Assembly (NCBI GenBank): GCA_019752635.1
Contig: JAIELX010000027.1
Span: 1 to 64,000 of the forward strand
From: Candidatus Obscuribacterales bacterium
GTDB lineage: Bacteria > Cyanobacteriota > Vampirovibrionia > Obscuribacterales > Obscuribacteraceae
Reading direction: 5' to 3'
DNA length: 64,000 nucleotides
The position numbers and the translations under genes are program-made. The notes beneath the pieces are model-generated. The model made no database searches. It was given only the letters and a program-made list of their open reading frames with translations, and was not told the origin of the DNA. Shown one piece after another: positions 1-64,000 of this stretch. How positions within the stretch are numbered: position 1 is the first letter of the stretch; each line of letters starts with the position of its first letter.

Positions 1-2
1 AT

Positions 3-1295
3 CATCATTGGGATCACTTCGGTCATTGGGGGGGCTACCACGACTGGCACTCGTGGCGTCACTGGGGTGGTTGGGCTCGCCCGTATCACACTTGGTATGG
101 CGGCGGCTGGGGGGGCGGATGGGCCGTTCCTTATTACGCCGGTGGTGGTGGTTTCGTCAATTTGAATTTCACCAACAATCAGCAGGATGGGCGCTCTGTC
201 GATGAACAAGGCAATCAATATCCCGCGCGGCAATATCAGTATCAGCAAAATGTTCAAAACTACAACTATGGTGACGAGCAGTCGCAAGTAGCTGAACAGC
301 AGGGCAATCAGGATGGCGGTGGGGGCGACTCTCAAAAGGCCGAGGGCGATTACCGATTGGGACCGGATACCGACATCTTGCCGGGCGGAAAAATCGCAAT
401 TCAGTTGACCGATCAGGCCTACATGATGCTTACTGCGAACGGCACTCAGATCATGGATCAGGCTTCCGGGAAAGCGATAATGACGTTGGCGAACGATCCT
501 TCAATGGTGTATCACATTGCATCGGAGATCAAACGTCAATCTTTTGGGCTGCAGTCTGCAAGCCAATCTCGTCAATCAAATATGAATTGGTCCGGTAAGC
601 TTGGATTCCAAAATCAAAATCCGGAAGGACAGCAGGAAGTGTCCAACATGCAAGGAACTGTTGCTTTGCTGAATCAGGCGTTGCAATGTCTCGGTTCTGT
701 ACCCGACACGGCTCCGCCGCCTACCGCGCCGCCTGTCGATGGTGCAATAGAAGTCTTCGCCAGTGTTTGGATGACGCCCGATGGAAACTATTTTATTCTG
801 AAGCGACCAAACGGTTCTCTGGCGTACTTGGGAGCGAAGGACTGGTTTAGCGACCGAGGACAGACCAGAATCAAGGGACCGTATCCTGCGCAGTTTAAGA
901 ACGTTGCTGTAGCGTACCTACAGTCCTTGCAAAAGGAAGCAAGCGCGGAGCAATCCAGTTTGCAACAGGATCAACAGGAAGCGCAGGATAGGCTTCAGCA
1001 ACTCCAGCAGAAATTTCAAAATCTTCAAGCGAATGCAGGCGGCGGTGGTTCCGGTGCCAACGTAGCTCTAGGTGGCGCAGGCTCGGGCGGCAATGCCGGT
1101 CGCGCTCAGGTCGGCCGCTTTAACGGTGATGCCGGAATGAATAGCGATGGTACGGTAAATCCCGATGCTTTCCCTCGCATTCGTCAGGCGATTCGACGCA
1201 CCCAAAACCGGCTGGATTCAATTAACAACCAGCTCAATAGCATCCCGCAAGAGCTTACTGCAATTGCTAAAGCGCTTACGGTCTTCCAGTCATAG
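3..1295 (+). CDS. 5'-truncated His/Trp/Gly-rich protein with coiled coil
   Basis: The reading frame is open from the first bases of the window to the stop before 1296, so the true start lies upstream; the first in-frame start codon, a TTG at 162, is probably internal. The first ~55 codons are strikingly rich in His, Trp, Gly and Tyr. A Gln/Asn-rich stretch follows, then two segments that look folded (about 360-700 and 730-920). Next come a Gln-rich predicted coiled coil (about 940-1030), a Gly/Ala linker, and a final helical segment. I recognise no family. His/Trp/Gly-rich N-termini are common in surface or metal-binding proteins, but that role is inference. A FemAB-type gene follows after 8 bases, so the two are probably cotranscribed. 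The missing N-terminus prevents any judgement about a signal peptide. Confidence 0.7.
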   Translation, partial: HHWDHFGHWGGYHDWHSWRHWGGWARPYHTWYGGGWGGGWAVPYYAGGGGFVNLNFTNNQQDGRSVDEQGNQYPARQYQYQQNVQNYNYGDEQSQVAEQQGNQDGGGGDSQKAEGDYRLGPDTDILPGGKIAIQLTDQAYMMLTANGTQIMDQASGKAIMTLANDPSMVYHIASEIKRQSFGLQSASQSRQSNMNWSGKLGFQNQNPEGQQEVSNMQGTVALLNQALQCLGSVPDTAPPPTAPPVDGAIEVFASVWMTPDGNYFILKRPNGSLAYLGAKDWFSDRGQTRIKGPYPAQFKNVAVAYLQSLQKEASAEQSSLQQDQQEAQDRLQQLQQKFQNLQANAGGGGSGANVALGGAGSGGNAGRAQVGRFNGDAGMNSDGTVNPDAFPRIRQAIRRTQNRLDSINNQLNSIPQELTAIAKALTVFQS

Positions 1296-1303
1296 GTGTT
1301 TCA

Positions 1304-2434
1304 ATGCTTGCTGTTAACTTTGTGAGCAATATAGATCCTTCTTCCGCCGTGGCGCGGGAGTGGGATCTACTGGTCCGGAGAAACAGCGCTGCGGGTTTTA
1401 TGCAGAGCGTTGCCTGGGCGCAATTTAAGCTACGTCAGGGACTGCAAAATGTGCTGGTCACCGTTAGCGATGACAATGCTATTGTCGGTGGTGCCATGTT
1501 GTACACGCCCTCCAGGGCCCGAGGATCATCTTTGTTGATTGCTCCTGAAGGACCGGTTCTTCCCTGGCACAATCGTGCTCAGGCTGAAGAAATATTGGAA
1601 TTGATTTTGAGAGAGTGCGAAAGGCAGTCGAGTTCACTGCGTGCAATGGCTGTGCGAATGGAGCCACGCGTAGCTGCCGTAAATTTGTTGCTGCAATCGA
1701 GTATGTTTCGGGCTCCAACCGATTTGATTCCTCGTGAGACACTTTATCTAGATCTTGCAAAATCGCCTCAGGATATTCTCGCTGCAATGAAGGCGAAGGG
1801 GCGCTACAACATAGCACTGTCTGATCGGCGGGGTGTGAAAATTGTAGAGCAGTCGGACGTGTCGGCCGCACGAAAATTTTATAGCGTAATGACAGAGTCG
1901 TCCAAGCGAGATCAATACTCGCTTGAGCCATTTTCGTTTTTTGAAGCACTTCTGGAAACGCTCGCGCCGCACACTGCTAGAGTCTTTTTTGCTGAGCATG
2001 ATCATGATGTTCTCGGAGCACTACTTCTGATCACCTACGGCGAACGCGCCACCTACTTGTACGGTGGAATTACTAATAAGAAGCGAAACACAATGGCTGG
2101 TTATGCTTTGCAGTGGCATGCCATCTGTGCGGCCCGGGATGCTGGATGTAGCATCTATGACTTTTATGGATACGATCAATTTCAAGCGCCGGGTAATCTC
2201 TACGCACAGTTCTCGCAGTTCAAAAGTAAGTTTGGCGGGCATCCCGTTCGCTTCGTCGGGGGACATGAATATTACTTCCTCGACAGGCTTGCCGATACTG
2301 TCATTGCGGCGCTCAGGGAAGTGCCGCATGTGGACACCACTGCCGGCGCAGGATCGGGTGCGGAGCCGGGAACAGTTCTCTCAAGCGGACATTCGAGGTT
2401 AAGTTGTCTATCATTGGTATCGGACAACCATTAG
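1304..2434 (+). CDS. FemAB/FemX-type peptidyltransferase (GNAT fold)
   Basis: About 376 residues with the two-lobed layout of the Fem family. An N-terminal lobe carries a start like SxxGxFMQSxxWAQFK. A second lobe carries KGRYNIALSDRRGVKI, the YLYGG motif, the AGYALQWHAICAARDAGCSIYDFYG stretch (in part), and a C-terminal FKSKFGG motif. Fem proteins use aminoacyl-tRNA to add residues to the peptidoglycan precursor or, in some relatives, to other acceptors. The acceptor cannot be read here. The helical arm of Staphylococcus FemA is not obvious, which is usual for FemX-like homologues. The gene follows the preceding one by 8 bases, suggesting an operon. The fold assignment is fairly sure; the substrate is unknown. 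Confidence 0.8.
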   Translation: MLAVNFVSNIDPSSAVAREWDLLVRRNSAAGFMQSVAWAQFKLRQGLQNVLVTVSDDNAIVGGAMLYTPSRARGSSLLIAPEGPVLPWHNRAQAEEILELILRECERQSSSLRAMAVRMEPRVAAVNLLLQSSMFRAPTDLIPRETLYLDLAKSPQDILAAMKAKGRYNIALSDRRGVKIVEQSDVSAARKFYSVMTESSKRDQYSLEPFSFFEALLETLAPHTARVFFAEHDHDVLGALLLITYGERATYLYGGITNKKRNTMAGYALQWHAICAARDAGCSIYDFYGYDQFQAPGNLYAQFSQFKSKFGGHPVRFVGGHEYYFLDRLADTVIAALREVPHVDTTAGAGSGAEPGTVLSSGHSRLSCLSLVSDNH

Positions 2435-2459
2435 TCTTATAATTGTGGCGAGGAAAAGA

Positions 2460-2888
2460 ATGCATCCACTTACATCGCAAAAGCTAGATGGCCCGGCCGT
2501 GCCGACCGCAGCGACGGAGTCGCCTGAGGGAAGCAACGACTGTCCTTATGAGGCGAGTGGGCGCCATGCGCTTGCGACTTTTGAGAACTGCACTCAATCC
2601 CTGCTGACCGATGAGGCCCGCCTATGCGCAATTGTTCGAGACGCCGCCACCGCTTCTGGTGCTACAGTGCTTCAGATTGCTTCGCACAGCTTCGATCCCC
2701 CGGGGGTAACGGTTGTGGCTGTTTTGGCGGAAAGTCACGCTAGTCTACACACTTATCCGCATGCCGGGATTGTGTTTTGGGACTGTTTCACTTGCGGCAC
2801 CGCGTGTGATCCTTCGCGCAGTGTCGAATTCCTGACTGAAGTATTGCAACCGTCAGCGGTGCGCGCGCAGGTCGTCGAACGAAGCTAA
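2460..2888 (+). CDS. speD: S-adenosylmethionine decarboxylase proenzyme
   Basis: This enzyme makes decarboxylated AdoMet, the aminopropyl donor for spermidine. The pyruvoyl enzyme arises by self-cleavage between Glu91 and Ser92 in the motif ESHASLHTYP; His97 and the Cys of FTCG (Cys112) are the usual processing and catalytic residues. At 142 residues it is slightly longer than the typical 120-130 because of an N-terminal extension of about 35 residues. I prefer the ATG at 2460, preceded by AGGA five bases upstream, over the GTG at 2445, which lacks a ribosome-binding site. It converges with the hypothetical gene on the other strand, overlapping by four bases. No speE is visible in the window, so the aminopropyltransferase must be elsewhere. 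Confidence 0.88.
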   Translation: MHPLTSQKLDGPAVPTAATESPEGSNDCPYEASGRHALATFENCTQSLLTDEARLCAIVRDAATASGATVLQIASHSFDPPGVTVVAVLAESHASLHTYPHAGIVFWDCFTCGTACDPSRSVEFLTEVLQPSAVRAQVVERS

Positions 2889-3691
2889 GGTGTGAAGTCC
2901 AGGTTCTCGCTATTGGGCGCCATCCACAGCAGCACGTTATGCAGGGTGCTTAGTTTTGCTCCGCATCGAGCGAGGCATCCTACTAGCTCGTAGTCTCGTT
3001 TGAGCGTGGCGTCGACGATGACTTTGTCGTTGGAGGCAGACCGCAGACCAATGTATTTGATCATGTCGTTCAGTCCCGGAATCTCGGGGACGTCTGAGAC
3101 ATCGGCTGGTTCCAGCTTGTGCGAACTTGGTTCGGACAGATAGTGTTTTGCTTGTTCGAACCTTTGTTGCATGGTCAATAAGCCTGTTAGTTCTTTCGCC
3201 GACGCTGCTATTTCCGTCAAGCTCTTGTTCGAAAAAGCACTCTGCCCGGCGGCGATGCATCGGTTGATGCTGTCCTGGACTAAACTTTCAAGGTTTTGCA
3301 CAGTACTGGCGATTAGATTGTCGACGATTTCTTCCGTTGAGTCGAAGCACGCTTCATTGATTGCTTGCTCGGGGACCGCAGGTGATGCGGTAGAGAGCAG
3401 CGTTTCCACTCGGTTTTCCAGACTCTGTAGTGTCGGGGCGCCGGGCACAGGTGCCGGGGGAAGGGCTAGGGGCACTATGGTTTTGTTCAACTGTCCTCCG
3501 GCTAATGACTTAGCCCACTCGATGTCTGAATTAGGGCGGCGGTTCCAATACTCGTCGATTATCTTTTGATCTAGTACCGACCGTTGCTCAGTGGATTTCT
3601 TCTTTGGTGACTTTGCTGGCGGGGGCGCCGTCTCGGGCGGCGGGCTAGACGCCGCTGCTGCACTCTGATCGGGAGCAATGTCAGACCGCAT
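2885..3691 (-). CDS. hypothetical protein, Pro-rich N-terminus, helical C-terminus
   Basis: 268 residues. The first ~35 are Ser/Ala/Pro/Lys-rich and probably disordered, with no signal peptide. The rest is predicted helical. A Cys-containing C-terminal segment (ELVGCLARCGAKLSTLHNVL) looks like a small helical bundle. The ATG at 3691 has AGAGGT five bases upstream, a good ribosome-binding site. The 3' end overlaps speD by four bases, tail to tail. I recognise no family. Its composition resembles other cytosolic Pro-rich hypotheticals in this window (25547-26359, 35957-36775), suggesting a lineage-specific group. Confidence 0.7.
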   Translation of the reverse strand: MRSDIAPDQSAAAASSPPPETAPPPAKSPKKKSTEQRSVLDQKIIDEYWNRRPNSDIEWAKSLAGGQLNKTIVPLALPPAPVPGAPTLQSLENRVETLLSTASPAVPEQAINEACFDSTEEIVDNLIASTVQNLESLVQDSINRCIAAGQSAFSNKSLTEIAASAKELTGLLTMQQRFEQAKHYLSEPSSHKLEPADVSDVPEIPGLNDMIKYIGLRSASNDKVIVDATLKRDYELVGCLARCGAKLSTLHNVLLWMAPNSENLDFTP

Positions 3692-3727
3692 GAGATACCT
3701 CTGGGCAGTAAAGAAACAGAACGCAAG

Positions 3728-3991
3728 TCAAGTGATTAGACCGGATTCAACATTTAGTATGCCACCACATACGAGACTGTCAAGACTATGCACTGCAATT
3801 GGTGCCATCGACTTTTGTGTCGGCTGAGTTTTGATCGCGCCGTACGCACCCGGGATTCCTAGCAGGACGATGTGGACTAGTGCTCGCAAGTACACTGCCG
3901 ACTCACTTTCGGGTCGTTCGAGAACTGCTCGGATCATCGATGTTAGGTTCGCTGGATGGAGTGTTCGCATTCGGAGCTGACGGCGATGCAT
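3728..3991 (-). CDS. possible small protein, weakly supported
   Basis: An 87-codon frame fills the gap between two leftward genes. The middle part (an internal Met start, then LERPESESAVYLRALVHIVL) looks plausibly helical. No ribosome-binding site precedes the first ATG, and no family is recognised. The opposite strand also has open frames here, so this may be chance. If it is not a gene, 3692-4061 is simply untranslated sequence with nothing else I can identify. Confidence 0.22.
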   Translation of the reverse strand: MHRRQLRMRTLHPANLTSMIRAVLERPESESAVYLRALVHIVLLGIPGAYGAIKTQPTQKSMAPIAVHSLDSLVCGGILNVESGLIT

Positions 3992-4061
3992 CGAGAGTGG
4001 CTGACATTACTTGATGCGCGAATCTCAGGTCGGAAACTCCAAACTCAAATGATTTTGTGTG

Positions 4062-4592
4062 TTAACGATCGCCAGATAGAATTGCGATTTCTTGCAGTGT
4101 TTCGCGGACACTCTTCTCTGCGGCGGCACGAGCAATTTTTTGCCAGAACGGAATCCGTATTCCCGGATCGACGGTACTGGTTAGAGCCAGAATTGTGGAA
4201 ACTCCATCCGCTGCGAGGCGCAATTGATAACATCCTTGGAACTCGCGAAAGTGGTTTGAGTTCAGCATGTGGTATTCAATTCGATTCGCCGCTCGCTGTT
4301 CGTCTTCTTCGTAGGTGCAATCAATATCGCCCACAATCGGCAAGGCTGGAAATCTTTCGTGGACCACCGCCTCGTTGTTCGTGTAGGACATTTCCTTTCG
4401 GTTTGTGCTGCTATTGCGGCGTGTTTGGATTGCTTGCCATACTTTTGCCATCGGGGCATGAATAAGCAGTTCTTTTGTGACTGACGGCAGGTTTTGTGGT
4501 TCGGCGGAATCTGCTGCGCAGGCGTAATCGGTAATTGTTGAAGACAAAATCAGAAAGAGAATTGCCGGAGCTAACGCTTTTGTTTGGTTCAT
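4062..4592 (-). CDS. secreted SRPBCC/START-like protein
   Basis: About 176 residues. The ATG at 4592 is chosen because GGAGG lies five bases upstream. The N-terminus is a signal peptide: a short polar start with one Lys, then a hydrophobic ILFLILSS core and a likely cleavage near ACAADS. The mature part opens with a beta strand and KELLIHAPMAKVWQAIQ, the typical start of SRPBCC-fold (polyketide cyclase/START-like) proteins. It continues with alternating strands and ends in a long helix (IARAAAEKSVRETLQEIAIL), also typical. Such proteins bind hydrophobic ligands; the ligand here is unknown. The C-terminal helix and N-terminal motif make the fold assignment reasonable. Confidence 0.72.
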   Translation of the reverse strand: MNQTKALAPAILFLILSSTITDYACAADSAEPQNLPSVTKELLIHAPMAKVWQAIQTRRNSSTNRKEMSYTNNEAVVHERFPALPIVGDIDCTYEEDEQRAANRIEYHMLNSNHFREFQGCYQLRLAADGVSTILALTSTVDPGIRIPFWQKIARAAAEKSVRETLQEIAILSGDR

Positions 4593-4875
4593 GGAGACCT
4601 CCGGTGGCGGTCGCAACACGCCGCCTCACCTCGATACTATCAATGTTAGGAGAAAAATGTGGGGAGGGGGTGAGCTGTTGTCGGATTTTGTCCCGAGTGA
4701 GACTTCAGAGCAAGAGACGCCGGGCGTTGTCGATATAAGTCGGGATTGGCCCGATCGAAGTGCTCTGCACGGTGCTACAAGTGTTTCCGGGTTTATGAAA
4801 AATCTATTGGATTTCAGGTGATAAACGCGGTTTAAGGTTGTACAATGGTCGGGCGAACATTGGAGGACATTAATA

Positions 4876-5919
4876 GTGGTCATTCGCGACCCCTCCAAAA
4901 TCTCGAAAACTTTGCCGGAAGCTAGTGAAGATAAGCTTTCTCCTGGAGTGATCGCGGCGTATATTGCTTGCATCTTGATCTGGGGCACAACTTGGAACGC
5001 AGTCAGGCTATGTGTTTTGCCTGGCGGCTTCGAGCCCTATTCAGCTGCGGCTGCTCGTTTTGCATTTGCTGCCGCTTTTCTTGCCGGTATGTGGATGCTA
5101 GGCATTCTGAAAGCCAAACCCACTACGTTGTCGGCTACGCTCTGGATTTCGTTTACTGGATTTCTCGGTGTTCTGAGTTTGGCGTTAGTCTATACCGCGC
5201 ATCAATGGGTGTCCGGGGGGCTAGCCGCCATCCTTGCGACAACGTCACCTTTGATGATGGCGTTGCTGGCTACTGCGACGCGAGCGGAAAAAGTCTCGTT
5301 CAATTCGCTGGTAGGCGCATTTGTTTCGGTTTGCGGAATCGCAATTTTGTTCGGCGACCGATTGCACATTTCGAACGATCAGGCTACGGGCGTGATTCTG
5401 GTTCTACTGTCAGTCTTCCTAAACGCTATCAGCGGAGTCATTCTCAAGAAAAAAGCGTCGAATGAAAATCCCTTTGTGTTTGTTGCTTTGTTTGCCGCGA
5501 TTTCGCTGCCGTGTTTTTGTGCGCTGAGCATGGGTTGTGAGAAGGTTGACCTGCAGGCGTTGAGCCCTGTGACCATCGGCGCAGCCGCTTACCTGGGCGT
5601 GATGGGGTCGGTGATTTCTTTTGCGTGCTACTTCTATTTGCTGAAAAGATTGAAGTTGATGACATTGAGTTCGATGGTGTTCTTTCCTCCTATCATTGCT
5701 TTGATAGTCGACTCATTTATCGAGAAGTCCGTGACCCTTACAGGAGCTAGCTATGCCGGTATCGGCGTCATAATGACCGGTGTTGCCATCGGCGTTGTGC
5801 TGAAACCTTTGCAGGATCGCTTACTAAGGCGTCGCGCGCTATCGCTTACCGCGTTGCACGATCATGTGGTGAAACCTGACGGTCCTCGCGAACTTAGCTG
5901 CGAAGCGTGCAGCAAATAA
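4876..5919 (+). CDS. DMT-superfamily (EamA) transporter
   Basis: 347 residues with ten hydrophobic segments arranged as two EamA halves (about residues 27-160 and 170-315). The N-terminal half carries IWGTTWNAVRL, close to the usual WGSxF motif. The second half ends with SVISFACYFYLLKRL and a glycine-rich last helix. A charged cytosolic tail of about 35 residues follows. Members export metabolites, amino acids or drugs; the substrate cannot be predicted. The start is GTG at 4876, with GGAGG nine bases upstream. A TACAAT at 4841-4846 could be its -10 box. A structured non-coding segment follows the gene. Confidence 0.85.
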   Translation: MVIRDPSKISKTLPEASEDKLSPGVIAAYIACILIWGTTWNAVRLCVLPGGFEPYSAAAARFAFAAAFLAGMWMLGILKAKPTTLSATLWISFTGFLGVLSLALVYTAHQWVSGGLAAILATTSPLMMALLATATRAEKVSFNSLVGAFVSVCGIAILFGDRLHISNDQATGVILVLLSVFLNAISGVILKKKASNENPFVFVALFAAISLPCFCALSMGCEKVDLQALSPVTIGAAAYLGVMGSVISFACYFYLLKRLKLMTLSSMVFFPPIIALIVDSFIEKSVTLTGASYAGIGVIMTGVAIGVVLKPLQDRLLRRRALSLTALHDHVVKPDGPRELSCEACSK

Positions 5920-5935
5920 TTTGCTGTGAACCTTA

Positions 5936-6051
5936 CCCCTCCTCGCTCCCGGGAGCCAGACCGTTAGCGTTGGACGACAACGCTACAGAGCACTAGCTTG
6001 ATGGTTCCGTTGCTGCTTACCGGCTGGCTCCATTGCATTCTACCTGAGGGG
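5936..6051. other. unassigned nested inverted-repeat structure (RNA candidate)
   Basis: Three perfect helices nest within 116 bases. CCCCTC 5936-5941 pairs with GAGGGG 6046-6051. GGAGCCAG 5952-5959 pairs with CTGGCTCC 6024-6031. TAGCGTTG 5965-5972 pairs with CAACGCTA 5978-5985 around a five-base loop. A second arm (5987-6020) completes what looks like a multibranch junction. It lies between the transporter stop and a TATAAT box, so it could be a 3' UTR element or a separate small RNA on either strand. It does not match the SRP, 6S or tRNA patterns I know. No T-run follows, so it is not a simple terminator. Confidence 0.45.
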
Positions 6052-6079
6052 CAGCGGTCCTAAGCCAATCATAGCAGGC

Positions 6080-6085
6080 TATAAT
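6080..6085 (+). promoter_or_regulatory. -10 box upstream of the Ntn-hydrolase gene
   Basis: A perfect TATAAT lies 35 bases before the ATG at 6121. The -35 region is poor. The predicted leader would be only about 30 bases long. Confidence 0.4.
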
Positions 6086-6120
6086 GGGACGAATCGTCCT
6101 TATCAGTCGCGGGTGCTCAG

Positions 6121-7500
6121 ATGCAACGCCGGTTTCTCAGGCAGAGTCTGCTATGTGTGCTTGGTCTGGCTTCAGCGTTGCCGGCTAACGGCGTGGAGCT
6201 TGTAGGGGCTCCTGTCGCGGAGCCGGTGTCCATCACCGACAAAGGAGACCATTACGCTGTGGTGGTTGACTACGGTGATTCAGATCCGAGAAAAGTCGGT
6301 GAGAGTTACGGACGAGCAATCAACGCGAAGGTGCCCCAATTTGAGTCGCTGTGGGATTCGTATATAAAGGAATACGGGAGTAACTGGTTCGTCTACAAGG
6401 TGGTTCTGCGCCGGGTGCGGCAGATGAGAAAGCAGCTCTCCCCGGAGTATCGAGCGGAGATAGATGGCATTGCCTCGCAGTTGAGTGGTGGTCGCAAGAA
6501 TAGGGCGGGCGATGGAAAAGTTTCGCGAGACGAACTCTACTTGCTGAATGTCATCGCTGATGTTTGTCGTATGAACCAGTGCTGCGCAGTGTCGGTTTTT
6601 GGGGAAAGGTCAAAAGACGGGGAGACCGTGTGTGGGCGAAACCTTGACTGGCCTGACGGCAAGACTCATCAGTTGGCAAAACTGCAGGCTGCGATTACGT
6701 TCAAAAATGGAAACAAAACAGTGGTCAGCATAGCCTGTGTCGGCTTTCAAGGTGTCGCCACCGGATTCAATACCAGAGGCGTGTTTGCAGGAGTGCTTGA
6801 TTCTGGCACTGGCAGCAAGTATACCGCCCGCCATCGGCGGTCCTACCTTTTTGATCTGCGCGAGGCTTTGGAAAAGAGTGATTCTGTGCAGAGCGTCGCT
6901 GATTTCATGTCTGAAAAGAAGCGTAAGTATGCGTTCAATCATCTCGTATTTCTGGCTGACAAGCAAGGTTCTTCTGTATTGGAAAACAATTTCAGCGGTA
7001 AAGGCGAACATCTGAGAAGGGCATTACGGCAATGCGATTCTGAATTGAATCCAGGAATCACTTGGGGACTAAAGGATTCGATTGGTGCCGTTAACTGTTT
7101 CGCTTTGAAGGGAAACTGCGACAATCACATCGACCCCTTGGATTGGTCTGCCTACAAGAAAGGGCGAACTGATCGAGATATTAATACGCCGCGTTGGCGA
7201 AGTTTGAAAGAAAGACTTTCTGCGTGCGGCGATAAGGTTGATGCTGAAGGAGTTAAGTCTATTCTGTCGTTCTATCATCCTGAGAGTAGAGGAAATATCT
7301 ATCGAGGCGATTTGTACAACAGTTACACACTTCAAAGCGTAGTCTTCAAACCTTCTACTCTTGAGCTGGATGTGGGCTTTCGTCCGAAAGATGGACATCT
7401 GCCCCCTAAACCGTTGTTTCAGCGGATGGATACGGAAGTGTTCGCTGGCGTCGCCGCTGGTGCTGCGCCTGCCGATGAGCATCAGGCGCAGCACCACTGA
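6121..7500 (+). CDS. secreted Ntn-hydrolase (C45/acyltransferase- or choloylglycine hydrolase-like)
   Basis: 459 residues with an N-terminal signal peptide (RRFLRQSLLCVLGLASALPA). The motif NQCCAVSVFG (Cys154/Cys155) followed by CGRNLDWPDG (171-180) is the signature of the Ntn-hydrolase families typified by acyl-CoA:6-APA acyltransferase, peptidase C45 and acid ceramidase-like enzymes. A Cys becomes the N-terminal nucleophile after self-cleavage and the RNxDW element shapes the oxyanion site. Upstream helices (YGRAINAKVPQ, EIDGIASQL) match the propeptide region of that family. The expected reaction is hydrolysis or transfer at an amide bond; the substrate is unknown. Which of the two adjacent cysteines acts is not clear from sequence alone. 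The C-terminus ends in a Gly/Ala and His-rich tail. Confidence 0.75.
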   Translation: MQRRFLRQSLLCVLGLASALPANGVELVGAPVAEPVSITDKGDHYAVVVDYGDSDPRKVGESYGRAINAKVPQFESLWDSYIKEYGSNWFVYKVVLRRVRQMRKQLSPEYRAEIDGIASQLSGGRKNRAGDGKVSRDELYLLNVIADVCRMNQCCAVSVFGERSKDGETVCGRNLDWPDGKTHQLAKLQAAITFKNGNKTVVSIACVGFQGVATGFNTRGVFAGVLDSGTGSKYTARHRRSYLFDLREALEKSDSVQSVADFMSEKKRKYAFNHLVFLADKQGSSVLENNFSGKGEHLRRALRQCDSELNPGITWGLKDSIGAVNCFALKGNCDNHIDPLDWSAYKKGRTDRDINTPRWRSLKERLSACGDKVDAEGVKSILSFYHPESRGNIYRGDLYNSYTLQSVVFKPSTLELDVGFRPKDGHLPPKPLFQRMDTEVFAGVAAGAAPADEHQAQHH

Positions 7501-7529
7501 GGAACAACACGAGTTAATCGTTGGTCTTG

Positions 7530-7635
7530 CCCTGTAAGCGGAATCCCGAACTACAGTTGGTGTTCGAATTAAAACAGGGACCGGCGAAAGCCAGCCCCCC
7601 AGCGTCGATACGAAAGTGTCGGCGCTGTTTTTTTT
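7530..7635 (+). ncRNA. structured small-RNA candidate, copy 1
   Basis: A mini-hairpin with a GAAA tetraloop (GGC 7583-7585 with GCC 7590-7592) is followed by six unpaired C (7595-7600). An intrinsic-terminator hairpin comes next: CAGCGTCGA 7600-7608 pairs with TCGGCGCTG 7619-7627, capped by an inner AC-GAAA-GT, then eight T at 7628-7635. CCCTGT 7530-7535 can pair with ACAGGG 7574-7579 to close a 5' domain. The same layout recurs twice downstream. A C-rich single strand next to the terminator is typical of anti-Shine-Dalgarno sRNAs such as RsaE and 6C RNA. Function is inference. Confidence 0.5.
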
Positions 7636-7739
7636 GACGTGGTGTCAATGTGTGCGGACAATTTGTGATGCCGTTTCTCTCGGAACAAGTCGCGCGAAGT
7701 TGTTGTCTAACTATTCAGAGCAAGAGCGAAAGCAAAGGC

Positions 7740-7811
7740 TCGAAAACAAAAGAGACCAGCGAAAGCTGAACTCCCCTGCGCCAGAGCGAAAGTGCTGGCG
7801 CAGGTTCTTTT
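7740..7811 (+). ncRNA. structured small-RNA candidate, copy 2
   Basis: It has the same order of parts as copy 1. TCGAAAACAAAAGAGACC leads into CAGC-GAAA-GCTG (7757-7768), then CTCCCC (7771-7776). A terminator hairpin follows, in which CTGCGCCAG 7776-7784 pairs with CTGGCGCAG 7795-7803, with the loop core CGAAAGTG shared with copy 1, then GTTCTTTT. The stems differ in sequence between copies while pairing is kept, which supports selection on structure. A TCTCT at 7676-7680 may pair with AGAGA at 7751-7755, giving a longer 5' domain. Confidence 0.5.
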
Positions 7812-7902
7812 CGGACTTTTACGGCGGCAATGTCTTATGGTCACCGCGTGGAACATCTCTTGCGTAAGTCTGTCTATTCTAGGAGTAAGAGAAGGGTAAA
7901 AA

Positions 7903-7977
7903 CCTCGAATACAAAAGAAACAGCGGTTGCTGTTTGCCGCACCGGTCAGGATTCCTGTCCGGTGCGGTTCGCTCTTT
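7903..7977 (+). ncRNA. structured small-RNA candidate, copy 3 (divergent)
   Basis: CCTCGAATACAAAAGAAA resembles the leaders of copies 1 and 2. It is followed by ACAGC-GGTT-GCTGT (7920-7933) and a long hairpin in which CCGCACCGG 7937-7945 pairs with CCGGTGCGG 7959-7967, with an inner CAGG/CCTG helix, then TTCGCTCTTTG. The C-rich linker of the other two copies is missing and the tail is only moderately T-rich. The remaining bases to 8225 hold no gene I can support. Confidence 0.4.
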
Positions 7978-8225
7978 GATTGTTCGCAACAATACTTAAG
8001 GTCAAACTAAAACCTTCTGCACAAAATTGAATTAGCGGTATTCTAAAAATATGGCTCGCGGCTTGGTTCAAGCTAACCGGGAGATAGGGATTTCCGGAAG
8101 TCGGGCCATCTATTTTACAGGCGCTCAGGATCGTCGGCAAGCCTCCTGCCCTTCGCGCGTAGACAACGGCTCTACCCACACCAATCGAATAGACGCTGCC
8201 GGAACACGAGCTTCGTTGAATTCGC

Positions 8226-10223
8226 TTAGCGTGTTCGTAGCTTGCGTATTTTGGAGAGCTTGTCTTCCAAATGAAGAAGCTTATTCTGCGCTTCTTCATT
8301 GCGTTTATCTCTAGCTTTGTTCAACGCAAACTTGAGCGACTGCGAGACGTTGAAGAACGCAGTGTAGTCGCTAGAGGCGTCCAGGTGGTTCACCGCTGAA
8401 GTACAAAGCTTTACCGAACCTTTCAGGTCTGAAGTCATAACCGAACCGTGGCTCAGCGTCGCATAGAACGATGCCGCAGTAGCGTCCTTTATTAAGTTCT
8501 GGTCAACGTCGCGGTCGATTTGGTTTGCGGTCCTCCAGACCAGGTCTTCGAGCTTCTTAAATTCCTTCGTTTCTGAGTACAGTTCGAACAATAAATTGAT
8601 GTTGCTCATGGTTGCCGCATGCATGTGGGTGCTTTCTTTGTTTGCTTTGTTAATACAGGACAGTAGTCGAGACTCCGCCGACTTGAAATCTTTCAGCTTT
8701 CGATCGCAGATGGAGAGCTGACCGGCGAGTGATTGTGTCTCATCTTCACCTTGTCCTCCGGGCAGGTCTGAATCCAGCACGAATTGCGTTGAAGGTGAAC
8801 GTTTCCCTGCTATCGAGAGCGCTTCAAGGAAACATGTTTTTGCCTTTCTAAAATCCTCTCCGGCTGCATAAAGGTTACCGAGTCGAGTTAAGATTGTAGC
8901 TTCGCAGCGTAGATTTCGTCCTTGTACAGATCTGAGTGCTTGATGGATAAGTGCAATGGCGCGCGTTCTCCACGTCTGGCAATTCTGTCTTTCGCGATAA
9001 AGCAACATTTGGCAGATCCATGCAGCGAGAAGACCGGCTTGCACTTTAAATGCTGGTTCGTTCTCCGGGATACGGTGCAAGTTTTCCTCGACTCGGACCA
9101 GTGCTGTCTTCAATTCGTTAGGGGTTATGTCCTCGCGCTCTGTCTGTTTGTAGATTTGATGCAATTCGGTTCGGACGCTGACGCCTTTCTTTCTATGGAC
9201 CGTTCTCTTCTGAATGATAAGCTTGTTCGAATCTGCGGAGTTCAATCCTGCCAATGTCGCGATAGTACCGATTGTCGCTATTGCAACAATGGCTATCATC
9301 GTCGCCGATTTTGACCATAATTGAGATGGCTCGGTCTTCATCCGCGTCGCCTCGACGGTAATCTGTCCACCCTTGCCGGCAAGTACAAGTTCCATGTCTT
9401 TCTGCATCGCGCGCATCGTTTGGTAGCGTTGGTCGACATCCTTGCACAGCGCCTTTTGAATCAGTGCCTCCAACCCTGGCGGAATAGCCTCGCCGCCGGG
9501 CAATACAATCGGGGGGACCGGTTCAGTGGCATGCAAGTGTAAGAGCCCGACGGGATTGTCGGCCGTAAATGGAGGGGTGCCGGTCAGTATTTCGAATAGA
9601 ATGCAGCCGACCGCATAGACGTCTGAGCGCGCGTCAGCTTTCTTCCCTGTGCACTGCTCAGGACTCATATAATGAACGCTTCCGATCAGTGCTCCGGTTT
9701 GTGTCAAGCCTTGCTTGATTGCGCTTCCATCCAGTCGGGCTAGTCCGAAGTCGACTACTTTCAGCAGCCCAACCTCCTTATCGACGAGCATCAAGTTTCC
9801 CGGCTTCAAATCGCGATGAATGATTCCGGCGCGATGGGCGTGCTCCATGCCTTCGCAGACTTGGTTCATGAGCTCCAGAGCCCGGCGCGGTTGGAGCGGT
9901 CCTGTTTGCTGAATTACTTCCAGCAACGATTTGCCACTCAGGAACTCCATTGCGATGTACGGATACAGATTTTGCCAGAGGCCCAGCCGGTAGAACATGA
10001 TCAGATTTTTGTGGCAGAGAGACGAGAGTGCCTGCCCCTCTCTTGCAAACCGCTTTCTCTGTTCCTCGTCGCCCGCGAGCCAGGGTTGGAGTATCTTCAG
10101 GGCGACCATGCGTTGAAGCCCGATCTCCTCAGCTTTGTAGACGCTACCCATTCCCCCTTCACCAAGGATGGAAATGATCCGGTAGCGTTCATCGAGGATT
10201 TTGTCCGGCGCGAGGTTGTTCAT
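8226..10223 (-). CDS. membrane Ser/Thr protein kinase with TPR-like C-terminal domain
   Basis: About 665 residues. The kinase domain spans roughly residues 12-285: glycine loop GEGGMGSVY (21-29), Lys43 in VALK, HRDLKPGN with catalytic Asp138, DFG 158-160 and MSPEQ. All key residues are present, so it should be active. One transmembrane helix follows (about 306-327), and then ~335 residues of helical repeats that look TPR-like (for example the LTRLGNLYAAGEDFRKAKTC segment). In PknB-type kinases the kinase faces the cytoplasm and the C-terminal part acts as sensor or scaffold. I prefer the second ATG (10223), which has GGAG ten bases upstream, over the ATG at 10232, where GGAG is only one base away. 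It is divergent from the oxygenase gene. Confidence 0.9.
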   Translation of the reverse strand: MNNLAPDKILDERYRIISILGEGGMGSVYKAEEIGLQRMVALKILQPWLAGDEEQRKRFAREGQALSSLCHKNLIMFYRLGLWQNLYPYIAMEFLSGKSLLEVIQQTGPLQPRRALELMNQVCEGMEHAHRAGIIHRDLKPGNLMLVDKEVGLLKVVDFGLARLDGSAIKQGLTQTGALIGSVHYMSPEQCTGKKADARSDVYAVGCILFEILTGTPPFTADNPVGLLHLHATEPVPPIVLPGGEAIPPGLEALIQKALCKDVDQRYQTMRAMQKDMELVLAGKGGQITVEATRMKTEPSQLWSKSATMIAIVAIATIGTIATLAGLNSADSNKLIIQKRTVHRKKGVSVRTELHQIYKQTEREDITPNELKTALVRVEENLHRIPENEPAFKVQAGLLAAWICQMLLYRERQNCQTWRTRAIALIHQALRSVQGRNLRCEATILTRLGNLYAAGEDFRKAKTCFLEALSIAGKRSPSTQFVLDSDLPGGQGEDETQSLAGQLSICDRKLKDFKSAESRLLSCINKANKESTHMHAATMSNINLLFELYSETKEFKKLEDLVWRTANQIDRDVDQNLIKDATAASFYATLSHGSVMTSDLKGSVKLCTSAVNHLDASSDYTAFFNVSQSLKFALNKARDKRNEEAQNKLLHLEDKLSKIRKLRTR

Positions 10224-10398
10224 CTTTCGCATGCTCCGATGCTAGATATGCCCGGAATCCCTTTGGTTGTTGTCATCCATGTCCGTCCCGATGTTTCTGG
10301 GCGGAACCCGGAATAGGAAATTCCGCTTAAGGCGGAGCCATCTTCGACATATTCTTACTAATATTGTTGGCGGCTTAGCAATCAGGGGGGAAATCGCT

Positions 10399-11232
10399 GT
10401 GACCACTTCATCACCGCAGCGTCTGGAGACGAGGATTCAAAACCCGTGGGACCTTATAGATACTGTGAGATACCCGGTCGCGGACAAGACTGCGCCTGAG
10501 TATCGCGAGCTGGTCGAGCGTTGCAGAACGCAGCTCAAGGCCAATGGAGCCTGTGTTTTGCCCGGATTCATCAAGCCCGAGGCTATCGAATGGCTGCGAG
10601 CGGAGTCGACCGAACTGGCTCCTCTTGCCTACCATAGCACCGTTGAGGGAAATGCCTACCTGACTCCCGAAGACACCAGCCTACCGAAAGAGCATCCAAC
10701 TCGTATGACCGACCGCACCGCGCTCGGCGCTGTGGCGTACGACCAGATGCCGGAAGGCATACTCATTCGTCAGTTGTACGAATGGGACGGCTTGATGGAG
10801 TTCCTCGGCGAAGCGCTTGGCAAAGAGAAACTGTATCGCTACGCCGATAAGATGGGTGCCTTGAACATAGCAGTTATGAAAGACGGCGATTATCTGCGCT
10901 GGCATTTCGATCAAACCGACTTTGTCGTGTCACTTCTGATTCAGGATTGCGAGTCAGGCGGTGAGTATGAGTTTGTTCCAATGATTAGGTCGCGTGACAA
11001 CGAGAATTTCGACTCCGTAAAGGCTGTTCTGAAAGGTTCGACTGACGGCGTCATCCGTCTTGATATCAAGCCTGGTTCGTTGGTGCTTTTCGAAGGGCGC
11101 AATTCGCTCCATCGCGTGACTCCGATTGTTGGACAAACAATGCGGTTGATTGCGTTGCTCGGTTATGACACCAAGCCTGGTGTCGTCAGCACGGATCATT
11201 TGCGATACATGCGATACGGACGGGTGGACTAA
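10399..11232 (+). CDS. 2OG-Fe(II) oxygenase of the HalD/BesD type (hydroxylase-like)
   Basis: 277 residues from a GTG at 10399 preceded by AGGGGGGAA at good spacing; longer upstream frames lack such a site. The iron ligands are visible: His169-x-Asp171 in RWHFDQTDFVVSLL and His238 in NSLHRVTP, with Arg249 positioned to bind the 2-oxoglutarate carboxylate. The sequence around HFDQTDFVVSL, GGEYEFVP and PGSLVLFEGRNSLHRVTP resembles the HalD/BesD group of amino-acid-modifying enzymes. True radical halogenases replace the Asp by Gly or Ala to make room for chloride. The Asp here argues for hydroxylation. The substrate, probably a free amino acid or small molecule, is unknown. A lyase and an aldehyde dehydrogenase follow in the same direction. 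Confidence 0.78.
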   Translation: MTTSSPQRLETRIQNPWDLIDTVRYPVADKTAPEYRELVERCRTQLKANGACVLPGFIKPEAIEWLRAESTELAPLAYHSTVEGNAYLTPEDTSLPKEHPTRMTDRTALGAVAYDQMPEGILIRQLYEWDGLMEFLGEALGKEKLYRYADKMGALNIAVMKDGDYLRWHFDQTDFVVSLLIQDCESGGEYEFVPMIRSRDNENFDSVKAVLKGSTDGVIRLDIKPGSLVLFEGRNSLHRVTPIVGQTMRLIALLGYDTKPGVVSTDHLRYMRYGRVD

Positions 11233-11243
11233 TTAGAGGCGCG

Positions 11244-11276
11244 TGAGGACAGCAGGATGCCCTCCTGCTGTCCTCA
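11244..11276. terminator. 14-bp perfect inverted repeat between oxygenase and lyase genes
   Basis: TGAGGACAGCAGGA (11244-11257) pairs perfectly with TCCTGCTGTCCTCA (11263-11276) around a five-base loop. No T-run follows on the + strand, so termination would be Rho-independent only in part. It could instead be an attenuator or an mRNA-stabilising hairpin. It ends 18 bases before the next start codon. Confidence 0.5.
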
Positions 11277-11294
11277 ACTGAAGGCGTGAACGAG

Positions 11295-12482
11295 ATGATT
11301 CTGAAGGACGTGACCGTACCCGACGGCGCCTTGTATGGCGTTGAAACCGTTCGTTGCTTGCAGAACCTGACTTGTTCGCCTTTCAAGATGGCTTCGTGCC
11401 CTGAGCTAATCGAAGCTCTAGCCTGCGTAAAAAAAGCGGCGGCGCGCGCTAACTTTAGTTGCGGAGTTATTGATGCGCCCTCTGCGGATGCTATTGACCT
11501 GGCCTGCGATGACGTGATCGCGCATCGATACGACGAGCAGTTTCCTGTAGACATGCTTCACGGTGGAGGAAGCATAGCCTTCAATCAGAACATGAACGAG
11601 GTGTTGGCTACAGTGTCGTCGCGATTGGGCGGCATCTCCGTTGAAGCGAAGAAACATGTTAATGCGTCGCAGTCCACCGCCGATAGCTGTTCTACTGCAT
11701 TTCGACTGGCGCTCCTCACCGCTGCGGCAAAGCTCGATTTGGCGCTGTCGGAGTGTGTCTCAACACTAAAGTCCAAATGTGATGCCTACGACGCAGTTGT
11801 TACAGTTGCTCGAACGTGCCTGCAAGACGCCATGATAGTTTCTGTTGCAAGTTACTTTTCCGGATGGCAATCTGCGCTGGAAAGAAGGCGCAAGCGAGTC
11901 GCGCAAGCCGCCGATCAGCTGCACAACGTCAACCTCGGCGGCACCGTTATTGGTGACGGTGCAGGCGCCCGGCCCGAGTATCGCACTAAGGTCGTATCGA
12001 TGTTGTCCGAGGTCACTGGACGAAAATTGACTTTGAGAGAAAATTTGTTTGATGCCGCGCAGAACAGCGATGACATCGGGGAGCTTTCCGCCGCATTGAG
12101 TCAGTTGGTCGAGTTTCTAGTGAAGATGTGCTCCGATTTGCGTCTGCTTTCTTCCGGCCCGAGATTTGGGTTCTCCGAAATAAGCCTACCTGCGGTGCAG
12201 AATGGATCGTCGTTTTTCTCGAACAAGAATAATCCGGTAGTGCCGGAAACATTGTTGCAAGCATGTTTTCACGTGATGGGCAATCATCGTGCCGCGCAGG
12301 CCGCAGTCGAGCATGCGGAGTTAAGCTTGAATGTTTTTGAGTCTGGCGCCTTCTTTCACGTGCTGCAGTCACTCAAAATACTGGAAGCCGCAATGGTTCT
12401 CTTCAACGATAAGTGCCTGCGCGAGCTGTCTGTCAATGAGACAAGATGCGCAGAAATGGTTACTCAGTTCAATAGGCAATAA
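11295..12482 (+). CDS. aspartase/fumarase-superfamily lyase, divergent
   Basis: About 395 residues, against about 470 for typical aspartases. Recognisable blocks are VPDGALYGVETVR (N-terminal PADxYYGIQTxR equivalent), MNEVLATVSS, HVNASQSTADSCST (usual HVNxSQSTND), GGTVIGDGAGARPEY and GSSFFSNKNNPVVPE (usual GSSIMPxKxNPVxPE). The Gly-Ser-Ser and the Lys and Asn-Pro of the signature loop are kept, but Met-Pro became Phe-Ser and the Asn of STND became Ala. The family eliminates ammonia, water or amines from succinyl-type substrates to give fumarate. These changes suggest another substrate or reduced activity. The start could also be GTG at 11286. It lies 16 bases before the aldehyde dehydrogenase, so the two are probably cotranscribed. 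Confidence 0.78.
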   Translation: MILKDVTVPDGALYGVETVRCLQNLTCSPFKMASCPELIEALACVKKAAARANFSCGVIDAPSADAIDLACDDVIAHRYDEQFPVDMLHGGGSIAFNQNMNEVLATVSSRLGGISVEAKKHVNASQSTADSCSTAFRLALLTAAAKLDLALSECVSTLKSKCDAYDAVVTVARTCLQDAMIVSVASYFSGWQSALERRRKRVAQAADQLHNVNLGGTVIGDGAGARPEYRTKVVSMLSEVTGRKLTLRENLFDAAQNSDDIGELSAALSQLVEFLVKMCSDLRLLSSGPRFGFSEISLPAVQNGSSFFSNKNNPVVPETLLQACFHVMGNHRAAQAAVEHAELSLNVFESGAFFHVLQSLKILEAAMVLFNDKCLRELSVNETRCAEMVTQFNRQ

Positions 12483-12498
12483 TTCGGGAGATGTTCAA

Positions 12499-14010
12499 AT
12501 GACCAGTGCTATTCAAGATAAGGTTCTCTCGACTGCTCAAAAAGTGAAAGTCGATTTATGGCTGCAAACGCCGAAGACAGCTTTGATAAACGGTCAGTGG
12601 TCGACGCGCGTAGACGGAATTGCGACCGAAGCCAAAGATCCTGCAACCGGTCGTGTGATTGGGCGATTCGTTGATAGTACCGCCGGTGATGTTGATACTG
12701 CCGTGAAGGCGGCCCGACACGCTTTCAGTTCCTGGAAGAAAGTACCTCGCCGCGAACGCGCTTCTATGCTGAACAAGATAGCCAACGTCATTCGCGAGCA
12801 TAGTGCAGAGCTGGCGACGCTGGAAGCGCTCAATAACGGTAAGTTGTATCGAGAAGCGTATGTGGACGATCTGCCGGAATCCGCGGACGTATTCGACTAC
12901 TACGCGGGATGGGTCGACAAGTTCTATGCTGAGAATTGCCCGGTGGACGAGGGATTCCTCAACTATACTCGCCACGAACCGCTGGGAGTTTGCGGGTTAA
13001 TCGTTCCCTGGAACTTTCCCCTGTTGCTGGCTATGTGGAAGATAGCACCGGCGCTGGCAATGGGCAACACCGTAGTGGTGAAACCGTCTGAGTACACCTC
13101 CATGTCTCTGATTCGAGCAGTTGAGCTGATTATCGAAGCCGACATTTTGCCGCAGGGCGTCTTGAATTTGGTCCTCGGCGGCGCTGAGGCCGGGCGTGCT
13201 CTGTGCGAACACCCCGGTGTGGACAAGATCTCATTTACCGGTAGCACGCAAACTGGCAAGCGGATCGTTCAGTCTGCCGGTGTCTCCAACCTTAAGCTCC
13301 TGGGGTTGGAGTTAGGAGGTAAATCGGCCAATATCGTTTTCGACGACGTTCCCGACCTGCAGTTTGCGATTGCACGTTCGTTCCAGGCGATGTTTTCGCA
13401 CAAAGGCGAGAAGTGCTCCGAGCCTACAAGGCTGTTCGTTCAGAAAAAACACTACGAGACGTTTGTCTCCGCATTGAAAGATCTTGCAGACAAAGTGATT
13501 TGCGGCAATCAGTTTGACGAACGCGCCGAGCAAGGTGCCCAGTGCCATCAAGCGCACTTCGACAAAATTATGCACTACATCGACCTGGGCAATAAGGCTG
13601 GGTTCAGGCTTGTAGCCGGCGGTAAGCAGGATGTTGCCGGCACGAATTCCGAAGGGCTTTTTGTGCGCCCGACTATCTTTGCCGATGTCGACAACAATCA
13701 TGCCATTGCGAAGGAAGAAATCTTCGGACCGGTATTGGTGGTAACACCGTTCTCGACAGAGGAAGAAGTTATTGCAATGGCAAATGACACCATATATGGT
13801 TTAGCTGCCGGATTCTGGACCAGCGACGTATCGCGTGCTCATCGTGTTGCCGCTGAGCTGGATGCTGGAATGGTCTTTATTAATCGTTATGGTTGTTACG
13901 ATTTCGCCAGCCCGTTTGGCGGAAGCAAGCAGTCCGGCTGGGGCAAAGAAATGGCAGTCCACTCATTGCACTCGTACACCAAACTAAAATCGGTCTGGGT
14001 CAAGATCTAA
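12499..14010 (+). CDS. NAD(P)-dependent aldehyde dehydrogenase
   Basis: 503 residues from the ATG at 12499, with CGGGAG eight bases upstream; an in-frame extension further upstream overlaps the lyase gene and is not credible. Catalytic residues are all present: Asn172 in PWNFP, Glu271 in ELGGKS and nucleophile Cys306 in GEKCSEPTR. The cofactor loop TGSTQTGK is also present. The sequence resembles the betaine/aminoaldehyde branch (AldA, GbsA, PuuC type), which oxidises aldehydes to acids in the cytosol. The preceding lyase and oxygenase suggest the product of one enzyme feeds the next, but the pathway is not identifiable. A short inverted repeat (TTGCATC/GATGCAA) follows the stop. Confidence 0.92.
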   Translation: MTSAIQDKVLSTAQKVKVDLWLQTPKTALINGQWSTRVDGIATEAKDPATGRVIGRFVDSTAGDVDTAVKAARHAFSSWKKVPRRERASMLNKIANVIREHSAELATLEALNNGKLYREAYVDDLPESADVFDYYAGWVDKFYAENCPVDEGFLNYTRHEPLGVCGLIVPWNFPLLLAMWKIAPALAMGNTVVVKPSEYTSMSLIRAVELIIEADILPQGVLNLVLGGAEAGRALCEHPGVDKISFTGSTQTGKRIVQSAGVSNLKLLGLELGGKSANIVFDDVPDLQFAIARSFQAMFSHKGEKCSEPTRLFVQKKHYETFVSALKDLADKVICGNQFDERAEQGAQCHQAHFDKIMHYIDLGNKAGFRLVAGGKQDVAGTNSEGLFVRPTIFADVDNNHAIAKEEIFGPVLVVTPFSTEEEVIAMANDTIYGLAAGFWTSDVSRAHRVAAELDAGMVFINRYGCYDFASPFGGSKQSGWGKEMAVHSLHSYTKLKSVWVKI

Positions 14011-14272
14011 GTTGCATCGACGATGCAATTGGCGATTGCCAGTGTCCGGCTGGATATTGGCGTGCGTTAATTTTGAAGTTTAATCTACCGGAGTATTTAC
14101 CAATAACCCTTCCGAGAGTGCTTGGGCTCTTCGGTTTGCAGGGTATTGCAGGCGCGTCGCGGACTCATAAGATACTAGCGTAGGTTCGCTCTCCGGTTAA
14201 CCGTTCTTGAAACCAAACTTAGTCTAGCTGTAGCGTATACGGCGTCCGGTCCTTAGGGGAGAGAACCAACTG

Positions 14273-14872
14273 ATGGCTTCCGATACCGATGCTTACAACC
14301 GAAAAGAGTTTGAAGCGTGTGTTACTGGTTCGATTCTTACGGCGGAGCTTCTGCGAAGCGAGGCCAATGGAGAAAAGAACTTTAAACCACCGACACTCAG
14401 CGTGAAAGAAGATGCGTGGTTGTCCAAGAATGTGCTGCAAATTGATATCGATCGTGATGGTGATGGCAAAGCGGATGGCACGGCTAAGGTCAATCGAAGC
14501 TTCGGAGGCGGCATAGTATCCATCGATCTGGATTTCAATAATGATGGAAAGATTGACGGCAAGATTTCAACTGATCGATCTACCTTCGGCTACATCAATT
14601 ACATGAAAATTGATCTGAAGAACAGCGGCACAACAGACGCAAAGCTAACGCCCACCAAGTCGCTTCTGGGTTATGTTACATCGATGGACATCGATCGCAA
14701 GAACGATGGCAAGATTGACGGTAAGCTTACTTATCAATTCAACTATAGCCTGTCGAACTACTATTCTCATATTGCCGTAGACGGCAAGAACAGCGGTCAA
14801 ACAGACTTTACGATGGCGGCGGACCGTGCGAGTTTGTCCAGGCGTTTGAACTTCCTGAAGCCGAAGAAGTGA
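14273..14872 (+). CDS. EF-hand-like calcium-loop repeat protein
   Basis: 199 residues, ATG preceded by GGGGAGAG. After a helical N-terminus of about 50 residues there are five repeats of ~30 residues, each with an Asp-rich loop of the DxDxDGxxDG kind: DIDRDGDGKADG, DLDFNNDGKIDG, a degenerate DLKNSGTTDAK, DIDRKNDGKIDGK and a degenerate VDGKNSGQTDF. Such loops bind Ca2+ in dockerin and EF-hand proteins. There is no signal peptide, so the protein may be cytosolic or exported by another route. Strong alternation of full and degenerate loops suggests paired binding sites. It converges with the methyltransferase gene with a six-base gap. Confidence 0.75.
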   Translation: MASDTDAYNRKEFEACVTGSILTAELLRSEANGEKNFKPPTLSVKEDAWLSKNVLQIDIDRDGDGKADGTAKVNRSFGGGIVSIDLDFNNDGKIDGKISTDRSTFGYINYMKIDLKNSGTTDAKLTPTKSLLGYVTSMDIDRKNDGKIDGKLTYQFNYSLSNYYSHIAVDGKNSGQTDFTMAADRASLSRRLNFLKPKK

Positions 14873-14878
14873 GTAAGG

Positions 14879-15748
14879 CTAGTTGCTTGTCGTTTGTCCG
14901 CTCAGCAAGCAAAAATAGTCTTTCATAGGCTCTTTATCTGCTTCCATTGGAACTTGCTCCAACGCCACTCCTGCTAACCTGGCTATTTCGATAAGCTCAT
15001 TTATTGAAACAGGGTAGTCGCGCGCGTTGACGTGCGCCATGATCTCCTCGACTCCTTGTTGCGCTGCTTCGCGTTGCGCCAGGGCAAGCCGATACTTGGT
15101 TATGAAAGGTTGTCGCCAGTCGGATCTTTCCTCGATGCCGGGACTTTTGAATTGAGGCAGGTTCTTTGTGTCAATCCTGCTCAGCGCTTCCGGCGGTATC
15201 ATGCAGAATGGCTCCCCCGTTTCCGGATCAAGTGCCGGACGCCGAAGATATGCCTCTGTTTCGGGACGGAAGAAATCGTGACTTATGAGCAAACCGTTTG
15301 GCGCAAGAACTGATTTCACTTGCATCATTACTGCCAAAATCTCTTCCGGTATCCCATGGTGAAGATTCATGCCACTAAACACGATATCGAAGTGTTGTCC
15401 TTTCACCAGATCGCCGAAGTGCCATGCATTCCCTTCGTGCAACTCAATCTTTCGGAAGTTGCTCGGATACTCGAAGCTTTTTGCTGCAACGATCTGGTCG
15501 GGGTTGATATCGATTCCCGTGTAATCAAACTGGTAGGTATCGAAATGCCGAGTCATATTGCAAATCGAAATCGGGGCACCGCCGCAGGCGAGATCCAATA
15601 TGCGTATTACACCTTTCGGCTCATGTGTTCGCAGCCATCGCGAGACGATTCGCCTGCCACTTTCCGCCACGTTTCGGTGCAACATCAAGTTCGCCTCAAG
15701 CACAAATCGGTAGAATCCGTCTCTGCTAAAAGCTTTCTCGTTTCTCAT
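14879..15748 (-). CDS. class I SAM-dependent methyltransferase
   Basis: 289 residues from the ATG at 15748, which has AGGG six bases upstream; a TTG six codons earlier is less likely. Motif I is ILDLACGGAPISI, followed by the acidic DYTGIDINPDQI strand end, the GNAWHF post-motif and FDIVFSGMNLHHG (motif IV). The C-terminal part carries an insert (PETEAYLRRPALDPETGEPF) and helical cap. The LHHGIPEE signature and overall layout resemble small-molecule methyltransferases. The substrate is unknown. The gene is monocistronic, divergent from the acetyltransferase gene. Confidence 0.82.
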   Translation of the reverse strand: MRNEKAFSRDGFYRFVLEANLMLHRNVAESGRRIVSRWLRTHEPKGVIRILDLACGGAPISICNMTRHFDTYQFDYTGIDINPDQIVAAKSFEYPSNFRKIELHEGNAWHFGDLVKGQHFDIVFSGMNLHHGIPEEILAVMMQVKSVLAPNGLLISHDFFRPETEAYLRRPALDPETGEPFCMIPPEALSRIDTKNLPQFKSPGIEERSDWRQPFITKYRLALAQREAAQQGVEEIMAHVNARDYPVSINELIEIARLAGVALEQVPMEADKEPMKDYFCLLSGQTTSN

Positions 15749-15952
15749 ATCAGACCCTGTTCGCAAGGTGCCCCATTGTTCTTGTTATATATGCCTCGTG
15801 AGAATGTTTTCGGTCGATCAAAACGCCTCTGTAATAATCTATAACGTCTTAAAGAATGCTTATCGAAACGGCTATACACTTGGGTCTTTGGCTGTATCGC
15901 AGGGTTGTAGCTATGGTAAAGTTCTTCACCCCTTCACATACAGGTGAGTTTT

Positions 15953-16507
15953 ATGCCTGCTGACACCATGAAATCCAACGTGAAATTGGCGATTCGTTCT
16001 GCGAAGTTTACCGATATTCCAGCGCTTTTGGTATTGGTGGAAGAAGCTTACAGGGGTGGAAAAGCAACCGTAGCGTGGAAAAACGAACACGATATGGTGA
16101 CGGGACCGCGCACTTCGCAAGATGAACTCAGTAAGTACATTACTGCCACCGAGTCGAGCATCCTTGTCCTCGAAAGCGAAAGCGAAAGCGGGACATTCGC
16201 CGGTTGCGTCTGCGTGGAGAAACATGGCGCGGACGCTCATATAGGGCTGCTCGCTGTCAGTCCGTCATTCCAGAATCAGGGAGTCGGACGGCGCTTGTTG
16301 GAATATGCGGAAAATTACGGACAAACGCAATTTGGATGCACCAGCGGTGTAATGTGGGTTCTGTCCGGACGCGACGAACTACTGGAGTTCTATCGAAGAC
16401 GTGGTTATGAAAAGACCGGGGAGACAGTGCCGTTTCCTGCCGAGGAGTTCGGCGTGACTCTGCTGAAAGGCCCGCCGTTGTTCATAGTGATTCGCAGACG
16501 GTTTTAA
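15953..16507 (+). CDS. GNAT-family N-acetyltransferase
   Basis: About 184 residues starting at the ATG 15953, with AGGTGA five bases upstream (a GTG three codons before is the alternative). The acetyl-CoA binding motif is seen in HIGLLAVSPSFQNQGVGRRLLEYAENYG, here the core QNQGVG with R-R-L-L. The N-terminal strand-helix KLAIRSAKFTDIPALLVLVEEAY and the C-terminal FYRRRGYEKTGE are typical of the fold. The acceptor amine is unknown. Convergent with the next gene, with a two-base gap. Confidence 0.85.
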   Translation: MPADTMKSNVKLAIRSAKFTDIPALLVLVEEAYRGGKATVAWKNEHDMVTGPRTSQDELSKYITATESSILVLESESESGTFAGCVCVEKHGADAHIGLLAVSPSFQNQGVGRRLLEYAENYGQTQFGCTSGVMWVLSGRDELLEFYRRRGYEKTGETVPFPAEEFGVTLLKGPPLFIVIRRRF

Positions 16508-16509
16508 TT

Positions 16510-17724
16510 CTAGTTGCCCAAAATGGTTTTTGCCATAGCGGTATAACTATCCGCTTCGACCTGTCTCTCGGTCTGGCTACAGATTCGCGCCAGTCGCTGA
16601 TAGGTCCAGGCAACGTACTCGCTCTTGTCGCCATAAGCCTGGCGATAAATGGGGAGGCTCTCTTGTAGAGGTCCTTCTGCACTTTGAAAATCACCTTGAT
16701 TGATCAAAGCATCAGCGTAGAAAACCAGCGATATACCGAACTCCTTGCTGCTGGTGCCTTCGAGCTTCCGGTATAGGGATGCCGATTTCTTGTAGTACTC
16801 GCAAGACTTGCCGGGTTCATTCAATCGATCGAAACAGCGACCCACATTGCGTAAGGCCGATGCCATCTCCGCATTCTCTGAGCCTTGCTCAGCGCTTAAG
16901 AGAGGAAGTGCCTGTTCCATTAAGTCAACGGCCTTTTGCCAGAGCTGCTTCGCTTCGTCTTTATTCGATCCGGCAATAGTTTCGCCGCGATAAAAAGCCT
17001 GGCAAGCCTGGCGGTCTAGCTCGGAGAATGTTGGACGAGGTTTGACGGGGACGGCTCCCGACCCGTTGTCTATGGAAATGAATCCCTTGGGCAAATGTGC
17101 GTCTATCGGCGCTCCACTAGGGTGTGAAACAAGCACTGTTGCAGTGCGCTGGGCATTTTCCGGGGCGCCGAAAGTTTTTCGCCCGGTGCCGCTGGTGAGT
17201 AAGGAAAGCGGCGTCTTGGACGGACCGCGGGAGGATTCTGCCGGCGAGGGACTACTGGAGGCGGTTTCTATCGGAAGCGGAATTGTGACTGGCTGTTTTG
17301 TTCGCTGCACGTTTTTTTCACCGTGAAGCAATGGCGTCTTTATTGAGGGACCGATACGTGCTGTCGGGCTGGTCATTTCCGGCGGTTTCTCTGTTGCCGC
17401 TTCCGGGCGAATTAAGTTGGGCGTCAAATCGACTGAACCGTTCGCTTCGTCGTCTATTTCAGTGCTGACGGGACTGAATTGCTCGGCGGGAACCGGCAAT
17501 GGAGTAGTGGCGACCTGCTTGGGCGTCGGGCTCAGGAATTCAAGGCGTACTGACGGGGTATCAGTAATTCTTTGCGGGCTGGAGCTGTGGATGCCCGCCA
17601 GGAAAACTATGACTGCTGCTGCAACCGAATGCGCTATCACGGATCGCCACAGTTGGTCTGACCCACTAAGGGCGCTCCATTTGTCCTCGGCGAGGAACAT
17701 GTCAACGTTCGCGCAGGTTTTCAC
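16510..17724 (-). CDS. TonB-like membrane anchor with C-terminal TPR domain
   Basis: About 404 residues from GTG 17724, with AGAGG eight bases upstream. A short cytosolic segment precedes one transmembrane helix (SVIAHSVAAAVIVFLAGI), in the style of TonB N-termini. A Pro/Ser/Thr-rich, probably periplasmic linker of about 170 residues follows, and then TPR-like repeats (WQKAVDLMEQALPLLSAEQG, ALRNVGRCFDRLNEPGKSCE, SLVFYADALINQGDFQSAEG). The usual TonB C-terminal domain is absent; TPRs replace it. It may be a scaffold crossing the periplasm. The start of the longer frame at 17751 is a GTG without a ribosome-binding site. Confidence 0.7.
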   Translation of the reverse strand: MKTCANVDMFLAEDKWSALSGSDQLWRSVIAHSVAAAVIVFLAGIHSSSPQRITDTPSVRLEFLSPTPKQVATTPLPVPAEQFSPVSTEIDDEANGSVDLTPNLIRPEAATEKPPEMTSPTARIGPSIKTPLLHGEKNVQRTKQPVTIPLPIETASSSPSPAESSRGPSKTPLSLLTSGTGRKTFGAPENAQRTATVLVSHPSGAPIDAHLPKGFISIDNGSGAVPVKPRPTFSELDRQACQAFYRGETIAGSNKDEAKQLWQKAVDLMEQALPLLSAEQGSENAEMASALRNVGRCFDRLNEPGKSCEYYKKSASLYRKLEGTSSKEFGISLVFYADALINQGDFQSAEGPLQESLPIYRQAYGDKSEYVAWTYQRLARICSQTERQVEADSYTAMAKTILGN

Positions 17725-17883
17725 GAATTTGCCTCTTGTCCACACACACACATTATCAACCCGGGGGTGGATTATTAAGCACCCGAAAAACCCGAGTCTT
17801 TATTTAGTCGACAAATTGATTTGACGATGAGAACATTAGCAATTCGGGAATTTGCCCGGTTTACTACTAGGGAGTATCGAACC

Positions 17884-18279
17884 ATGGTGACACTTGCTGA
17901 CGCGAGAAGAGTGATAGCGGCCGCGGAAAAGAAAGCTGCCGAAATCGGTCAGCCTATGAATATTGCGGTTGCAGATGCCGGTGGCAATCTGGTAGCGCAT
18001 GTTCGCATGGACGGAGCCTGGCTTGGCAGCGTCGATATCTCCATCAAAAAAGCATGGACTTCCAGAGCGTTTGATATATCGACAAAAGACCTCGCCTCGC
18101 ACAGCCAATCAGGCGATCAATTTTTTGGTATCAACGCATCCAACGACGGCAAAGTTATGATTTTTGCCGGTGGTATTCCGTTGAAGAAAGATGGAAAAGT
18201 AGTTGGAGCAATCGGCGTTAGCGGCGGGTCCGGCGAGCAAGATCATGCTGTTGCAGAAGCTGGATCGGCTGCATTCTAA
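17884..18279 (+). CDS. GlcG/HbpS-type heme-binding family protein
   Basis: 131 residues. The ATG at 17884 has AGGGAG nine bases upstream and gives the usual family length of about 130-140; an earlier start at 17821 would add 21 residues not seen in the family. Family features are the N-terminal LADARRVIAAAEKKAAE helix, NIAVADAGGNLVAHVRMDGAW, KKAWTSRAF and the C-terminal VVGAIGVSGGSGEQDHAVAEA. Proteins of this DUF336 family include the glycolate-locus GlcG and the heme-binding HbpS. Whether this one binds heme is not evident. No glycolate gene is adjacent. Confidence 0.85.
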   Translation: MVTLADARRVIAAAEKKAAEIGQPMNIAVADAGGNLVAHVRMDGAWLGSVDISIKKAWTSRAFDISTKDLASHSQSGDQFFGINASNDGKVMIFAGGIPLKKDGKVVGAIGVSGGSGEQDHAVAEAGSAAF

Positions 18280-18285
18280 CGAACG

Positions 18286-18810
18286 TTAATCTCCAGTATC
18301 TTCTGTCTTTTCGCTTTCTTCGGTTGATAGTGTACTCACGCCCAACCTTGCGAAATCGGAAGCTTTTATCTTCTCGACAAATTTGCTGAAGTCCTTGTCG
18401 GGCAGTGTCTTTTGCCGATGGCGCAGCTCAACTGTAATTTCGTTTTCTACAAAGATTGGTGCGGCATTGCCAACCGCAAGAGCAATTGCGTCGGATGGTC
18501 TGGCATCGAGTTGCTGAATCGTACCTCTCTCATTCACCATTGTGATGGTGGCACAATAGCTATCTTCATCATAAGGATGAATGGAAACTTCCTGCAGCGC
18601 ATAACCGGTTGCTGCGGCGAAGCTCATGATCAAGTCGAGAGGACGGGGTCTTGGTGGTTTGATTCGCGACATTGCGCGTGAAATGTTTACTGCTTCCTGC
18701 TGCCCGACCGTTATTGCAAGCGCACGGCGCTCGGTGTCTTCACGCAAGATCACTATGGGAAGCCCCGTGTGGGAACTGACCGCAATTTTTGAAACGAACA
18801 TCTTCAGCAT
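18286..18810 (-). CDS. bifunctional nuclease (BFN/DUF151) family protein
   Basis: 174 residues from the ATG at 18810, with AAGGGG eight bases upstream. The conserved block is clear: PIVILREDTERRALAITVG, then RPRPLDLIMSFAAATGYALQ and DARPSDAIALAV near residues 100-115. The plant and Thermotoga homologues of this domain show DNase or RNase activity. In bacteria the physiological role is poorly defined. The C-terminus adds an acidic tail (STEESEKTEDTGD) and lacks the UVR domain seen in some relatives. It converges with the GlcG-like gene. Confidence 0.85.
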   Translation of the reverse strand: MLKMFVSKIAVSSHTGLPIVILREDTERRALAITVGQQEAVNISRAMSRIKPPRPRPLDLIMSFAAATGYALQEVSIHPYDEDSYCATITMVNERGTIQQLDARPSDAIALAVGNAAPIFVENEITVELRHRQKTLPDKDFSKFVEKIKASDFARLGVSTLSTEESEKTEDTGD

Positions 18811-18935
18811 TGAGTAAGCCCCTTCGATGCATTTACAACGCCCTATTCTCCGACTTATAACATATATGGTTTCATTATCGCCAACAGGGGTTTGCCGTAT
18901 CATGCACTGCTATTAATTGCGTACGTGAGAGACTG

Positions 18936-18963
18936 AAGAGGTCGGGATTTGGCCCGACCTCTT
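18936..18963 (-). terminator. bidirectional-type hairpin after the repeat-rich gene
   Basis: AAGAGGTCGGG (18936-18946) pairs perfectly with CCCGACCTCTT (18953-18963) around a six-base loop. It lies 36 bases beyond the stop of the leftward gene ending at 18999, the expected place for its terminator. The T-run is weak on that strand. Confidence 0.6.
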
Positions 18964-18998
18964 CTTATTTGAACTTTTACAGTTTTGTCAGCGTGCCA

Positions 18999-20162
18999 CT
19001 AATAGTGGTTCTTGCGAGTGAGCGCCGAACGGAATCGAACATAGGCATTTTTCTCTGCTACGGTGGTTAGTCCGGCGCGTTCTAATGAGTTCTGTGCGAT
19101 TTGTCGTCCGCCTGCTCGTTCTCGTTCGAACGAAAGCGTACTGATGTCCGGAGCGTAATCAACTTCTTGAATGACAGTTCCGGATACTCTTTGCGGAATG
19201 CCGTCGACTAGTACGTCTTTTGACGCTACTACAGTCGGCTTCATCTCGTTTTGAGCTCCAATTATCAGTGATTGCGGCCCGTATACCTGGCGATTGTTGT
19301 TCATCTTGTTCCAAGCTGCGGCTTCTTGCTGGCTGAGCGGACCCAGTGAACCTGTTTTGCTCAAGAAATCAGCCGGGTACATTGTGGTCTGTTCGCCCAA
19401 TGCTCCAGTGAAAACATGACCGCTTACCAGACTATTGGTCGGGTGGAGACCTAGACCCGCTGGTGCGGCTCCGGTCGTTCCGGCAGAAACTCCGCCTTGG
19501 AGCATAAGCGAATTTGAGTATTGTTGGTACTGACTGTCGCTCATGTTTCCGTTGTTGGCTGCTTGGCTAAAATTGCCGTTAAATCCGGTATTCGTGGAAG
19601 TAATACCGTTTGGCACTAAACCAGTGTATCCATTGTTGAAACCTATGCCTCCATTGAAGCCACCGTTATTGAAGCCTCTATTATTGAAGCCTCCGCCTAT
19701 GGTGCCACCGCTGTTGACACCTCCAGTATTGGCGTTTTGAAAATTGGAGCCTTGGCTAAAAATACCTTGACCACTGAAGCCTTGGCCATTGAAGCCAGTG
19801 GAGCCTTGACCGTTGGAGCCTTGGCTGAAGAAGCCTCCGCTACCGGGTCCGAGGTTACTATTGGCGCCTTGGTTGTTGAAGCCCTGGTTGTTGAAACCTT
19901 GGTTATTGAAACTTTGGCCACTGGAGCCTGAGCCGTTTGCGTTTCTATTGAATGTTGGGTTGTTGAAGAAGACTGGACCCGAATTGGAGCGGCTTCCTGA
20001 GCCGGCGCTGGAGCCGGCTCCGCCAGATGTACCTGCCGTACCTCCAGCTTGGGCTATAACTGGAGCCGACGACTGCTGAGTTTGTCCCCAAACGATGTTT
20101 GCGGAGTACGCCAGCACAGTCAGCGCCATTAATGCCAAAGTTATGTGCGATATCCTGCTCAT
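18999..20162 (-). CDS. secreted Asn/Gly/Gln/Phe-rich repeat protein
   Basis: 387 residues, ATG with GGAGG six bases upstream. A signal peptide is evident (SHITLALMALTVLAYSANIVWG). Residues ~60-220 are low-complexity repeats of the type FNNQG, SQGSNGQG and FNNGG, encoded by imperfect tandem repeats in the DNA (about 19640-19940). A folded-looking C-terminal part (about 220-387) follows. The repeats resemble those of amyloid-like or adhesive surface proteins, which is only a composition argument. It sits 56 bases downstream of the collagen-like gene and is probably cotranscribed with it. Confidence 0.75.
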   Translation of the reverse strand: MSRISHITLALMALTVLAYSANIVWGQTQQSSAPVIAQAGGTAGTSGGAGSSAGSGSRSNSGPVFFNNPTFNRNANGSGSSGQSFNNQGFNNQGFNNQGANSNLGPGSGGFFSQGSNGQGSTGFNGQGFSGQGIFSQGSNFQNANTGGVNSGGTIGGGFNNRGFNNGGFNGGIGFNNGYTGLVPNGITSTNTGFNGNFSQAANNGNMSDSQYQQYSNSLMLQGGVSAGTTGAAPAGLGLHPTNSLVSGHVFTGALGEQTTMYPADFLSKTGSLGPLSQQEAAAWNKMNNNRQVYGPQSLIIGAQNEMKPTVVASKDVLVDGIPQRVSGTVIQEVDYAPDISTLSFERERAGGRQIAQNSLERAGLTTVAEKNAYVRFRSALTRKNHY

Positions 20163-20218
20163 GAGTATCCTCCAGAGCTACGATGTGATAGTTTTAACGG
20201 ATAACTTTAGTTGACGAC

Positions 20219-21301
20219 TTAGCGTCGACCGTGGCGAAATGCCATTCGTCTGTTCCAATTGTATTCGACGATCACCGGTGCGGAAATCGTCTCCTGGTGT
20301 CCATTGCTGATTACGCCGCGAACCGAAACTGCAAGCGGTGTCGCTGCACCTCGTTGAACGTAAGTAACCTGCATTGGCCCTGCCACCGCGCGCGGTGGTG
20401 GTGCAATTTTCGGGGGCTCGGGTGCCTCTGCTTGTTGGGCACCACCGACAGATCCGAAAAAGCCAGGAAAGAAACCCGATCCGAATGAATTTTGTCCAAC
20501 CGTTCCACCAGGGGTTTGGTTCGCTTGGTTAAAGACATTGTTTGTGGTTGTACCGGTTGCGGGGGTACCGGGTGTGCCCGGTGTTCCAGGTATGCCAGGT
20601 GTTCCCGTCGCACCAGGTGTTCCCGTCGCACCAGGTGTGCCTGGTGTTCCCGGTGTTCCCGGTGTGCCCGGTGTGCCCGGTGTGCCTGGTGTTCCCGGTG
20701 TGCCCGGTGTTCCTGGTGTTCCTGGAACGCCCGGTGTCCCCGGTGTTCCTGGTGGTCCGCCGGTTCCGGGAGGTCCGGGAGGTCCGGGAGGTCCGGGCGG
20801 TCCGGGCGGGCAAGGTACGCCGCCGCAGTCATTGTCGTGGTGACCACCGCCACCGCCTGGTGGGCAAGGCTTACCGCCGCAGTCGTTGTCATGGTGTCCG
20901 CCGCCACCACCCCCGCCCGGCGGGCAAGGCTTAACGCCACAGTCGTCATCGTGACCACCACCACCACCACCGCCAGGCTTACCGCGACCGTCGTGGTGTC
21001 CTTCATGTCGAGAATCATTATTGCCGTGACCGGGATTGGATGGACCGGAGCCGTCATCACGACCGCCGTGCCCACCAGGACTGTGACCCGGAGCTACGGG
21101 GATTTGGCCGCCACCGCGACCGTTACCGCCGGCACCAAAAACACCGCCACCACCAGCGCCACCGCCGCCGCCGGCAGCAAAACCGCCACCGCCCCTGCCG
21201 CCACCGCCACCGCCACCGCCGGCACCATTTGCGACTAGTCCTAACGTAGATAACGTTAAGACCAAACCAGTCGCCAGCAAGACAACATCGCGCCTATGCA
21301 T
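20219..21301 (-). CDS. secreted collagen-like protein with Cys/His/Asp modules
   Basis: 360 residues from ATG 21301, with GAGAGG five bases upstream. The order is: signal peptide ([20 protein letters not shown]); Gly-rich segment (about 26-75); His/Asp/Gly segment; three modules each containing a DDCG or NDCG element followed by PCPPG (about 115-168); a collagen-like stalk of Gly-X-Y triplets, mostly GPP then GTP (about 166-246); and a C-terminal part of ~100 residues ending in a basic tail (FRHGRR). The Gly-X-Y stalk should form a triple helix. Thr in Y position is a known bacterial variant. The Cys modules may cross-link or bind metal. It is likely a surface fibre, inferred from composition. 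Confidence 0.85.
20560..20790 (-). repeat. tandem 9-bp repeats coding the collagen stalk
   Basis: Short direct repeats, seen on the + strand as GGTGTTCCC, GGTGTGCCC and GGTCCGGGA units, run for about 230 bases. They encode Gly-Thr-Pro and Gly-Pro-Pro triplets on the minus strand. Such arrays change length easily by slippage in multiples of nine and keep the frame. Confidence 0.75.
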
Positions 21302-21607
21302 AAGCACCTCTCAGAGAAATTAAAATTAAGGGAACGCATGTGCTACCAGTGTGCTCGACCCGGTATAGATGACTTAGGTTCCAGAAAATTGTGCTGCGAA
21401 TCGGGATTATGCCCCTTGAAAGTCCGTACTGTACGTGGTTCCGCGATTTGCAAAATCGGTGTGGTAAGTGTTTGCATTCGATGCGTGGAGAATTTTGATT
21501 CACTCAAAGAGTCCGTACAAAGCACAACTCAAGTGGATGTACGTAGCCTCAGCCGCGGTGAATTTTCGAATCTTCGTGGGTCTCATGTCTTGACTTGAGA
21601 GAAGGGG

Positions 21608-21613
21608 TATAAT
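21608..21613 (+). promoter_or_regulatory. -10 box for the type III PKS operon
   Basis: TATAAT lies about 70 bases before the first start codon. TTGACT is present at 21590-21595 but only 12 bases away, too short for a standard spacer, so the -35 element is uncertain. The region 21302-21684 is the divergent control region. Apart from an odd 11-base palindrome CGTACTGTACG at 21425-21435, I see nothing else in it. Confidence 0.35.
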
Positions 21614-21684
21614 TTTATCCGTACACGAAACCCTTTGTTTGCCGGTATCCCCAAGTGCTCAAGCTACATGGAGAAAGAAGGCGA

Positions 21685-22389
21685 ATGTTGCTTCGCAATC
21701 GTGTCGATGAGATGATGGACAACCCATCTCTGGATGTAGATGCTCACAAATTGGCTCTGCGGGATTTGTCTCGACTCAATCGATTTAGCTGTAGTGTTGA
21801 TGTCCTCTGGGGATCGATTCAAGACTACTGCTTCAAACGTAGCCTGAAGAGTGTGCGACTGTTGGATGTTGCCACCGGTAGTGGTGACATTTTAATTGAG
21901 CTGGAGAAAAGGGGGCGATGTGCCGGATTGCAAGTTAACGGATTCGGCTGCGATATCAGTTCTGTAGCGGTGTCCGAAGCCTCACGGCGGACAGAATCGG
22001 AAGGTGCTCAGTCGCGCTTCTTTGTACTTGATCCCGTTCGTCAAGGCATTGAAGAAAAGTTCGACATTGCCACTGTCTCTCTGTTCACTCATCACTTATC
22101 GGATGAAGAAGTCGTACTACTGTTGCGGAACTTGAGCAGATCTGCCAATCTTATTTTGGTGAACGACTTGGCGCGCTCGTCGCTAAACTGGTATCTGGTT
22201 TTTATAGCAACACGGGTTTTGAGTCGTTCCCCCGTCGTGCATTTCGACGGACCGGCCTCCGTGTGCAACGCCTTTACACCGGAGGAACTGCGAAGTCTGG
22301 CTCACGAAGCTGGTCTGCTGAATTGCAAGGTCGAGAACAAATTCCCTTGCCGAATGCTTTTGCAGTGGTCGCGCACGAATGATGATTGA
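21685..22389 (+). CDS. SAM-dependent methyltransferase of the type III PKS cassette
   Basis: About 234 residues from the ATG at 21685 (AAGG close upstream); a GTG at 21655 is the alternative. Motif I is VRLLDVATGSGDIL, and the helix-strand GFGCDISSVAVSEA follows. FDIATVSLFTHHLSDEE corresponds to motif IV. RNLSRSANLILVNDL and the C-terminal FTPEELRSLAHEAGL are typical of the UbiE-like small-molecule group found beside type III polyketide synthases. It probably O- or C-methylates the polyketide product, by context. The 3' end overlaps the oxidoreductase by 11 bases, indicating translational coupling. Confidence 0.85.
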   Translation: MLLRNRVDEMMDNPSLDVDAHKLALRDLSRLNRFSCSVDVLWGSIQDYCFKRSLKSVRLLDVATGSGDILIELEKRGRCAGLQVNGFGCDISSVAVSEASRRTESEGAQSRFFVLDPVRQGIEEKFDIATVSLFTHHLSDEEVVLLLRNLSRSANLILVNDLARSSLNWYLVFIATRVLSRSPVVHFDGPASVCNAFTPEELRSLAHEAGLLNCKVENKFPCRMLLQWSRTNDD

Positions 22390-23599
22390 GCGACCGGATT
22401 ACGAAGCTCGATTGAATGCCGATTTGTCGGCGGCACAACAACGTCAAGAGTCGCGCGTTCCGGAGCGTTGTGATGTGTTGGTGGCCGGCGCCGGTCCTGC
22501 CGGAGCTTTTCTTGCGGCCGAACTTGCAAAGGCGGGCGCAAGCGTAGTGCTGTGTGAGAAATCGCAGTTCCCACGACATAAGATTTGCGGGTGTTGTTTG
22601 GGCTTTGCCGCTGTATCTATTTTGCGTGACAGCGGCGCAAGCGAAATCTTGAACCAGCTTCCATCAGTTCCGTTAAATCGGGTCAAGTTTTTCTTCGGGC
22701 AAACTCCGTTATCGTTTTCCTTACCGGACGGACGAGCTTTGTCCCGGTCCGTACTTGATAGTGCGCTTGTGTTTTATGGATTGCAGCAAGGAGTGTCGTT
22801 CTACCAAAATACCACCGCGCGCCTGCAAAGCGTGAGCAACGACTTTGCGACAATTCAGCTCAGCGGGCATGACGGCGCGTTGAACTATCTCAAGGCGAGA
22901 ATACTCGTTGTCGCTGACGGTATCGCGGGCTCAGTCGTTTCCGATTTCTCTCGCTTCGAGTTTGAGATACTTTCACACTCGCGAATCGGAATCGGCTGTG
23001 TAATGGAATCATGCGATGCTGTAGAGCAGGGCACCATCAATATGTACTACGATGCGCGCGGGTATCTAGGTGCTGTGAGGCTGGAGGACGGTCGCACCAA
23101 TCTTGCGGCGGCCGTTGACGCCGAGCTGTTGAAACAGCTTGGCGTCGGCGGAGCCGTGGACCATATCCTGAGTCTATCTCCCTCGACCGAACGTTGGCGG
23201 AGTACTGCCGCAGCGCAACATTGGCGTGGAACCGTAGCGCTTTCGCGTAAGCGAAAGCACGTCTGGGGTGAGCGCATCTTCGTCGTGGGGGATGCGGGCG
23301 GTTACCTCGAACCATTCACCGGTGAGGGGATGTCGGCTGCACTGGCCTCTGCAAAGCTGGTGCTCCCGCTGGTGCTGGATGCGGTCAACGAGTGGAGCCC
23401 ACCTTTAGGGCATCGATGGCAAACTCTCCATCGGTCGCGCGGAACCTCGGATCGTTTTATTTGCAGGGTGGTCACTTCCATGCTGCACAATCCGAGGATG
23501 GTGTCTGTTGCTGCTCGCGTTTTGCAGAGTTATCCTGCAATCTGGACTCAATTGGCTTCCCTGGTAAACAAACCGTACTGTGGTGAGGTAAAGCAGTGA
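22379..23599 (+). CDS. FAD-dependent oxidoreductase, geranylgeranyl-reductase-like
   Basis: 406 residues. The FAD-binding Rossmann motif is VLVAGAGPAGAFLAAELAKA (residues ~33-52), followed by VVLCEKSQFPRHKICGCCLG, the Arg/Lys-Cys-Gly element typical of the geranylgeranyl reductase/tryptophan halogenase-like group. The second FAD motif is FVVGDAGGYLEPFTGEGMSAA (core GDAGG near residue 305). Enzymes of this kind in type III PKS cassettes hydroxylate or oxidise alkylresorcinol- or quinone-type products. It overlaps the methyltransferase by 11 bases and the PKS by 4 bases. Confidence 0.88.
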   Translation: MMIERPDYEARLNADLSAAQQRQESRVPERCDVLVAGAGPAGAFLAAELAKAGASVVLCEKSQFPRHKICGCCLGFAAVSILRDSGASEILNQLPSVPLNRVKFFFGQTPLSFSLPDGRALSRSVLDSALVFYGLQQGVSFYQNTTARLQSVSNDFATIQLSGHDGALNYLKARILVVADGIAGSVVSDFSRFEFEILSHSRIGIGCVMESCDAVEQGTINMYYDARGYLGAVRLEDGRTNLAAAVDAELLKQLGVGGAVDHILSLSPSTERWRSTAAAQHWRGTVALSRKRKHVWGERIFVVGDAGGYLEPFTGEGMSAALASAKLVLPLVLDAVNEWSPPLGHRWQTLHRSRGTSDRFICRVVTSMLHNPRMVSVAARVLQSYPAIWTQLASLVNKPYCGEVKQ

Positions 23600-24660
23600 A
23601 AGGCGCAGGCATTTTAGGAATCGGCACAGCACTGCCGGGGAAACCATTTACGCGGGAGCTGGCGTTGGCTCATGCCCGAGAACTGACGTGCAAATCTCCA
23701 CGGCAAGAAAAGATTCTTGCTGAAGTCTACCGGCGCACAAGTGTGGAGACCCGCTCCAGCGTCCTTGCAAAAGATTATGAGCACAAAAAACCGTTTTTCA
23801 CTAATGCGCAAAGCGGCGGTCCATCTACGAAATTGCGGATGGAGCGCTATGCAAGCGAAGCCCCCGGCTTGGCACTGATTGCGGCGACTCAGGCGTTGGA
23901 CAGCAGTGGTGTTGATCGCGTCAACATTACGCATTTGATCACCGTTTCTTGCACCGGATTTGTTGCCCCCGGGTTTGATATCGCACTTATTCAAGATTTA
24001 CCGCTGCGTCCGACTGTATCGCGTGCGCATTTAGGCTTTATGGGATGTCACGGAATTATCAGCGCGATCAAGTTTGGCAGCGACATTGTCGCTTCTGATG
24101 CAAACGCCGTAGTCCTTGTCTGCGCTGCGGAGTTGTGCAGCTTGCATTTTCAATATGAATGGTCCAGCAATAATTTGCTTGCGAACGCCTTGTTTTCCGA
24201 CGGCGCTGGAGCGGTCGTACTAGGACGTGCCCCCGCCCATTGGCGTGCTCTGCCGGGGGCGTCGACCATTGTGCCGGATTCGATCGCCGCCATTCGATGG
24301 AACGTTGGTGATCACGGATTTGAAATGACCTTGGATTCGGCCGTGCCGGATATTATTGAACGCGAACTTCCAGCTTTTCTGACGGAATACCTGGCTCGTC
24401 ATTCACTAAGTATTGACGAGATTGGAAGCTGGGCGGTACATCCGGGCGGACCACGCATTTTGGACGCAGTTGAGTCTTGCTTGAAACTTCCGGAGCTAAC
24501 GCTTCAGGCCTCGCGCGATGTTCTTGCTAAGCACGGCAACATGTCCTCACCAACAGTATTGTTTGTATTTGAGGAACTGATGCGGACCAATGCGCCTATG
24601 CCATGCGTGTTCCTCGGGTTTGGTCCCGGGTTGGCAATCGAAGCATTGCTGGTGCTGTAA
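23596..24660 (+). CDS. type III polyketide synthase (chalcone/stilbene synthase family)
   Basis: 354 residues with the complete triad: Cys151 in LGFMGCHGI, His282 in WAVHPGGPRILDA and Asn315 in LAKHGNMSSPTVLF. It condenses malonyl-CoA units onto an acyl-CoA starter on the active-site Cys and cyclises the product. The gatekeeper region (SSNNLLANALFSDGAGAVV) is standard. The starter unit cannot be read from the sequence. In Bacteroidetes, myxobacteria and planctomycetes, cassettes with a methyltransferase and FAD oxidoreductase typically make methylated alkylresorcinols, alkylpyrones or quinones. The gene is the last of a three-gene operon. Confidence 0.93.
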   Translation: MKGAGILGIGTALPGKPFTRELALAHARELTCKSPRQEKILAEVYRRTSVETRSSVLAKDYEHKKPFFTNAQSGGPSTKLRMERYASEAPGLALIAATQALDSSGVDRVNITHLITVSCTGFVAPGFDIALIQDLPLRPTVSRAHLGFMGCHGIISAIKFGSDIVASDANAVVLVCAAELCSLHFQYEWSSNNLLANALFSDGAGAVVLGRAPAHWRALPGASTIVPDSIAAIRWNVGDHGFEMTLDSAVPDIIERELPAFLTEYLARHSLSIDEIGSWAVHPGGPRILDAVESCLKLPELTLQASRDVLAKHGNMSSPTVLFVFEELMRTNAPMPCVFLGFGPGLAIEALLVL

Positions 24661-24665
24661 GGCAC

Positions 24666-24761
24666 CTATGTTGTCGCGAGGCAGAGTAACAGCACAAAGA
24701 GTGCTGCAGCTGCCAGCATAAGGTTTCGTGCGTCTTTATCTCTTCTAAGAGTTGCTTTCAT
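24666..24761 (-). CDS. possible 31-residue single-pass membrane peptide
   Basis: An ATG at 24761 with GAGG eight bases upstream opens a frame of 31 codons. A basic N-terminus (KATLRRDKDARN) is followed by one hydrophobic helix (LMLAAAALFVLLLCLA) and a stop. This is the classic shape of bacterial small membrane proteins. There is no homology evidence. The rest of 24661-24997 holds no other gene that I can support. Confidence 0.4.
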   Translation of the reverse strand: MKATLRRDKDARNLMLAAAALFVLLLCLATT

Positions 24762-24997
24762 CGGGCTGTCCTCACGTTCGAAAATTCCGGCTAGTGATTC
24801 AGACCGGCCGGTTCGGCGCGTGGTTCCTCAATTCTGGTCCCCCCTGCAGCAGGCGTGGCTCGTACGGAGTATGCTATTTTGGTGAGGAATGTAAGTACTC
24901 TTAAGCGGAAAAAGGCAACGATCCCTGTCGATCGTTGCTTCAAACAGTCCCAGGGGTGGACGATTCTGCTAGTACGCTTCAGCCGGGAGACGGATAA

Positions 24998-25321
24998 ATG
25001 AGCCCTGATTTCTTCCGCCAGTGCATCGTTCTTGTCATTACCTGGCTTTTTCCGGTTGGATGGTTCTTTCTTACGTGGGCAAGTTCTCCGTCCTACATTG
25101 ACTCGTTTATTCATTCAACGCCCGGTGTGATTCTTACCTGCGCGGTGTTTGGCGTTCACACTGTGCTCTGTGTGTTCGCTGGAGTTGCCTGTTTTCTGGG
25201 CTGGTCTCGGGGGCTGCTTACGTTTTTTGTGTCTGTCTCAACGTTTGCTTGTTGCCTGGTTCCCATGTTGGGGCCTGCTATGTTGACCATCTTTCAAGCA
25301 CTCGGGCCGATGGCTCAGTGA
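24998..25321 (+). CDS. small integral membrane protein
   Basis: 107 residues with three hydrophobic segments (about 8-28, 40-62 and 68-95). The ATG has GGGAG and CGGA upstream. Several Cys and Trp occur in the membrane part. No family is recognised. An opposite-strand frame overlaps the start, but its Lys/Arg-rich sequence looks like a shadow. Confidence 0.6.
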   Translation: MSPDFFRQCIVLVITWLFPVGWFFLTWASSPSYIDSFIHSTPGVILTCAVFGVHTVLCVFAGVACFLGWSRGLLTFFVSVSTFACCLVPMLGPAMLTIFQALGPMAQ

Positions 25322-25546
25322 TACGGACGCTCTGTTTCTTTATGAAAGAGGGGCACCAGCTGTGGTGCACGCTAACTGCGCGTCATCTCCCCGACCGATT
25401 CGTCCGGTGCGCGGATTGAGATCGCACAATTGCACACTTGCTATCTGCTGGTTTGCCGATTAAGCTAGCTTAACTGTGAAAGCAATGTCGAAAAAACAGG
25501 CTTCGCGGGTATATAAGTGACTGGTCAACTGTTCGGGAGCGTAAAC

Positions 25547-26359
25547 ATGGCAGGCGATGATAACTTGGATGGTTTGGAGGGCGCGGCTCCTGTAGAGCGC
25601 CAAATAACGCCTCTGTCTGCGCAGGCTGCGGCCTTCCTGGAGCAGGCGGAGTCGCTTCCTACCAACCCGCTGACTGCGCATGTCACCGATTTTGCGCTGA
25701 TGGACGGCGACGTCCAGCTCGCCGCGGCTGGCACGCCGATGCAGCCGCCCGGTGATGGCGCGCCTCCTGTTCGTGGAGCGCGCGGGGGACCTCCCGGGCG
25801 CACGGGCGATCAACCTGCTCCGCCTCCGACGGGCGATACTCCTACCCAGCCTGGTCGCCCTGGTGACGGACCGACGCCGCCGCCGCCGACTGACGCCGTA
25901 GATCGCAACAGTCCGGCGTTTAAGCAGGCATTAGAAGCTCAAAAGGAAGCGGCCAACAAGATAGCGGACAAAATTTTGCGGGGACCAAACCCGCAGCTCA
26001 CTGGTATGGGTAGAGCCGCTATTGAAGCGGTGATGCGACCGGCAATCGACGAGGGGCCTGTTGCGATGGCGGCGCTGGAACAGCTCGTCAATCAACGAAT
26101 TCAAGCTGCAGCCAGGACCAATCCGGCCCTCAGAGACGTGGAGTTTAAAGCTCAACATTCGGTTCAGACCATCCAGCTTGATCGCGCTGGTACTACCCAA
26201 ACTAATCAGAATGGAGAGTTTAGCCTCATTCGCAAACCGCCTGCCGGTGGACCGCCGGGGGCGAAGCCCGAGGTGATTGACTCCATGCGGCTTACCGGTA
26301 CGAAGCCCCCTCAGTTTAGCAACCCTCCGCAACCTATCCGCCGTGGGGAGAAAAAGTAA
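25547..26359 (+). CDS. hypothetical protein with Pro/Gly-rich middle
   Basis: About 270 residues from the ATG at 25547, with GGGAG seven bases upstream. The N-terminal ~60 residues are helical and acidic. A Pro/Gly-rich disordered stretch follows (about 65-125). The C-terminal part carries a helical block (FKQALEAQKEAANKIADKIL) and a strand-rich block (VEFKAQHSVQTIQLDRAG). There is no signal peptide or known domain. It has the composition of other lineage-specific hypotheticals in the window. It converges with the histidine kinase gene, with a four-base gap. Confidence 0.7.
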   Translation: MAGDDNLDGLEGAAPVERQITPLSAQAAAFLEQAESLPTNPLTAHVTDFALMDGDVQLAAAGTPMQPPGDGAPPVRGARGGPPGRTGDQPAPPPTGDTPTQPGRPGDGPTPPPPTDAVDRNSPAFKQALEAQKEAANKIADKILRGPNPQLTGMGRAAIEAVMRPAIDEGPVAMAALEQLVNQRIQAAARTNPALRDVEFKAQHSVQTIQLDRAGTTQTNQNGEFSLIRKPPAGGPPGAKPEVIDSMRLTGTKPPQFSNPPQPIRRGEKK

Positions 26360-26363
26360 CGCG

Positions 26364-27851
26364 TTAGACGCAGGCTTTAGCTGCAACCGGTGCCAGAGGA
26401 AGTTCAAACCAGAATGAGCTGCCTCCGGTGTAGTCCGGATCGAGACCGATTGCGCCGTTGTGTTGCTCTACAATAGTTTTGGCGATGGAAAGACCGAGTC
26501 CTACGCCCTCTTTTGCCCGTGTATCGCTGGGATCTAATTGACGGAACCGTTGGAATAAATTTTCGCGTTCGTGGCGAGGAATTCCCGGACCTTCATCAAT
26601 GACGGAAAATCGGACGCTATTGCGTTCTGTCAGCGTGCCGGTAACTTGGACTGAGGAACCGGCGGGTGAAAACTTGATGGCGTTCGACAGCAAGTTTGTG
26701 AGCGCCTGGGTTAGCCTTTCCTTGTCGCCCTTGAGCCTTGCGCAGGGAACGGCAACCGTTACCTTCACTGAACCCTCAAGAGCCATTGGCGCAGTGTTCG
26801 CTACTGCTTGCGATACCATATCATCTGTATTCAAAAGTTCTTTGTTGAATTCCAGCGCACCACTGTCAAAGTTGCGAGCGTCCAGAATGTCATTGATCAA
26901 AGTTACCAGGCGATCGCAACTGGTGCGCGCTAAGCCGATCAGGTCTCGTCCTTCCTCCGTACTCGGGTCTGCCAACCCGCCCTCCAGGAGCCCTAGCACT
27001 CCGCGAATGGAGCTGAGTGGCGTTCGCAGTTCATGCGACGTGATCGAATAAAACTGAGCAATACAACGTTCGGCGGCCTTTTGCTTGCTAATGTCGCGAA
27101 TAATTGCTGCTGTTCCTGAGCACAAGCCGAATTCATCTGTAATGGGAAACAAAGACAAACTCACCTCAACTTCCGAGTTGTCTCGTCTGTGATGTAGTTC
27201 TTGTCCACTTTGAGTGGCTGCGGTTGGCGCCGTTCGTAACACGGAAGCCCCGCTTTCCGGCAACAGAAGACTGACCGGGCGACCGATCACCTCATCCGGC
27301 TTGTATCCATAAAGCAGCTCAGCACCATGGTTCCAACTGCTTATGTTTTTTCTCTCATCGATACTCAATATTGCTTCGCTGCTCGATTGGACAATCGACG
27401 CGAGCTTCTTGATTTCGGCCTCAGCCGTTTTCTGTGCGGTGACGTCGCGACCGATGGAATAGATTTTGTTTTCTTCAATAACCGGAACGCCGCTCCACGA
27501 AATCCACTTGTAGTTGCCGTCTTTACAGCGAATGCGAATTTCTGTACAAGGGCGTAACTCCCCTTCGCTGACTACTTGCAAGGACTCAGTTACTTTTGCA
27601 ACATCATCGGGATGAGTAATCTCCGGCCAGGAAATTTTGGCGAGCTCTTCCTTTGTGTAACCGGTAATCAGTGTGTCTACGTTATTAGACCAAATAACCT
27701 GACCGCTAAAGTTGCTGATGCAGACAATGTCCAACGAATACTCGCAGAGTCTTTTCGCTTCGTCATACGTCAGGTCTATGGTGTTCGCTCGCACCCCTTC
27801 GTGCATCCCGATATGACTGGTGTCATTGGTGCTGCGCTCACTCTCGGTCAT
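26364..27851 (-). CDS. PAS-PAS sensor histidine kinase, cytosolic
   Basis: 495 residues without transmembrane segments. Two PAS domains (about residues 30-140 and 150-260, the first with the PAC-type DGNYKWISWSGVPV) are followed by the HisKA dimerisation helix with phospho-acceptor His273 in ITSHELRTPLSS. The HATPase_c domain then shows the N box NLLSNAIKFSPA, the G1 box DEGPGIP and the G2 box GLGLSIAK. All catalytic boxes are intact. It senses a soluble or redox/ligand signal through the PAS domains. No response regulator is adjacent, so it is an orphan kinase. Confidence 0.9.
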   Translation of the reverse strand: MTESERSTNDTSHIGMHEGVRANTIDLTYDEAKRLCEYSLDIVCISNFSGQVIWSNNVDTLITGYTKEELAKISWPEITHPDDVAKVTESLQVVSEGELRPCTEIRIRCKDGNYKWISWSGVPVIEENKIYSIGRDVTAQKTAEAEIKKLASIVQSSSEAILSIDERKNISSWNHGAELLYGYKPDEVIGRPVSLLLPESGASVLRTAPTAATQSGQELHHRRDNSEVEVSLSLFPITDEFGLCSGTAAIIRDISKQKAAERCIAQFYSITSHELRTPLSSIRGVLGLLEGGLADPSTEEGRDLIGLARTSCDRLVTLINDILDARNFDSGALEFNKELLNTDDMVSQAVANTAPMALEGSVKVTVAVPCARLKGDKERLTQALTNLLSNAIKFSPAGSSVQVTGTLTERNSVRFSVIDEGPGIPRHERENLFQRFRQLDPSDTRAKEGVGLGLSIAKTIVEQHNGAIGLDPDYTGGSSFWFELPLAPVAAKACV

Positions 27852-28081
27852 GATGCCCTCGCTGTCCGACGTCGACTATCGGCTACTGCCGGACTCGATT
27901 TCCCTTCAAAATTATACCATGCGATGCCTGCAAACCATTGTCCTATGCCCGTTAGGTGCGATGGACCGTGTGGCGTTTTTCGTGAGTTCTCAACCGCTTA
28001 TCCCTGCTTTTTGAATTCCTGGCCTGGCCGCAACGGGTTTGCTCACAACTTGCGACAAGGTGATAAAGTTAGAGCGATGTT

Positions 28082-28567
28082 ATGAAGACTCGGGAGTCCA
28101 TGGTGACGAGTTCAGGAAGTACTGATACGGGTGGCAAGCATGATTGCACCGGTGCTCGGGATTGTGAAATTACTGTTGTAGCCGCCGTCATTGAACGTGC
28201 CGGACTCTATCTCATTTGCCAGCGACCTGTTCACAAACGGCATGGCGGTCTTTGGGAGTTCCCCGGCGGAAAACTGGAGCCGGGAGAGAGTCTGTTGGAG
28301 GCTGCCATACGTGAACTGCGCGAAGAATTGGCCGTGAAGGTGCTCAGCATCGGACCCGTTCGATTTCGCAAGAGTGATGGAGATACTGCCTTCAGTATCA
28401 ATTTTGTCGATGTAGCGGTAGAGAGTGAACCTGAACCGTTGGAACATTCTGCTATTCAATGGCGGTCAGCGGAGCAGCTGTTACAACTGCCACTTGCTCC
28501 CATTGATACTCAGTTCGCCGAAAGTTTGTGCTTATCTAACTCGCAAAATGAAAGTTTTCACCCATGA
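28082..28567 (+). CDS. Nudix hydrolase, MutT/8-oxo-dGTP type
   Basis: 161 residues. The Nudix box lies at residues 62-84 (GGKLEPGESLLEAAIRELREE) with all acidic and Arg-Glu metal ligands kept. The final Gly of the consensus is replaced by Ala. Preceding VVAAVIERAGLYLICQRPVHKRHGGLWEFPGG is characteristic of MutT/CTP-pyrophosphohydrolase members that clean oxidised nucleotides. The first ~28 residues (Ser/Thr/Gly/Asp) are an unusual extension, and the true start may be the ATG at 28100. It overlaps the following gene by four bases, suggesting coupled translation. Confidence 0.85.
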   Translation: MKTRESMVTSSGSTDTGGKHDCTGARDCEITVVAAVIERAGLYLICQRPVHKRHGGLWEFPGGKLEPGESLLEAAIRELREELAVKVLSIGPVRFRKSDGDTAFSINFVDVAVESEPEPLEHSAIQWRSAEQLLQLPLAPIDTQFAESLCLSNSQNESFHP

Positions 28568-29031
28568 TGTATGTTCTACAAAAGCTGACCAAATTCGCCG
28601 GCGTTGCTCTTGCTGCGGGGCACAAAGCGTACACATTCCTTTTGCCTTCAGGGTATCAATGTTTTCAGTTGACCGAACGTTCTCGTAAGCGATTGCTCGA
28701 AAAGTTTCCTCCCAAATTTAGTGAAGTTCGAGCCAATCACATTACGCATGATTATGGCGTCTCTGTGACCGGCGAGCTACCCGCTGTTCCTGAGCAGATT
28801 GAAGTAATCGGTTATGCAAGCGATGGTTCGCTTGAGTGCCTGGTTGTTCGTGTTGATGGCCAGCTGTATCGCCCGGATGGCAATCCGTATCACATAACGT
28901 TGTCGAACGAGCCTCATAGACAAGCGAAAGAATCGAATGAGCTATTAGAGAAAGGCTGGCAGAAGATAGGAGCCTTTTTCATTGCGGGCGAGCCCCAGTT
29001 CAGATTGATTAGAAAGAAGAGAGAGTCCTAG
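28564..29031 (+). CDS. putative 2H phosphoesterase-like protein
   Basis: 155 residues. Two His-x-Thr motifs, HIT at 59-61 (NHITHDYGVSV) and HIT at 110-112 (YHITLS), each follow a strand-like stretch. They are the hallmark of the 2H phosphoesterase superfamily (LigT, CNPase, Acb1), which acts on 2',3'-cyclic or oligonucleotide phosphates. The spacing of 51 residues is short for the family, so the assignment is tentative. Overlap with the Nudix gene fits a nucleotide- or RNA-repair role (inference). Without a fold prediction it remains a hypothesis. Confidence 0.5.
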   Translation: MMYVLQKLTKFAGVALAAGHKAYTFLLPSGYQCFQLTERSRKRLLEKFPPKFSEVRANHITHDYGVSVTGELPAVPEQIEVIGYASDGSLECLVVRVDGQLYRPDGNPYHITLSNEPHRQAKESNELLEKGWQKIGAFFIAGEPQFRLIRKKRES

Positions 29032-29368
29032 CGGCGACGCTGTTTGAAATTCTTGAATCCCCGTGAGCGCAGCAATTTTGTCCGGGAACATTATTCACTT
29101 ATATTCTTCCAGTTTCGTGTGCGACATCGATGAGATCGCTTTTCGTTGGTGCAAAACGAGAACATGCACGGCGACAACAAGTGAACCGGAAATGATCGCC
29201 TCGCACGGAAAGGAACAATGCTGATCTGCCGATCAAATGTGTTGACTTCTGGAACGCCGCAACGCAATATTGGCAATTGTAATTGGGCTGCGACCGCGAG
29301 GACTGCGTCCCGTGCGGCTTCGCGCAACAGAGCGGATAGCAACGCCATCATACGCGGTGTCGCTTGAT
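29032..29368. other. intergenic region, nothing recognised
   Basis: 337 bases between convergent genes. The open frames on both strands lack ribosome-binding sites and look like chance. I see no repeats or clear terminator. Confidence 0.4.
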
Positions 29369-30094
29369 TTATTTCCAGCGAATTGTTTTGAGCGCCGATT
29401 GAATTGCCGGAAGGTGCTTGTTGTATTCTGCCGCCGGTGCTTTGTAAAACACTTCTTGCACCGTGCTGCCGCTACCGTCTGGACTGACCAGAACTGAACG
29501 GCTGCGATGTCCGTTGGCATTCCAGGTGCCTTCAATGACCAGTACAAGCTTGCCGTTCAGTTCTTCGGTCTTACAGCTTTCCATCTTGAACGCCCGAGCA
29601 TCTTCATAATTTCCGAGGATGCTTCCTAATGCCTTCTGCTCGTCTGCGCTTAGTGCATGCGCCGGCTTCTTGAGCACTTCATTGAAAGCTGCTGCGTTAG
29701 AGTTGTAGCGCCGACCGCGGTCAAAAAACGTCAATTCCACATCAGTCGATCCGGGTGCAAGATACTGTTGCGAGCGGCCTAAGCCACCGATGCCGTTTAC
29801 TTCTTTCCCTGCCGCCCATCCTGTTGGCAGTGTCAGTTTATCAACGGCGCCGACATTGCTAACGTCGAGGTCCATTTTGTTTGCTCCCTGCAATCTCTCT
29901 GCGATCTGTCTTTCGCGAGTCGAGCGTGAGTCGCTTGCCAGCAACCTCAACGCGTCAACGGAAAACGCATCTGAAGTAGTCGGTCGGGCCTCTACTCGGG
30001 TTTCGACACGAATCGGTCGATCATACATGGGTGGAAAATCGCCAGTTTCCATCTTTTCCTCCAGTCGGGCAGATTCTACCAAATTGTCTTTCAT
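29369..30094 (-). CDS. hypothetical protein, possible PsbP/DcrB-like C-terminal half
   Basis: 241 residues without a signal peptide. The N-terminal ~75 residues are charged and helical. The C-terminal half alternates strands and helices and ends in VQEVFYKAPAAEYNKHLPAIQSALKTIRWK (shown in part: FYKAPAAEYNKHLPAIQ). That ending resembles the closing helix of PsbP/DcrB-like folds; the link is weak. It starts 17 bases after the stop of the LysM gene, with GGTGA upstream of the ATG, so the two form a leftward operon and may share a role. Confidence 0.65.
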   Translation of the reverse strand: MKDNLVESARLEEKMETGDFPPMYDRPIRVETRVEARPTTSDAFSVDALRLLASDSRSTRERQIAERLQGANKMDLDVSNVGAVDKLTLPTGWAAGKEVNGIGGLGRSQQYLAPGSTDVELTFFDRGRRYNSNAAAFNEVLKKPAHALSADEQKALGSILGNYEDARAFKMESCKTEELNGKLVLVIEGTWNANGHRSRSVLVSPDGSGSTVQEVFYKAPAAEYNKHLPAIQSALKTIRWK

Positions 30095-30111
30095 AGTTCA
30101 CCGATCAGTCG

Positions 30112-32538
30112 TTAAGGTGCCGATACGGCTGCGCGCACTGCTGCCGCCCGAGCTGCGGGCATGAAACGCAGGAGCTGCTGATACTTCGCCGTTGTCGCCG
30201 CTTGTTCACCGGGGTAGGTTTCGCCACGTTCCGCCCATCTTTGTTGTTGAGCTCGCATTGCGGCTATAACTTGGGTGTCGTACTGCGCATCGGTGGTTTG
30301 GTTGGCATTGCGTTGCAGGCGCAGCAGCTCCAGTTCTTTGACTCCGTCTTCGGTACCGAAGGCGCGATCCCAGGCCACGTCGCTCTGATAGGAAGAAATG
30401 GTCGCGCTGTCAGTCGACGGTAGGGTTGCGCGATAGAGATCGTGAATGCTGACTTCGTGGTCGTCGGCCTGGTCCCACTGGTTGTCTACTTGCGCGCGGC
30501 CGGTCGCCGGGTCATAGTCGGTGATCGTCACTACGTGTGCTCCACCGGAACCGCCATTGGTGCCTGCGCCTGAATCTGTAAAAAACGGTTCATTCTGTGC
30601 GTCTACCCATATGATTGCTGGTAGCTTTCCCTCGCGCTTCATTTGTTCCAGGGTTTGTCCGAGCTCTTCAGCGCTGCGAACCTTTACCGTGTTAGCGTCG
30701 CCGTAACGTCCGTTTACGATGGCAAAACCTGTTTCAGTTTTGCCGGTAATGTCGTTGCTGATGTTTTGGAGCTCGCCTGTGGGCACTCCGGGAGGACTTA
30801 GCTGATTGCCTGCGGCATCGGTCGCCGGCTGGCGAGGCGTGGTGGAGTAGTCCCACAGACGTTCGCCCGTGTCATTCGGACCCGTGGGGGTGTCTTGCTC
30901 GTAGCGAATTTGTCCAGGAGGTGTAGTGCTGCGATTTTGACGATCATAGCGGTCGTTAACGGCAACAACTTGAAAGATTTGGCTTGCATGGCTGCGTTCG
31001 CCGTCCGGTGAAGGATGGTGGATGCCTTGCGTGTCGGGTTGCAGGCTGGCTGCAGGAACTTGAACGACTCGACCGTCGGCCATTGTGACTTGACCGGTGG
31101 TGGCAGCCTCGGTGACCACTCTAGCTGCTGCTGAGGGATCGCGATTGTAGATGCGATTCTCAACGCTAGCAACGTTGCACGTGCCATGTGAGCCTTGTCG
31201 AACTTCGTTTGGATGTGCGGCTTGGTGCAGGACTTGCTCAGCGAGCTTGGCTCTGTCTGCTTGCGAAACCGGCTGCTCACCGGTGGATTCTAATAGTTTG
31301 GAAACTTGGTCGTAAGTTTTGGCGATTTCTTCTTGGCTGAGCGGGGGATTTTGACGAGCTGCACGTCGTTCAAAAGCCGCCATATCTTGTTGTGCACGGT
31401 CGAGTGCTTCGGGGTCGTTTGCGAAGCGCTCTTCCAATCGGTCGTTCAAGCGTGCTCTTTCGGCTTGCAGGCGTTCTGTTTCGTTTGCCGGTTCGTGACC
31501 GGTGCGATCGCCTTCTCCATCGGCGATGCGATACTTGCCGTCATTCGTTTTGACCAGATCGTAGTTGTCTGTGGGATTGGGTCCCCAGTGGTGTTCGGTG
31601 TAGCCTCCGCCTTCGGCCGGTCTGCGTACATTGCCGGTGCCATCCGGATTCTCTTGCCTTCTTACTCCGTCTGCCCACGTGGTTGTAATCGCACCGCGGT
31701 GGTCGGTGATCGCTGTGCCACCATCTGTGGTGGGACGTACCTCAAAATTGTCGGTCTGTTTTGGACCCCAGTGCATTTCGGTTCCATCCGGTGTGCGAAC
31801 GTAGCCGGTGCGATCCGCATTGTCGATGCGATAAGTTCCGTCCGCCCAAGTGGTGGTGCGCTTCCCTGCCTCGTTCAGAACCGTGCCGCCGTCGGCGGTG
31901 TGTCCGGGAAGTTGAAGTTCTTGTCCAGGATGAATGATGTTCGGGTTGGAAATTTTGTTCAGTCGCGCAATTTCCCTAACATGAAGTTGCACTTCTTGAT
32001 TGCTGGCGTCCGGTCCAAGGTGTGCCCGAGCAATTTCCGTGAGATTGTCGTTCTTCTCAACAGTGTAAGTTACCGGTTCGACATCACGTTTGATCTCCTC
32101 ACCGTGGAATGCTGCCGCTCCGGTTCCTTCGGCTTCGGACGGCTTGGGTGCGCGGTCTCCCGTTACTGTAGTTTCGGGTTTTGCGGGCGGCGCTTCGGGA
32201 GCCGGTGACTGAGCTTCAACTTGCGATCCCTTCGATAAGAGCGGGTCCGGAGTTACTTCAGTAGGCTTGTCTCCCGGTGGCTGTTGCATGCGCACATCGG
32301 CTACTTTTGCTTGAGCTGCCAGAGAGGCGAAATTCTTGTAAAGGTTGTCAGTGCTGAAGTCGAGCGGTTCTGACGGGGAAAGCGCTCTTGATTCGTCTGC
32401 GCTTTTGGCAACGTTCTTTACTACGTTTTTTAACTCTGCCCAGATGCTTGAGGACAAGTCGTTTTGTTGTTGTTCCGAACCTTTGTCCGCCCGTTCTGCG
32501 GAGGTGGTAGGTGCTTCGTTTTGTTCAATCAACGCCAT
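30112..32538 (-). CDS. LysM protein with WADG/HWGP repeats and papain-like domain
   Basis: About 808 residues from the ATG at 32538 (an upstream ATG at 32568 is possible; neither has a strong ribosome-binding site). Order: disordered Pro-rich N-terminus; LysM (about 156-212: YTVEKNDNLTEIARAHLG to HPGQELQLPG); two ~50-residue repeats carrying TTTWADG and HWGPxxTDN (about 228-270 and 285-333); a helical region; and a C-terminal domain with Cys454 in GSHGTCNVAS, His668 in GGAHVVTITDY and Asn686 in VDNQWD. The Cys-His-Asn arrangement is that of papain-fold peptidases or toxins (inference). LysM binds peptidoglycan. No N-terminal signal peptide is seen. Confidence 0.78.
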   Translation of the reverse strand: MALIEQNEAPTTSAERADKGSEQQQNDLSSSIWAELKNVVKNVAKSADESRALSPSEPLDFSTDNLYKNFASLAAQAKVADVRMQQPPGDKPTEVTPDPLLSKGSQVEAQSPAPEAPPAKPETTVTGDRAPKPSEAEGTGAAAFHGEEIKRDVEPVTYTVEKNDNLTEIARAHLGPDASNQEVQLHVREIARLNKISNPNIIHPGQELQLPGHTADGGTVLNEAGKRTTTWADGTYRIDNADRTGYVRTPDGTEMHWGPKQTDNFEVRPTTDGGTAITDHRGAITTTWADGVRRQENPDGTGNVRRPAEGGGYTEHHWGPNPTDNYDLVKTNDGKYRIADGEGDRTGHEPANETERLQAERARLNDRLEERFANDPEALDRAQQDMAAFERRAARQNPPLSQEEIAKTYDQVSKLLESTGEQPVSQADRAKLAEQVLHQAAHPNEVRQGSHGTCNVASVENRIYNRDPSAAARVVTEAATTGQVTMADGRVVQVPAASLQPDTQGIHHPSPDGERSHASQIFQVVAVNDRYDRQNRSTTPPGQIRYEQDTPTGPNDTGERLWDYSTTPRQPATDAAGNQLSPPGVPTGELQNISNDITGKTETGFAIVNGRYGDANTVKVRSAEELGQTLEQMKREGKLPAIIWVDAQNEPFFTDSGAGTNGGSGGAHVVTITDYDPATGRAQVDNQWDQADDHEVSIHDLYRATLPSTDSATISSYQSDVAWDRAFGTEDGVKELELLRLQRNANQTTDAQYDTQVIAAMRAQQQRWAERGETYPGEQAATTAKYQQLLRFMPAARAAAVRAAVSAP

Positions 32539-32767
32539 GGTAAGAAACTCAATTTCGAAGGGAATCATTTGCCAATAGAGAAGCTACAGGAGAACCGATA
32601 AAATTAGTCGGTCTTTGTAACATTGATTCTTTTCACAAGCAATCAGTTTGGTGATCGCTGAAAACCCTTGAGGTACGTACGTTGTGCGGAACCTTCAATT
32701 CTCGGGCGCCGTCTCGTACGGTGTGATTAGGAAAAATACACAGTCTTTCGGGGCGGAGGAACCTTCC

Positions 32768-33730
32768 ATGAACATTAAAGGGAAGCGCCTTACTTTGGTC
32801 TTGACAGCGCTCTCTGTCGCATTGTCGATACTTGCTCCAGTTGGAGCAGCGACCGATGCCCGTCCTTTGGTCAGACAACTGGTTGGCTATCTTCACTCTT
32901 GTCCGCTTGTGATGACGGAGGCTTCGTTCGAGCAGACGGCGCTGCTCGGCAAGGTTCGCGACACGATGAAACGCTTGGAAGGAACTCTCAATACCGAACA
33001 AAATACGGGGCGGCTGACCGTGGCTCAGGCCGATGAGCTCAGAACCGAGCTGGAGATTGTTGGCACAAACATGGAAGATGCTATCGCCGATGGCAAATTG
33101 ACGTACGACGAGGCCCACTTCGTTGTTCGAAGATTGGCTCAATTGGACAATAGGTCCGATATGTTGATTTCGTCTCACCCTGCCACGCGAATTGCAATTG
33201 ATACTGACATTGATATCCGATTGCGCGATTTGAACGGACGGCTTGCCGAAGATGTAAGTGCGGGGCTGTTGACTGCTTCCGAATCTGACGAATTGCGACG
33301 TTCGCTGGCAATAGTCGCCGTAGAAAATTCAAAGGTTGAGGCCGACCGCGTGATTACGCGCGCCGAACAAGAGCGTATGAAGATTGCGATGGATATTGTC
33401 GGCAATCGGCTGGATGAGTTGACTACGAATTCGTATGTCACCGTGCGGTCGCTCTTCACCTGGTCTGATTTTGAACCCAGGCAGCAACAGCTGCTTAATC
33501 GCATCAACACCGCAGTAGACCAGGGGCGACTATCGGCACCTCGTGCTGCAGTGTTGAGGACTAACCTCGAACAAGTCCGGCAAGTAGCCTCGTCGATCAA
33601 CGCGAATCGATCCGGCCAAATAGTAGCGGCTCAAGATCTCATTATTCTGCGGCAGAAGCAGAATATGATCGACCGTCGGATCACTGAAGAAATTCGCATT
33701 GCCGCAAGACAGAGACCTTCCTGGCATTAG
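32768..33730 (+). CDS. secreted helical repeat protein
   Basis: 320 residues from the ATG at 32768 with GGAGGA seven bases upstream, an excellent site. The signal peptide is LTLVLTALSVALSILAPVGA. The mature part is almost entirely helical, with several recurrent units of the form L-x-x-A-E-A-D-E-L-R-x-x-L (LTVAQADELRTELEIV, LTASESDELRRSLAIV, LSAPRAAVLRTNLEQV). Each unit is preceded by an Asn/Asp/Gly/Arg loop, suggesting a tandem helical-hairpin repeat of about 50-60 residues. No known family. The preceding 32539-32767 is its control region. Confidence 0.75.
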   Translation: MNIKGKRLTLVLTALSVALSILAPVGAATDARPLVRQLVGYLHSCPLVMTEASFEQTALLGKVRDTMKRLEGTLNTEQNTGRLTVAQADELRTELEIVGTNMEDAIADGKLTYDEAHFVVRRLAQLDNRSDMLISSHPATRIAIDTDIDIRLRDLNGRLAEDVSAGLLTASESDELRRSLAIVAVENSKVEADRVITRAEQERMKIAMDIVGNRLDELTTNSYVTVRSLFTWSDFEPRQQQLLNRINTAVDQGRLSAPRAAVLRTNLEQVRQVASSINANRSGQIVAAQDLIILRQKQNMIDRRITEEIRIAARQRPSWH

Positions 33731-33921
33731 TCTTTGTCTTCGGTAAAAATAAGTCAGCCGGAGCAGTTTGATCTGTCGGTTCCGCCGACATGAGCACCCG
33801 GTCAAGCTCGCTCCGGTTTTGACTATTTTGATTTAGCTTAATTATCCGGACTCAATCCTGATGTCAGTACAGTCGCTCCCCGGGCATATACAGGGTAGAG
33901 GGACGCATCGGAGCACATTTT

Positions 33922-34887
33922 ATGAGACGGATAGTTGTTTTGGCTGCTGCGCTCTATTACGCCGTCGGGTCAGCGGTCTCAGCCCAGGCGTTGTTTGAGA
34001 GCTCCAAGACATTCGGCTTCGGAGCCGGGATGGGGGCTGCTCTTGCCGGCAAAAAACTCCAAACGGTCAAGCCAACTCTGACTGCAGAACAGTTAAGTGC
34101 TATTGCCGCGAAGTGCGCGGCGCTGAAGGCAGATGCTAGCGCCAAAGAGAAGCGTGGCGACCTTAAGGGCGCCGCCGACTCCTGGACCCAAATCGGTCTC
34201 TTTCGAGAGCAAAACATGGGACCCGGAGACAAGCAGGCCGGGGAAGCGTTTGGCAAGGCCGCGAACCTTTACGAGTCTAAGAAGGATTGGTCCGGAGCAG
34301 AGGGAGCCTGGCGAAAAGTCCTCGCGAACTGCGCCAGACGGAGCGGACCGGGATCTGATGAGTCTGCGCCCGTGCTTGAGCGTCTCTCCAAAGCCTGTGA
34401 GCAGACCAACAAGACAAGGGATGCTGCGTCATTCTTGAGGCAAAACCTGGCAATACTTGAGAAGAAGACTCCCGGCGATCCCGCCCTTGAATCGAGACGC
34501 ACTGAGGCGGCGGAGAAGAGTCTCAAGTCCGGAGATTTCCTTTCGGCCGAAGAGTTCTACAAGGATGCTCTCGATTCAGCAGAGCGTAGGGCGCCTAGCA
34601 GCAAACCCTCTCTTCCTCTTCTGAGTTCCTATGCTGAAACATTGCGCAAGCAAGGTAAAATAGAACAGGCCGCAGCGGTTGAATCACGTGTCCAGCAATA
34701 CAATACTGGCGCAGCCGCTCCAGCGGCGGTGCCCTCTAGTGCAACTCCAACTCCTTCCAGCGCAACTCCAACTCCTTCCAGCGCAACTCCGCCTCCCTCC
34801 GCATCCGCCGAAAGTAATCAGCCCGCAGTATCGCCGGTAACAACGACTACTCCTGCTGCAGTCGCGAACTCCGAAGAAGAGGAATAA
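33922..34887 (+). CDS. secreted TPR-type protein with Thr/Pro/Ser tail
   Basis: 321 residues, ATG with GGAG eight bases upstream. Signal peptide RIVVLAAALYYAVGSAVSAQA. Helical repeats typical of TPR (KRGDLKGAADSWTQIGLFRE, FGKAANLYESKKDWSGAEGA, SGDFLSAEEFYKDALDSAE) fill residues ~60-265. A Pro/Ser/Thr-rich tail of about 60 residues, coded by a 21-base repeat, ends in four Glu. It may be a periplasmic adaptor; a Ser/Thr kinase gene follows after 15 bases, so the two may work together. Confidence 0.78.
   Translation: MRRIVVLAAALYYAVGSAVSAQALFESSKTFGFGAGMGAALAGKKLQTVKPTLTAEQLSAIAAKCAALKADASAKEKRGDLKGAADSWTQIGLFREQNMGPGDKQAGEAFGKAANLYESKKDWSGAEGAWRKVLANCARRSGPGSDESAPVLERLSKACEQTNKTRDAASFLRQNLAILEKKTPGDPALESRRTEAAEKSLKSGDFLSAEEFYKDALDSAERRAPSSKPSLPLLSSYAETLRKQGKIEQAAAVESRVQQYNTGAAAPAAVPSSATPTPSSATPTPSSATPPPSASAESNQPAVSPVTTTTPAAVANSEEEE
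34738..34800 (+). repeat. three 21-bp direct repeats
   Basis: The unit AGYGCAACTCCAACTCCTTCC is repeated at 34738-34758, 34759-34779 and, in altered form, 34780-34800. It encodes SATPTPS units in the Pro/Thr-rich tail of the TPR protein. Confidence 0.75.
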
Positions 34888-34902
34888 TAGAATCTCTCGG
34901 TT

Positions 34903-35952
34903 ATGATGGAAGAATCACAATTCGGTCTCCAAACTGGGCAATCTCAGCCGAAAATATCGGTGGATCAATTGCGGCTGCCGGACCATATCCACGATTTGGA
35001 GCTACTTGCTCAGGGCGGCATGGGAGCGGTCTTCAAAGCTCGCCATCGCTTGACCGGGGCGAGGCTTGCAGTGAAGGTCATGCTGCCCGAACTTGCTAAG
35101 GACGCTAATCATTTGCAGCGGTTCATTCAGGAAGCGAAGCTGGTATGCAAGTTATCCAACCCGCACATAGTAGCAATTCACGAATGTGCAATCATGGGCA
35201 ATACGACACCATATATGGTGATGGATTTTGTCGAGGGTGAAACGCTGAAACAGCGATTGGATAGAGAGCCTTCGCTTACCGTAAAGGAAGCTGTCGACAT
35301 ATTTTCTCAAGCGGCAGATGCGTTACTTCATGCTCACAAGAAGGGCGTGATTCACCGAGATTTAAAGCCTGCCAATATGATGCTCACTAAGTCGGACGAC
35401 GGTGAGACTGTTGTTAAGGTCCTGGACTTCGGGTTGGCGAAAGTTTTCGATAAGCGAGCAGATGAGGAAACGCTGGCGTTGCTTACAGCAACGGGCGAAG
35501 TCCTTGGCACGCCCTATTACATGAGCCCTGAGCAGGTGATGGATGACCCCCTTGATCAGCGTACTGATGTTTATTCACTAGGCTGTGTGATGTACCACGT
35601 CATGACCGGCGTGGTGCCGTACCCGGGAACCAGCGCGTTGCAGGTGTTATCCAAACACGCGCACGATCCGCTACCTAACATGGACGATTCTCCGCGTGGA
35701 GCGCAATGTCCCCCTTCGTTGAAACGCATCATATTGAAGTGTCTTGAGAAAGACATTTCGGATCGCTACGCCAGTATGGACGAGCTCCAGAGAGACTTGA
35801 TTCAGTACCGCGACTCAGGCACGGTGCGGCGCCGCATCACCGGTAAAGAAAAACGCTCTGCCAGTCGAATGATTCGTGGAGTGATTACTTTGGTCGTTTC
35901 AATTATATTGGGGTACGTCTTGATGAAGGCTCTCGGCGGTGACAATCCCTGA
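34903..35952 (+). CDS. Ser/Thr protein kinase with C-terminal tail anchor
   Basis: 349 residues. The kinase domain shows the loop AQGGMGAVFKA, Lys58 in AVKVM, HRDLKPANMM with Asp153, DFG 175-177 and MSPEQ, all intact. A short juxtamembrane segment and one hydrophobic helix (VITLVVSIILGYVLMKAL) at the very C-terminus anchor it, leaving almost nothing outside. Unlike the other three kinases in the window it has no extracytoplasmic domain. It starts 15 bases after the TPR gene and is probably cotranscribed. No strong ribosome-binding site is visible. Confidence 0.9.
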   Translation: MMEESQFGLQTGQSQPKISVDQLRLPDHIHDLELLAQGGMGAVFKARHRLTGARLAVKVMLPELAKDANHLQRFIQEAKLVCKLSNPHIVAIHECAIMGNTTPYMVMDFVEGETLKQRLDREPSLTVKEAVDIFSQAADALLHAHKKGVIHRDLKPANMMLTKSDDGETVVKVLDFGLAKVFDKRADEETLALLTATGEVLGTPYYMSPEQVMDDPLDQRTDVYSLGCVMYHVMTGVVPYPGTSALQVLSKHAHDPLPNMDDSPRGAQCPPSLKRIILKCLEKDISDRYASMDELQRDLIQYRDSGTVRRRITGKEKRSASRMIRGVITLVVSIILGYVLMKALGGDNP

Positions 35953-35956
35953 CGTC

Positions 35957-36775
35957 TTATTTGCGAAGGTGCTCCATCGTGTCACTGCTCACTTGATTGA
36001 AAGTAAAGTCGGGTCCCCTTCTGTTTCTGCGGGAACCGGTGTAGTAGTCCGTGATGCCGTCATTGCCGAATGTCATCGAAATACCCGGCAGATCTGCGAC
36101 TGGGATGCGGTGTTGGAGCTTAACTGACTTGTCGTTGTACGACACACGTAGCTGACTCCCCTTCAACTCTTCCTGGAGTGCGGTGAGAACGTCACCGCGT
36201 TGCTCGCTCTTCTCCAACACTATAACTCGCCGAGAGAATGAGTACATATCGTTGGTCGCTAGCGAACTAAGCAGGTCTGTAAGCGCTTCTTGCCCTTTGT
36301 CGTTGAGTTTCGGATGCTTCGTTTTGAAGTTTTCCGCTTTGTCTTTCAACTTGTTCTCAATCGAAAACATTATCTCTAAGTCTTTCGTCGAGATTTCCCT
36401 GTCTGGCAAAAGTTCGTCATCCGACAGGTTGCGAATATTGCTGTAGTTGCGACGCAGTATGTCCGCCATCGATTTGTTGCTGGCGCGCTTGCCTGCTTCT
36501 TCGACTTCTGCGACGCTTAAGTAGCCGTTCTTGTCCTTGGCGCTTTCGAGGCGATTCATCCAAAAATCGGATCGAGCTTTCGGATCAGAAGGTTCCTTAT
36601 CGATGGCAATATCCGGCAGAACGGGTTGCAGTCCTGACCGCAGAATTTCGGATGCGCGTCTATTTATCTCTTCTTTCGTTGGTCCCTGGCTGGCAATCGG
36701 TTGCAATTCCAACAGGTTCGGTGTAGTGACCTTCGGCTGTTCCGAAGGCTTTACTTTAAAGTCGTCCAAAATCAT
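35957..36775 (-). CDS. hypothetical protein with an EF-hand-like loop
   Basis: 272 residues from the ATG at 36775, with AGGAG three bases upstream. The stretch DKNGYLSVAEVEEAGKRAS resembles an EF-hand loop plus exiting helix (Asp, Asn, a Tyr backbone position, Ser and final Glu). The rest is helical and charged; the C-terminal ~60 residues are strand-rich and contain FGNDGITDYYTGSRRNRRGP. There is no signal peptide or known family. It converges with the kinase gene. Confidence 0.65.
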   Translation of the reverse strand: MILDDFKVKPSEQPKVTTPNLLELQPIASQGPTKEEINRRASEILRSGLQPVLPDIAIDKEPSDPKARSDFWMNRLESAKDKNGYLSVAEVEEAGKRASNKSMADILRRNYSNIRNLSDDELLPDREISTKDLEIMFSIENKLKDKAENFKTKHPKLNDKGQEALTDLLSSLATNDMYSFSRRVIVLEKSEQRGDVLTALQEELKGSQLRVSYNDKSVKLQHRIPVADLPGISMTFGNDGITDYYTGSRRNRRGPDFTFNQVSSDTMEHLRK

Positions 36776-36956
36776 AGTCTCCTTTGACCCGGCAAAGTCG
36801 ACCATCCCATCAAAGCGATACTACACCGACCCTGTTAATCTTGGACTTGTATGCCTGCTCGCGTGTGGTGAAAACACCACTAAGAAGGCGCAGAAGTCAT
36901 GCTTGCAGGTCCTTCCGATGGAATTACCGTGCAAAGGGGACCATAGCAGAAGCTGC

Positions 36957-39116
36957 TTATCCGGGAGGCTGGATGCGGCGTGAGCCTGGACCTTCGAAGA
37001 GTTTGTAGGCTTCTTTTACTGCGCCGTTGTCGAACTCTGCTTTGCCGCCACCGTCAAGGTTGTCGATGACACCGCCGCCGCCGACGGTGACAGGGGCTTC
37101 GTTTCGCTGCTGCGGCGAATTGTAGCTCGAGGCTCCGGCACTGCCGCCTCCGCCGGCACCACCACCGCCTTGATGATTCGATTCGCCGCCCGATGGACCG
37201 GAAGGCGGGGGTGGTCTGCGCGTTGATGCCGTAGCTGCGACCACAGGTCTGGCGTCGGCACTAACCTTGACGCGGATTTCGAGATCTCTGCCGGTAACGG
37301 CTTTACATGCGCCTTTTAGGTGATTTGCTTTTGCCTCGAGTGTCTTTTGAAGTCCAGGATTTTTGACGCCGAAGGTAATTTCACGATCGTTCAGGTCGAT
37401 AAGGAAGGCTACTCTGGAATTGAAAAGTCCGTGGGTCGGAATATTGATTCGATGCAATTCGTCTAGAATGCGCGACCAATCCGCCTCCATATCTCCCGAT
37501 GCGCCTGCGCCTCCGGCACTAGGCTCATCGGAATATTCCTCGGAAGGATAACTTGGGGCGTTATTGTTTTGAGTAGCTGCTTCAGGCTCCGCCATGTCCA
37601 TCTGCTGCTCGGCTGGTTGTTGGTCCTGAGATTCTGGATGTTGGTTGAATTGTTCATCGCTAGCTGCGGGGCGGCCCGATGGCTGCGGTTGAGCGGCCGC
37701 GGAGGGGGCCGGCGCGGGAGCCGGACGTGACTGATCTTGCGTTGAGCTTCCGCTATCTCCACTTCTCTGTGCCATCGGCTGCGGCGGAGCGCTGTATCCG
37801 CCCGACGAAGAACTGCCGACGTGCGACGGTGCCGGCGCGGGGGCGCCACTGCGCTGTTGCGTCGGCGGACGCGAGCTTGCCTGAGCCTCAATCTGCTGAG
37901 GTCTCGCGCCGCCGCCAGCTTGAATTTGCGCTTCAAGTTTGGCAACACGGTCGGACAACTCGCGAACCAGCAACATGTCGTGCCTATGACAGATTGATAG
38001 CAATCCCATCTCAAGATGCATGGTCGGTTGCGTTGTCCTGCGGCATGTAGCTTCCAGCCGATCCAATGCTTCGATAATCTGAGCCAGTTCGGCGCGCTCG
38101 TACTTGGGCGCCTGCTCTAACAATTGCGTCAAGTATTGGTCTGAGCCGAGCACCACCGATCGCAGCATCTCCGTGGTGCATTTAGGAGTCTCGGCAAGAT
38201 ATGATGCCTTAGCCAAATTGAGAAAGTGTCCTGCCAGTTCCCGTGCGAGCACGGAAGGCTCGCGTCCCTCAGCCAGCAGCGCACCGATGCTCTGCAAAAG
38301 TCCATTGCCTTCGCGCGCCAAAACCTTTTCGCTGATTTGCACTTGCACATCTTCGTGCAATGCGCCCAGCAAGCGCAGGAGATCGTTTACCAATACCGGT
38401 TTGCCAGGAGCACCCAAAAGGCTCGCTTGATCCAGCGTGCTGAGCGCATCGCGCAGACCACCGCCTGATCTCCTGGCGATTACTCTGAGTGCTTCGTCTT
38501 CGATTTCAATGTTTTCTTTGTCGGCAATGCCGCGCAAGTGCGCCGCCAAAACGTCCTGGTCGGCATTGCGAAACATCAGGCGCTGGCAGCGGCTGATGAT
38601 AGTTGGCAAAACTTTATGCTCTTCAGTCGTTGCAAGAATGAAAACAACATCCGGCGGTGGTTGCTCGATTGTTTTCAGAAGCGCATTAAATGCCTCTTTG
38701 GTGAGCATATGACATTCGTCAATGATATATATCTTGTATCTACCGCCCACTGCTTTCAGCGGCGCGCGTTCGATTAGAAGTCTGGCGTCGTCAACGCTGT
38801 TGTTCGATGCGGCGTCTATTTCCATCACTGCCGGCGATGTGCCTGCCTTGATTTCTTTGCAGGGTCCACATTCTTGACACGGCGTCAACGTGGCTTTTTC
38901 GGAACGTTCGCAGTTTAGTGACTTTGCAAGTATCCGCGCGCTGGACGTTTTGCCGGTGCCCCGCGGGCCTGTGAACAGATAAGCATGGGTGAGCCGCTCG
39001 AAAGTGATGGCGTTGCCTAGCGTGCGCGTCACCGCTTCTTGACCGACCAGATCTGCCAGACTTTGCGGTCTATACTTCAGATATAGTGGTTCGTGACGGG
39101 TAATACGCGATTCCAC
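36957..39116 (-). CDS. dnaX: DNA polymerase III subunit gamma/tau
   Basis: 719 residues from the GTG at 39116, chosen because AAGGAGGA lies directly upstream; a frame extending to 39164 has no such site. The clamp-loader ATPase core is clear: YLKYRPQSLADLVGQ, Walker A GPRGTGKTS, the four-Cys zinc module (CERSEKATLTPCQECGPC), DECHM (Walker B), and SRC (arginine finger, ISRCQRL). After residue ~390 comes a long Pro/Gln/Ser/Gly-rich linker and a C-terminal domain (about 515-600) of the tau type. It loads the beta clamp at replication forks. No obvious slippery sequence for making a shorter gamma form was seen. Confidence 0.95.
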   Translation of the reverse strand: MESRITRHEPLYLKYRPQSLADLVGQEAVTRTLGNAITFERLTHAYLFTGPRGTGKTSSARILAKSLNCERSEKATLTPCQECGPCKEIKAGTSPAVMEIDAASNNSVDDARLLIERAPLKAVGGRYKIYIIDECHMLTKEAFNALLKTIEQPPPDVVFILATTEEHKVLPTIISRCQRLMFRNADQDVLAAHLRGIADKENIEIEDEALRVIARRSGGGLRDALSTLDQASLLGAPGKPVLVNDLLRLLGALHEDVQVQISEKVLAREGNGLLQSIGALLAEGREPSVLARELAGHFLNLAKASYLAETPKCTTEMLRSVVLGSDQYLTQLLEQAPKYERAELAQIIEALDRLEATCRRTTQPTMHLEMGLLSICHRHDMLLVRELSDRVAKLEAQIQAGGGARPQQIEAQASSRPPTQQRSGAPAPAPSHVGSSSSGGYSAPPQPMAQRSGDSGSSTQDQSRPAPAPAPSAAAQPQPSGRPAASDEQFNQHPESQDQQPAEQQMDMAEPEAATQNNNAPSYPSEEYSDEPSAGGAGASGDMEADWSRILDELHRINIPTHGLFNSRVAFLIDLNDREITFGVKNPGLQKTLEAKANHLKGACKAVTGRDLEIRVKVSADARPVVAATASTRRPPPPSGPSGGESNHQGGGGAGGGGSAGASSYNSPQQRNEAPVTVGGGGVIDNLDGGGKAEFDNGAVKEAYKLFEGPGSRRIQPPG

Positions 39117-39314
39117 GGCTCCTCCTTGCGCTTGCACGCACTTCAGCGTTCTTGCCACTGTCATTTAATCGGATTGCCCGCCCGAGCGGCAAGGATTCCG
39201 ACCAATGTTCCGGACCTGAGACACCAGGAGAGATCGTAACCTGAAAGCCATCCAAATTGGATGAAACCCTGATTAAGACTGGCTCGGAAATATGATGTCA
39301 ACACGTCAAGATTA

Positions 39315-39416
39315 ATGCCGGTTTTGCTTCCGTACGTATGAAGTCGGACCGGTGCAGTCGAGCGGTGATGTACCCCGCAGCTTGGAGGAGAGGGCTTGCC
39401 CGGGAGCCGGAGGCAT
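39315..39416 (+). ncRNA. structured leader with weak cobalamin-riboswitch resemblance
   Basis: ATGCC 39315-39319 pairs with GGCAT 39412-39416, enclosing three arms. CTTC 39327-39330 pairs with GAAG 39340-39343. CCGGT/ACCGG is an alternative pairing. GCGG 39362-39365 pairs with CCGC 39375-39378. The order GAAG..CCGGTGCAGTC..CCCCGCAGCT..TGCCCGGGAGCCGGAGGC resembles the blocks of cobalamin riboswitches, including a degenerate B12 box at its end. The usual GGGAA and ACTGT are missing. It lies 70 bases before the oxidoreductase start. Apart from this element, the stretch 39117-39486 holds no gene. Confidence 0.28.
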
Positions 39417-39486
39417 CCAATGAATTCGGAACCACATTCGCTTTCGCCGGGTCAATGCTAATGGATGGCGACTAGAGGCGATGGCT

Positions 39487-41130
39487 ATGAATCCAGAAGC
39501 GGGCACAAGCATTTCTCTATGGATGACCACATGCAATCTTCCCGATTTTCACCCACTGGCGGAAGACCTGGAATGTGACGTGTGCGTGATAGGTGCTGGA
39601 ATCACCGGCCTCTCGGCGGCGTATTATCTGGCTAAGTCGGGTAAGCGCGTTGTGGTGCTGGAAGATGGACCGGTGTGCGGCGGTGAAACTCAAAGGACTA
39701 CGGCTCATTTGACAGACGTAGTGGACGACCGATTTGCGAACCTTGCGAAGGCGCATGGTGTTGACGCAGCGCGCCTCGTTTACGAAAGTCACAGAGATGC
39801 GATTGCGGCCATAGAACGAAACATTGCCGACAATGAAATTTTTTGCGACTTCAAGCGAGTGAACGGTTATCTGTTCAATGCTGAAAATGATTCGTTTGAA
39901 CTGAAGAGTGAGATGGATGCGTTGCAGAATATTGGATACGCGGGAGTGCAGTGGCTCGATGAAATGCCCTTGCAAGGAATTCCGATTCAAACTTGTCTGG
40001 AGTTTGCCAATCAAGCGCAATTTAATCCGTTGAAGTATCTCACCGGTTTGATGCGCGTGATTCTCAACCACAACGGCAAGATTCTTACTCGCACGCGCGT
40101 AAAATCAATTGAAGACGGTACGATTGCGAACGTGGAAACAGAGTCGGGGCACACAGTAAAGGCATCGTATGTCGTGATTGCGACGAACAGCCCGATTGGT
40201 GACAGAGTGCGTGTGCACACAAAACAACATGCATATAGAACTTACGCGCTTGGCGCCGAAGTGTTCAAAGGTTCCATTCCCGAAGGGCTTTATTGGGATA
40301 CGGAAGACCCTTATCACTACGTGCGGCTGCAAAAATTGGACAACAATGACGAGTATGAAGTACTCATTGTTGGTGGTGAAGATCATCGCACTGGCATGGA
40401 ACCGGATTATGATCCTTACCAGAATCTTGAAGCGTGGGCGAAGAAATGGTTTATCGGTGTGCAGGACATCATGTTCAAATGGTCCGGGCAAGTCTATGAA
40501 CCCGTAGATGGATTGTCATTCATCGGGCGCGATCCTGCCTATGGTGAAAACGTGTTCTTAGCTACGGGCGACTCCGGCATGGGCATGACACATGGCACTA
40601 TGGCCGGTAGCATTTTGCACGACCTGATTGTCGGCCGATTCAACAAGTACGCCGAACTGTACGACCCTGCTCGTAAGTCCGTGCAAGAAGCCGGCGAATT
40701 CATCAAGCAAAACGTTAGCGGCTTGGCGGGCTACTTCGATTACGCCACTCCGGGTGACGTCAAATCAACGGATGATATTGCGCCGGGCGATGGCGCAATC
40801 ATTCGAAAGGGGCTGGAGAAGCAAGCCGTATACAAGGATGCCGAAGGATACTGCCACAAGATGTCGGCGGTTTGCCCTCATTTAAAGGGATTGGTGCGTT
40901 GGAACAGTCAGGAGAAGACATGGGATTGTCCGCTGCACGGCTCCCGTTTTGATGCAATGGGATGCGTAGTCAATGGTCCCGCAAACTCGAATCTCGAAGC
41001 ATTGGCAAATGATGAGGCACTGTGTTCGCCGGAATTCGACGCCAGTCCGGACGCCGAACCGATCGCGAAGATGGTTCAGTCTCCAGATGTGAAGAAGCAG
41101 GGGTTTCCGAGCAGCCAAGACGTGTTCTAG
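39487..41130 (+). CDS. FAD-dependent oxidoreductase with C-terminal Rieske domain
   Basis: About 547 residues. I choose the ATG at 39487, whose AGAGG lies eight bases upstream; the ATG two codons earlier is too close to that site. The N-terminal DAO-type domain has VCVIGAGITGLSAAYYLAKS and FVFLATGDSGMGMTHGTMAG-like elements (core GDSGMGMTHG). A linker leads to a Rieske [2Fe-2S] domain with Cys463-x-His465 (CPHLKG) and Cys481-x2-His484 (CPLHGSRFD). Proteins with this layout are known from many bacteria as amine-oxidase-like oxidoreductases whose substrates are mostly undefined. Membership is sure, substrate unknown. It is monocistronic, converging with a small hypothetical. Confidence 0.9.
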   Translation: MNPEAGTSISLWMTTCNLPDFHPLAEDLECDVCVIGAGITGLSAAYYLAKSGKRVVVLEDGPVCGGETQRTTAHLTDVVDDRFANLAKAHGVDAARLVYESHRDAIAAIERNIADNEIFCDFKRVNGYLFNAENDSFELKSEMDALQNIGYAGVQWLDEMPLQGIPIQTCLEFANQAQFNPLKYLTGLMRVILNHNGKILTRTRVKSIEDGTIANVETESGHTVKASYVVIATNSPIGDRVRVHTKQHAYRTYALGAEVFKGSIPEGLYWDTEDPYHYVRLQKLDNNDEYEVLIVGGEDHRTGMEPDYDPYQNLEAWAKKWFIGVQDIMFKWSGQVYEPVDGLSFIGRDPAYGENVFLATGDSGMGMTHGTMAGSILHDLIVGRFNKYAELYDPARKSVQEAGEFIKQNVSGLAGYFDYATPGDVKSTDDIAPGDGAIIRKGLEKQAVYKDAEGYCHKMSAVCPHLKGLVRWNSQEKTWDCPLHGSRFDAMGCVVNGPANSNLEALANDEALCSPEFDASPDAEPIAKMVQSPDVKKQGFPSSQDVF

Positions 41131-41135
41131 TTCAA

Positions 41136-41507
41136 CTACACGTTGAGATAGAAAATCTCATCATCGACATTGAGTGCACACGGTTCTTTCGTGTCCGGGT
41201 CGAGCCAGACCCTGGTCGGGTTGAAAACGCGCACGGACAATATTTTATTGCGTGCTGATGCAAGCTCTCGCTTTTGGCTATCGGTCAGTCGAATCGAGTA
41301 GCATTTCGGGTACTTCTTGGAATTGGTTTTGACGTCTTCTGCTCGGCTAAAGTCGACGCAGAGTCTTCCTCCTACCTCGCAGGGCCATACTGCCAGTTCA
41401 ACCGGCTCGACCGATTCGACTAAACGTTTGATCTTTTCATTCTTCGTATTACGATCCGCCCGGAAAAAGAGCGCCGTAGACACAGCATAGATAGCTAGTG
41501 GTGGCAT
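41136..41507 (-). CDS. hypothetical small protein
   Basis: 123 residues. The first 15 are hydrophobic (PPLAIYAVSTALFF), a possible anchor or signal. The rest mixes strands and helices with three Cys (WPCEVGGRLC and PKCYS, plus EPCALN). I recognise no family. A GGA lies upstream of the ATG. The inverted-repeat element at 41550-41597 precedes it on the same strand. Confidence 0.6.
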   Translation of the reverse strand: MPPLAIYAVSTALFFRADRNTKNEKIKRLVESVEPVELAVWPCEVGGRLCVDFSRAEDVKTNSKKYPKCYSIRLTDSQKRELASARNKILSVRVFNPTRVWLDPDTKEPCALNVDDEIFYLNV

Positions 41508-41549
41508 ACAACTTCCATCCTAACTTTTGGTGTAATAGCTGGATTCCAT

Positions 41550-41597
41550 AGGGCAACCGGCGTGAACTGCATTCAAATCAGTTCCGTCTTTTGCCCT
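41550..41597. other. 48-base nested inverted repeat
   Basis: AGGGCAA 41550-41556 pairs with TTGCCCT 41591-41597, and GAACTG 41564-41569 pairs with CAGTTC 41579-41584, with an internal loop between and a nine-base terminal loop. It lies between two leftward hypothetical genes and could act as attenuator or terminator, or protect an mRNA end. No T-run. Confidence 0.4.
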
Positions 41598-41660
41598 CTG
41601 TAGTAATGATAGATCCGCTACGTGAAGTATTTGTGGAGGTCGGTTCAATCAACTACTAGA

Positions 41661-41834
41661 CTAATCCACTGCCGGGTCAATCACCTGGTAAGCGAGCTCT
41701 TCTCCCCGCTTATAAAAGAGTTCGGCTATACCGGTGGCACCGGCCAGCTCCAGTTGTCGCCCCATCCTGATGTATTGAGCCCAATCTGCCTCTCTTGCCG
41801 GCGTGGCCTCGGGTTCATTTTTAGTCTCCACCAT
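41661..41834 (-). CDS. hypothetical small acidic protein
   Basis: 57 residues from the ATG at 41834, with GGAGAAGGA upstream. Sequence: an acidic start, then two helices (AREADWAQYIRMGRQLELAG and IAELFYKRGEELAYQ). The ribosome-binding site is good and the codon use looks normal, which is the main support. No family. Confidence 0.5.
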   Translation of the reverse strand: MVETKNEPEATPAREADWAQYIRMGRQLELAGATGIAELFYKRGEELAYQVIDPAVD

Positions 41835-42073
41835 GGCTTCCTTCTCCAAAGTCATTCTGATACCCGGGTTGCCGTCAAGATACAATTAGTTCAGCTTATT
41901 ATCCGAAGGTGAACATTGGGTGAATCATCTTATTGGATGACACGAAGCGGCTGCAAAGGGCGGCTCGAGCGGGTTTACCGACACCGCTCGTCTGAATTTG
42001 AAAGCAAGACTTGGAGTGTCGAACTGCTAAGCTGCTGTTAGATTCGTAGCGACGGATCAGCAGGACTGTAACA

Positions 42074-42607
42074 ATGAACCAAGTTAACACCGGAGCGCAA
42101 GTGGACGTAGTGTCGGAGTCTGACTATCGATGGAATGCAATTGTCCGGAAAGATCCGGCTTTCGACGACAAATTCTTCTATGGCGTGAAGACCACTGGCG
42201 TTTTTTGTCGACCTTCGTGCGCGGCGCGGTTGCCGAAGTTTGAGCACGTATCATTTTATGTGACCTGCGAGGCTGCGCTTCGATCAGGCTTTAGACCCTG
42301 CAAACGCTGCCGCCCGGACGAAACAGCCTTAAGGGAACGCCAGTTGCTTAAAGTACAGCAGATTTGTGAATTGCTGGATCAGGCGGAGACCATTCCGTCA
42401 CTGTTGGAGTTGGCTGTTCATGCGGGATGTAGCCCCCATCACCTCCACCGTATATTTAAATGCTTCACCGGACTTACTCCTCGTGCATACGCTGAGTCCG
42501 GGAGGAACAGTTGGTTCTTTCCGAGAATGTCACGTCGGCGATCTATCAAGCCGGTTACTCGTCTAGCGGACGATTTTACGATAGAAGCGACAAGGTTCTT
42601 GGCATGA
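42074..42607 (+). CDS. ada: Ada N-terminal part (methyl-phosphotriester sensor, broken)
   Basis: The N-terminal zinc domain of the adaptive-response regulator is intact: Cys45 (methyl acceptor), Cys49, Cys76 and Cys79 in VFCRPSCAARLPK and RPCKRCRPD. An AraC-type DNA-binding segment begins next (SLLELAVHAGCSPHHLHRIF..TPRAYA) but the frame then leaves the family after about residue 143 and ends without homology. The rest of Ada continues in the +1-shifted frame at 42511. Compared with typical Ada, about six residues are missing at the junction, so a small deletion, not a single-base slip, seems likely. An AGGA precedes the ATG. Confidence 0.85.
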   Translation: MNQVNTGAQVDVVSESDYRWNAIVRKDPAFDDKFFYGVKTTGVFCRPSCAARLPKFEHVSFYVTCEAALRSGFRPCKRCRPDETALRERQLLKVQQICELLDQAETIPSLLELAVHAGCSPHHLHRIFKCFTGLTPRAYAESGRNSWFFPRMSRRRSIKPVTRLADDFTIEATRFLA

Positions 42608-43149
42608 CTCCGACGCAATATCGTTCTGGTGGTATGAATGTTGCGATAGCTTTTGCCGTTGCTGAATGTACTTTTGGACATGTACTCGTAGCCATGACGG
42701 AGCGAGGTGTTTGCGCCATTCTCATTGGTGATGATGCTGATGCTCTATTGCAGGACCTGAAAAAACGATTTCCGAAGGCGACGTTTAATTGCGGCGATCA
42801 GTCGTTTTTGCAATGTGTTCTTCGAGTGATCGAATTCGTTGAGGCTCCTGCTTCACAGCTGGGGCTGCCTCTAGATATTCGGGGCACGGCATTTCAACAA
42901 CGTGTCTGGCTTGCGTTGACTAAGATTCCCGCCGGCATGACCGCGAGTTATGCTGAAATTGCAAGAGGTTTGGGAATGCCGGATGGTGCGCGAGCGGTAG
43001 CAAATGCTTGCGCGGCAAACTCGTTGGCGGTTGCGATTCCGTGTCACCGTGTAGTTCGCACCGGTGGAGACCTGGCCGGGTATCGGTGGGGAATTGAGCG
43101 AAAAAGGGAACTGCTGCGTAGAGAAGCCGATCATCAATCTGGAGAGTAG
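42511..43149 (+). CDS. ada: Ada C-terminal part with O6-methylguanine methyltransferase
   Basis: 212 residues in a different frame from the N-terminal part. It begins with the second half of the AraC DNA-binding domain (NVTSAIYQAGYSSSGRFYDR..VLGMTPTQYRSGG). It then contains the alkyltransferase domain with acceptor Cys178 in IPCHRVVRTGG and the helix-turn-helix ARAVANACAAN. A TTG at 42511 is preceded by GGAGGA at four bases, so the fragment can in principle be made independently. It repairs O6-methylguanine and O4-methylthymine by suicidal transfer to Cys. alkB follows after five bases. Confidence 0.85.
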   Translation: MVLSENVTSAIYQAGYSSSGRFYDRSDKVLGMTPTQYRSGGMNVAIAFAVAECTFGHVLVAMTERGVCAILIGDDADALLQDLKKRFPKATFNCGDQSFLQCVLRVIEFVEAPASQLGLPLDIRGTAFQQRVWLALTKIPAGMTASYAEIARGLGMPDGARAVANACAANSLAVAIPCHRVVRTGGDLAGYRWGIERKRELLRREADHQSGE

Positions 43150-43154
43150 ATCGA

Positions 43155-43796
43155 GTGTCGTTGAACTTGTTTGGCGATCAACCAAGAAGAGAGGCGCTGA
43201 TACCGGGGGCAGTGCTTCTTCGAGGCATGGCTTTGACACGCGAAAGTGAGTTGGTCTCTGCGATTGAGCAAATCGTGGCGTTTGCTCCATTCCGGCACAT
43301 GGTTACACCCGGTGGGTTTGAAATGTCGGTGGCTATGACAAACTGCGGCGACCTGGGTTGGATTACCGACAAAACTGGTTATCGATATGATTCGATTGAT
43401 CCTTGCAGTAGTAACAACTGGCCGCCAATGCCGTCCGTGTTTTTGGATCTGGCGAGGGTAAGCGCTATGCAAGCAGGCTTTGATGAATTTGTGCCCGATG
43501 CTTGCCTGATCAATCGCTACGCTCCGGGCTCGCGCCTTACTCTTCACCAGGATAAGAACGAGCGCGACTTCAGTCAGCCAATTGTGTCTGTATCACTAGG
43601 TATTCCAGCGGAGTTTCTGATCGGTGGCATGCAGCGTTCCGACAGACCGTTGCGAGTTCGGTTGCTGCACGGCGATGTCGTGGTCTGGGGCGGTCCCGCT
43701 CGCCTGGTCTATCACGGCATCATGCCGCTAGCCGCCGGCTTCCACTCGCTCTTCGGTGAATACCGAATCAATCTAACTCTGCGAAAAGCCGCGTAG
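43155..43796 (+). CDS. alkB: DNA oxidative demethylase AlkB
   Basis: 213 residues, GTG start with GGAG upstream. Ligands: His-x-Asp in RLTLHQDKNERD and the distal His in RLVYHGIMPL, with the Arg pair in EYRINLTLRK; NRYAPGSRLTLHQD is the standard signature. It removes 1-methyladenine and 3-methylcytosine by 2-oxoglutarate-dependent oxidation. Five bases separate it from ada; the Ada-AlkB pair is the classic alkylation-response operon, normally induced by methylated Ada. Confidence 0.93.
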   Translation: MSLNLFGDQPRREALIPGAVLLRGMALTRESELVSAIEQIVAFAPFRHMVTPGGFEMSVAMTNCGDLGWITDKTGYRYDSIDPCSSNNWPPMPSVFLDLARVSAMQAGFDEFVPDACLINRYAPGSRLTLHQDKNERDFSQPIVSVSLGIPAEFLIGGMQRSDRPLRVRLLHGDVVVWGGPARLVYHGIMPLAAGFHSLFGEYRINLTLRKAA

Positions 43797-43802
43797 TAAC
43801 TC

Positions 43803-44186
43803 TTACCATTCGCCCGGACCGTATATTTTGTAGGATTTGACTTTATCACCTTCGAGTTTCAACACTAACTCTTCGTAGGTGTTTACATGGTATCTCATAT
43901 CCCACGTGTTGCCCGGACCTGCTTCGTCCGGACCGAGCTCCTGAACGATTTCTTGCCTTGACTTGCCTATTAGCCTGTGATCCCGGAGATCGTTTAACAT
44001 CCTTTGTCTGATTCCCTCTTCAATCATTTTCTTATCGGCTTTCTTCCAGGTCTCGGAATTAAATTTGAGCGGTTGCCAAAATTCGCGAGTTGAGTCGAGA
44101 ACTGATCCGCAAAAGCCACCAGCAATGACGATTGCCAGGATAACTAACATAGCTACAAAGAACCGCTCTATATCCGAAAGTTTCAT
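43803..44186 (-). CDS. membrane-anchored BamE/SmpA-like small protein
   Basis: 127 residues. One N-terminal helix (FFVAMLVILAIVIAGGFC) anchors it. The outer part shows LIGKSRQEIVQELGPDE followed by strands and a final KLEGDKVKSYKIYGPG, the pattern of the BamE/SmpA/OmlA fold (helix, GLPD-type turn, strands). Cys26 lies just after the helix but the context does not look like a lipobox. The gene follows the 621-residue gene by nine bases and ends the leftward operon. BamE-like domains bind lipids or partner proteins. Confidence 0.65.
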   Translation of the reverse strand: MKLSDIERFFVAMLVILAIVIAGGFCGSVLDSTREFWQPLKFNSETWKKADKKMIEEGIRQRMLNDLRDHRLIGKSRQEIVQELGPDEAGPGNTWDMRYHVNTYEELVLKLEGDKVKSYKIYGPGEW

Positions 44187-44195
44187 TGGCGTAGT

Positions 44196-46061
44196 TTACT
44201 TAACCGAAAAGATCAGGATGCTCACCACTTTCGGTGGCGTGTTGCCGGAGCCTCTGGCAAGTTGGAAACCGACCTGACTGATCGGATAGATGTAGTTCTG
44301 TCCCATCCCCGACGTAGGCTCTTGAAGCAAGAACGCCGGTTCGCCGAACTTTTCTTTAACACGTTCAAGTGAATCACCCGGTGCAACACCAAAGTCTGGT
44401 GCCACCAGAGTCGGATCGAATATTCTTATAGCGTCGAGCAATCCGTTGCGGAAGAACAGCTGCAGCGCTGTGGTTCCGGTTTCGGGTTTCTTCCATGTCA
44501 TTACCGACCAGCGGTTGATCTTTTGCTCTTTGAGCTGGCCCATGTTTGATAACGCTGAGGCGACTTGCATTTGCGAAGTGCCCAGACTGACAAGCGGAAT
44601 GCCTGTGGCAACGTTGGGTGGTAGCAGTGCAATGGTTTCTCGCTTCTCGACGCTGCACCGGTCCAACATCATTTGATTGTAGAGTTGACCGGCTATTGCA
44701 TTGGCACGGCCGGGCGACGTGGCTCCTTGCTGTTTTCGCAACGTGGAGCTTGCGTCTTCTATGGAGAGTATCTGGGCTGGAATGGCGTTACCGGGCAGCT
44801 TGTAGCCGCCTGCGGCTCCACCGGCAATTGCTCCCGCCGTGTTCGCGTAGCCGGATTGGGCTGGCGTTCGTCTTGCAGACATTGGCGCCGGGGACGGCGC
44901 GTAATACGGTTTATTCTGCGCTTGAGCAATCTGAATGTCTTTCAGTTTGGTCGTAATGCTTTCGGCGGCTTGGCGGAAATCATGAACCGTCGGGCGTTCA
45001 TCGACTATCTGAAGCTGACGGGGACCGCTGTAGAATTTCGCCTTTTGCTTCAGATCTCCTCCTGATACCGTCGTAACGTTCGACTGGGGGGCTGCGGATT
45101 TTTTCTCCGCCGGAGCCTCCATGGCGCGTTGCGCCTCTTCCATCCTCTTTGCCGCACCATACATGCGCCCGATGGCTGCCTGCAGATCCGGTGGTTGTTG
45201 CGCAATTTGGTTTTGCTGGCGTGCTCTGGCGGACGAGGAGTTAAACGGCTGGGAGCCCGCTTGTCGCGGCGCTAAGGCATTTTCACCGGGTTGGTGAACG
45301 AATTTGCCCATGTTTGTTGCGGGCATACCGGAGGCGCGACTGTTTTTATCCATGCCGTCGCTGGAGGACATGTCCTTGTCCCAGATCCCCAGACGATCCG
45401 CGTCTGCTTTTGCCAATTGTCCCGCGTCTCGCGCTTTGCCCGATCCCCTCAGTAAATTGCCGCCCTTCCAGCTGTCAATGGCGGATTCTTCGTCGGCGAG
45501 TGATTGACCTGCTGCGGCGCCGGACAGACTGCCCGTGCCGCTGCCGGACGGCGCGCCGTAATATGGCGGCGGCTCCGGGGCGGACTCGCCTTCATTGCCG
45601 AAAGTTTTCGCTGCTAACGTGTCCGTTCTTGTCGTTGGCGGCAGAACTCGTAACGAAGGCGTCGCTTGTTGGTTGAAGATCTTTCCTGTCTCTTTCGGCC
45701 GAATGGCCAGCGCATAATCCACGCCTGCGCTTTCCTTCTGTTGCTCGGCCGACGCCTGCTTCGGTGCAGGCTTGGCGATTGCGATTTGAGGAATGCTCAT
45801 CACTCTATTGAAGATGCGTTCCAGCAACGCGACTCCGGCTTCGGGGGCGGAGATCTTGTTGAACGAGACATTACCTTTCAATTGCGAGCGAGATGTCGAT
45901 GCTGTTGGAGGTTGACTGAATGCAGGACAAGCGAAGGAGCCTGATAGTAACGACACCAGTAACAGGGGCGTCATTGTCGATCGCAACAATCCGCGCATTG
46001 TTTCAGTGCGCGAAACTCGTCGGCGCCAACTTCGTTTTGCAGTCAGAACTCCAATCTTCAT
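44196..46061 (-). CDS. secreted 621-residue protein with BamE-like C-terminus
   Basis: Starts at the ATG 46061, overlapping the regulator stop by four bases, with AGGAG seven bases upstream. A basic N-terminus precedes a hydrophobic segment (MTPLLLVSLLSGSFACPAFS). Residues ~50-430 are Ala/Gln/Pro/Ser-rich and mostly disordered, with a coiled-coil-like part (YGAAKRMEEAQRAMEAPAEK). The C-terminus (about 460-621) has strand-rich sequence and a BamE-type element (APGDSLERVKEKFGEPAFL). Two motifs, MGKFVHQPGENALA (251-264) and ERPTVHDFRQA (355-365), recur in the VIT/vWA protein across the locus. It probably acts in the envelope. Confidence 0.72.
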   Translation of the reverse strand: MKIGVLTAKRSWRRRVSRTETMRGLLRSTMTPLLLVSLLSGSFACPAFSQPPTASTSRSQLKGNVSFNKISAPEAGVALLERIFNRVMSIPQIAIAKPAPKQASAEQQKESAGVDYALAIRPKETGKIFNQQATPSLRVLPPTTRTDTLAAKTFGNEGESAPEPPPYYGAPSGSGTGSLSGAAAGQSLADEESAIDSWKGGNLLRGSGKARDAGQLAKADADRLGIWDKDMSSSDGMDKNSRASGMPATNMGKFVHQPGENALAPRQAGSQPFNSSSARARQQNQIAQQPPDLQAAIGRMYGAAKRMEEAQRAMEAPAEKKSAAPQSNVTTVSGGDLKQKAKFYSGPRQLQIVDERPTVHDFRQAAESITTKLKDIQIAQAQNKPYYAPSPAPMSARRTPAQSGYANTAGAIAGGAAGGYKLPGNAIPAQILSIEDASSTLRKQQGATSPGRANAIAGQLYNQMMLDRCSVEKRETIALLPPNVATGIPLVSLGTSQMQVASALSNMGQLKEQKINRWSVMTWKKPETGTTALQLFFRNGLLDAIRIFDPTLVAPDFGVAPGDSLERVKEKFGEPAFLLQEPTSGMGQNYIYPISQVGFQLARGSGNTPPKVVSILIFSVK

Positions 46062-46786
46062 GACGACACTCCTGCGCCTCCCGGCTTCGTTTCAAATAGT
46101 TTGGATTCCCAGTCGTCCAACTCGGATTGATTGAGCAGACCACGTCTGTATGAAATGTGCACCGCGCGGCAGCGCTGGTTGTATTCCACATCTTGTTGCT
46201 CGCCTCTTCCGGGGATTGCCAGTTTGGAGTAGAGCGACTTTAATCTTGATTGAACAGCTTTTTCCGTCAGGTAGAGGCGCCTTGCAATAGTTGAATCAGT
46301 GAGACCCAACGCGATGCAGACAAGCGCTTCGTATTCGGCCGCCGTTAAGCTTGTGGCTCTGTTCTGCGTGCGTTGAATCACACGAGAGATACCGGGGTGA
46401 ATCCAGCAGTCTCCAGAGATGACAGCCTTTGCGGCTTCAATGACTTGCTCGTTGGACGCGCTCTTCAGCACATAACCAAACACACCGTCCGGCGGAACTA
46501 CTTTCCAGAGCTGGCGAACATAAACTTCGTCGGAGAAATTGGACAGTATTATGACGCCGCTGGTGGGAAGCTGTTTCAGAATTGCTTCTGCCGCTTTGAT
46601 CCCTGACAGTTGCGGCATTTTGATATCAAGGAAGATCAAATTAGGTTTGATCTTTACTGCCGCGTCAACCGCTGCTTGCCCATCGGACACTTCATGCACC
46701 GGTCCCTGGTCCGAGATGTTCTTCTCCAGGAGATCCTTCAACCAGTTGCGATCCCTATCTTCGTCATCGGCAATGAGAATTGTCAT
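46058..46786 (-). CDS. NarL/FixJ-type response regulator
   Basis: 242 residues. The receiver domain (1-125) has the acidic pair at Asp7/Asp8, the phospho-acceptor Asp54 in LIFLDIKMPQLSG and Lys108 in YVLKSASN. The LuxR-type helix-turn-helix (about 145-205) is SLTAAEYEALVCIALGLTDS..IARRLYLTEKAVQSRLKSLYSKL, with a C-terminal extension of about 35 residues. It overlaps the kinase gene by four bases (ATGA), so the two form a coupled two-component pair. Confidence 0.93.
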   Translation of the reverse strand: MTILIADDEDRDRNWLKDLLEKNISDQGPVHEVSDGQAAVDAAVKIKPNLIFLDIKMPQLSGIKAAEAILKQLPTSGVIILSNFSDEVYVRQLWKVVPPDGVFGYVLKSASNEQVIEAAKAVISGDCWIHPGISRVIQRTQNRATSLTAAEYEALVCIALGLTDSTIARRLYLTEKAVQSRLKSLYSKLAIPGRGEQQDVEYNQRCRAVHISYRRGLLNQSELDDWESKLFETKPGGAGVSS

Positions 46787-48660
46787 ACTTTCTTTTCCAG
46801 TCCTTTCAGTCCTTCAGCCTCTCGTAAAACCAGTGTTGCACTCACTATAAACTCTGTACCACTTCCAAACTGCTTTGGTTTGGTCCACTCTACTCCAGCC
46901 CCGACCAGGGCTGCCCTATGCCGAATATTCAGCAGTCCATGCGAATCGGGACGAATGGCTCGGGGGTCGATGCCTTTGCCGTTGTCCGTAACTTTGATTT
47001 CCAGGATTTCGCCTTTTTTCTCTATTATGACGTCCACCCTGCTTGCCGCCGAGTGTTTCCTGACATTGTTCAGGGATTCCTGGACAATTCTATATAGCTG
47101 CAATTTAGCGAAATCGGATACCTCATTTTCCTGCACTTCGTCGCCGATAATGTCGAAGTTGCCAGCAACGCCCGTCTCTCGTTCCAGCATTCGCACTAGA
47201 TTTTCCAACGCGGGAAGGAAACCCATTGTTTCAAGCACTGATGGATGGAGATCGTTAATTACGCGTCTCATCTCTGAAATAGCGTCGTCCAGCTTCACTC
47301 GCATTTGCCGCGGAGAAGAGCTGTCGCTGAACTCGACCGACATGTCGTCTACCATACGGGCAATACTGGAGAGCGCGGGGAGAGTCTCGTCGTGCAGATC
47401 GCCTGCAATGCGCTTGCGCTCTTCTTCTGCTCTCACCTGCATCATTTCGCGCGCTGCGGCCAATTCCCTGTTTCGCTGGCGCAGATCGGTATCCAAATTG
47501 ATCACCGTGCCTAGAATGAAACCGGAGGCAATCATGGCCAGCGGCGATACTACGGGCAGTGCCACGTGCAGGAATTGGAACGAGATTTGAGCTAACGTCA
47601 TCAAGATGACGCCGGATAGCAGCATCGCCAGAGCGCGCTTGCCCATGGGCAATGCGGAAGCGATGGCGCCGACTAGTGCGCCTGTGATTAGTAGAAACTG
47701 TTTGGCGTAGGGCTTCGGGAAACTTGTAATGATTTCGTTGTTAATTACTGTTGCCAGTGCGTCCGCGTGGATGACCGTGTCGGGGGGATCTTGTCGGAAA
47801 GGCGCTTTCGGCCTGGCCGGGTCCATTCGTCTTGGTGTCAGCGTCGAGCCGATGAAGACCACCCGGTTGTCGAAGGATTCCGGCTTGAAGTTAGCTTGCA
47901 GCACTTCGCTCATGGGATACATGTCGTAGGTTACGTTGTGGTAATTGATGTATCCAGCCTGGTCCGGCCGCAGAGTCGTCAATCTATTGACGTAGTCAAC
48001 CCCGGTGGACCTGTAGGCATTGACTATGGCGTGGGTTAATGAGGAGACCTCGTGAACGCCCGCCAACTCCGGCTGGTCTGTATCCGAGCTTTGCCGCGGC
48101 AGCCTGAGAACAAAGCCGCCCGGCTCCTTTGGCAGTTCGTGGTAGCCGTAAGCTGCCGCGTGGACCAGGAAATCCGCTGCCGGCAGGTCCGTGCTGCCTT
48201 CCAGACTGCCGAACAGGGCAAGAACCACATTGCGATGCCGTCTGATAGCGCTTACTAGTTCCTGGTTTGCGGCTCCGCGCAGATCAAGGTCTATCACCAC
48301 CAGAGTAGGATGTCCTTCTTCGATCTTGTTTACGAGGTCGGCAAGAGCTTTTTGCGAATCTTCGTCGTTGAAACGCGCGAAACCGAGGTCAAATTGAGAG
48401 TTTTCGTCGAAGGCTACCAGCGCAATGGATTTTAACGCCCGGGTCTCATACTTCGGGAATGAAGGCAGCGCCGATAGGCGCTCAGCTATTTTGTATCGCC
48501 ATTCCAACATTCCGGTTTCAAGGGCCTCCAACAGCGGCGAATCGCTGTAGAAAAGAGATAGAAGACACCCCGCCAGGGCGCCAAAAAACAGGCGCTGGAA
48601 CAGGAGCCGATGTCTTCCATCGACCTTGGTGACTTCAATTAAGGAATTTAGACGGTTCAA
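46783..48660 (-). CDS. CHASE2-domain sensor histidine kinase (NarX-type)
   Basis: 625 residues. One N-terminal transmembrane helix (~18-38) is followed by an extracytoplasmic CHASE2 domain (about 45-315; LKSIALVAFDE, TLVVIDLDLRG, FIGSTLTPRRMDP). Three further transmembrane helices (about 320-390) and a coiled coil lead to the HisKA_3 motif RKRIAGDLHDETLPAL with His423, and then a HATPase with the N box ESLNNVRKHS and GHGLLNIRHRA-type G box. CHASE2 detects an unknown extracellular cue. The start codon appears to be TTG at 48660. The gene is divergent from the VIT/vWA gene, the likely target of the pair. Confidence 0.9.
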   Translation of the reverse strand: MNRLNSLIEVTKVDGRHRLLFQRLFFGALAGCLLSLFYSDSPLLEALETGMLEWRYKIAERLSALPSFPKYETRALKSIALVAFDENSQFDLGFARFNDEDSQKALADLVNKIEEGHPTLVVIDLDLRGAANQELVSAIRRHRNVVLALFGSLEGSTDLPAADFLVHAAAYGYHELPKEPGGFVLRLPRQSSDTDQPELAGVHEVSSLTHAIVNAYRSTGVDYVNRLTTLRPDQAGYINYHNVTYDMYPMSEVLQANFKPESFDNRVVFIGSTLTPRRMDPARPKAPFRQDPPDTVIHADALATVINNEIITSFPKPYAKQFLLITGALVGAIASALPMGKRALAMLLSGVILMTLAQISFQFLHVALPVVSPLAMIASGFILGTVINLDTDLRQRNRELAAAREMMQVRAEEERKRIAGDLHDETLPALSSIARMVDDMSVEFSDSSSPRQMRVKLDDAISEMRRVINDLHPSVLETMGFLPALENLVRMLERETGVAGNFDIIGDEVQENEVSDFAKLQLYRIVQESLNNVRKHSAASRVDVIIEKKGEILEIKVTDNGKGIDPRAIRPDSHGLLNIRHRAALVGAGVEWTKPKQFGSGTEFIVSATLVLREAEGLKGLEKKV

Positions 48661-48848
48661 TCGCTTGTAACTGCCCGACTGGCATAACTCCAGCCGATCT
48701 AAGTGTAACCCGGGTCAGCCTTTCTTTTCCCGGGAAAAACCCTAGAGGGACAGAATAGCTTTTCCCGGAGCATTTTCGCTTCTGATTCTGTAGTCTGTTT
48801 TCATGGGTCTACAGGGGGCAAAAGTTTGTTCCAGCTGAGGTTTAAGCA

Positions 48849-51380
48849 ATGAAATTCAAATCTATATCGACCATTCTTGCCACAGCTGCAGTGGCGGTGG
48901 CTTCTCCGGCTGCCCATGCCGCAGGCATGATTGTCATCGATCCGATTATAGGCGGTGGCATCGTTCCTCGCCCTGTTCCCATTGTTCGACCCGGGCATAG
49001 GCCTCCAACCTTGCCACCTTTGCTGAGAGGTCAAGTGAGCTTCGGTCTTCGTTTGCAAGATGCCGATATAAAGGTAGATATTTCCGATCAGGTTGCCAAA
49101 ACCTACATTACTCAGACCTTCGTGAACGACACCGATCAGAATCTGGCCGGCACGTACCTTTTTCCGCTACCGGAAGACACTACCTTTAGCTCCTTTTCTC
49201 TGCATATAGATGGCAAGCCTGTTGAAGGCAAAATTCTCGAAGCGAAAGAAGCTCGACAACAGTATGAAGAGATTGTGCGGCGCATGGTTGACCCGGGGCT
49301 GCTTGAATTTGCTGATTACAAAACCGTCAGAGCAAGAATTTTCCCGATACCTGCGCACGGCACCAAGAAGGTTGAACTTGAGTATACTCAGGTGCTGAAA
49401 GCTGAAAACGGAATGATTAAGTATCGTTTTCCGCTGAAAACCGAAGGTGAGGCCGGCTCCACCGAAGAGGTGAACATCAACCTCAAGCTGAACAGTAAAT
49501 CTGGAATTCGCACAATCTGGTCACCCAGCCATACTATTACGTCCAGGCGCGACGGCGAACACAAAGCGCTGATTTCATTTGCAGGAAAGGATGTGATTCC
49601 CGAAAAGGACTTCCTGCTGTATTACAGCGTGTCGGATAAAGATCTTACCGCCAATTTGCTCACGCAAAAGAACACGGGTGAAGACGGCTATTTCATGATG
49701 ACCCTGACTCCACCTGTTGAAGCGAAGCAAGTCATAAATAAAGACATTGTACTTGTTGCGGATACATCGGGCTCTATGAAAGGGCAGCGGATGGATCAAA
49801 CCAAGAAGGCGCTGAAGTATCTGGTCAATGCCTTTGGTCCGACAGACCGGTTCGCCGTGGTCCGATTTGCAACAGATGTGGATTCGTTTAAGCCGCAACT
49901 GGTTAATGCCACTCCCGATAATAAGAAGGCTGCAATTGAGTTTATTGATGATATGGAGGCTTCCGGTGGCACCAATATTGGTGACGCGCTGAAGACCGCC
50001 AGCAATATGCTGAGCCAGCCTGGCGATACGCGGCCGGCATACATGGTTTTGATGACCGATGGCGAACCGACTGTCGGCGAAACCACCGTGCCGGGCTTGC
50101 TGAAGATCGTTGGCAGCAAGCGCGATATTCGAGTGTTTGACTTCGGTGTCGGTTACGACCTTAACACTAAGCTGTTGAACAAGCTCGCAGATGAACATCA
50201 TGGTACGTCTCAGTATGTGGAGCCGAACGAGAATATTGAAGTAGAGTTGTCGAACTTCTATGACAAGATTAAAGCGCCCGTTCTCTCCGACGTTAAGATT
50301 GCATACAACGGCATAACCGTTAAGGATGTTTACCCTCGCTCGGTGAAAGACATCTTTGCCGGCAATCAAGTCATGCTCATGGGCAAGTACAAGGGCTCCG
50401 GTGATGCGACTGTGCAACTAACCGGCACCGTAAATGGTGTCGCCAAATCGTACTCGTTTCCGCTCAAATTCGAAGATGCACGCAGCGGACACGGCTATCT
50501 CCCGCGTTTGTGGGCGATGCGACGTATTGGCCACCTTACCGACGTTGCGCAGGACAATGGCGACAACAAGGAAGTTGTTGATGAAATTATTGATCTCTCC
50601 AAAAAATACGGCATCATTTCCGCCTACACCTCGTTTCTTGTGACTGACCCCAACGAGTCGGCGCAGAGAATCACGCGTAACACGCCGATGCCGGTACCGA
50701 TCACGGGTATGGGCGAGGGAAGCGCCGGCGGTGCCAGCACCAATGTTCGCGGTGCTCTCAGCTCGCGCTTGCGTCAAGACCGGTCGCTTGCGAGCGCGCC
50801 GCACTCCGCCTCTAGCCCTGCGCCTCGCAGAGCCGGCGGCGGTGGGTCCGGTGAGGGTTGGTACAGTGCTCAGCCTCAAGGTCAAATTGCGGATGGTCGG
50901 CCTGTAGTCCGGGATTTCCGTGAGGCGCCATCGCTGCCACCGACGACCATGGGCAGGTTTGTCCATCAACCGGGCAATTCAATGGTTGCATTTGAAGGAC
51001 TGTATGCCGACGCTGGTGCTCTCGGTGCCAAAATGGCGGCTGCGCCACATAGCGGCGCGTCCGCCGTGCGCAAGTCGAAAGCAATGAACGAGTTCAAGAA
51101 CTCAATCGCCATGAAAGAGGAGTCTGCCGATAAGGACCAGCAAAGCGCAATCAAGACTGTTGATGATAAAACCTTCTATCTGCGCAACGGATTCTGGACC
51201 GACAGCTCGTATGATGAGAAGAAATCACCTAAGCCGCAAGTAATCAGCTTCGGCACGCCGGAGTACTTCGATCTGGTCAGCAAGGTCCCCGGTATCTCCA
51301 AGTATCTGTCAGTGGGACGTCAGGTCATTATCAACCTGAACGGACATTGCTACAAGATAGTGTTTAAGGCACAAGCCTAA
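48849..51380 (+). CDS. secreted VIT and vWA domain protein
   Basis: 843 residues. Signal peptide SISTILATAAVAVASPAAHA. A VIT (vault/inter-alpha-trypsin) domain covers ~60-185. A vWA domain (about 295-480) has an intact MIDAS (DTSGSMKGQRMD, then MTDGEPTVGE and GGTN). A Ser/Gly/Arg-rich linker and a C-terminal part (about 680-843) follow. Motifs RPVVRDFREA (684-693) and MGRFVHQPGN (701-710) recur in the secreted 621-residue protein on the other strand. The pairing of VIT and vWA is common in bacterial surface proteins of unknown function; binding through the MIDAS metal is expected. A strong terminator follows. Confidence 0.88.
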   Translation: MKFKSISTILATAAVAVASPAAHAAGMIVIDPIIGGGIVPRPVPIVRPGHRPPTLPPLLRGQVSFGLRLQDADIKVDISDQVAKTYITQTFVNDTDQNLAGTYLFPLPEDTTFSSFSLHIDGKPVEGKILEAKEARQQYEEIVRRMVDPGLLEFADYKTVRARIFPIPAHGTKKVELEYTQVLKAENGMIKYRFPLKTEGEAGSTEEVNINLKLNSKSGIRTIWSPSHTITSRRDGEHKALISFAGKDVIPEKDFLLYYSVSDKDLTANLLTQKNTGEDGYFMMTLTPPVEAKQVINKDIVLVADTSGSMKGQRMDQTKKALKYLVNAFGPTDRFAVVRFATDVDSFKPQLVNATPDNKKAAIEFIDDMEASGGTNIGDALKTASNMLSQPGDTRPAYMVLMTDGEPTVGETTVPGLLKIVGSKRDIRVFDFGVGYDLNTKLLNKLADEHHGTSQYVEPNENIEVELSNFYDKIKAPVLSDVKIAYNGITVKDVYPRSVKDIFAGNQVMLMGKYKGSGDATVQLTGTVNGVAKSYSFPLKFEDARSGHGYLPRLWAMRRIGHLTDVAQDNGDNKEVVDEIIDLSKKYGIISAYTSFLVTDPNESAQRITRNTPMPVPITGMGEGSAGGASTNVRGALSSRLRQDRSLASAPHSASSPAPRRAGGGGSGEGWYSAQPQGQIADGRPVVRDFREAPSLPPTTMGRFVHQPGNSMVAFEGLYADAGALGAKMAAAPHSGASAVRKSKAMNEFKNSIAMKEESADKDQQSAIKTVDDKTFYLRNGFWTDSSYDEKKSPKPQVISFGTPEYFDLVSKVPGISKYLSVGRQVIINLNGHCYKIVFKAQA

Positions 51381-51423
51381 CGCGAAAACAGCGTGGCGAC
51401 TGTCTTGATCATCATTACCGGAA

Positions 51424-51454
51424 GGCGGCGGAGTAACCAACTCCACCGCCTTTT
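51424..51454 (+). terminator. Rho-independent terminator after the VIT/vWA gene
   Basis: GGCGGCGGAGT (51424-51434) pairs with ACTCCACCGCC (51440-51450), one mismatch in 11 bp, with a five-base loop and TTTTCCCTT after it. It lies 44 bases beyond the stop. Confidence 0.75.
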
Positions 51455-51573
51455 CCCTTCTGCGGGGGTGCAGGCAAGGCGAAAAAAAACATGACTGCGA
51501 TTTTTCGAAAGGCGAGTGTTTCTGTTCCGGCGGGAACAACTAATTATGAACCCCTGATCAGAGCGATGCCTTA

Positions 51574-54500
51574 ATGGAGCTGGTTGAGGACGACATTTTA
51601 GACGAGCGCTGGCGCATCAGGAGGCGCCTGGGAGAGGGCGGCTTTGGCACAGTTTACGAGGCTACCGATGAGCAGCTTGGACGCACCGTAGCCATTAAGG
51701 TTCTGCGAGATTCATTGTTGACCGATGTCCCCATTCGAAGACGGTTCCTTCGGGAGGGGAAAATATTGGCGACCGTTCAATCACCGAATCTGGTGCGTCT
51801 CTTCTCCGTAAACCTCAGTAGCAGCGGAATGTTGTACCTGGTCATGGAGCTGCTCTCCGGGCGTACTGTGAGAGCTACGCTCATAGACCGCGGTCGAATT
51901 CCCGAGGAGGAAGCGCTACGCATCGCCCGTGACATTGCCGAGGCTCTGACAACCTTAGAATCATTCGGTGTAGTACACCGAGATTTGAAGCCCGATAATG
52001 TGATGTTGGATCGCACGGCTAGTGGCGAAATTCGGACCAAAGTCCTGGATTTTGGTCTGTCGGCATTGAGGTCCAAAGACATTAAGGACTCCTATGCCAC
52101 TACTGAAGGTACCATGATTGGCAGCGTGTATTACATGGCGCCGGAAAATTGCATGGGACAAAAGGCAGATGTTCGCGGAGATTTCTATTCTCTTGGATGC
52201 TTGCTTTACGAGAGTCTGACCGGCCAGCCGCCATTCTACGCGAATGATCCTGTTGCTGTGGTCTTTAAGCAAGTAAACGATCCGATGCCGGAATCACCTT
52301 TGAAGACCTGCGGAGTAAGTGCCGGTACTCGACAGTTGCTACTCCAACTTCTTCAGAAGGAACCGGCATTGCGTTATCAAAGCGGTGCGGAGTTGCTCGA
52401 CGCGATCGATTCTTGTATGTCGGGAACTGCTCCACAGGGGCTCAGCTCGGTGAGCTCTCGTCCCCCGCAGAGGAACCCCTTTCTTAGGTTTCTCTTGCCC
52501 GCTGCGGCACTGGTAATCTCTGCCGGCATTTGTGCCGGTATCACGATTCATATAAGTAGGCAGAGCCGTCCGTCGTTTCTGGTTGACGACACCAAAAACA
52601 GCTCGATAGTCTCCTGGTGCGACAAGATTCTTACAGAGAAAAAAGATGACGCAACATTGATTCAGCTGAACGATCAGTTGCGAAGCATGCCTCCTTCGTC
52701 AGCAAGGGCGAAACTTGCGTCGAAATTCGATTCTTACTATCCCCGTTTCGAATACCCGGTAAAATCGTTGGTCGCCGCTCTTAACACTAAGACAGGGGCG
52801 ATGACGGACAGGGAGTGGGATTCTGTCTTGCGCGCATTGCAACGTCTGCGAAAGCTTCGTCTGAGTGTTTTGCAGCAAGGTCTTAGTATGGCTATCCTCA
52901 GGTGTTCCTTTAAAGGTTCTGGACCTGATGACCCTGGTATATCCTGGAATACTCGGCGGAGGGAGGCTGCTGCAATTCTTGCAGAAAGTGGTTCGTTGTG
53001 GGACACGAATGAAGCCGTCAAGCAAGCGGGCTCGTTGGTCTTCGAAGGCGGAGATGATTCGGATCTTAAGGTGAGCCTTATCCTTGTTTCCGTTGCCCTA
53101 AGGGTGGACCAGTCGGAGCGTGACTTCTTACTTCGATATGTAGCTCCGACCTTGGAGAGTGCTCCTGTTGCGGTTTTGCAAGCGAACGACCAGCTTCTGT
53201 CGGCCGTTTTCGAAAATGTCCGCAACGCCAAGAATCAGCAGGTCATGGACCAATTGTCGGGACCGATGTTCCGAGTGAAAAGGGCTACCTGCAGCGACGT
53301 TCAATTGGCTGATTGGTGTTTTAGTCGTGGCAATGAAATTCAGGGATTCAACATTCGTGCTGCCGGGGCATGGTGGAATCGCGCCGTTGAACTGTATGAG
53401 CGGTCTAACAACGCGGATTCAAGGTATATAGGCTCGCTTCTCAACCGCTCTGGGTATCTTCTTCATGAGCAGCGGCTAGATCAGGCTAAAGCAACGCTGA
53501 TGAAGGCGTGGAAGGCAATGCATTCTACGGCTCAGTATCCATTCAGCTTTAAGTTTCACTGGTGCCTCTTGGCTAATCGGTTGACTGATCGAGAGAGCCA
53601 GTCTCGGTTCGCGCAATTGGCAGATGACGTCAACGACCCGTGGTGGAACTCGACCGATGCAAACGAACGGATCGCTCTTGGGCGGATGCGGTGTGATTTT
53701 TACAATGGAGATAAGCAGAACGCGAAACTGGAAATTGTAGCCCGAAGAACTCTTCAGATTCCCGGAGATAAGAACACTCCGGACTCCGAGATTTCCATGT
53801 TGCAGAGTTATTTGTTCCGGAGCGTTTTGGACGTGAGACCATTTGATCCACGCAAGGTGCAAAAGATTCTCCGTGAGTTGACGTTAGACGCTAGATCCTC
53901 CAAGGACGTTATCTCCGAATTCTATCGGCAGGCGTCTGTCGCAGCGATCGAGTCGGAAAGCCTCGGTCGAGACGGCACTTTCTTCCGATATTTTTTGCAA
54001 AGACAATTCGAGTTGCTGGGCGTAAGTCGCGATGTCGCGAATAAGTATGCACGCGCATCCTTCCTTGCCAGCTACGGCGACTACAATGAGGCTGAGCCGA
54101 TCTTCAAGAGCATCATAAGAAGCCCTGGTTCCAAGGATTGGTCCGACAATGTTTTCAGAGTTGTTGTGCACAACCTGATAACTTGCGACCTCTACACGGG
54201 ACGTATCGAGGAAGCAATCGAAACGCTGGAGCTTGGATTGAAGCGCACTCCGACTACATATACTTTCATCCTGGGGGTTGACTGCTACCTTCGGAGTGGT
54301 TGCAGCGCTAGAAGTGCTGCAATGGCCGAACAGGCCGCGCTGAGTCGCGAAATTTCTCAGGAACAAGCTGCTCTCATTGCAAAAACTGTAAGGCTGATAC
54401 AGGAGCGACCCGCTGAGGCAAGTCTTCCGCTGGCTGAACTCATGAAGGCAGGAGGTGATCCTTCCAGCCAGCTCTATTTGACGGTTCGTCTGCTTTTGGC

Positions 54501-54822
54501 ATGGCAACTAGCGGAGGCGGACCGAATGAATGAAGCAAATCGGTATTTGAAAATTGCAGCCGAGATTGCCCGGGAAAACCAGCACGATGGCTGGGCTCGG
54601 AAACTCATTCTGGCAAGACATTGCGCTTTGGGTGGGCGCTTCGAGTATGCACTAATTCTACACAATGAGATGTTGCAGACCCGAGAGTTTGCATCTCTGG
54701 CTCCGGTTGAAAAACGAAAATTCTATACGGATATGGCGATCTGCCAATCCGCTCTGCACAAGGATGCCGAAGCGGCTCTGAGTATCAGTTTGGCGCACTC
54801 ATGCTTTGCGGTTCAACTATAA
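51574..54822 (+). CDS. large membrane Ser/Thr kinase with TPR-like extracytoplasmic part
   Basis: 1082 residues. Kinase domain ~1-285: loop GEGGFGTVYEA, Lys42 in AIKVL, HRDLKPDN with Asp137, DFG 159-161 (VLDFGLSAL) and YMAPE; all key residues are present. One transmembrane helix (about 305-327) precedes ~750 residues of helical repeats, TPR-like near the end (EAIETLELGLKRTPTTY, ANRYLKIAAEIARENQHD, YALILHNEMLQ). No obvious ribosome-binding site precedes the ATG. The size and architecture suggest a receptor kinase with a scaffold-like sensor outside the membrane. Confidence 0.9.
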   Translation: MELVEDDILDERWRIRRRLGEGGFGTVYEATDEQLGRTVAIKVLRDSLLTDVPIRRRFLREGKILATVQSPNLVRLFSVNLSSSGMLYLVMELLSGRTVRATLIDRGRIPEEEALRIARDIAEALTTLESFGVVHRDLKPDNVMLDRTASGEIRTKVLDFGLSALRSKDIKDSYATTEGTMIGSVYYMAPENCMGQKADVRGDFYSLGCLLYESLTGQPPFYANDPVAVVFKQVNDPMPESPLKTCGVSAGTRQLLLQLLQKEPALRYQSGAELLDAIDSCMSGTAPQGLSSVSSRPPQRNPFLRFLLPAAALVISAGICAGITIHISRQSRPSFLVDDTKNSSIVSWCDKILTEKKDDATLIQLNDQLRSMPPSSARAKLASKFDSYYPRFEYPVKSLVAALNTKTGAMTDREWDSVLRALQRLRKLRLSVLQQGLSMAILRCSFKGSGPDDPGISWNTRRREAAAILAESGSLWDTNEAVKQAGSLVFEGGDDSDLKVSLILVSVALRVDQSERDFLLRYVAPTLESAPVAVLQANDQLLSAVFENVRNAKNQQVMDQLSGPMFRVKRATCSDVQLADWCFSRGNEIQGFNIRAAGAWWNRAVELYERSNNADSRYIGSLLNRSGYLLHEQRLDQAKATLMKAWKAMHSTAQYPFSFKFHWCLLANRLTDRESQSRFAQLADDVNDPWWNSTDANERIALGRMRCDFYNGDKQNAKLEIVARRTLQIPGDKNTPDSEISMLQSYLFRSVLDVRPFDPRKVQKILRELTLDARSSKDVISEFYRQASVAAIESESLGRDGTFFRYFLQRQFELLGVSRDVANKYARASFLASYGDYNEAEPIFKSIIRSPGSKDWSDNVFRVVVHNLITCDLYTGRIEEAIETLELGLKRTPTTYTFILGVDCYLRSGCSARSAAMAEQAALSREISQEQAALIAKTVRLIQERPAEASLPLAELMKAGGDPSSQLYLTVRLLLAWQLAEADRMNEANRYLKIAAEIARENQHDGWARKLILARHCALGGRFEYALILHNEMLQTREFASLAPVEKRKFYTDMAICQSALHKDAEAALSISLAHSCFAVQL

Positions 54823-54891
54823 TGACGAACTGCCTCGAGGCGGAGAAATGGGACCGCCTGGAACAAGTAATTGTGAGCCCGGATAAGAGCG

Positions 54892-56862
54892 CTAGTCTTC
54901 AGGCATACTCTCCGCTGTGGACGTGGCGCGGTCTTGCGGCATTGTGCCGCCCTCGGGGTGCTTCAAAGCATAGGCCTTGCCAGTTAAGGCCGAACCATTG
55001 TTTTTGTCTATCTGTAGCGCTCGCTCGTAATCACTGATCGCGCCTTTCACGTCTCCAGTGTCGAACCTCAAGTCGCCTCTGCTGGCGTAGGCCTCTGCGT
55101 ATCCCGGGTTGACGCTGATCGCTTTGTCCAACTGCTCTCGCGCCCGGGCAAAATTTTTCGCTCGATACTCAATCCATCCCATGTTATTCAACGCGACGTA
55201 ATTGTCCGGGGAAAGCGTCAACGCCTTGACCGCATCTCTGCGTGCTTCTTTTGTTTTATTGAGGTCTTGATAGACCGCAGAGCGGGTCACATAAGCATGG
55301 ATGAAATCCGGTTGGATCTCCAATGCACGGCTCAGGTCGCTGATGGCCGCATCGTACTCTTTGAGAGACCATCTGGAAATGGCTCGGTCAACTAGAACGT
55401 CGGTGTTATCCGGGCTGAATGGCAGAAAGTCCGTATAGTCGTTTATGGCGTCCTCATCCTTACGAAGCTGATGGAACACCTTGCCGCGAATAGGCAGAAT
55501 GTCTTTGGCATTGGGACTTAGCTTCAATGCCCTGGTTAAGTCGGCCAGAGCTCTGCTGTACTGGTGGTTTTGGAAAAAGGCTTCGCCGCGAACCTTGAAT
55601 AGCTCTGCTGATGATTTGTCGAGTCTGATTGCGTGATCTAGTAGCGAAATAGATTTTGGGATGTCTTCGAACTTTGAGTCTAGATAGATTTGAGCCAGCC
55701 TATAGGATGCATAAGGGTTTTCCGGCTCAAGCCGCTTGAGCTTTTCATACAGTGGTATAGCGCCCTTTAAGTTATGACTGTCCACAGCTTTGTCTGCTTG
55801 ATCGCGAATACTTTGTGCACTCTCGTTGCCGACCGGATTTTGCGGGGGCTTGCCGTTGATCTGATAGGTCACCAGACAAGCAGCTGCGCCGATAACAATT
55901 GCGGACATGATGATTGCTCCAATTTTGTTCCAATGCCCTTTGCCGGCGGCTTTGGAGCGCGACGTCCACGCGTTGGCCACAGACGGGTCGTTTAGAGCGG
56001 ACGCAAACTCTTGAACTGTTTGAAAGCGATCGTCTGGCGATTTTGCCATGGCTCGCCGGAGCACCTTCTGAACGTGCACGGGAATGTCTTTGCGGTTAAG
56101 GGGCGGAACTTCATCGTTGAGATGTTTTATCACCGTTGCAATCGGTGAAGCGCCTACGAAAGGCATTTCTCCTGTCAGCATTTGAAAAAATACGCATCCT
56201 AGCGAGTAGATGTCGCTACGTTGATCGATCCGGTGTCCCTGGCACTGCTCGGGACTCATGTAAAAGGGGGTACCGAAGATTTCGCCGGTGTGGGTGAGCG
56301 GATCGCTCAAATCTTCTTTGGTACTTTTCGCTATCCCGAAGTCGACGATTTTGGGAGTGAGGATGCCATTCTCCTCGGTCAGCATTATATTACTAGGTTT
56401 GAGGTCCCTATGAACCAAACCGTGATGGTGAGCATGGGAAAGCCCCGCGCAAAGTTGATCGGCGAGACTGCGAAACTTTGCCCAGGAGAGGGGCTCTTTC
56501 TCAAGGAGATCAGTCAATCTTATACCTTCGATGTAGTCCATAATCAGATAGGGGCTGCCATCGAAAATGCCGTTATCGACTACGCCTACCAGATTGTGAT
56601 GCTTGAGGGCGCCAACGGCTCTGGCTTCTTTGTCGAAGCGGCGAATGGTATCGATGTCCGAGTTCAGGTGTCCATGCAAAACTTTGACTGCAACGTCGCG
56701 CCCGAGGGTAATCTGACGTGCTCTGTAAACCGTTGCCATTCCGCCTGCGCCCAGCTTCTCTTTTATCTCGAATTTGTCGGCAAGGACAAAACCCGGTGAA
56801 AAGGGCTCTGGTGCCGCGGCTGTTGCGCTTCTGAATTCGACTTTTTCGCTGACTTCTTCCAT
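54892..56862 (-). CDS. membrane Ser/Thr kinase with C-terminal TPR domain
   Basis: 656 residues from the ATG at 56862, with GGAAG seven bases upstream; an upstream TTG is less likely. Kinase: loop GAGGMATVYRA, Lys60 in AVKVL, HRDLKPSN with Asp153, DFG 174-176 and MSPEQ. One transmembrane helix (about 312-333) is followed by seven or more canonical TPR units (for example ALADLTRALKLSPNAKD and AREQLDKAISVNPGYAEAYA), so the sensor part is probably a TPR superhelix. It converges with the large kinase gene, sharing no transcript. Confidence 0.93.
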   Translation of the reverse strand: MEEVSEKVEFRSATAAAPEPFSPGFVLADKFEIKEKLGAGGMATVYRARQITLGRDVAVKVLHGHLNSDIDTIRRFDKEARAVGALKHHNLVGVVDNGIFDGSPYLIMDYIEGIRLTDLLEKEPLSWAKFRSLADQLCAGLSHAHHHGLVHRDLKPSNIMLTEENGILTPKIVDFGIAKSTKEDLSDPLTHTGEIFGTPFYMSPEQCQGHRIDQRSDIYSLGCVFFQMLTGEMPFVGASPIATVIKHLNDEVPPLNRKDIPVHVQKVLRRAMAKSPDDRFQTVQEFASALNDPSVANAWTSRSKAAGKGHWNKIGAIIMSAIVIGAAACLVTYQINGKPPQNPVGNESAQSIRDQADKAVDSHNLKGAIPLYEKLKRLEPENPYASYRLAQIYLDSKFEDIPKSISLLDHAIRLDKSSAELFKVRGEAFFQNHQYSRALADLTRALKLSPNAKDILPIRGKVFHQLRKDEDAINDYTDFLPFSPDNTDVLVDRAISRWSLKEYDAAISDLSRALEIQPDFIHAYVTRSAVYQDLNKTKEARRDAVKALTLSPDNYVALNNMGWIEYRAKNFARAREQLDKAISVNPGYAEAYASRGDLRFDTGDVKGAISDYERALQIDKNNGSALTGKAYALKHPEGGTMPQDRATSTAESMPED

Positions 56863-56944
56863 GCGAAAGCTTCCGGATCCCTGCAATTATGTACCCGCAT
56901 TCTCCTGGTTTGCCCTGTTTGCAACGATTGAGACAGTGGCTCGA

Positions 56945-57706
56945 CTACCTGCGCTCTTGCGGGGCCTTTATTGAGTCCAACGAATCCGTGAATACTTTGT
57001 CAATCACCTTGTAGGACATGTATCCCTGGCTACGCATGAAGGCCCGAACATCGCTCAGCGCTACCTTGCGTTGATCGTAAACCAGGATGGCTTCAGCCCA
57101 ACTGCTCACATCGGGAGCGTAGGGCTGAAAAAGATTGTGCACAGGCTTGTCTACGCGCATTACCTGCACTCCGTAGACCTGCAAGAGCTTGCGTTTTAGA
57201 GTATTCAGGCAGGAATAGCACATCGAACCGGATAAGCGAAATTGAGCCTTGTGATATTCGGGCGGTCCCGTGTCCGGAGGTGCCGGGTTGGTTTCGGTGA
57301 TGATACGCACATTGGGACCGTCTGGTGCATTGGTATCACCTTCGGTGCCGGGCGCCGGTGAACTCGAGACGGGGTTGTCAGACGCCGGAGAAGACTTTTG
57401 AACTTCCGATTCGGCCGCAGGCTTTGCGGCAACATTGCCAGTGCTGGTGGATGGCGGTTTTTCTTCCTTGTCGGCAACGGTCGACTCTCCTGCGGGGGTG
57501 ACCGCATCCGGTTCCGGCGTCGTGGTCTTCGGTGCCTCTCTTGACTCTTGAACAACGGCCGGGGAAGCTTTGTCGGATACCCCTGTTTCAGTAATCGCTG
57601 GATTTTTCGCTTCCGCCACTGAAGGTTCCAGGGCATTCGTCGAAGATGCCGATAACGCAAAAACTATACAGCAGGTTGTTAAGAACAAGTAAATTCTGGC
57701 GCTCAC
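56945..57706 (-). CDS. secreted protein with heavy-metal-associated-like domain
   Basis: About 253 residues from a GTG at 57706, with GAGG upstream (a GTG five codons earlier lacks one). Signal peptide IYLFLTTCCIVFALSASSTN. Residues ~30-150 are Pro/Glu/Ser/Thr-rich and disordered. The C-terminal ~85 residues (KAQFRLSGSMCYSCLNTLKR..AEAILVYDQRKVALSDVRAF..GYMSYKVID) follow the HMA pattern: strand, Cys163-x2-Cys166, helix, strands and helix. HMA domains bind Cu(I) or other soft metals. Met precedes the first Cys as in GMxCxxC. The role outside the cytosol is inferred. Confidence 0.75.
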   Translation of the reverse strand: MSARIYLFLTTCCIVFALSASSTNALEPSVAEAKNPAITETGVSDKASPAVVQESREAPKTTTPEPDAVTPAGESTVADKEEKPPSTSTGNVAAKPAAESEVQKSSPASDNPVSSSPAPGTEGDTNAPDGPNVRIITETNPAPPDTGPPEYHKAQFRLSGSMCYSCLNTLKRKLLQVYGVQVMRVDKPVHNLFQPYAPDVSSWAEAILVYDQRKVALSDVRAFMRSQGYMSYKVIDKVFTDSLDSIKAPQERR

Positions 57707-57993
57707 CGAAGGTTGCCTCACTGTAGGAGTTTGCGGCTATTGTCCTTCAAGATTGTTGCTGAGCCAGCACAACTTATAGACGTCTAAGCTATTGGGTTTT
57801 TGCCCATATTTCGGCAATTTCAAAACCGTGAAATTCAGCCGTGGGTGGAACTTGTAGGCTCTGTTACTGTAGGCTGCGGTTTACCCCGCTGAAGGCGGGT
57901 TGTGGACGCTGAGGCCAATTTCTTATAACAAATGACCTGACGAGGGGTTGATATGATGGTTGATCAGAAAAGGTGACAAGAAAGTACCTCAAA

Positions 57994-59925
57994 ATGTCCA
58001 CTCTGCTTAACTTTCCTCAAATCGTCGATGCCGCGATTTCTCCCGCGGACATTAAGCGGATGTCGACCGAAGAGTTGACACGTTTGGCACGCACTTTGCG
58101 CCAAGATCTCATTCAGTCGGTCTCGAAGACGGGTGGACACCTTGCGTCTAACCTTGGCATTGTAGAGATAACTCTTGCGCTGCATAAAGTTTTCGACAGC
58201 CCCAAGGACAAACTGGTCTGGGACGTCGGTCACCAGATTTATATCCACAAGATGGTTACGGGGCGCAAACACAGATTTGGTAGCCTGCGGCAATATAAAG
58301 GACTGAGCGGTTTTGTGACCCCGGTCGAAAGTGAGCATGATTCGTTTCTTGCCGGGCACAGCTCGACTTCTATTTCGCTGGCCGTCGGCATGGCGATCGC
58401 CCGCGATCACCGCAACGCCAAGAACAAAGTTGTCGCCGTTATTGGCGATGGCGGTTTAACCGGAGGCATGGCGCTTGAGGCTATCAATCATCTCGGTCAT
58501 ATACAGAAGGATGTGATTATTGTCTTGAATGACAATGAGATGTCCATCAGTGAGAATCTTGGCGGCTTCTCCCAGTATATGAAACGCATTAAGGAAACGT
58601 GGTTCTACAAAGACATAAAACAGAAGCTTGACCTCATCGAAGACGAACTCGACGAAGTTCCGGTCGAGCCGATCATTCGCGATCTCATTTTGACGGTCAA
58701 GAAAGAAGCTAAATCGCGCATTGAAACTCCCGGCATCGTCTTTGAAAAGTTGGGAATTAATTACTGTGGACCGATCGACGGACACGACGTTGGTGCAGTC
58801 GTTGCAGCTTTTGAAATGGTGAAGCATAGAAGTGGACCGCAACTGGTCCACGTAATCACCCAAAAAGGCAAAGGTTACGCACCGGCCGAAGCGGATTCGA
58901 TTAAGTACCATGGAATCTCCGCTTCTCAGCAAGAGAAGGTTGAACCATCTGTGGTGGCGCCTCCTGCGCAGGCTAAACCGAAAACTTATTCGCAAGTGTT
59001 TACGGAAGCATTGATTGACATCGCCGCTATCAATGACGACATCGTCGCCATCACTCCCGCAACGGCAGAAGGCAGCGGACTTGTCCAGTTCGCGAAGGTT
59101 TACCCGGATCGATTCTTTGATGTCGCCATTTGTGAACAACATGCTGTCACCATGGCCGCCGGGTTGGCGAAGGAAGGCGTGCTGCCGGTTGTGTCGATCT
59201 ACTCAACCTTCCTTCAACGGGCAATGGATCAGGTAATCCACGATGTGGGCATTCTCAATTTGCCCGTTATCTTTGGTATTGATCGCGGTGGATTGGTTGA
59301 AGACGGCGAAACGCACCAGGGTGTTTTCGATATTTCCCATATGCGTAGCGTGCCGAACATGCGCGTTTATGCGCCGGCGAACGCCAAAGAATTGCGCGAT
59401 TTGCTCTATACTTTGTCCGTTGAACGCAGCGGACCGGCTGCAATCCGATTCCCTCGCGACAAGGCCGTTCGTTCCGAAGACGCTGTCGGTTTCGAAAAGA
59501 TCAACCCCAATGAATGGCAGATCGTTCGACAAGGTAACGGACCTGTTTTGTTCGCCTACGGTGCAATGGTTGAAACCTGTATGCAGGCAATGCCTCTGCT
59601 ACTGGAGAAAGGACTGGATCCGATTCTCGTTAACGCACGCAGTTGCAAGCCCCTAGATACGGTGACCATGGATCGCTTCTTGTTCGGCGGCGGCAAGATT
59701 GTCACCCTCGAAGAAGGCTATATTTCCGGCGGTTTTGGTTCGGCGGTGCTGGAGTATGCAGCGGCTGCGCGTTCGAATCGTCCCGGTAGAAAACAAGCTG
59801 AGATTGCCTGCATCGGAATTCGAGACCACTTTGTCGAGCATGGCGCCAGAAACATATTGCTCGATATCAACGGATTGTCACCCCAAAAGGTCGCCGAATT
59901 CGTCGCCGAATTCGCCAAAGCCTAG
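57994..59925 (+). CDS. dxs: 1-deoxy-D-xylulose-5-phosphate synthase
   Basis: About 643 residues. Thiamine-diphosphate enzyme joining pyruvate and glyceraldehyde-3-phosphate, the entry step of the MEP isoprenoid pathway. Features: the SKTGGHLASNLGIVE start, FVTPVESEHDSFLAGHSSTSIS, GDGGLTGGMALEAINHLG with the ThDP diphosphate site, LNDNEMSISENLG, and the C-terminal FDVAICEQHAVTMAAGLA. I favour the ATG at 57994; a GTG at 57973 is the alternative, and neither has a strong ribosome-binding site. It converges with the pgsA-like gene with a four-base overlap. Confidence 0.96.
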   Translation: MSTLLNFPQIVDAAISPADIKRMSTEELTRLARTLRQDLIQSVSKTGGHLASNLGIVEITLALHKVFDSPKDKLVWDVGHQIYIHKMVTGRKHRFGSLRQYKGLSGFVTPVESEHDSFLAGHSSTSISLAVGMAIARDHRNAKNKVVAVIGDGGLTGGMALEAINHLGHIQKDVIIVLNDNEMSISENLGGFSQYMKRIKETWFYKDIKQKLDLIEDELDEVPVEPIIRDLILTVKKEAKSRIETPGIVFEKLGINYCGPIDGHDVGAVVAAFEMVKHRSGPQLVHVITQKGKGYAPAEADSIKYHGISASQQEKVEPSVVAPPAQAKPKTYSQVFTEALIDIAAINDDIVAITPATAEGSGLVQFAKVYPDRFFDVAICEQHAVTMAAGLAKEGVLPVVSIYSTFLQRAMDQVIHDVGILNLPVIFGIDRGGLVEDGETHQGVFDISHMRSVPNMRVYAPANAKELRDLLYTLSVERSGPAAIRFPRDKAVRSEDAVGFEKINPNEWQIVRQGNGPVLFAYGAMVETCMQAMPLLLEKGLDPILVNARSCKPLDTVTMDRFLFGGGKIVTLEEGYISGGFGSAVLEYAAAARSNRPGRKQAEIACIGIRDHFVEHGARNILLDINGLSPQKVAEFVAEFAKA

Positions 59926-60515
59926 CTGTCGGCCATCAGTCGTCGGCCTTCGACGAACACGGGCAGACCGCGAACGACACAGAATGCTGCGGCTACGTAG
60001 GCGCAACCCATTGCCACCGAAGGTAGTACTGTGTCTTTCATTGTGCTGACTTGAGCTGCAATGATCAAACAAAATGCCGCTGCCTTGGTAACCGCATAAG
60101 TGAACCGGCTGAAGTTCGACGCCACGAGGAACTTGCCCAAACCTGATTCCATCATGGTCTTTTCACCGAAGGCTGTTAAGCCTTTTTCGGTTGCCTTAGA
60201 GCGGATGGCGTCAACAAACGTTCCGCGGACCAGGTAGAGCAATGGAATCCAAACCGGAATCCAATTTAGCGCCGCAAAAACGATCCAGTACATCATCTCG
60301 ACCACGCGATCACCGGCGATATCCAACACTGCCCCGAGAGTGGTTGTTTGTTTGAGTTTTCGCGCGAAATAACCGTCAAGCCCGTCGCCCCAGATTACCA
60401 GAGCTGTAAGCACCGATGCGGTCCACAACATATTGTCTGCGGGGGACCAGAGTAGTGCTACCGTAGCCAGTGCCAGAATAACTCGTCCGATCGTTATACA
60501 GTTGGGAACATTCAC
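59922..60515 (-). CDS. CDP-alcohol phosphatidyltransferase (PgsA-like)
   Basis: 197 residues, GTG start with GGAGG about 11 bases upstream. The family signature DGYFARKLKQTTTLGAVLDIAGDRV reads as DG-x2-AR-x8-G-x3-D-x3-D, complete in metal-binding Asp residues. Four to six hydrophobic helices. It transfers a phosphatidyl group from CDP-diacylglycerol to an alcohol, most likely glycerol-3-phosphate for phosphatidylglycerol, though inositol-type acceptors are possible. It follows the hypothetical gene by 15 bases in the gyrB operon. Confidence 0.88.
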   Translation of the reverse strand: MNVPNCITIGRVILALATVALLWSPADNMLWTASVLTALVIWGDGLDGYFARKLKQTTTLGAVLDIAGDRVVEMMYWIVFAALNWIPVWIPLLYLVRGTFVDAIRSKATEKGLTAFGEKTMMESGLGKFLVASNFSRFTYAVTKAAAFCLIIAAQVSTMKDTVLPSVAMGCAYVAAAFCVVRGLPVFVEGRRLMADS

Positions 60516-60530
60516 GGAAGAGATTGCCTC

Positions 60531-61130
60531 CTATTTTTGCGCTTGCACAACCGAATCGGGGCACTTTGCCTCGGTGTCGCCATCAAGTCGCCGACTGATG
60601 CCAATCAGCAGGTTGTTTATATCGTTTTGCCTTGCAGCAACTTGTTCTTCTTCGCCGGTTTCGGTTGTTCTCAAAAGCAAAAGTAAACTCGCCGCGGAAT
60701 GACCGCAATCATGTTTCTCCAAAAGAGAAGTCGCCTCTTCGGCTTCCAGCGATTCTTCGGCCAGGGCAAACTCGTGTGCATGAAGGTGCAGCCGCTGACT
60801 GATGTCGTCCAGGTAATCATTGACGACACTGCGGCAGCCTGTTTCAAGGCGATACATCATGGCCTTGACTCCGCCATTTCGAATGATTCCAGAAAGTATG
60901 AGAATGCGCTCAAGCTGGAGCAAGGTGTCTGTGACCGACTTTACACCTTTGCTTTTGAGAAAAAGTGCAAAGCGATCGCAGAAGTGCTTGCCGTCCAGGT
61001 TACAGCGCCCCGCTTCGCCGGGGCGCTTCGGGTCCAACCGTATGCATTCGGCATCAGTGGACAAGAACTCTGAGAGCAAGCGCAAACTTGCATCGATTGA
61101 GCATGAATCTATATTCGATTTTCGATTCAT
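60531..61130 (-). CDS. hypothetical protein between gyrB and the pgsA-like gene
   Basis: 199 residues from the ATG at 61130; a GTG three codons earlier is possible. All-helical prediction, several Cys (EAGRCNLDGKHFCDRF), Leu-rich helices (LLEKHDCGHSAASLLLLLR) and no signal peptide. I recognise no family. It starts 20 bases after gyrB and its stop overlaps the ribosome-binding site of the next gene, so the three are one operon. Confidence 0.7.
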   Translation of the reverse strand: MNRKSNIDSCSIDASLRLLSEFLSTDAECIRLDPKRPGEAGRCNLDGKHFCDRFALFLKSKGVKSVTDTLLQLERILILSGIIRNGGVKAMMYRLETGCRSVVNDYLDDISQRLHLHAHEFALAEESLEAEEATSLLEKHDCGHSAASLLLLLRTTETGEEEQVAARQNDINNLLIGISRRLDGDTEAKCPDSVVQAQK

Positions 61131-61150
61131 GCTCGCCACTCACCGATTCT

Positions 61151-63712
<2,562 letters not shown>

Positions 63713-64000
63713 TTGGAAACTTTTCTCGAAATAAAACCGCACCTCGTAAAGAACTCGGCGCTGGCGCTTGGTTTCTTCGATGGTGTCCACCCTGGTCATC
63801 AATCCGTCATCAGAACGGCTGTGGCGGAAGCGAAAGCTCTTGGTGTCACTCCGGCGTTGATTACCTTCAAAGAGCATCCACGCGCTTTGACGCTGGGCAA
63901 ATCGCCGCCGCTGTTGACTTTGCCTGAGCAGCGTCTTGAGCTATGTGAGCAAATGGGCATCGAGGCCGTGTTGCTGCTTTCTTTCACCGAGAAGTTGTGT
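63713..64000 (+). CDS. ribF: riboflavin kinase/FAD synthetase, 5' part
   Basis: The frame stays open to the window end, so only about 96 residues are present. The characteristic FAD-synthetase start LALGFFDGVHPGHQSVI is followed by ALITFKEHPRALTLGK and LPEQRLELCEQMGIEAVLLL, which match the nucleotidyltransferase half of RibF. No ATG fits; the frame opens after a stop at 63692, and the TTG at 63713, with AGGAG 12 bases upstream, is the likely start. The family converts riboflavin to FMN and FAD. Confidence 0.88.
   Translation, partial: METFLEIKPHLVKNSALALGFFDGVHPGHQSVIRTAVAEAKALGVTPALITFKEHPRALTLGKSPPLLTLPEQRLELCEQMGIEAVLLLSFTEKLC

What the first reader, a model, noticed from the sequence alone, without database searches (positions are those of the whole stretch)
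7530..7977. Three tandem C-rich hairpin elements: a possible small-RNA array
In a 700-base gap the same layout occurs three times at intervals of about 170-180 bases: a TCGAA-ACAAAAG-like leader, a small tetraloop hairpin, then (in copies 1 and 2) a run of C and a long hairpin. Copies 1 and 2 share the loop core CGAAAGTG and end in T-rich tails. The stem sequences differ between copies while pairing is kept, which is what selection on RNA structure produces. The C-run beside a terminator recalls anti-Shine-Dalgarno sRNAs (RsaE, 6C RNA, Yfr1), but I know no family with this exact form.
Basis: partly seen in the sequence, partly recalled or inferred. Interest (0 to 1): 0.62.

Follow-up and report, generated by a model that had tools for sequence, protein, structure and literature searches.

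The report
Three tandem stress-sigma-driven small RNAs
Three neighbouring copies of a previously undescribed small regulatory RNA sit side by side in a non-photosynthetic relative of cyanobacteria, each with its own stress-type (ECF sigma) promoter and terminator, which suggests that this lineage independently built the RNA arm of a cell-envelope stress response.

Summary
The repeat is real and is more than hairpins. It is followed by a transcript of about 95-100 nt: 5' hairpin, A-rich linker, small hairpin P2, C-rich stretch (w1, w2), terminator P3. A covariance model recovered 17 confident members in 11 genomes of nine genera of the window's family (Obscuribacterales), plus weak ones. It found none in 386 genomes sampled across the phylum apart from one coding false hit. 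No Rfam family matches. P2 and P3 covary strongly (14 of 18 pairs have double changes, 0/500 shuffles). The promoter pattern is present in 14 of 17 members, against about 1% background. Neighbouring genes vary and are often convergent, so these look like free-standing trans-acting sRNAs, not leaders. In one genus the SigG-like ECF gene itself has the same promoter pattern. Best reading: a new lineage-restricted family of ECF-dependent sRNAs, triplicated here, probably repressing mRNAs through C-rich anti-Shine-Dalgarno pairing, without a detectable Hfq. Transcription, the responsible sigma factor and the targets are inferred, not shown.

The parts
7501..7526 (+). w1 promoter-like element: -35 GGAAC (7501-7505), N18, -10 GTC (7524-7526); starts directly after the TGA stop of the 6121-7500 gene
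7536..7635 (+). w1 predicted sRNA (about 100 nt; start inferred 9-10 nt after GTC)
   Evidence: R3 hit 7563-7636, 62.7 bits
7577..7597 (+). w1 hairpin P2 (GGG..CCC outer pairs, GAAA loop) followed by the C run 7595-7599
7600..7627 (+). w1 hairpin P3 (intrinsic terminator stem) with U tail to 7635
7682..7707 (+). w2 promoter-like element: GGAAC (7682-7686), N18, GTC (7705-7707)
7717..7811 (+). w2 predicted sRNA (about 95 nt) with 5' hairpin GAGC/GCUC
   Evidence: R3 82.9 bits
7752..7773 (+). w2 hairpin P2 (GAG..CUC) followed by CCCC
7775..7804 (+). w2 hairpin P3 (terminator stem), tail GGTTCTTTT to 7811
7850..7874 (+). w3 promoter-like element: GGAAC (7850-7854), N17, GTC (7872-7874)
7884..7976 (+). 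w3 predicted sRNA (about 93 nt), without C run
   Evidence: R3 41.0 bits
7918..7935 (+). w3 hairpin P2 (AAACAGC/GCUGUUU)
7936..7968 (+). w3 hairpin P3 (terminator stem)

Best explanation
7501-7976 holds three tandem genes for members of one undescribed small-RNA family of Obscuribacterales. Each has its own ECF-sigma promoter (GGAAC-N17/18-GTC) and intrinsic terminator. Shown by sequence: the family exists in at least 9 genera, its hairpins P2 and P3 covary, and the promoter pattern is conserved in 14 of 17 members. Inferred: when an ECF sigma factor is released from its anti-sigma factor (candidate: the SigG-like ECF with a triple zinc-finger anti-sigma, i.e. envelope stress), these RNAs of about 95-100 nt are made. 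They then act in trans, without Hfq, by pairing C-rich stretches (CUCCCC/UCCCC) with purine-rich Shine-Dalgarno regions and so lowering translation of target mRNAs, probably for envelope proteins. Several copies per genome raise the dose or split the targets.
For: Homologs: BLAST E 6.5e-10 and 2.3e-9 in the second genome of the genus; models R1-R3 find members in 11 of 50 family genomes at E <= 0.01. Covariation: 14 of 18 pairs with double changes, score 0.387 vs 0.143+-0.019 in shuffles, 0/500, and slid controls far lower. Promoter: 14 of 17 members plus two weak hits (L073, L116) have GGAAC-N17/18-GTC; background 0.94% per 150 nt, and 1 of 16 rejected model hits. This is the pattern of known sigmaE promoters: E. 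coli sigmaE -35 GGAAC and -10 GTC, and GGAAC-N18-GTT (PMC10012870); GGAACTT (PMC8103513). The conserved 5' end (A)AAGAAC lies 9-10 nt after GTC in most members. Orthologous loci keep the RNA while flanking genes change or converge. In G013, G030 and G066 the SigG-like ECF gene carries GGAAC-N17-GTC upstream. Precedent: FoxI/FoxJ in Fusobacterium are sigmaE-dependent sRNAs with a C-stretch seed in a species lacking Hfq (PMC11005410).
Against: No transcript data. Members are related by descent, so the counts are not independent, and A7 was fitted to the modelled structure. Three members (G015, G016, G021) lack the promoter pattern. G000's own SigG-like gene lacks it too, and a stricter pattern scan of G000 shows no regulon (4 matches vs 9 in the reversed control). 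The C run is absent in w3 and its ortholog and is partly paired in w2. No target has been identified. Only about a quarter of family genomes have a detectable member.
Confidence: 0.62

Rival explanations
1. The units are only tandem intrinsic, possibly bidirectional, terminators between convergent genes and give no RNA of their own.
For: P3 plus a T tail is a good terminator, terminator-like sites exist on both strands, and the kinase gene downstream is convergent.
Against: Each unit has its own conserved ECF-type promoter, P2 covaries independently of P3, three tandem terminators are not needed, and a terminator would not conserve AAAGAAC or CUUUCUCCCCAGUACGG at the 5' side.
Confidence: 0.1
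2. They are cis-acting leaders (attenuator, riboswitch or T-box-like) controlling a downstream gene.
For: The layout of hairpins ending in a terminator is typical of attenuators; in some loci (L110, L112, L087) a gene follows in the same direction.
Against: In the window, L052/L077 and L114 the next gene is convergent or the next item is another unit; downstream genes are unrelated between loci; no aptamer family matches.
Confidence: 0.07
3. They are ECF-dependent sRNAs, but act by binding a protein (sponge or CsrA-like) or by a seed other than the C run, such as the 5' end or the A-rich linker.
For: The C run is missing in w3/278b and partly paired in w2. The A-rich linker ACAAAAGA is the most conserved unpaired sequence, and type B members keep CUUUCUCCCCAGUACGG near the 5' end.
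Against: C-rich stretches (CUCC/UCCCC) recur in most members at the same place although the surrounding stems change, as in other C-seed sRNAs (PMC4132741, PMC11005410).
Confidence: 0.18
4. A mobile or repeat-derived element (REP/MITE-like) that spread copies locally.
For: Several copies per genome in genus g1 and in G007 and G020.
Against: Only 4 copies in 9.2 Mb, orthologous positions shared between two species, no terminal repeats seen, and no match in the phage collection (plasmids were not searched).
Confidence: 0.03

Closest known systems
FoxI/FoxJ of Fusobacterium nucleatum (sigmaE-dependent C-stretch sRNAs, PMC11005410)
   Same: ECF (sigmaE) type promoter, conserved cytosine stretch, no Hfq in the host, more than one such sRNA per genome.
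   Different: No sequence relation seen; separate genes, not a tandem array of one family; targets of the present RNAs unknown; different phylum.
RybB/MicA/MicL of Enterobacteria (noncoding arm of sigmaE)
   Same: ECF-controlled sRNA with terminator.
   Different: Hfq-dependent with a 5' seed (own knowledge) and known porin targets; here Hfq was not detected and targets are unknown.
LhrC1-5 of Listeria (PMC4132741)
   Same: Multicopy sRNA family, envelope-stress linked, with CU-rich UCCC motifs and a terminator.
   Different: Controlled by the two-component system LisRK, not an ECF sigma; three UCCC sites in loops; no Rfam match here.
Yfr1 of cyanobacteria (PMC2190773)
   Same: Two hairpins, the second a terminator, with C-rich sequence between them; nearest phylum.
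   Different: Yfr1 is 54-69 nt with the invariant unpaired ACUCCUCACAC, absent here.
6C RNA (Actinobacteria) and RsaE (Firmicutes)
   Same: C-rich motif near a terminator.
   Different: No covariance match; the RNA studied here has an ECF promoter and a different hairpin plan.

Membership tests
ECF/sigmaE-dependent sRNA (functional class) | ECF-type promoter GGAAC - about 16-19 nt - GTC/GTT directly upstream | tested here: met
   14 of 17 members, background 0.94%; promoter definition from PMC10012870, PMC8103513 and PMC10771440
ECF/sigmaE-dependent sRNA (functional class) | expression depends on an ECF sigma factor | not testable with these tools
   needs RNA-seq in sigma mutants; partial hint from the same promoter on SigG-like ECF genes of one genus, not in G000
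ECF/sigmaE-dependent sRNA (functional class) | represses envelope mRNAs | not testable with these tools
   no target data
Yfr1 | unpaired ACUCCUCACAC between two hairpins | tested here: not met
   no exact match in 151 loci and none near the units within 2 mismatches in the window
LhrC | match to the LhrC Rfam model | tested here: not met
   no Rfam match at gathering threshold or, other than chance hits to unrelated families, at E <= 5
LhrC | UCCC motif in unpaired regions | tested here: inconclusive
   UCCCC unpaired in G001_12 and G000_C7, partly paired in w2, absent in w3
6C RNA / RsaE | match to their covariance models | tested here: not met
Hfq-dependent sRNA | host encodes Hfq | tested here: not met
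   PF17209 absent in 6 genomes of the family, all carriers; control genomes positive
cis-regulatory leader | co-directional gene immediately downstream in all loci | tested here: not met
   convergent genes or further units follow in several loci

The most novel reading that the evidence does not exclude
Obscuribacterales independently evolved a multicopy noncoding arm of an ECF (SigG-like) envelope-stress response: Hfq-free sRNAs with C-rich anti-Shine-Dalgarno seeds, with local amplification into a tandem array in which one copy (w3) has lost the C seed and may have changed targets.
Probability: 0.45. Interest if true: 0.66.

Novelty: new member of a known kind. Interest (0 to 1): 0.52.

Why it matters
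sRNAs run by ECF sigma factors are well studied in Proteobacteria and known in Fusobacteria (FoxI/FoxJ). A literature search found no sRNA described for Obscuribacter and no relevant one for Melainabacteria. A promoter-defined, covariation-supported sRNA family here would make it testable whether the noncoding arm of envelope stress control arises repeatedly, and would give a handle on regulation in large-genome, uncultivated relatives of cyanobacteria in which no Hfq was detected.

Tried and rejected
Leader pattern TCGAANNACAAAAG alone is not informative: 78 matches vs 81 in the reversed control and chance-level in the window. A conserved long-range pairing of the 5' GGAAC with the 3' GUUC was considered and dropped once GGAAC proved to be a promoter element. 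P1 pairing of ACAAAAGA with UCUUUUGU is possible in nearly all copies but hardly varies, so it is untested. Model hits in G176/G218 (L088, L089) lie in apparently coding sequence and lack the promoter pattern; G015b (L085) and L117 were rejected likewise. ECF regulon scan in G000 gave no excess. No upstream autoregulatory motif was found at ECF genes of G000. Low-threshold Rfam hits (mir-550, snoRNAs) are chance. The phage collection has no match.

Full report
OBSERVATION. The three copies exist as described. All three fold significantly better than dinucleotide shuffles (z -3.2, -3.9, -5.1). Local alignment of w1-w2 and w2-w3 exceeds all of 1000 dinucleotide shuffles; w1-w3 alone does not. 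Alignment of the whole intervals shows that the repeat is longer than reported: it begins at an invariant GGAAC about 55-60 nt upstream of the described leader. No Rfam family matches the window at gathering score or the region at E <= 5 except obvious chance hits; homologous loci give none either.

HOMOLOGS. The second genome of the genus (G001) has orthologs of w2 and w3 in the same order next to a convergent protein kinase gene (C278, 278a/278b), and a further member at C12. The latter is orthologous to a fourth member in the window's genome (G000:C7:83892-83968), beside a creatinase/M24-type peptidase gene. Covariance models R1, R2 and R3 of the 3' half (leader, P2, P3) find 17 confident members in 11 of 50 family genomes, nine genera. 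In 386 genomes drawn across the phylum, R3 found only G000 itself and one hit in apparently coding sequence. A pattern from the 'type B' members scanned over 84,980 named species returned five genomes, all recorded as Obscuribacterales, Melainabacteria, Obscuribacter or cyanobacterium SZAS-4.

STRUCTURE. On the 17-member alignment A7, 83% of cells pair, 14 of 18 pairs show a change on both sides, and the covariation score is 0.387 against 0.143+-0.019 in shuffles (0/500); slid versions are far lower. P2 alone has 4 of 7 pairs with double changes, so the support does not rest only on the terminator P3. A7 was aligned by a model with this structure, which leans towards it; A5, aligned with a model built from only six of its eleven members, gives the same result. 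A 5' hairpin is predicted in most members (GAAC/GUUC, GAGC/GCUC in w2, AAAGAAC/GUUCUUU in type B, AGAACC/GGUUCU in G020b and GAACC/GGUUC in G009), but it was not tested by a column count.

PROMOTER. In 14 of the 17 confident members, and in weak hits L073 and L116, the upstream region holds GGAAC, 17 or 18 bases, then GTC. The background rate in family DNA is 0.94% per 150 nt, and 1 of 16 rejected model hits has it (L065, which may itself be a diverged member). The E. coli sigmaE -35 and -10 elements are GGAAC and GTC, and actinobacterial sigmaE promoters are GGAAC-N17/18-cGTT (PMC10012870; see also PMC8103513, PMC10771440). Spacers differ freely between orthologs while both boxes stay. The conserved RNA 5' motif (A)AAGAAC starts 9-10 nt after GTC in most members, as expected for a transcription start. 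G015, G016 and G021 lack the pattern; by eye, G015 and G021 have TATATT or TGCTATGCT there, a possible switch of sigma class.

WHICH SIGMA. G000 encodes at least three ECF/anti-sigma pairs (L099, L100, L103). The SigG-like ECF L100 is followed by a protein with three zf-HC2 domains and a gene resembling LTXXQ/CpxP periplasmic proteins (by eye). In G013, G030 and G066 the orthologous ECF gene has GGAAC-N17-GTC upstream, suggesting that this sigma factor reads this promoter type. G000's own copy lacks it, and a stricter pattern scan of G000 shows no excess. The assignment is therefore a lead, not a result. The name SigG-like rests on resemblance recalled from memory, not on a tree.

FUNCTION. 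Orientation and neighbours vary: convergent genes, another unit, unrelated genes. That argues for trans action. C-rich stretches recur between P2 and P3 and, in type B, after the 5' hairpin (CUUUCUCCCCAGUACGG). They are unpaired in some members (G001_12, G000_C7), partly paired in w2 and absent in w3. C-stretch seeds that block Shine-Dalgarno regions are established for LhrC (PMC4132741), and a C-stretch seed is reported for FoxI/FoxJ (PMC11005410), which are sigmaE-dependent in a species without Hfq. No Hfq was found in six carrier genomes. The anti-Shine-Dalgarno mechanism is thus the most likely but unproven step.

LIMITS. There is no expression evidence, genomes are MAGs (G000 86% complete, 6% contaminated), member counts are not phylogenetically independent, and no target search was possible.

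Noticed in passing
window 8045-8115; ortholog L051 4868-4785 (-): A second conserved element between w3 and the convergent kinase gene (about 87% identical overall between the two species), able to fold into a closed three-way shape (AUGGCUCG/CGGGCCAU stem); single copy, no Rfam match. Unexplained.
   Followed up: partly
window 7451-7501: Near-perfect inverted repeat (GGTGCTGCGCCTG..CAGGCGCAGCACC) at the 3' end of the 6121-7500 gene, running up to its stop codon and ending immediately before the w1 promoter-like element.
   Followed up: no
L065 (G023:C5, minus strand, upstream of 114548): A rejected weak model hit carries GGAAC-N17-GTC followed by a short GGAAC..GUUCC hairpin and a terminator: possibly another ECF-driven sRNA.
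   Followed up: no
L100 (G000:C4:62481) and L138/L139/L142: SigG-like ECF operon with a triple zinc-finger anti-sigma and an LTXXQ/CpxP-like periplasmic protein in Obscuribacterales; an autoregulatory-looking promoter only in one genus.
   Followed up: partly
L059, L063, L064 (G015, G016, G021): Type B sRNA members without the ECF pattern; G015 and G021 show TATATT or TGCTATGCT at that place by eye, suggesting promoter-class switching of an sRNA gene.
   Followed up: no
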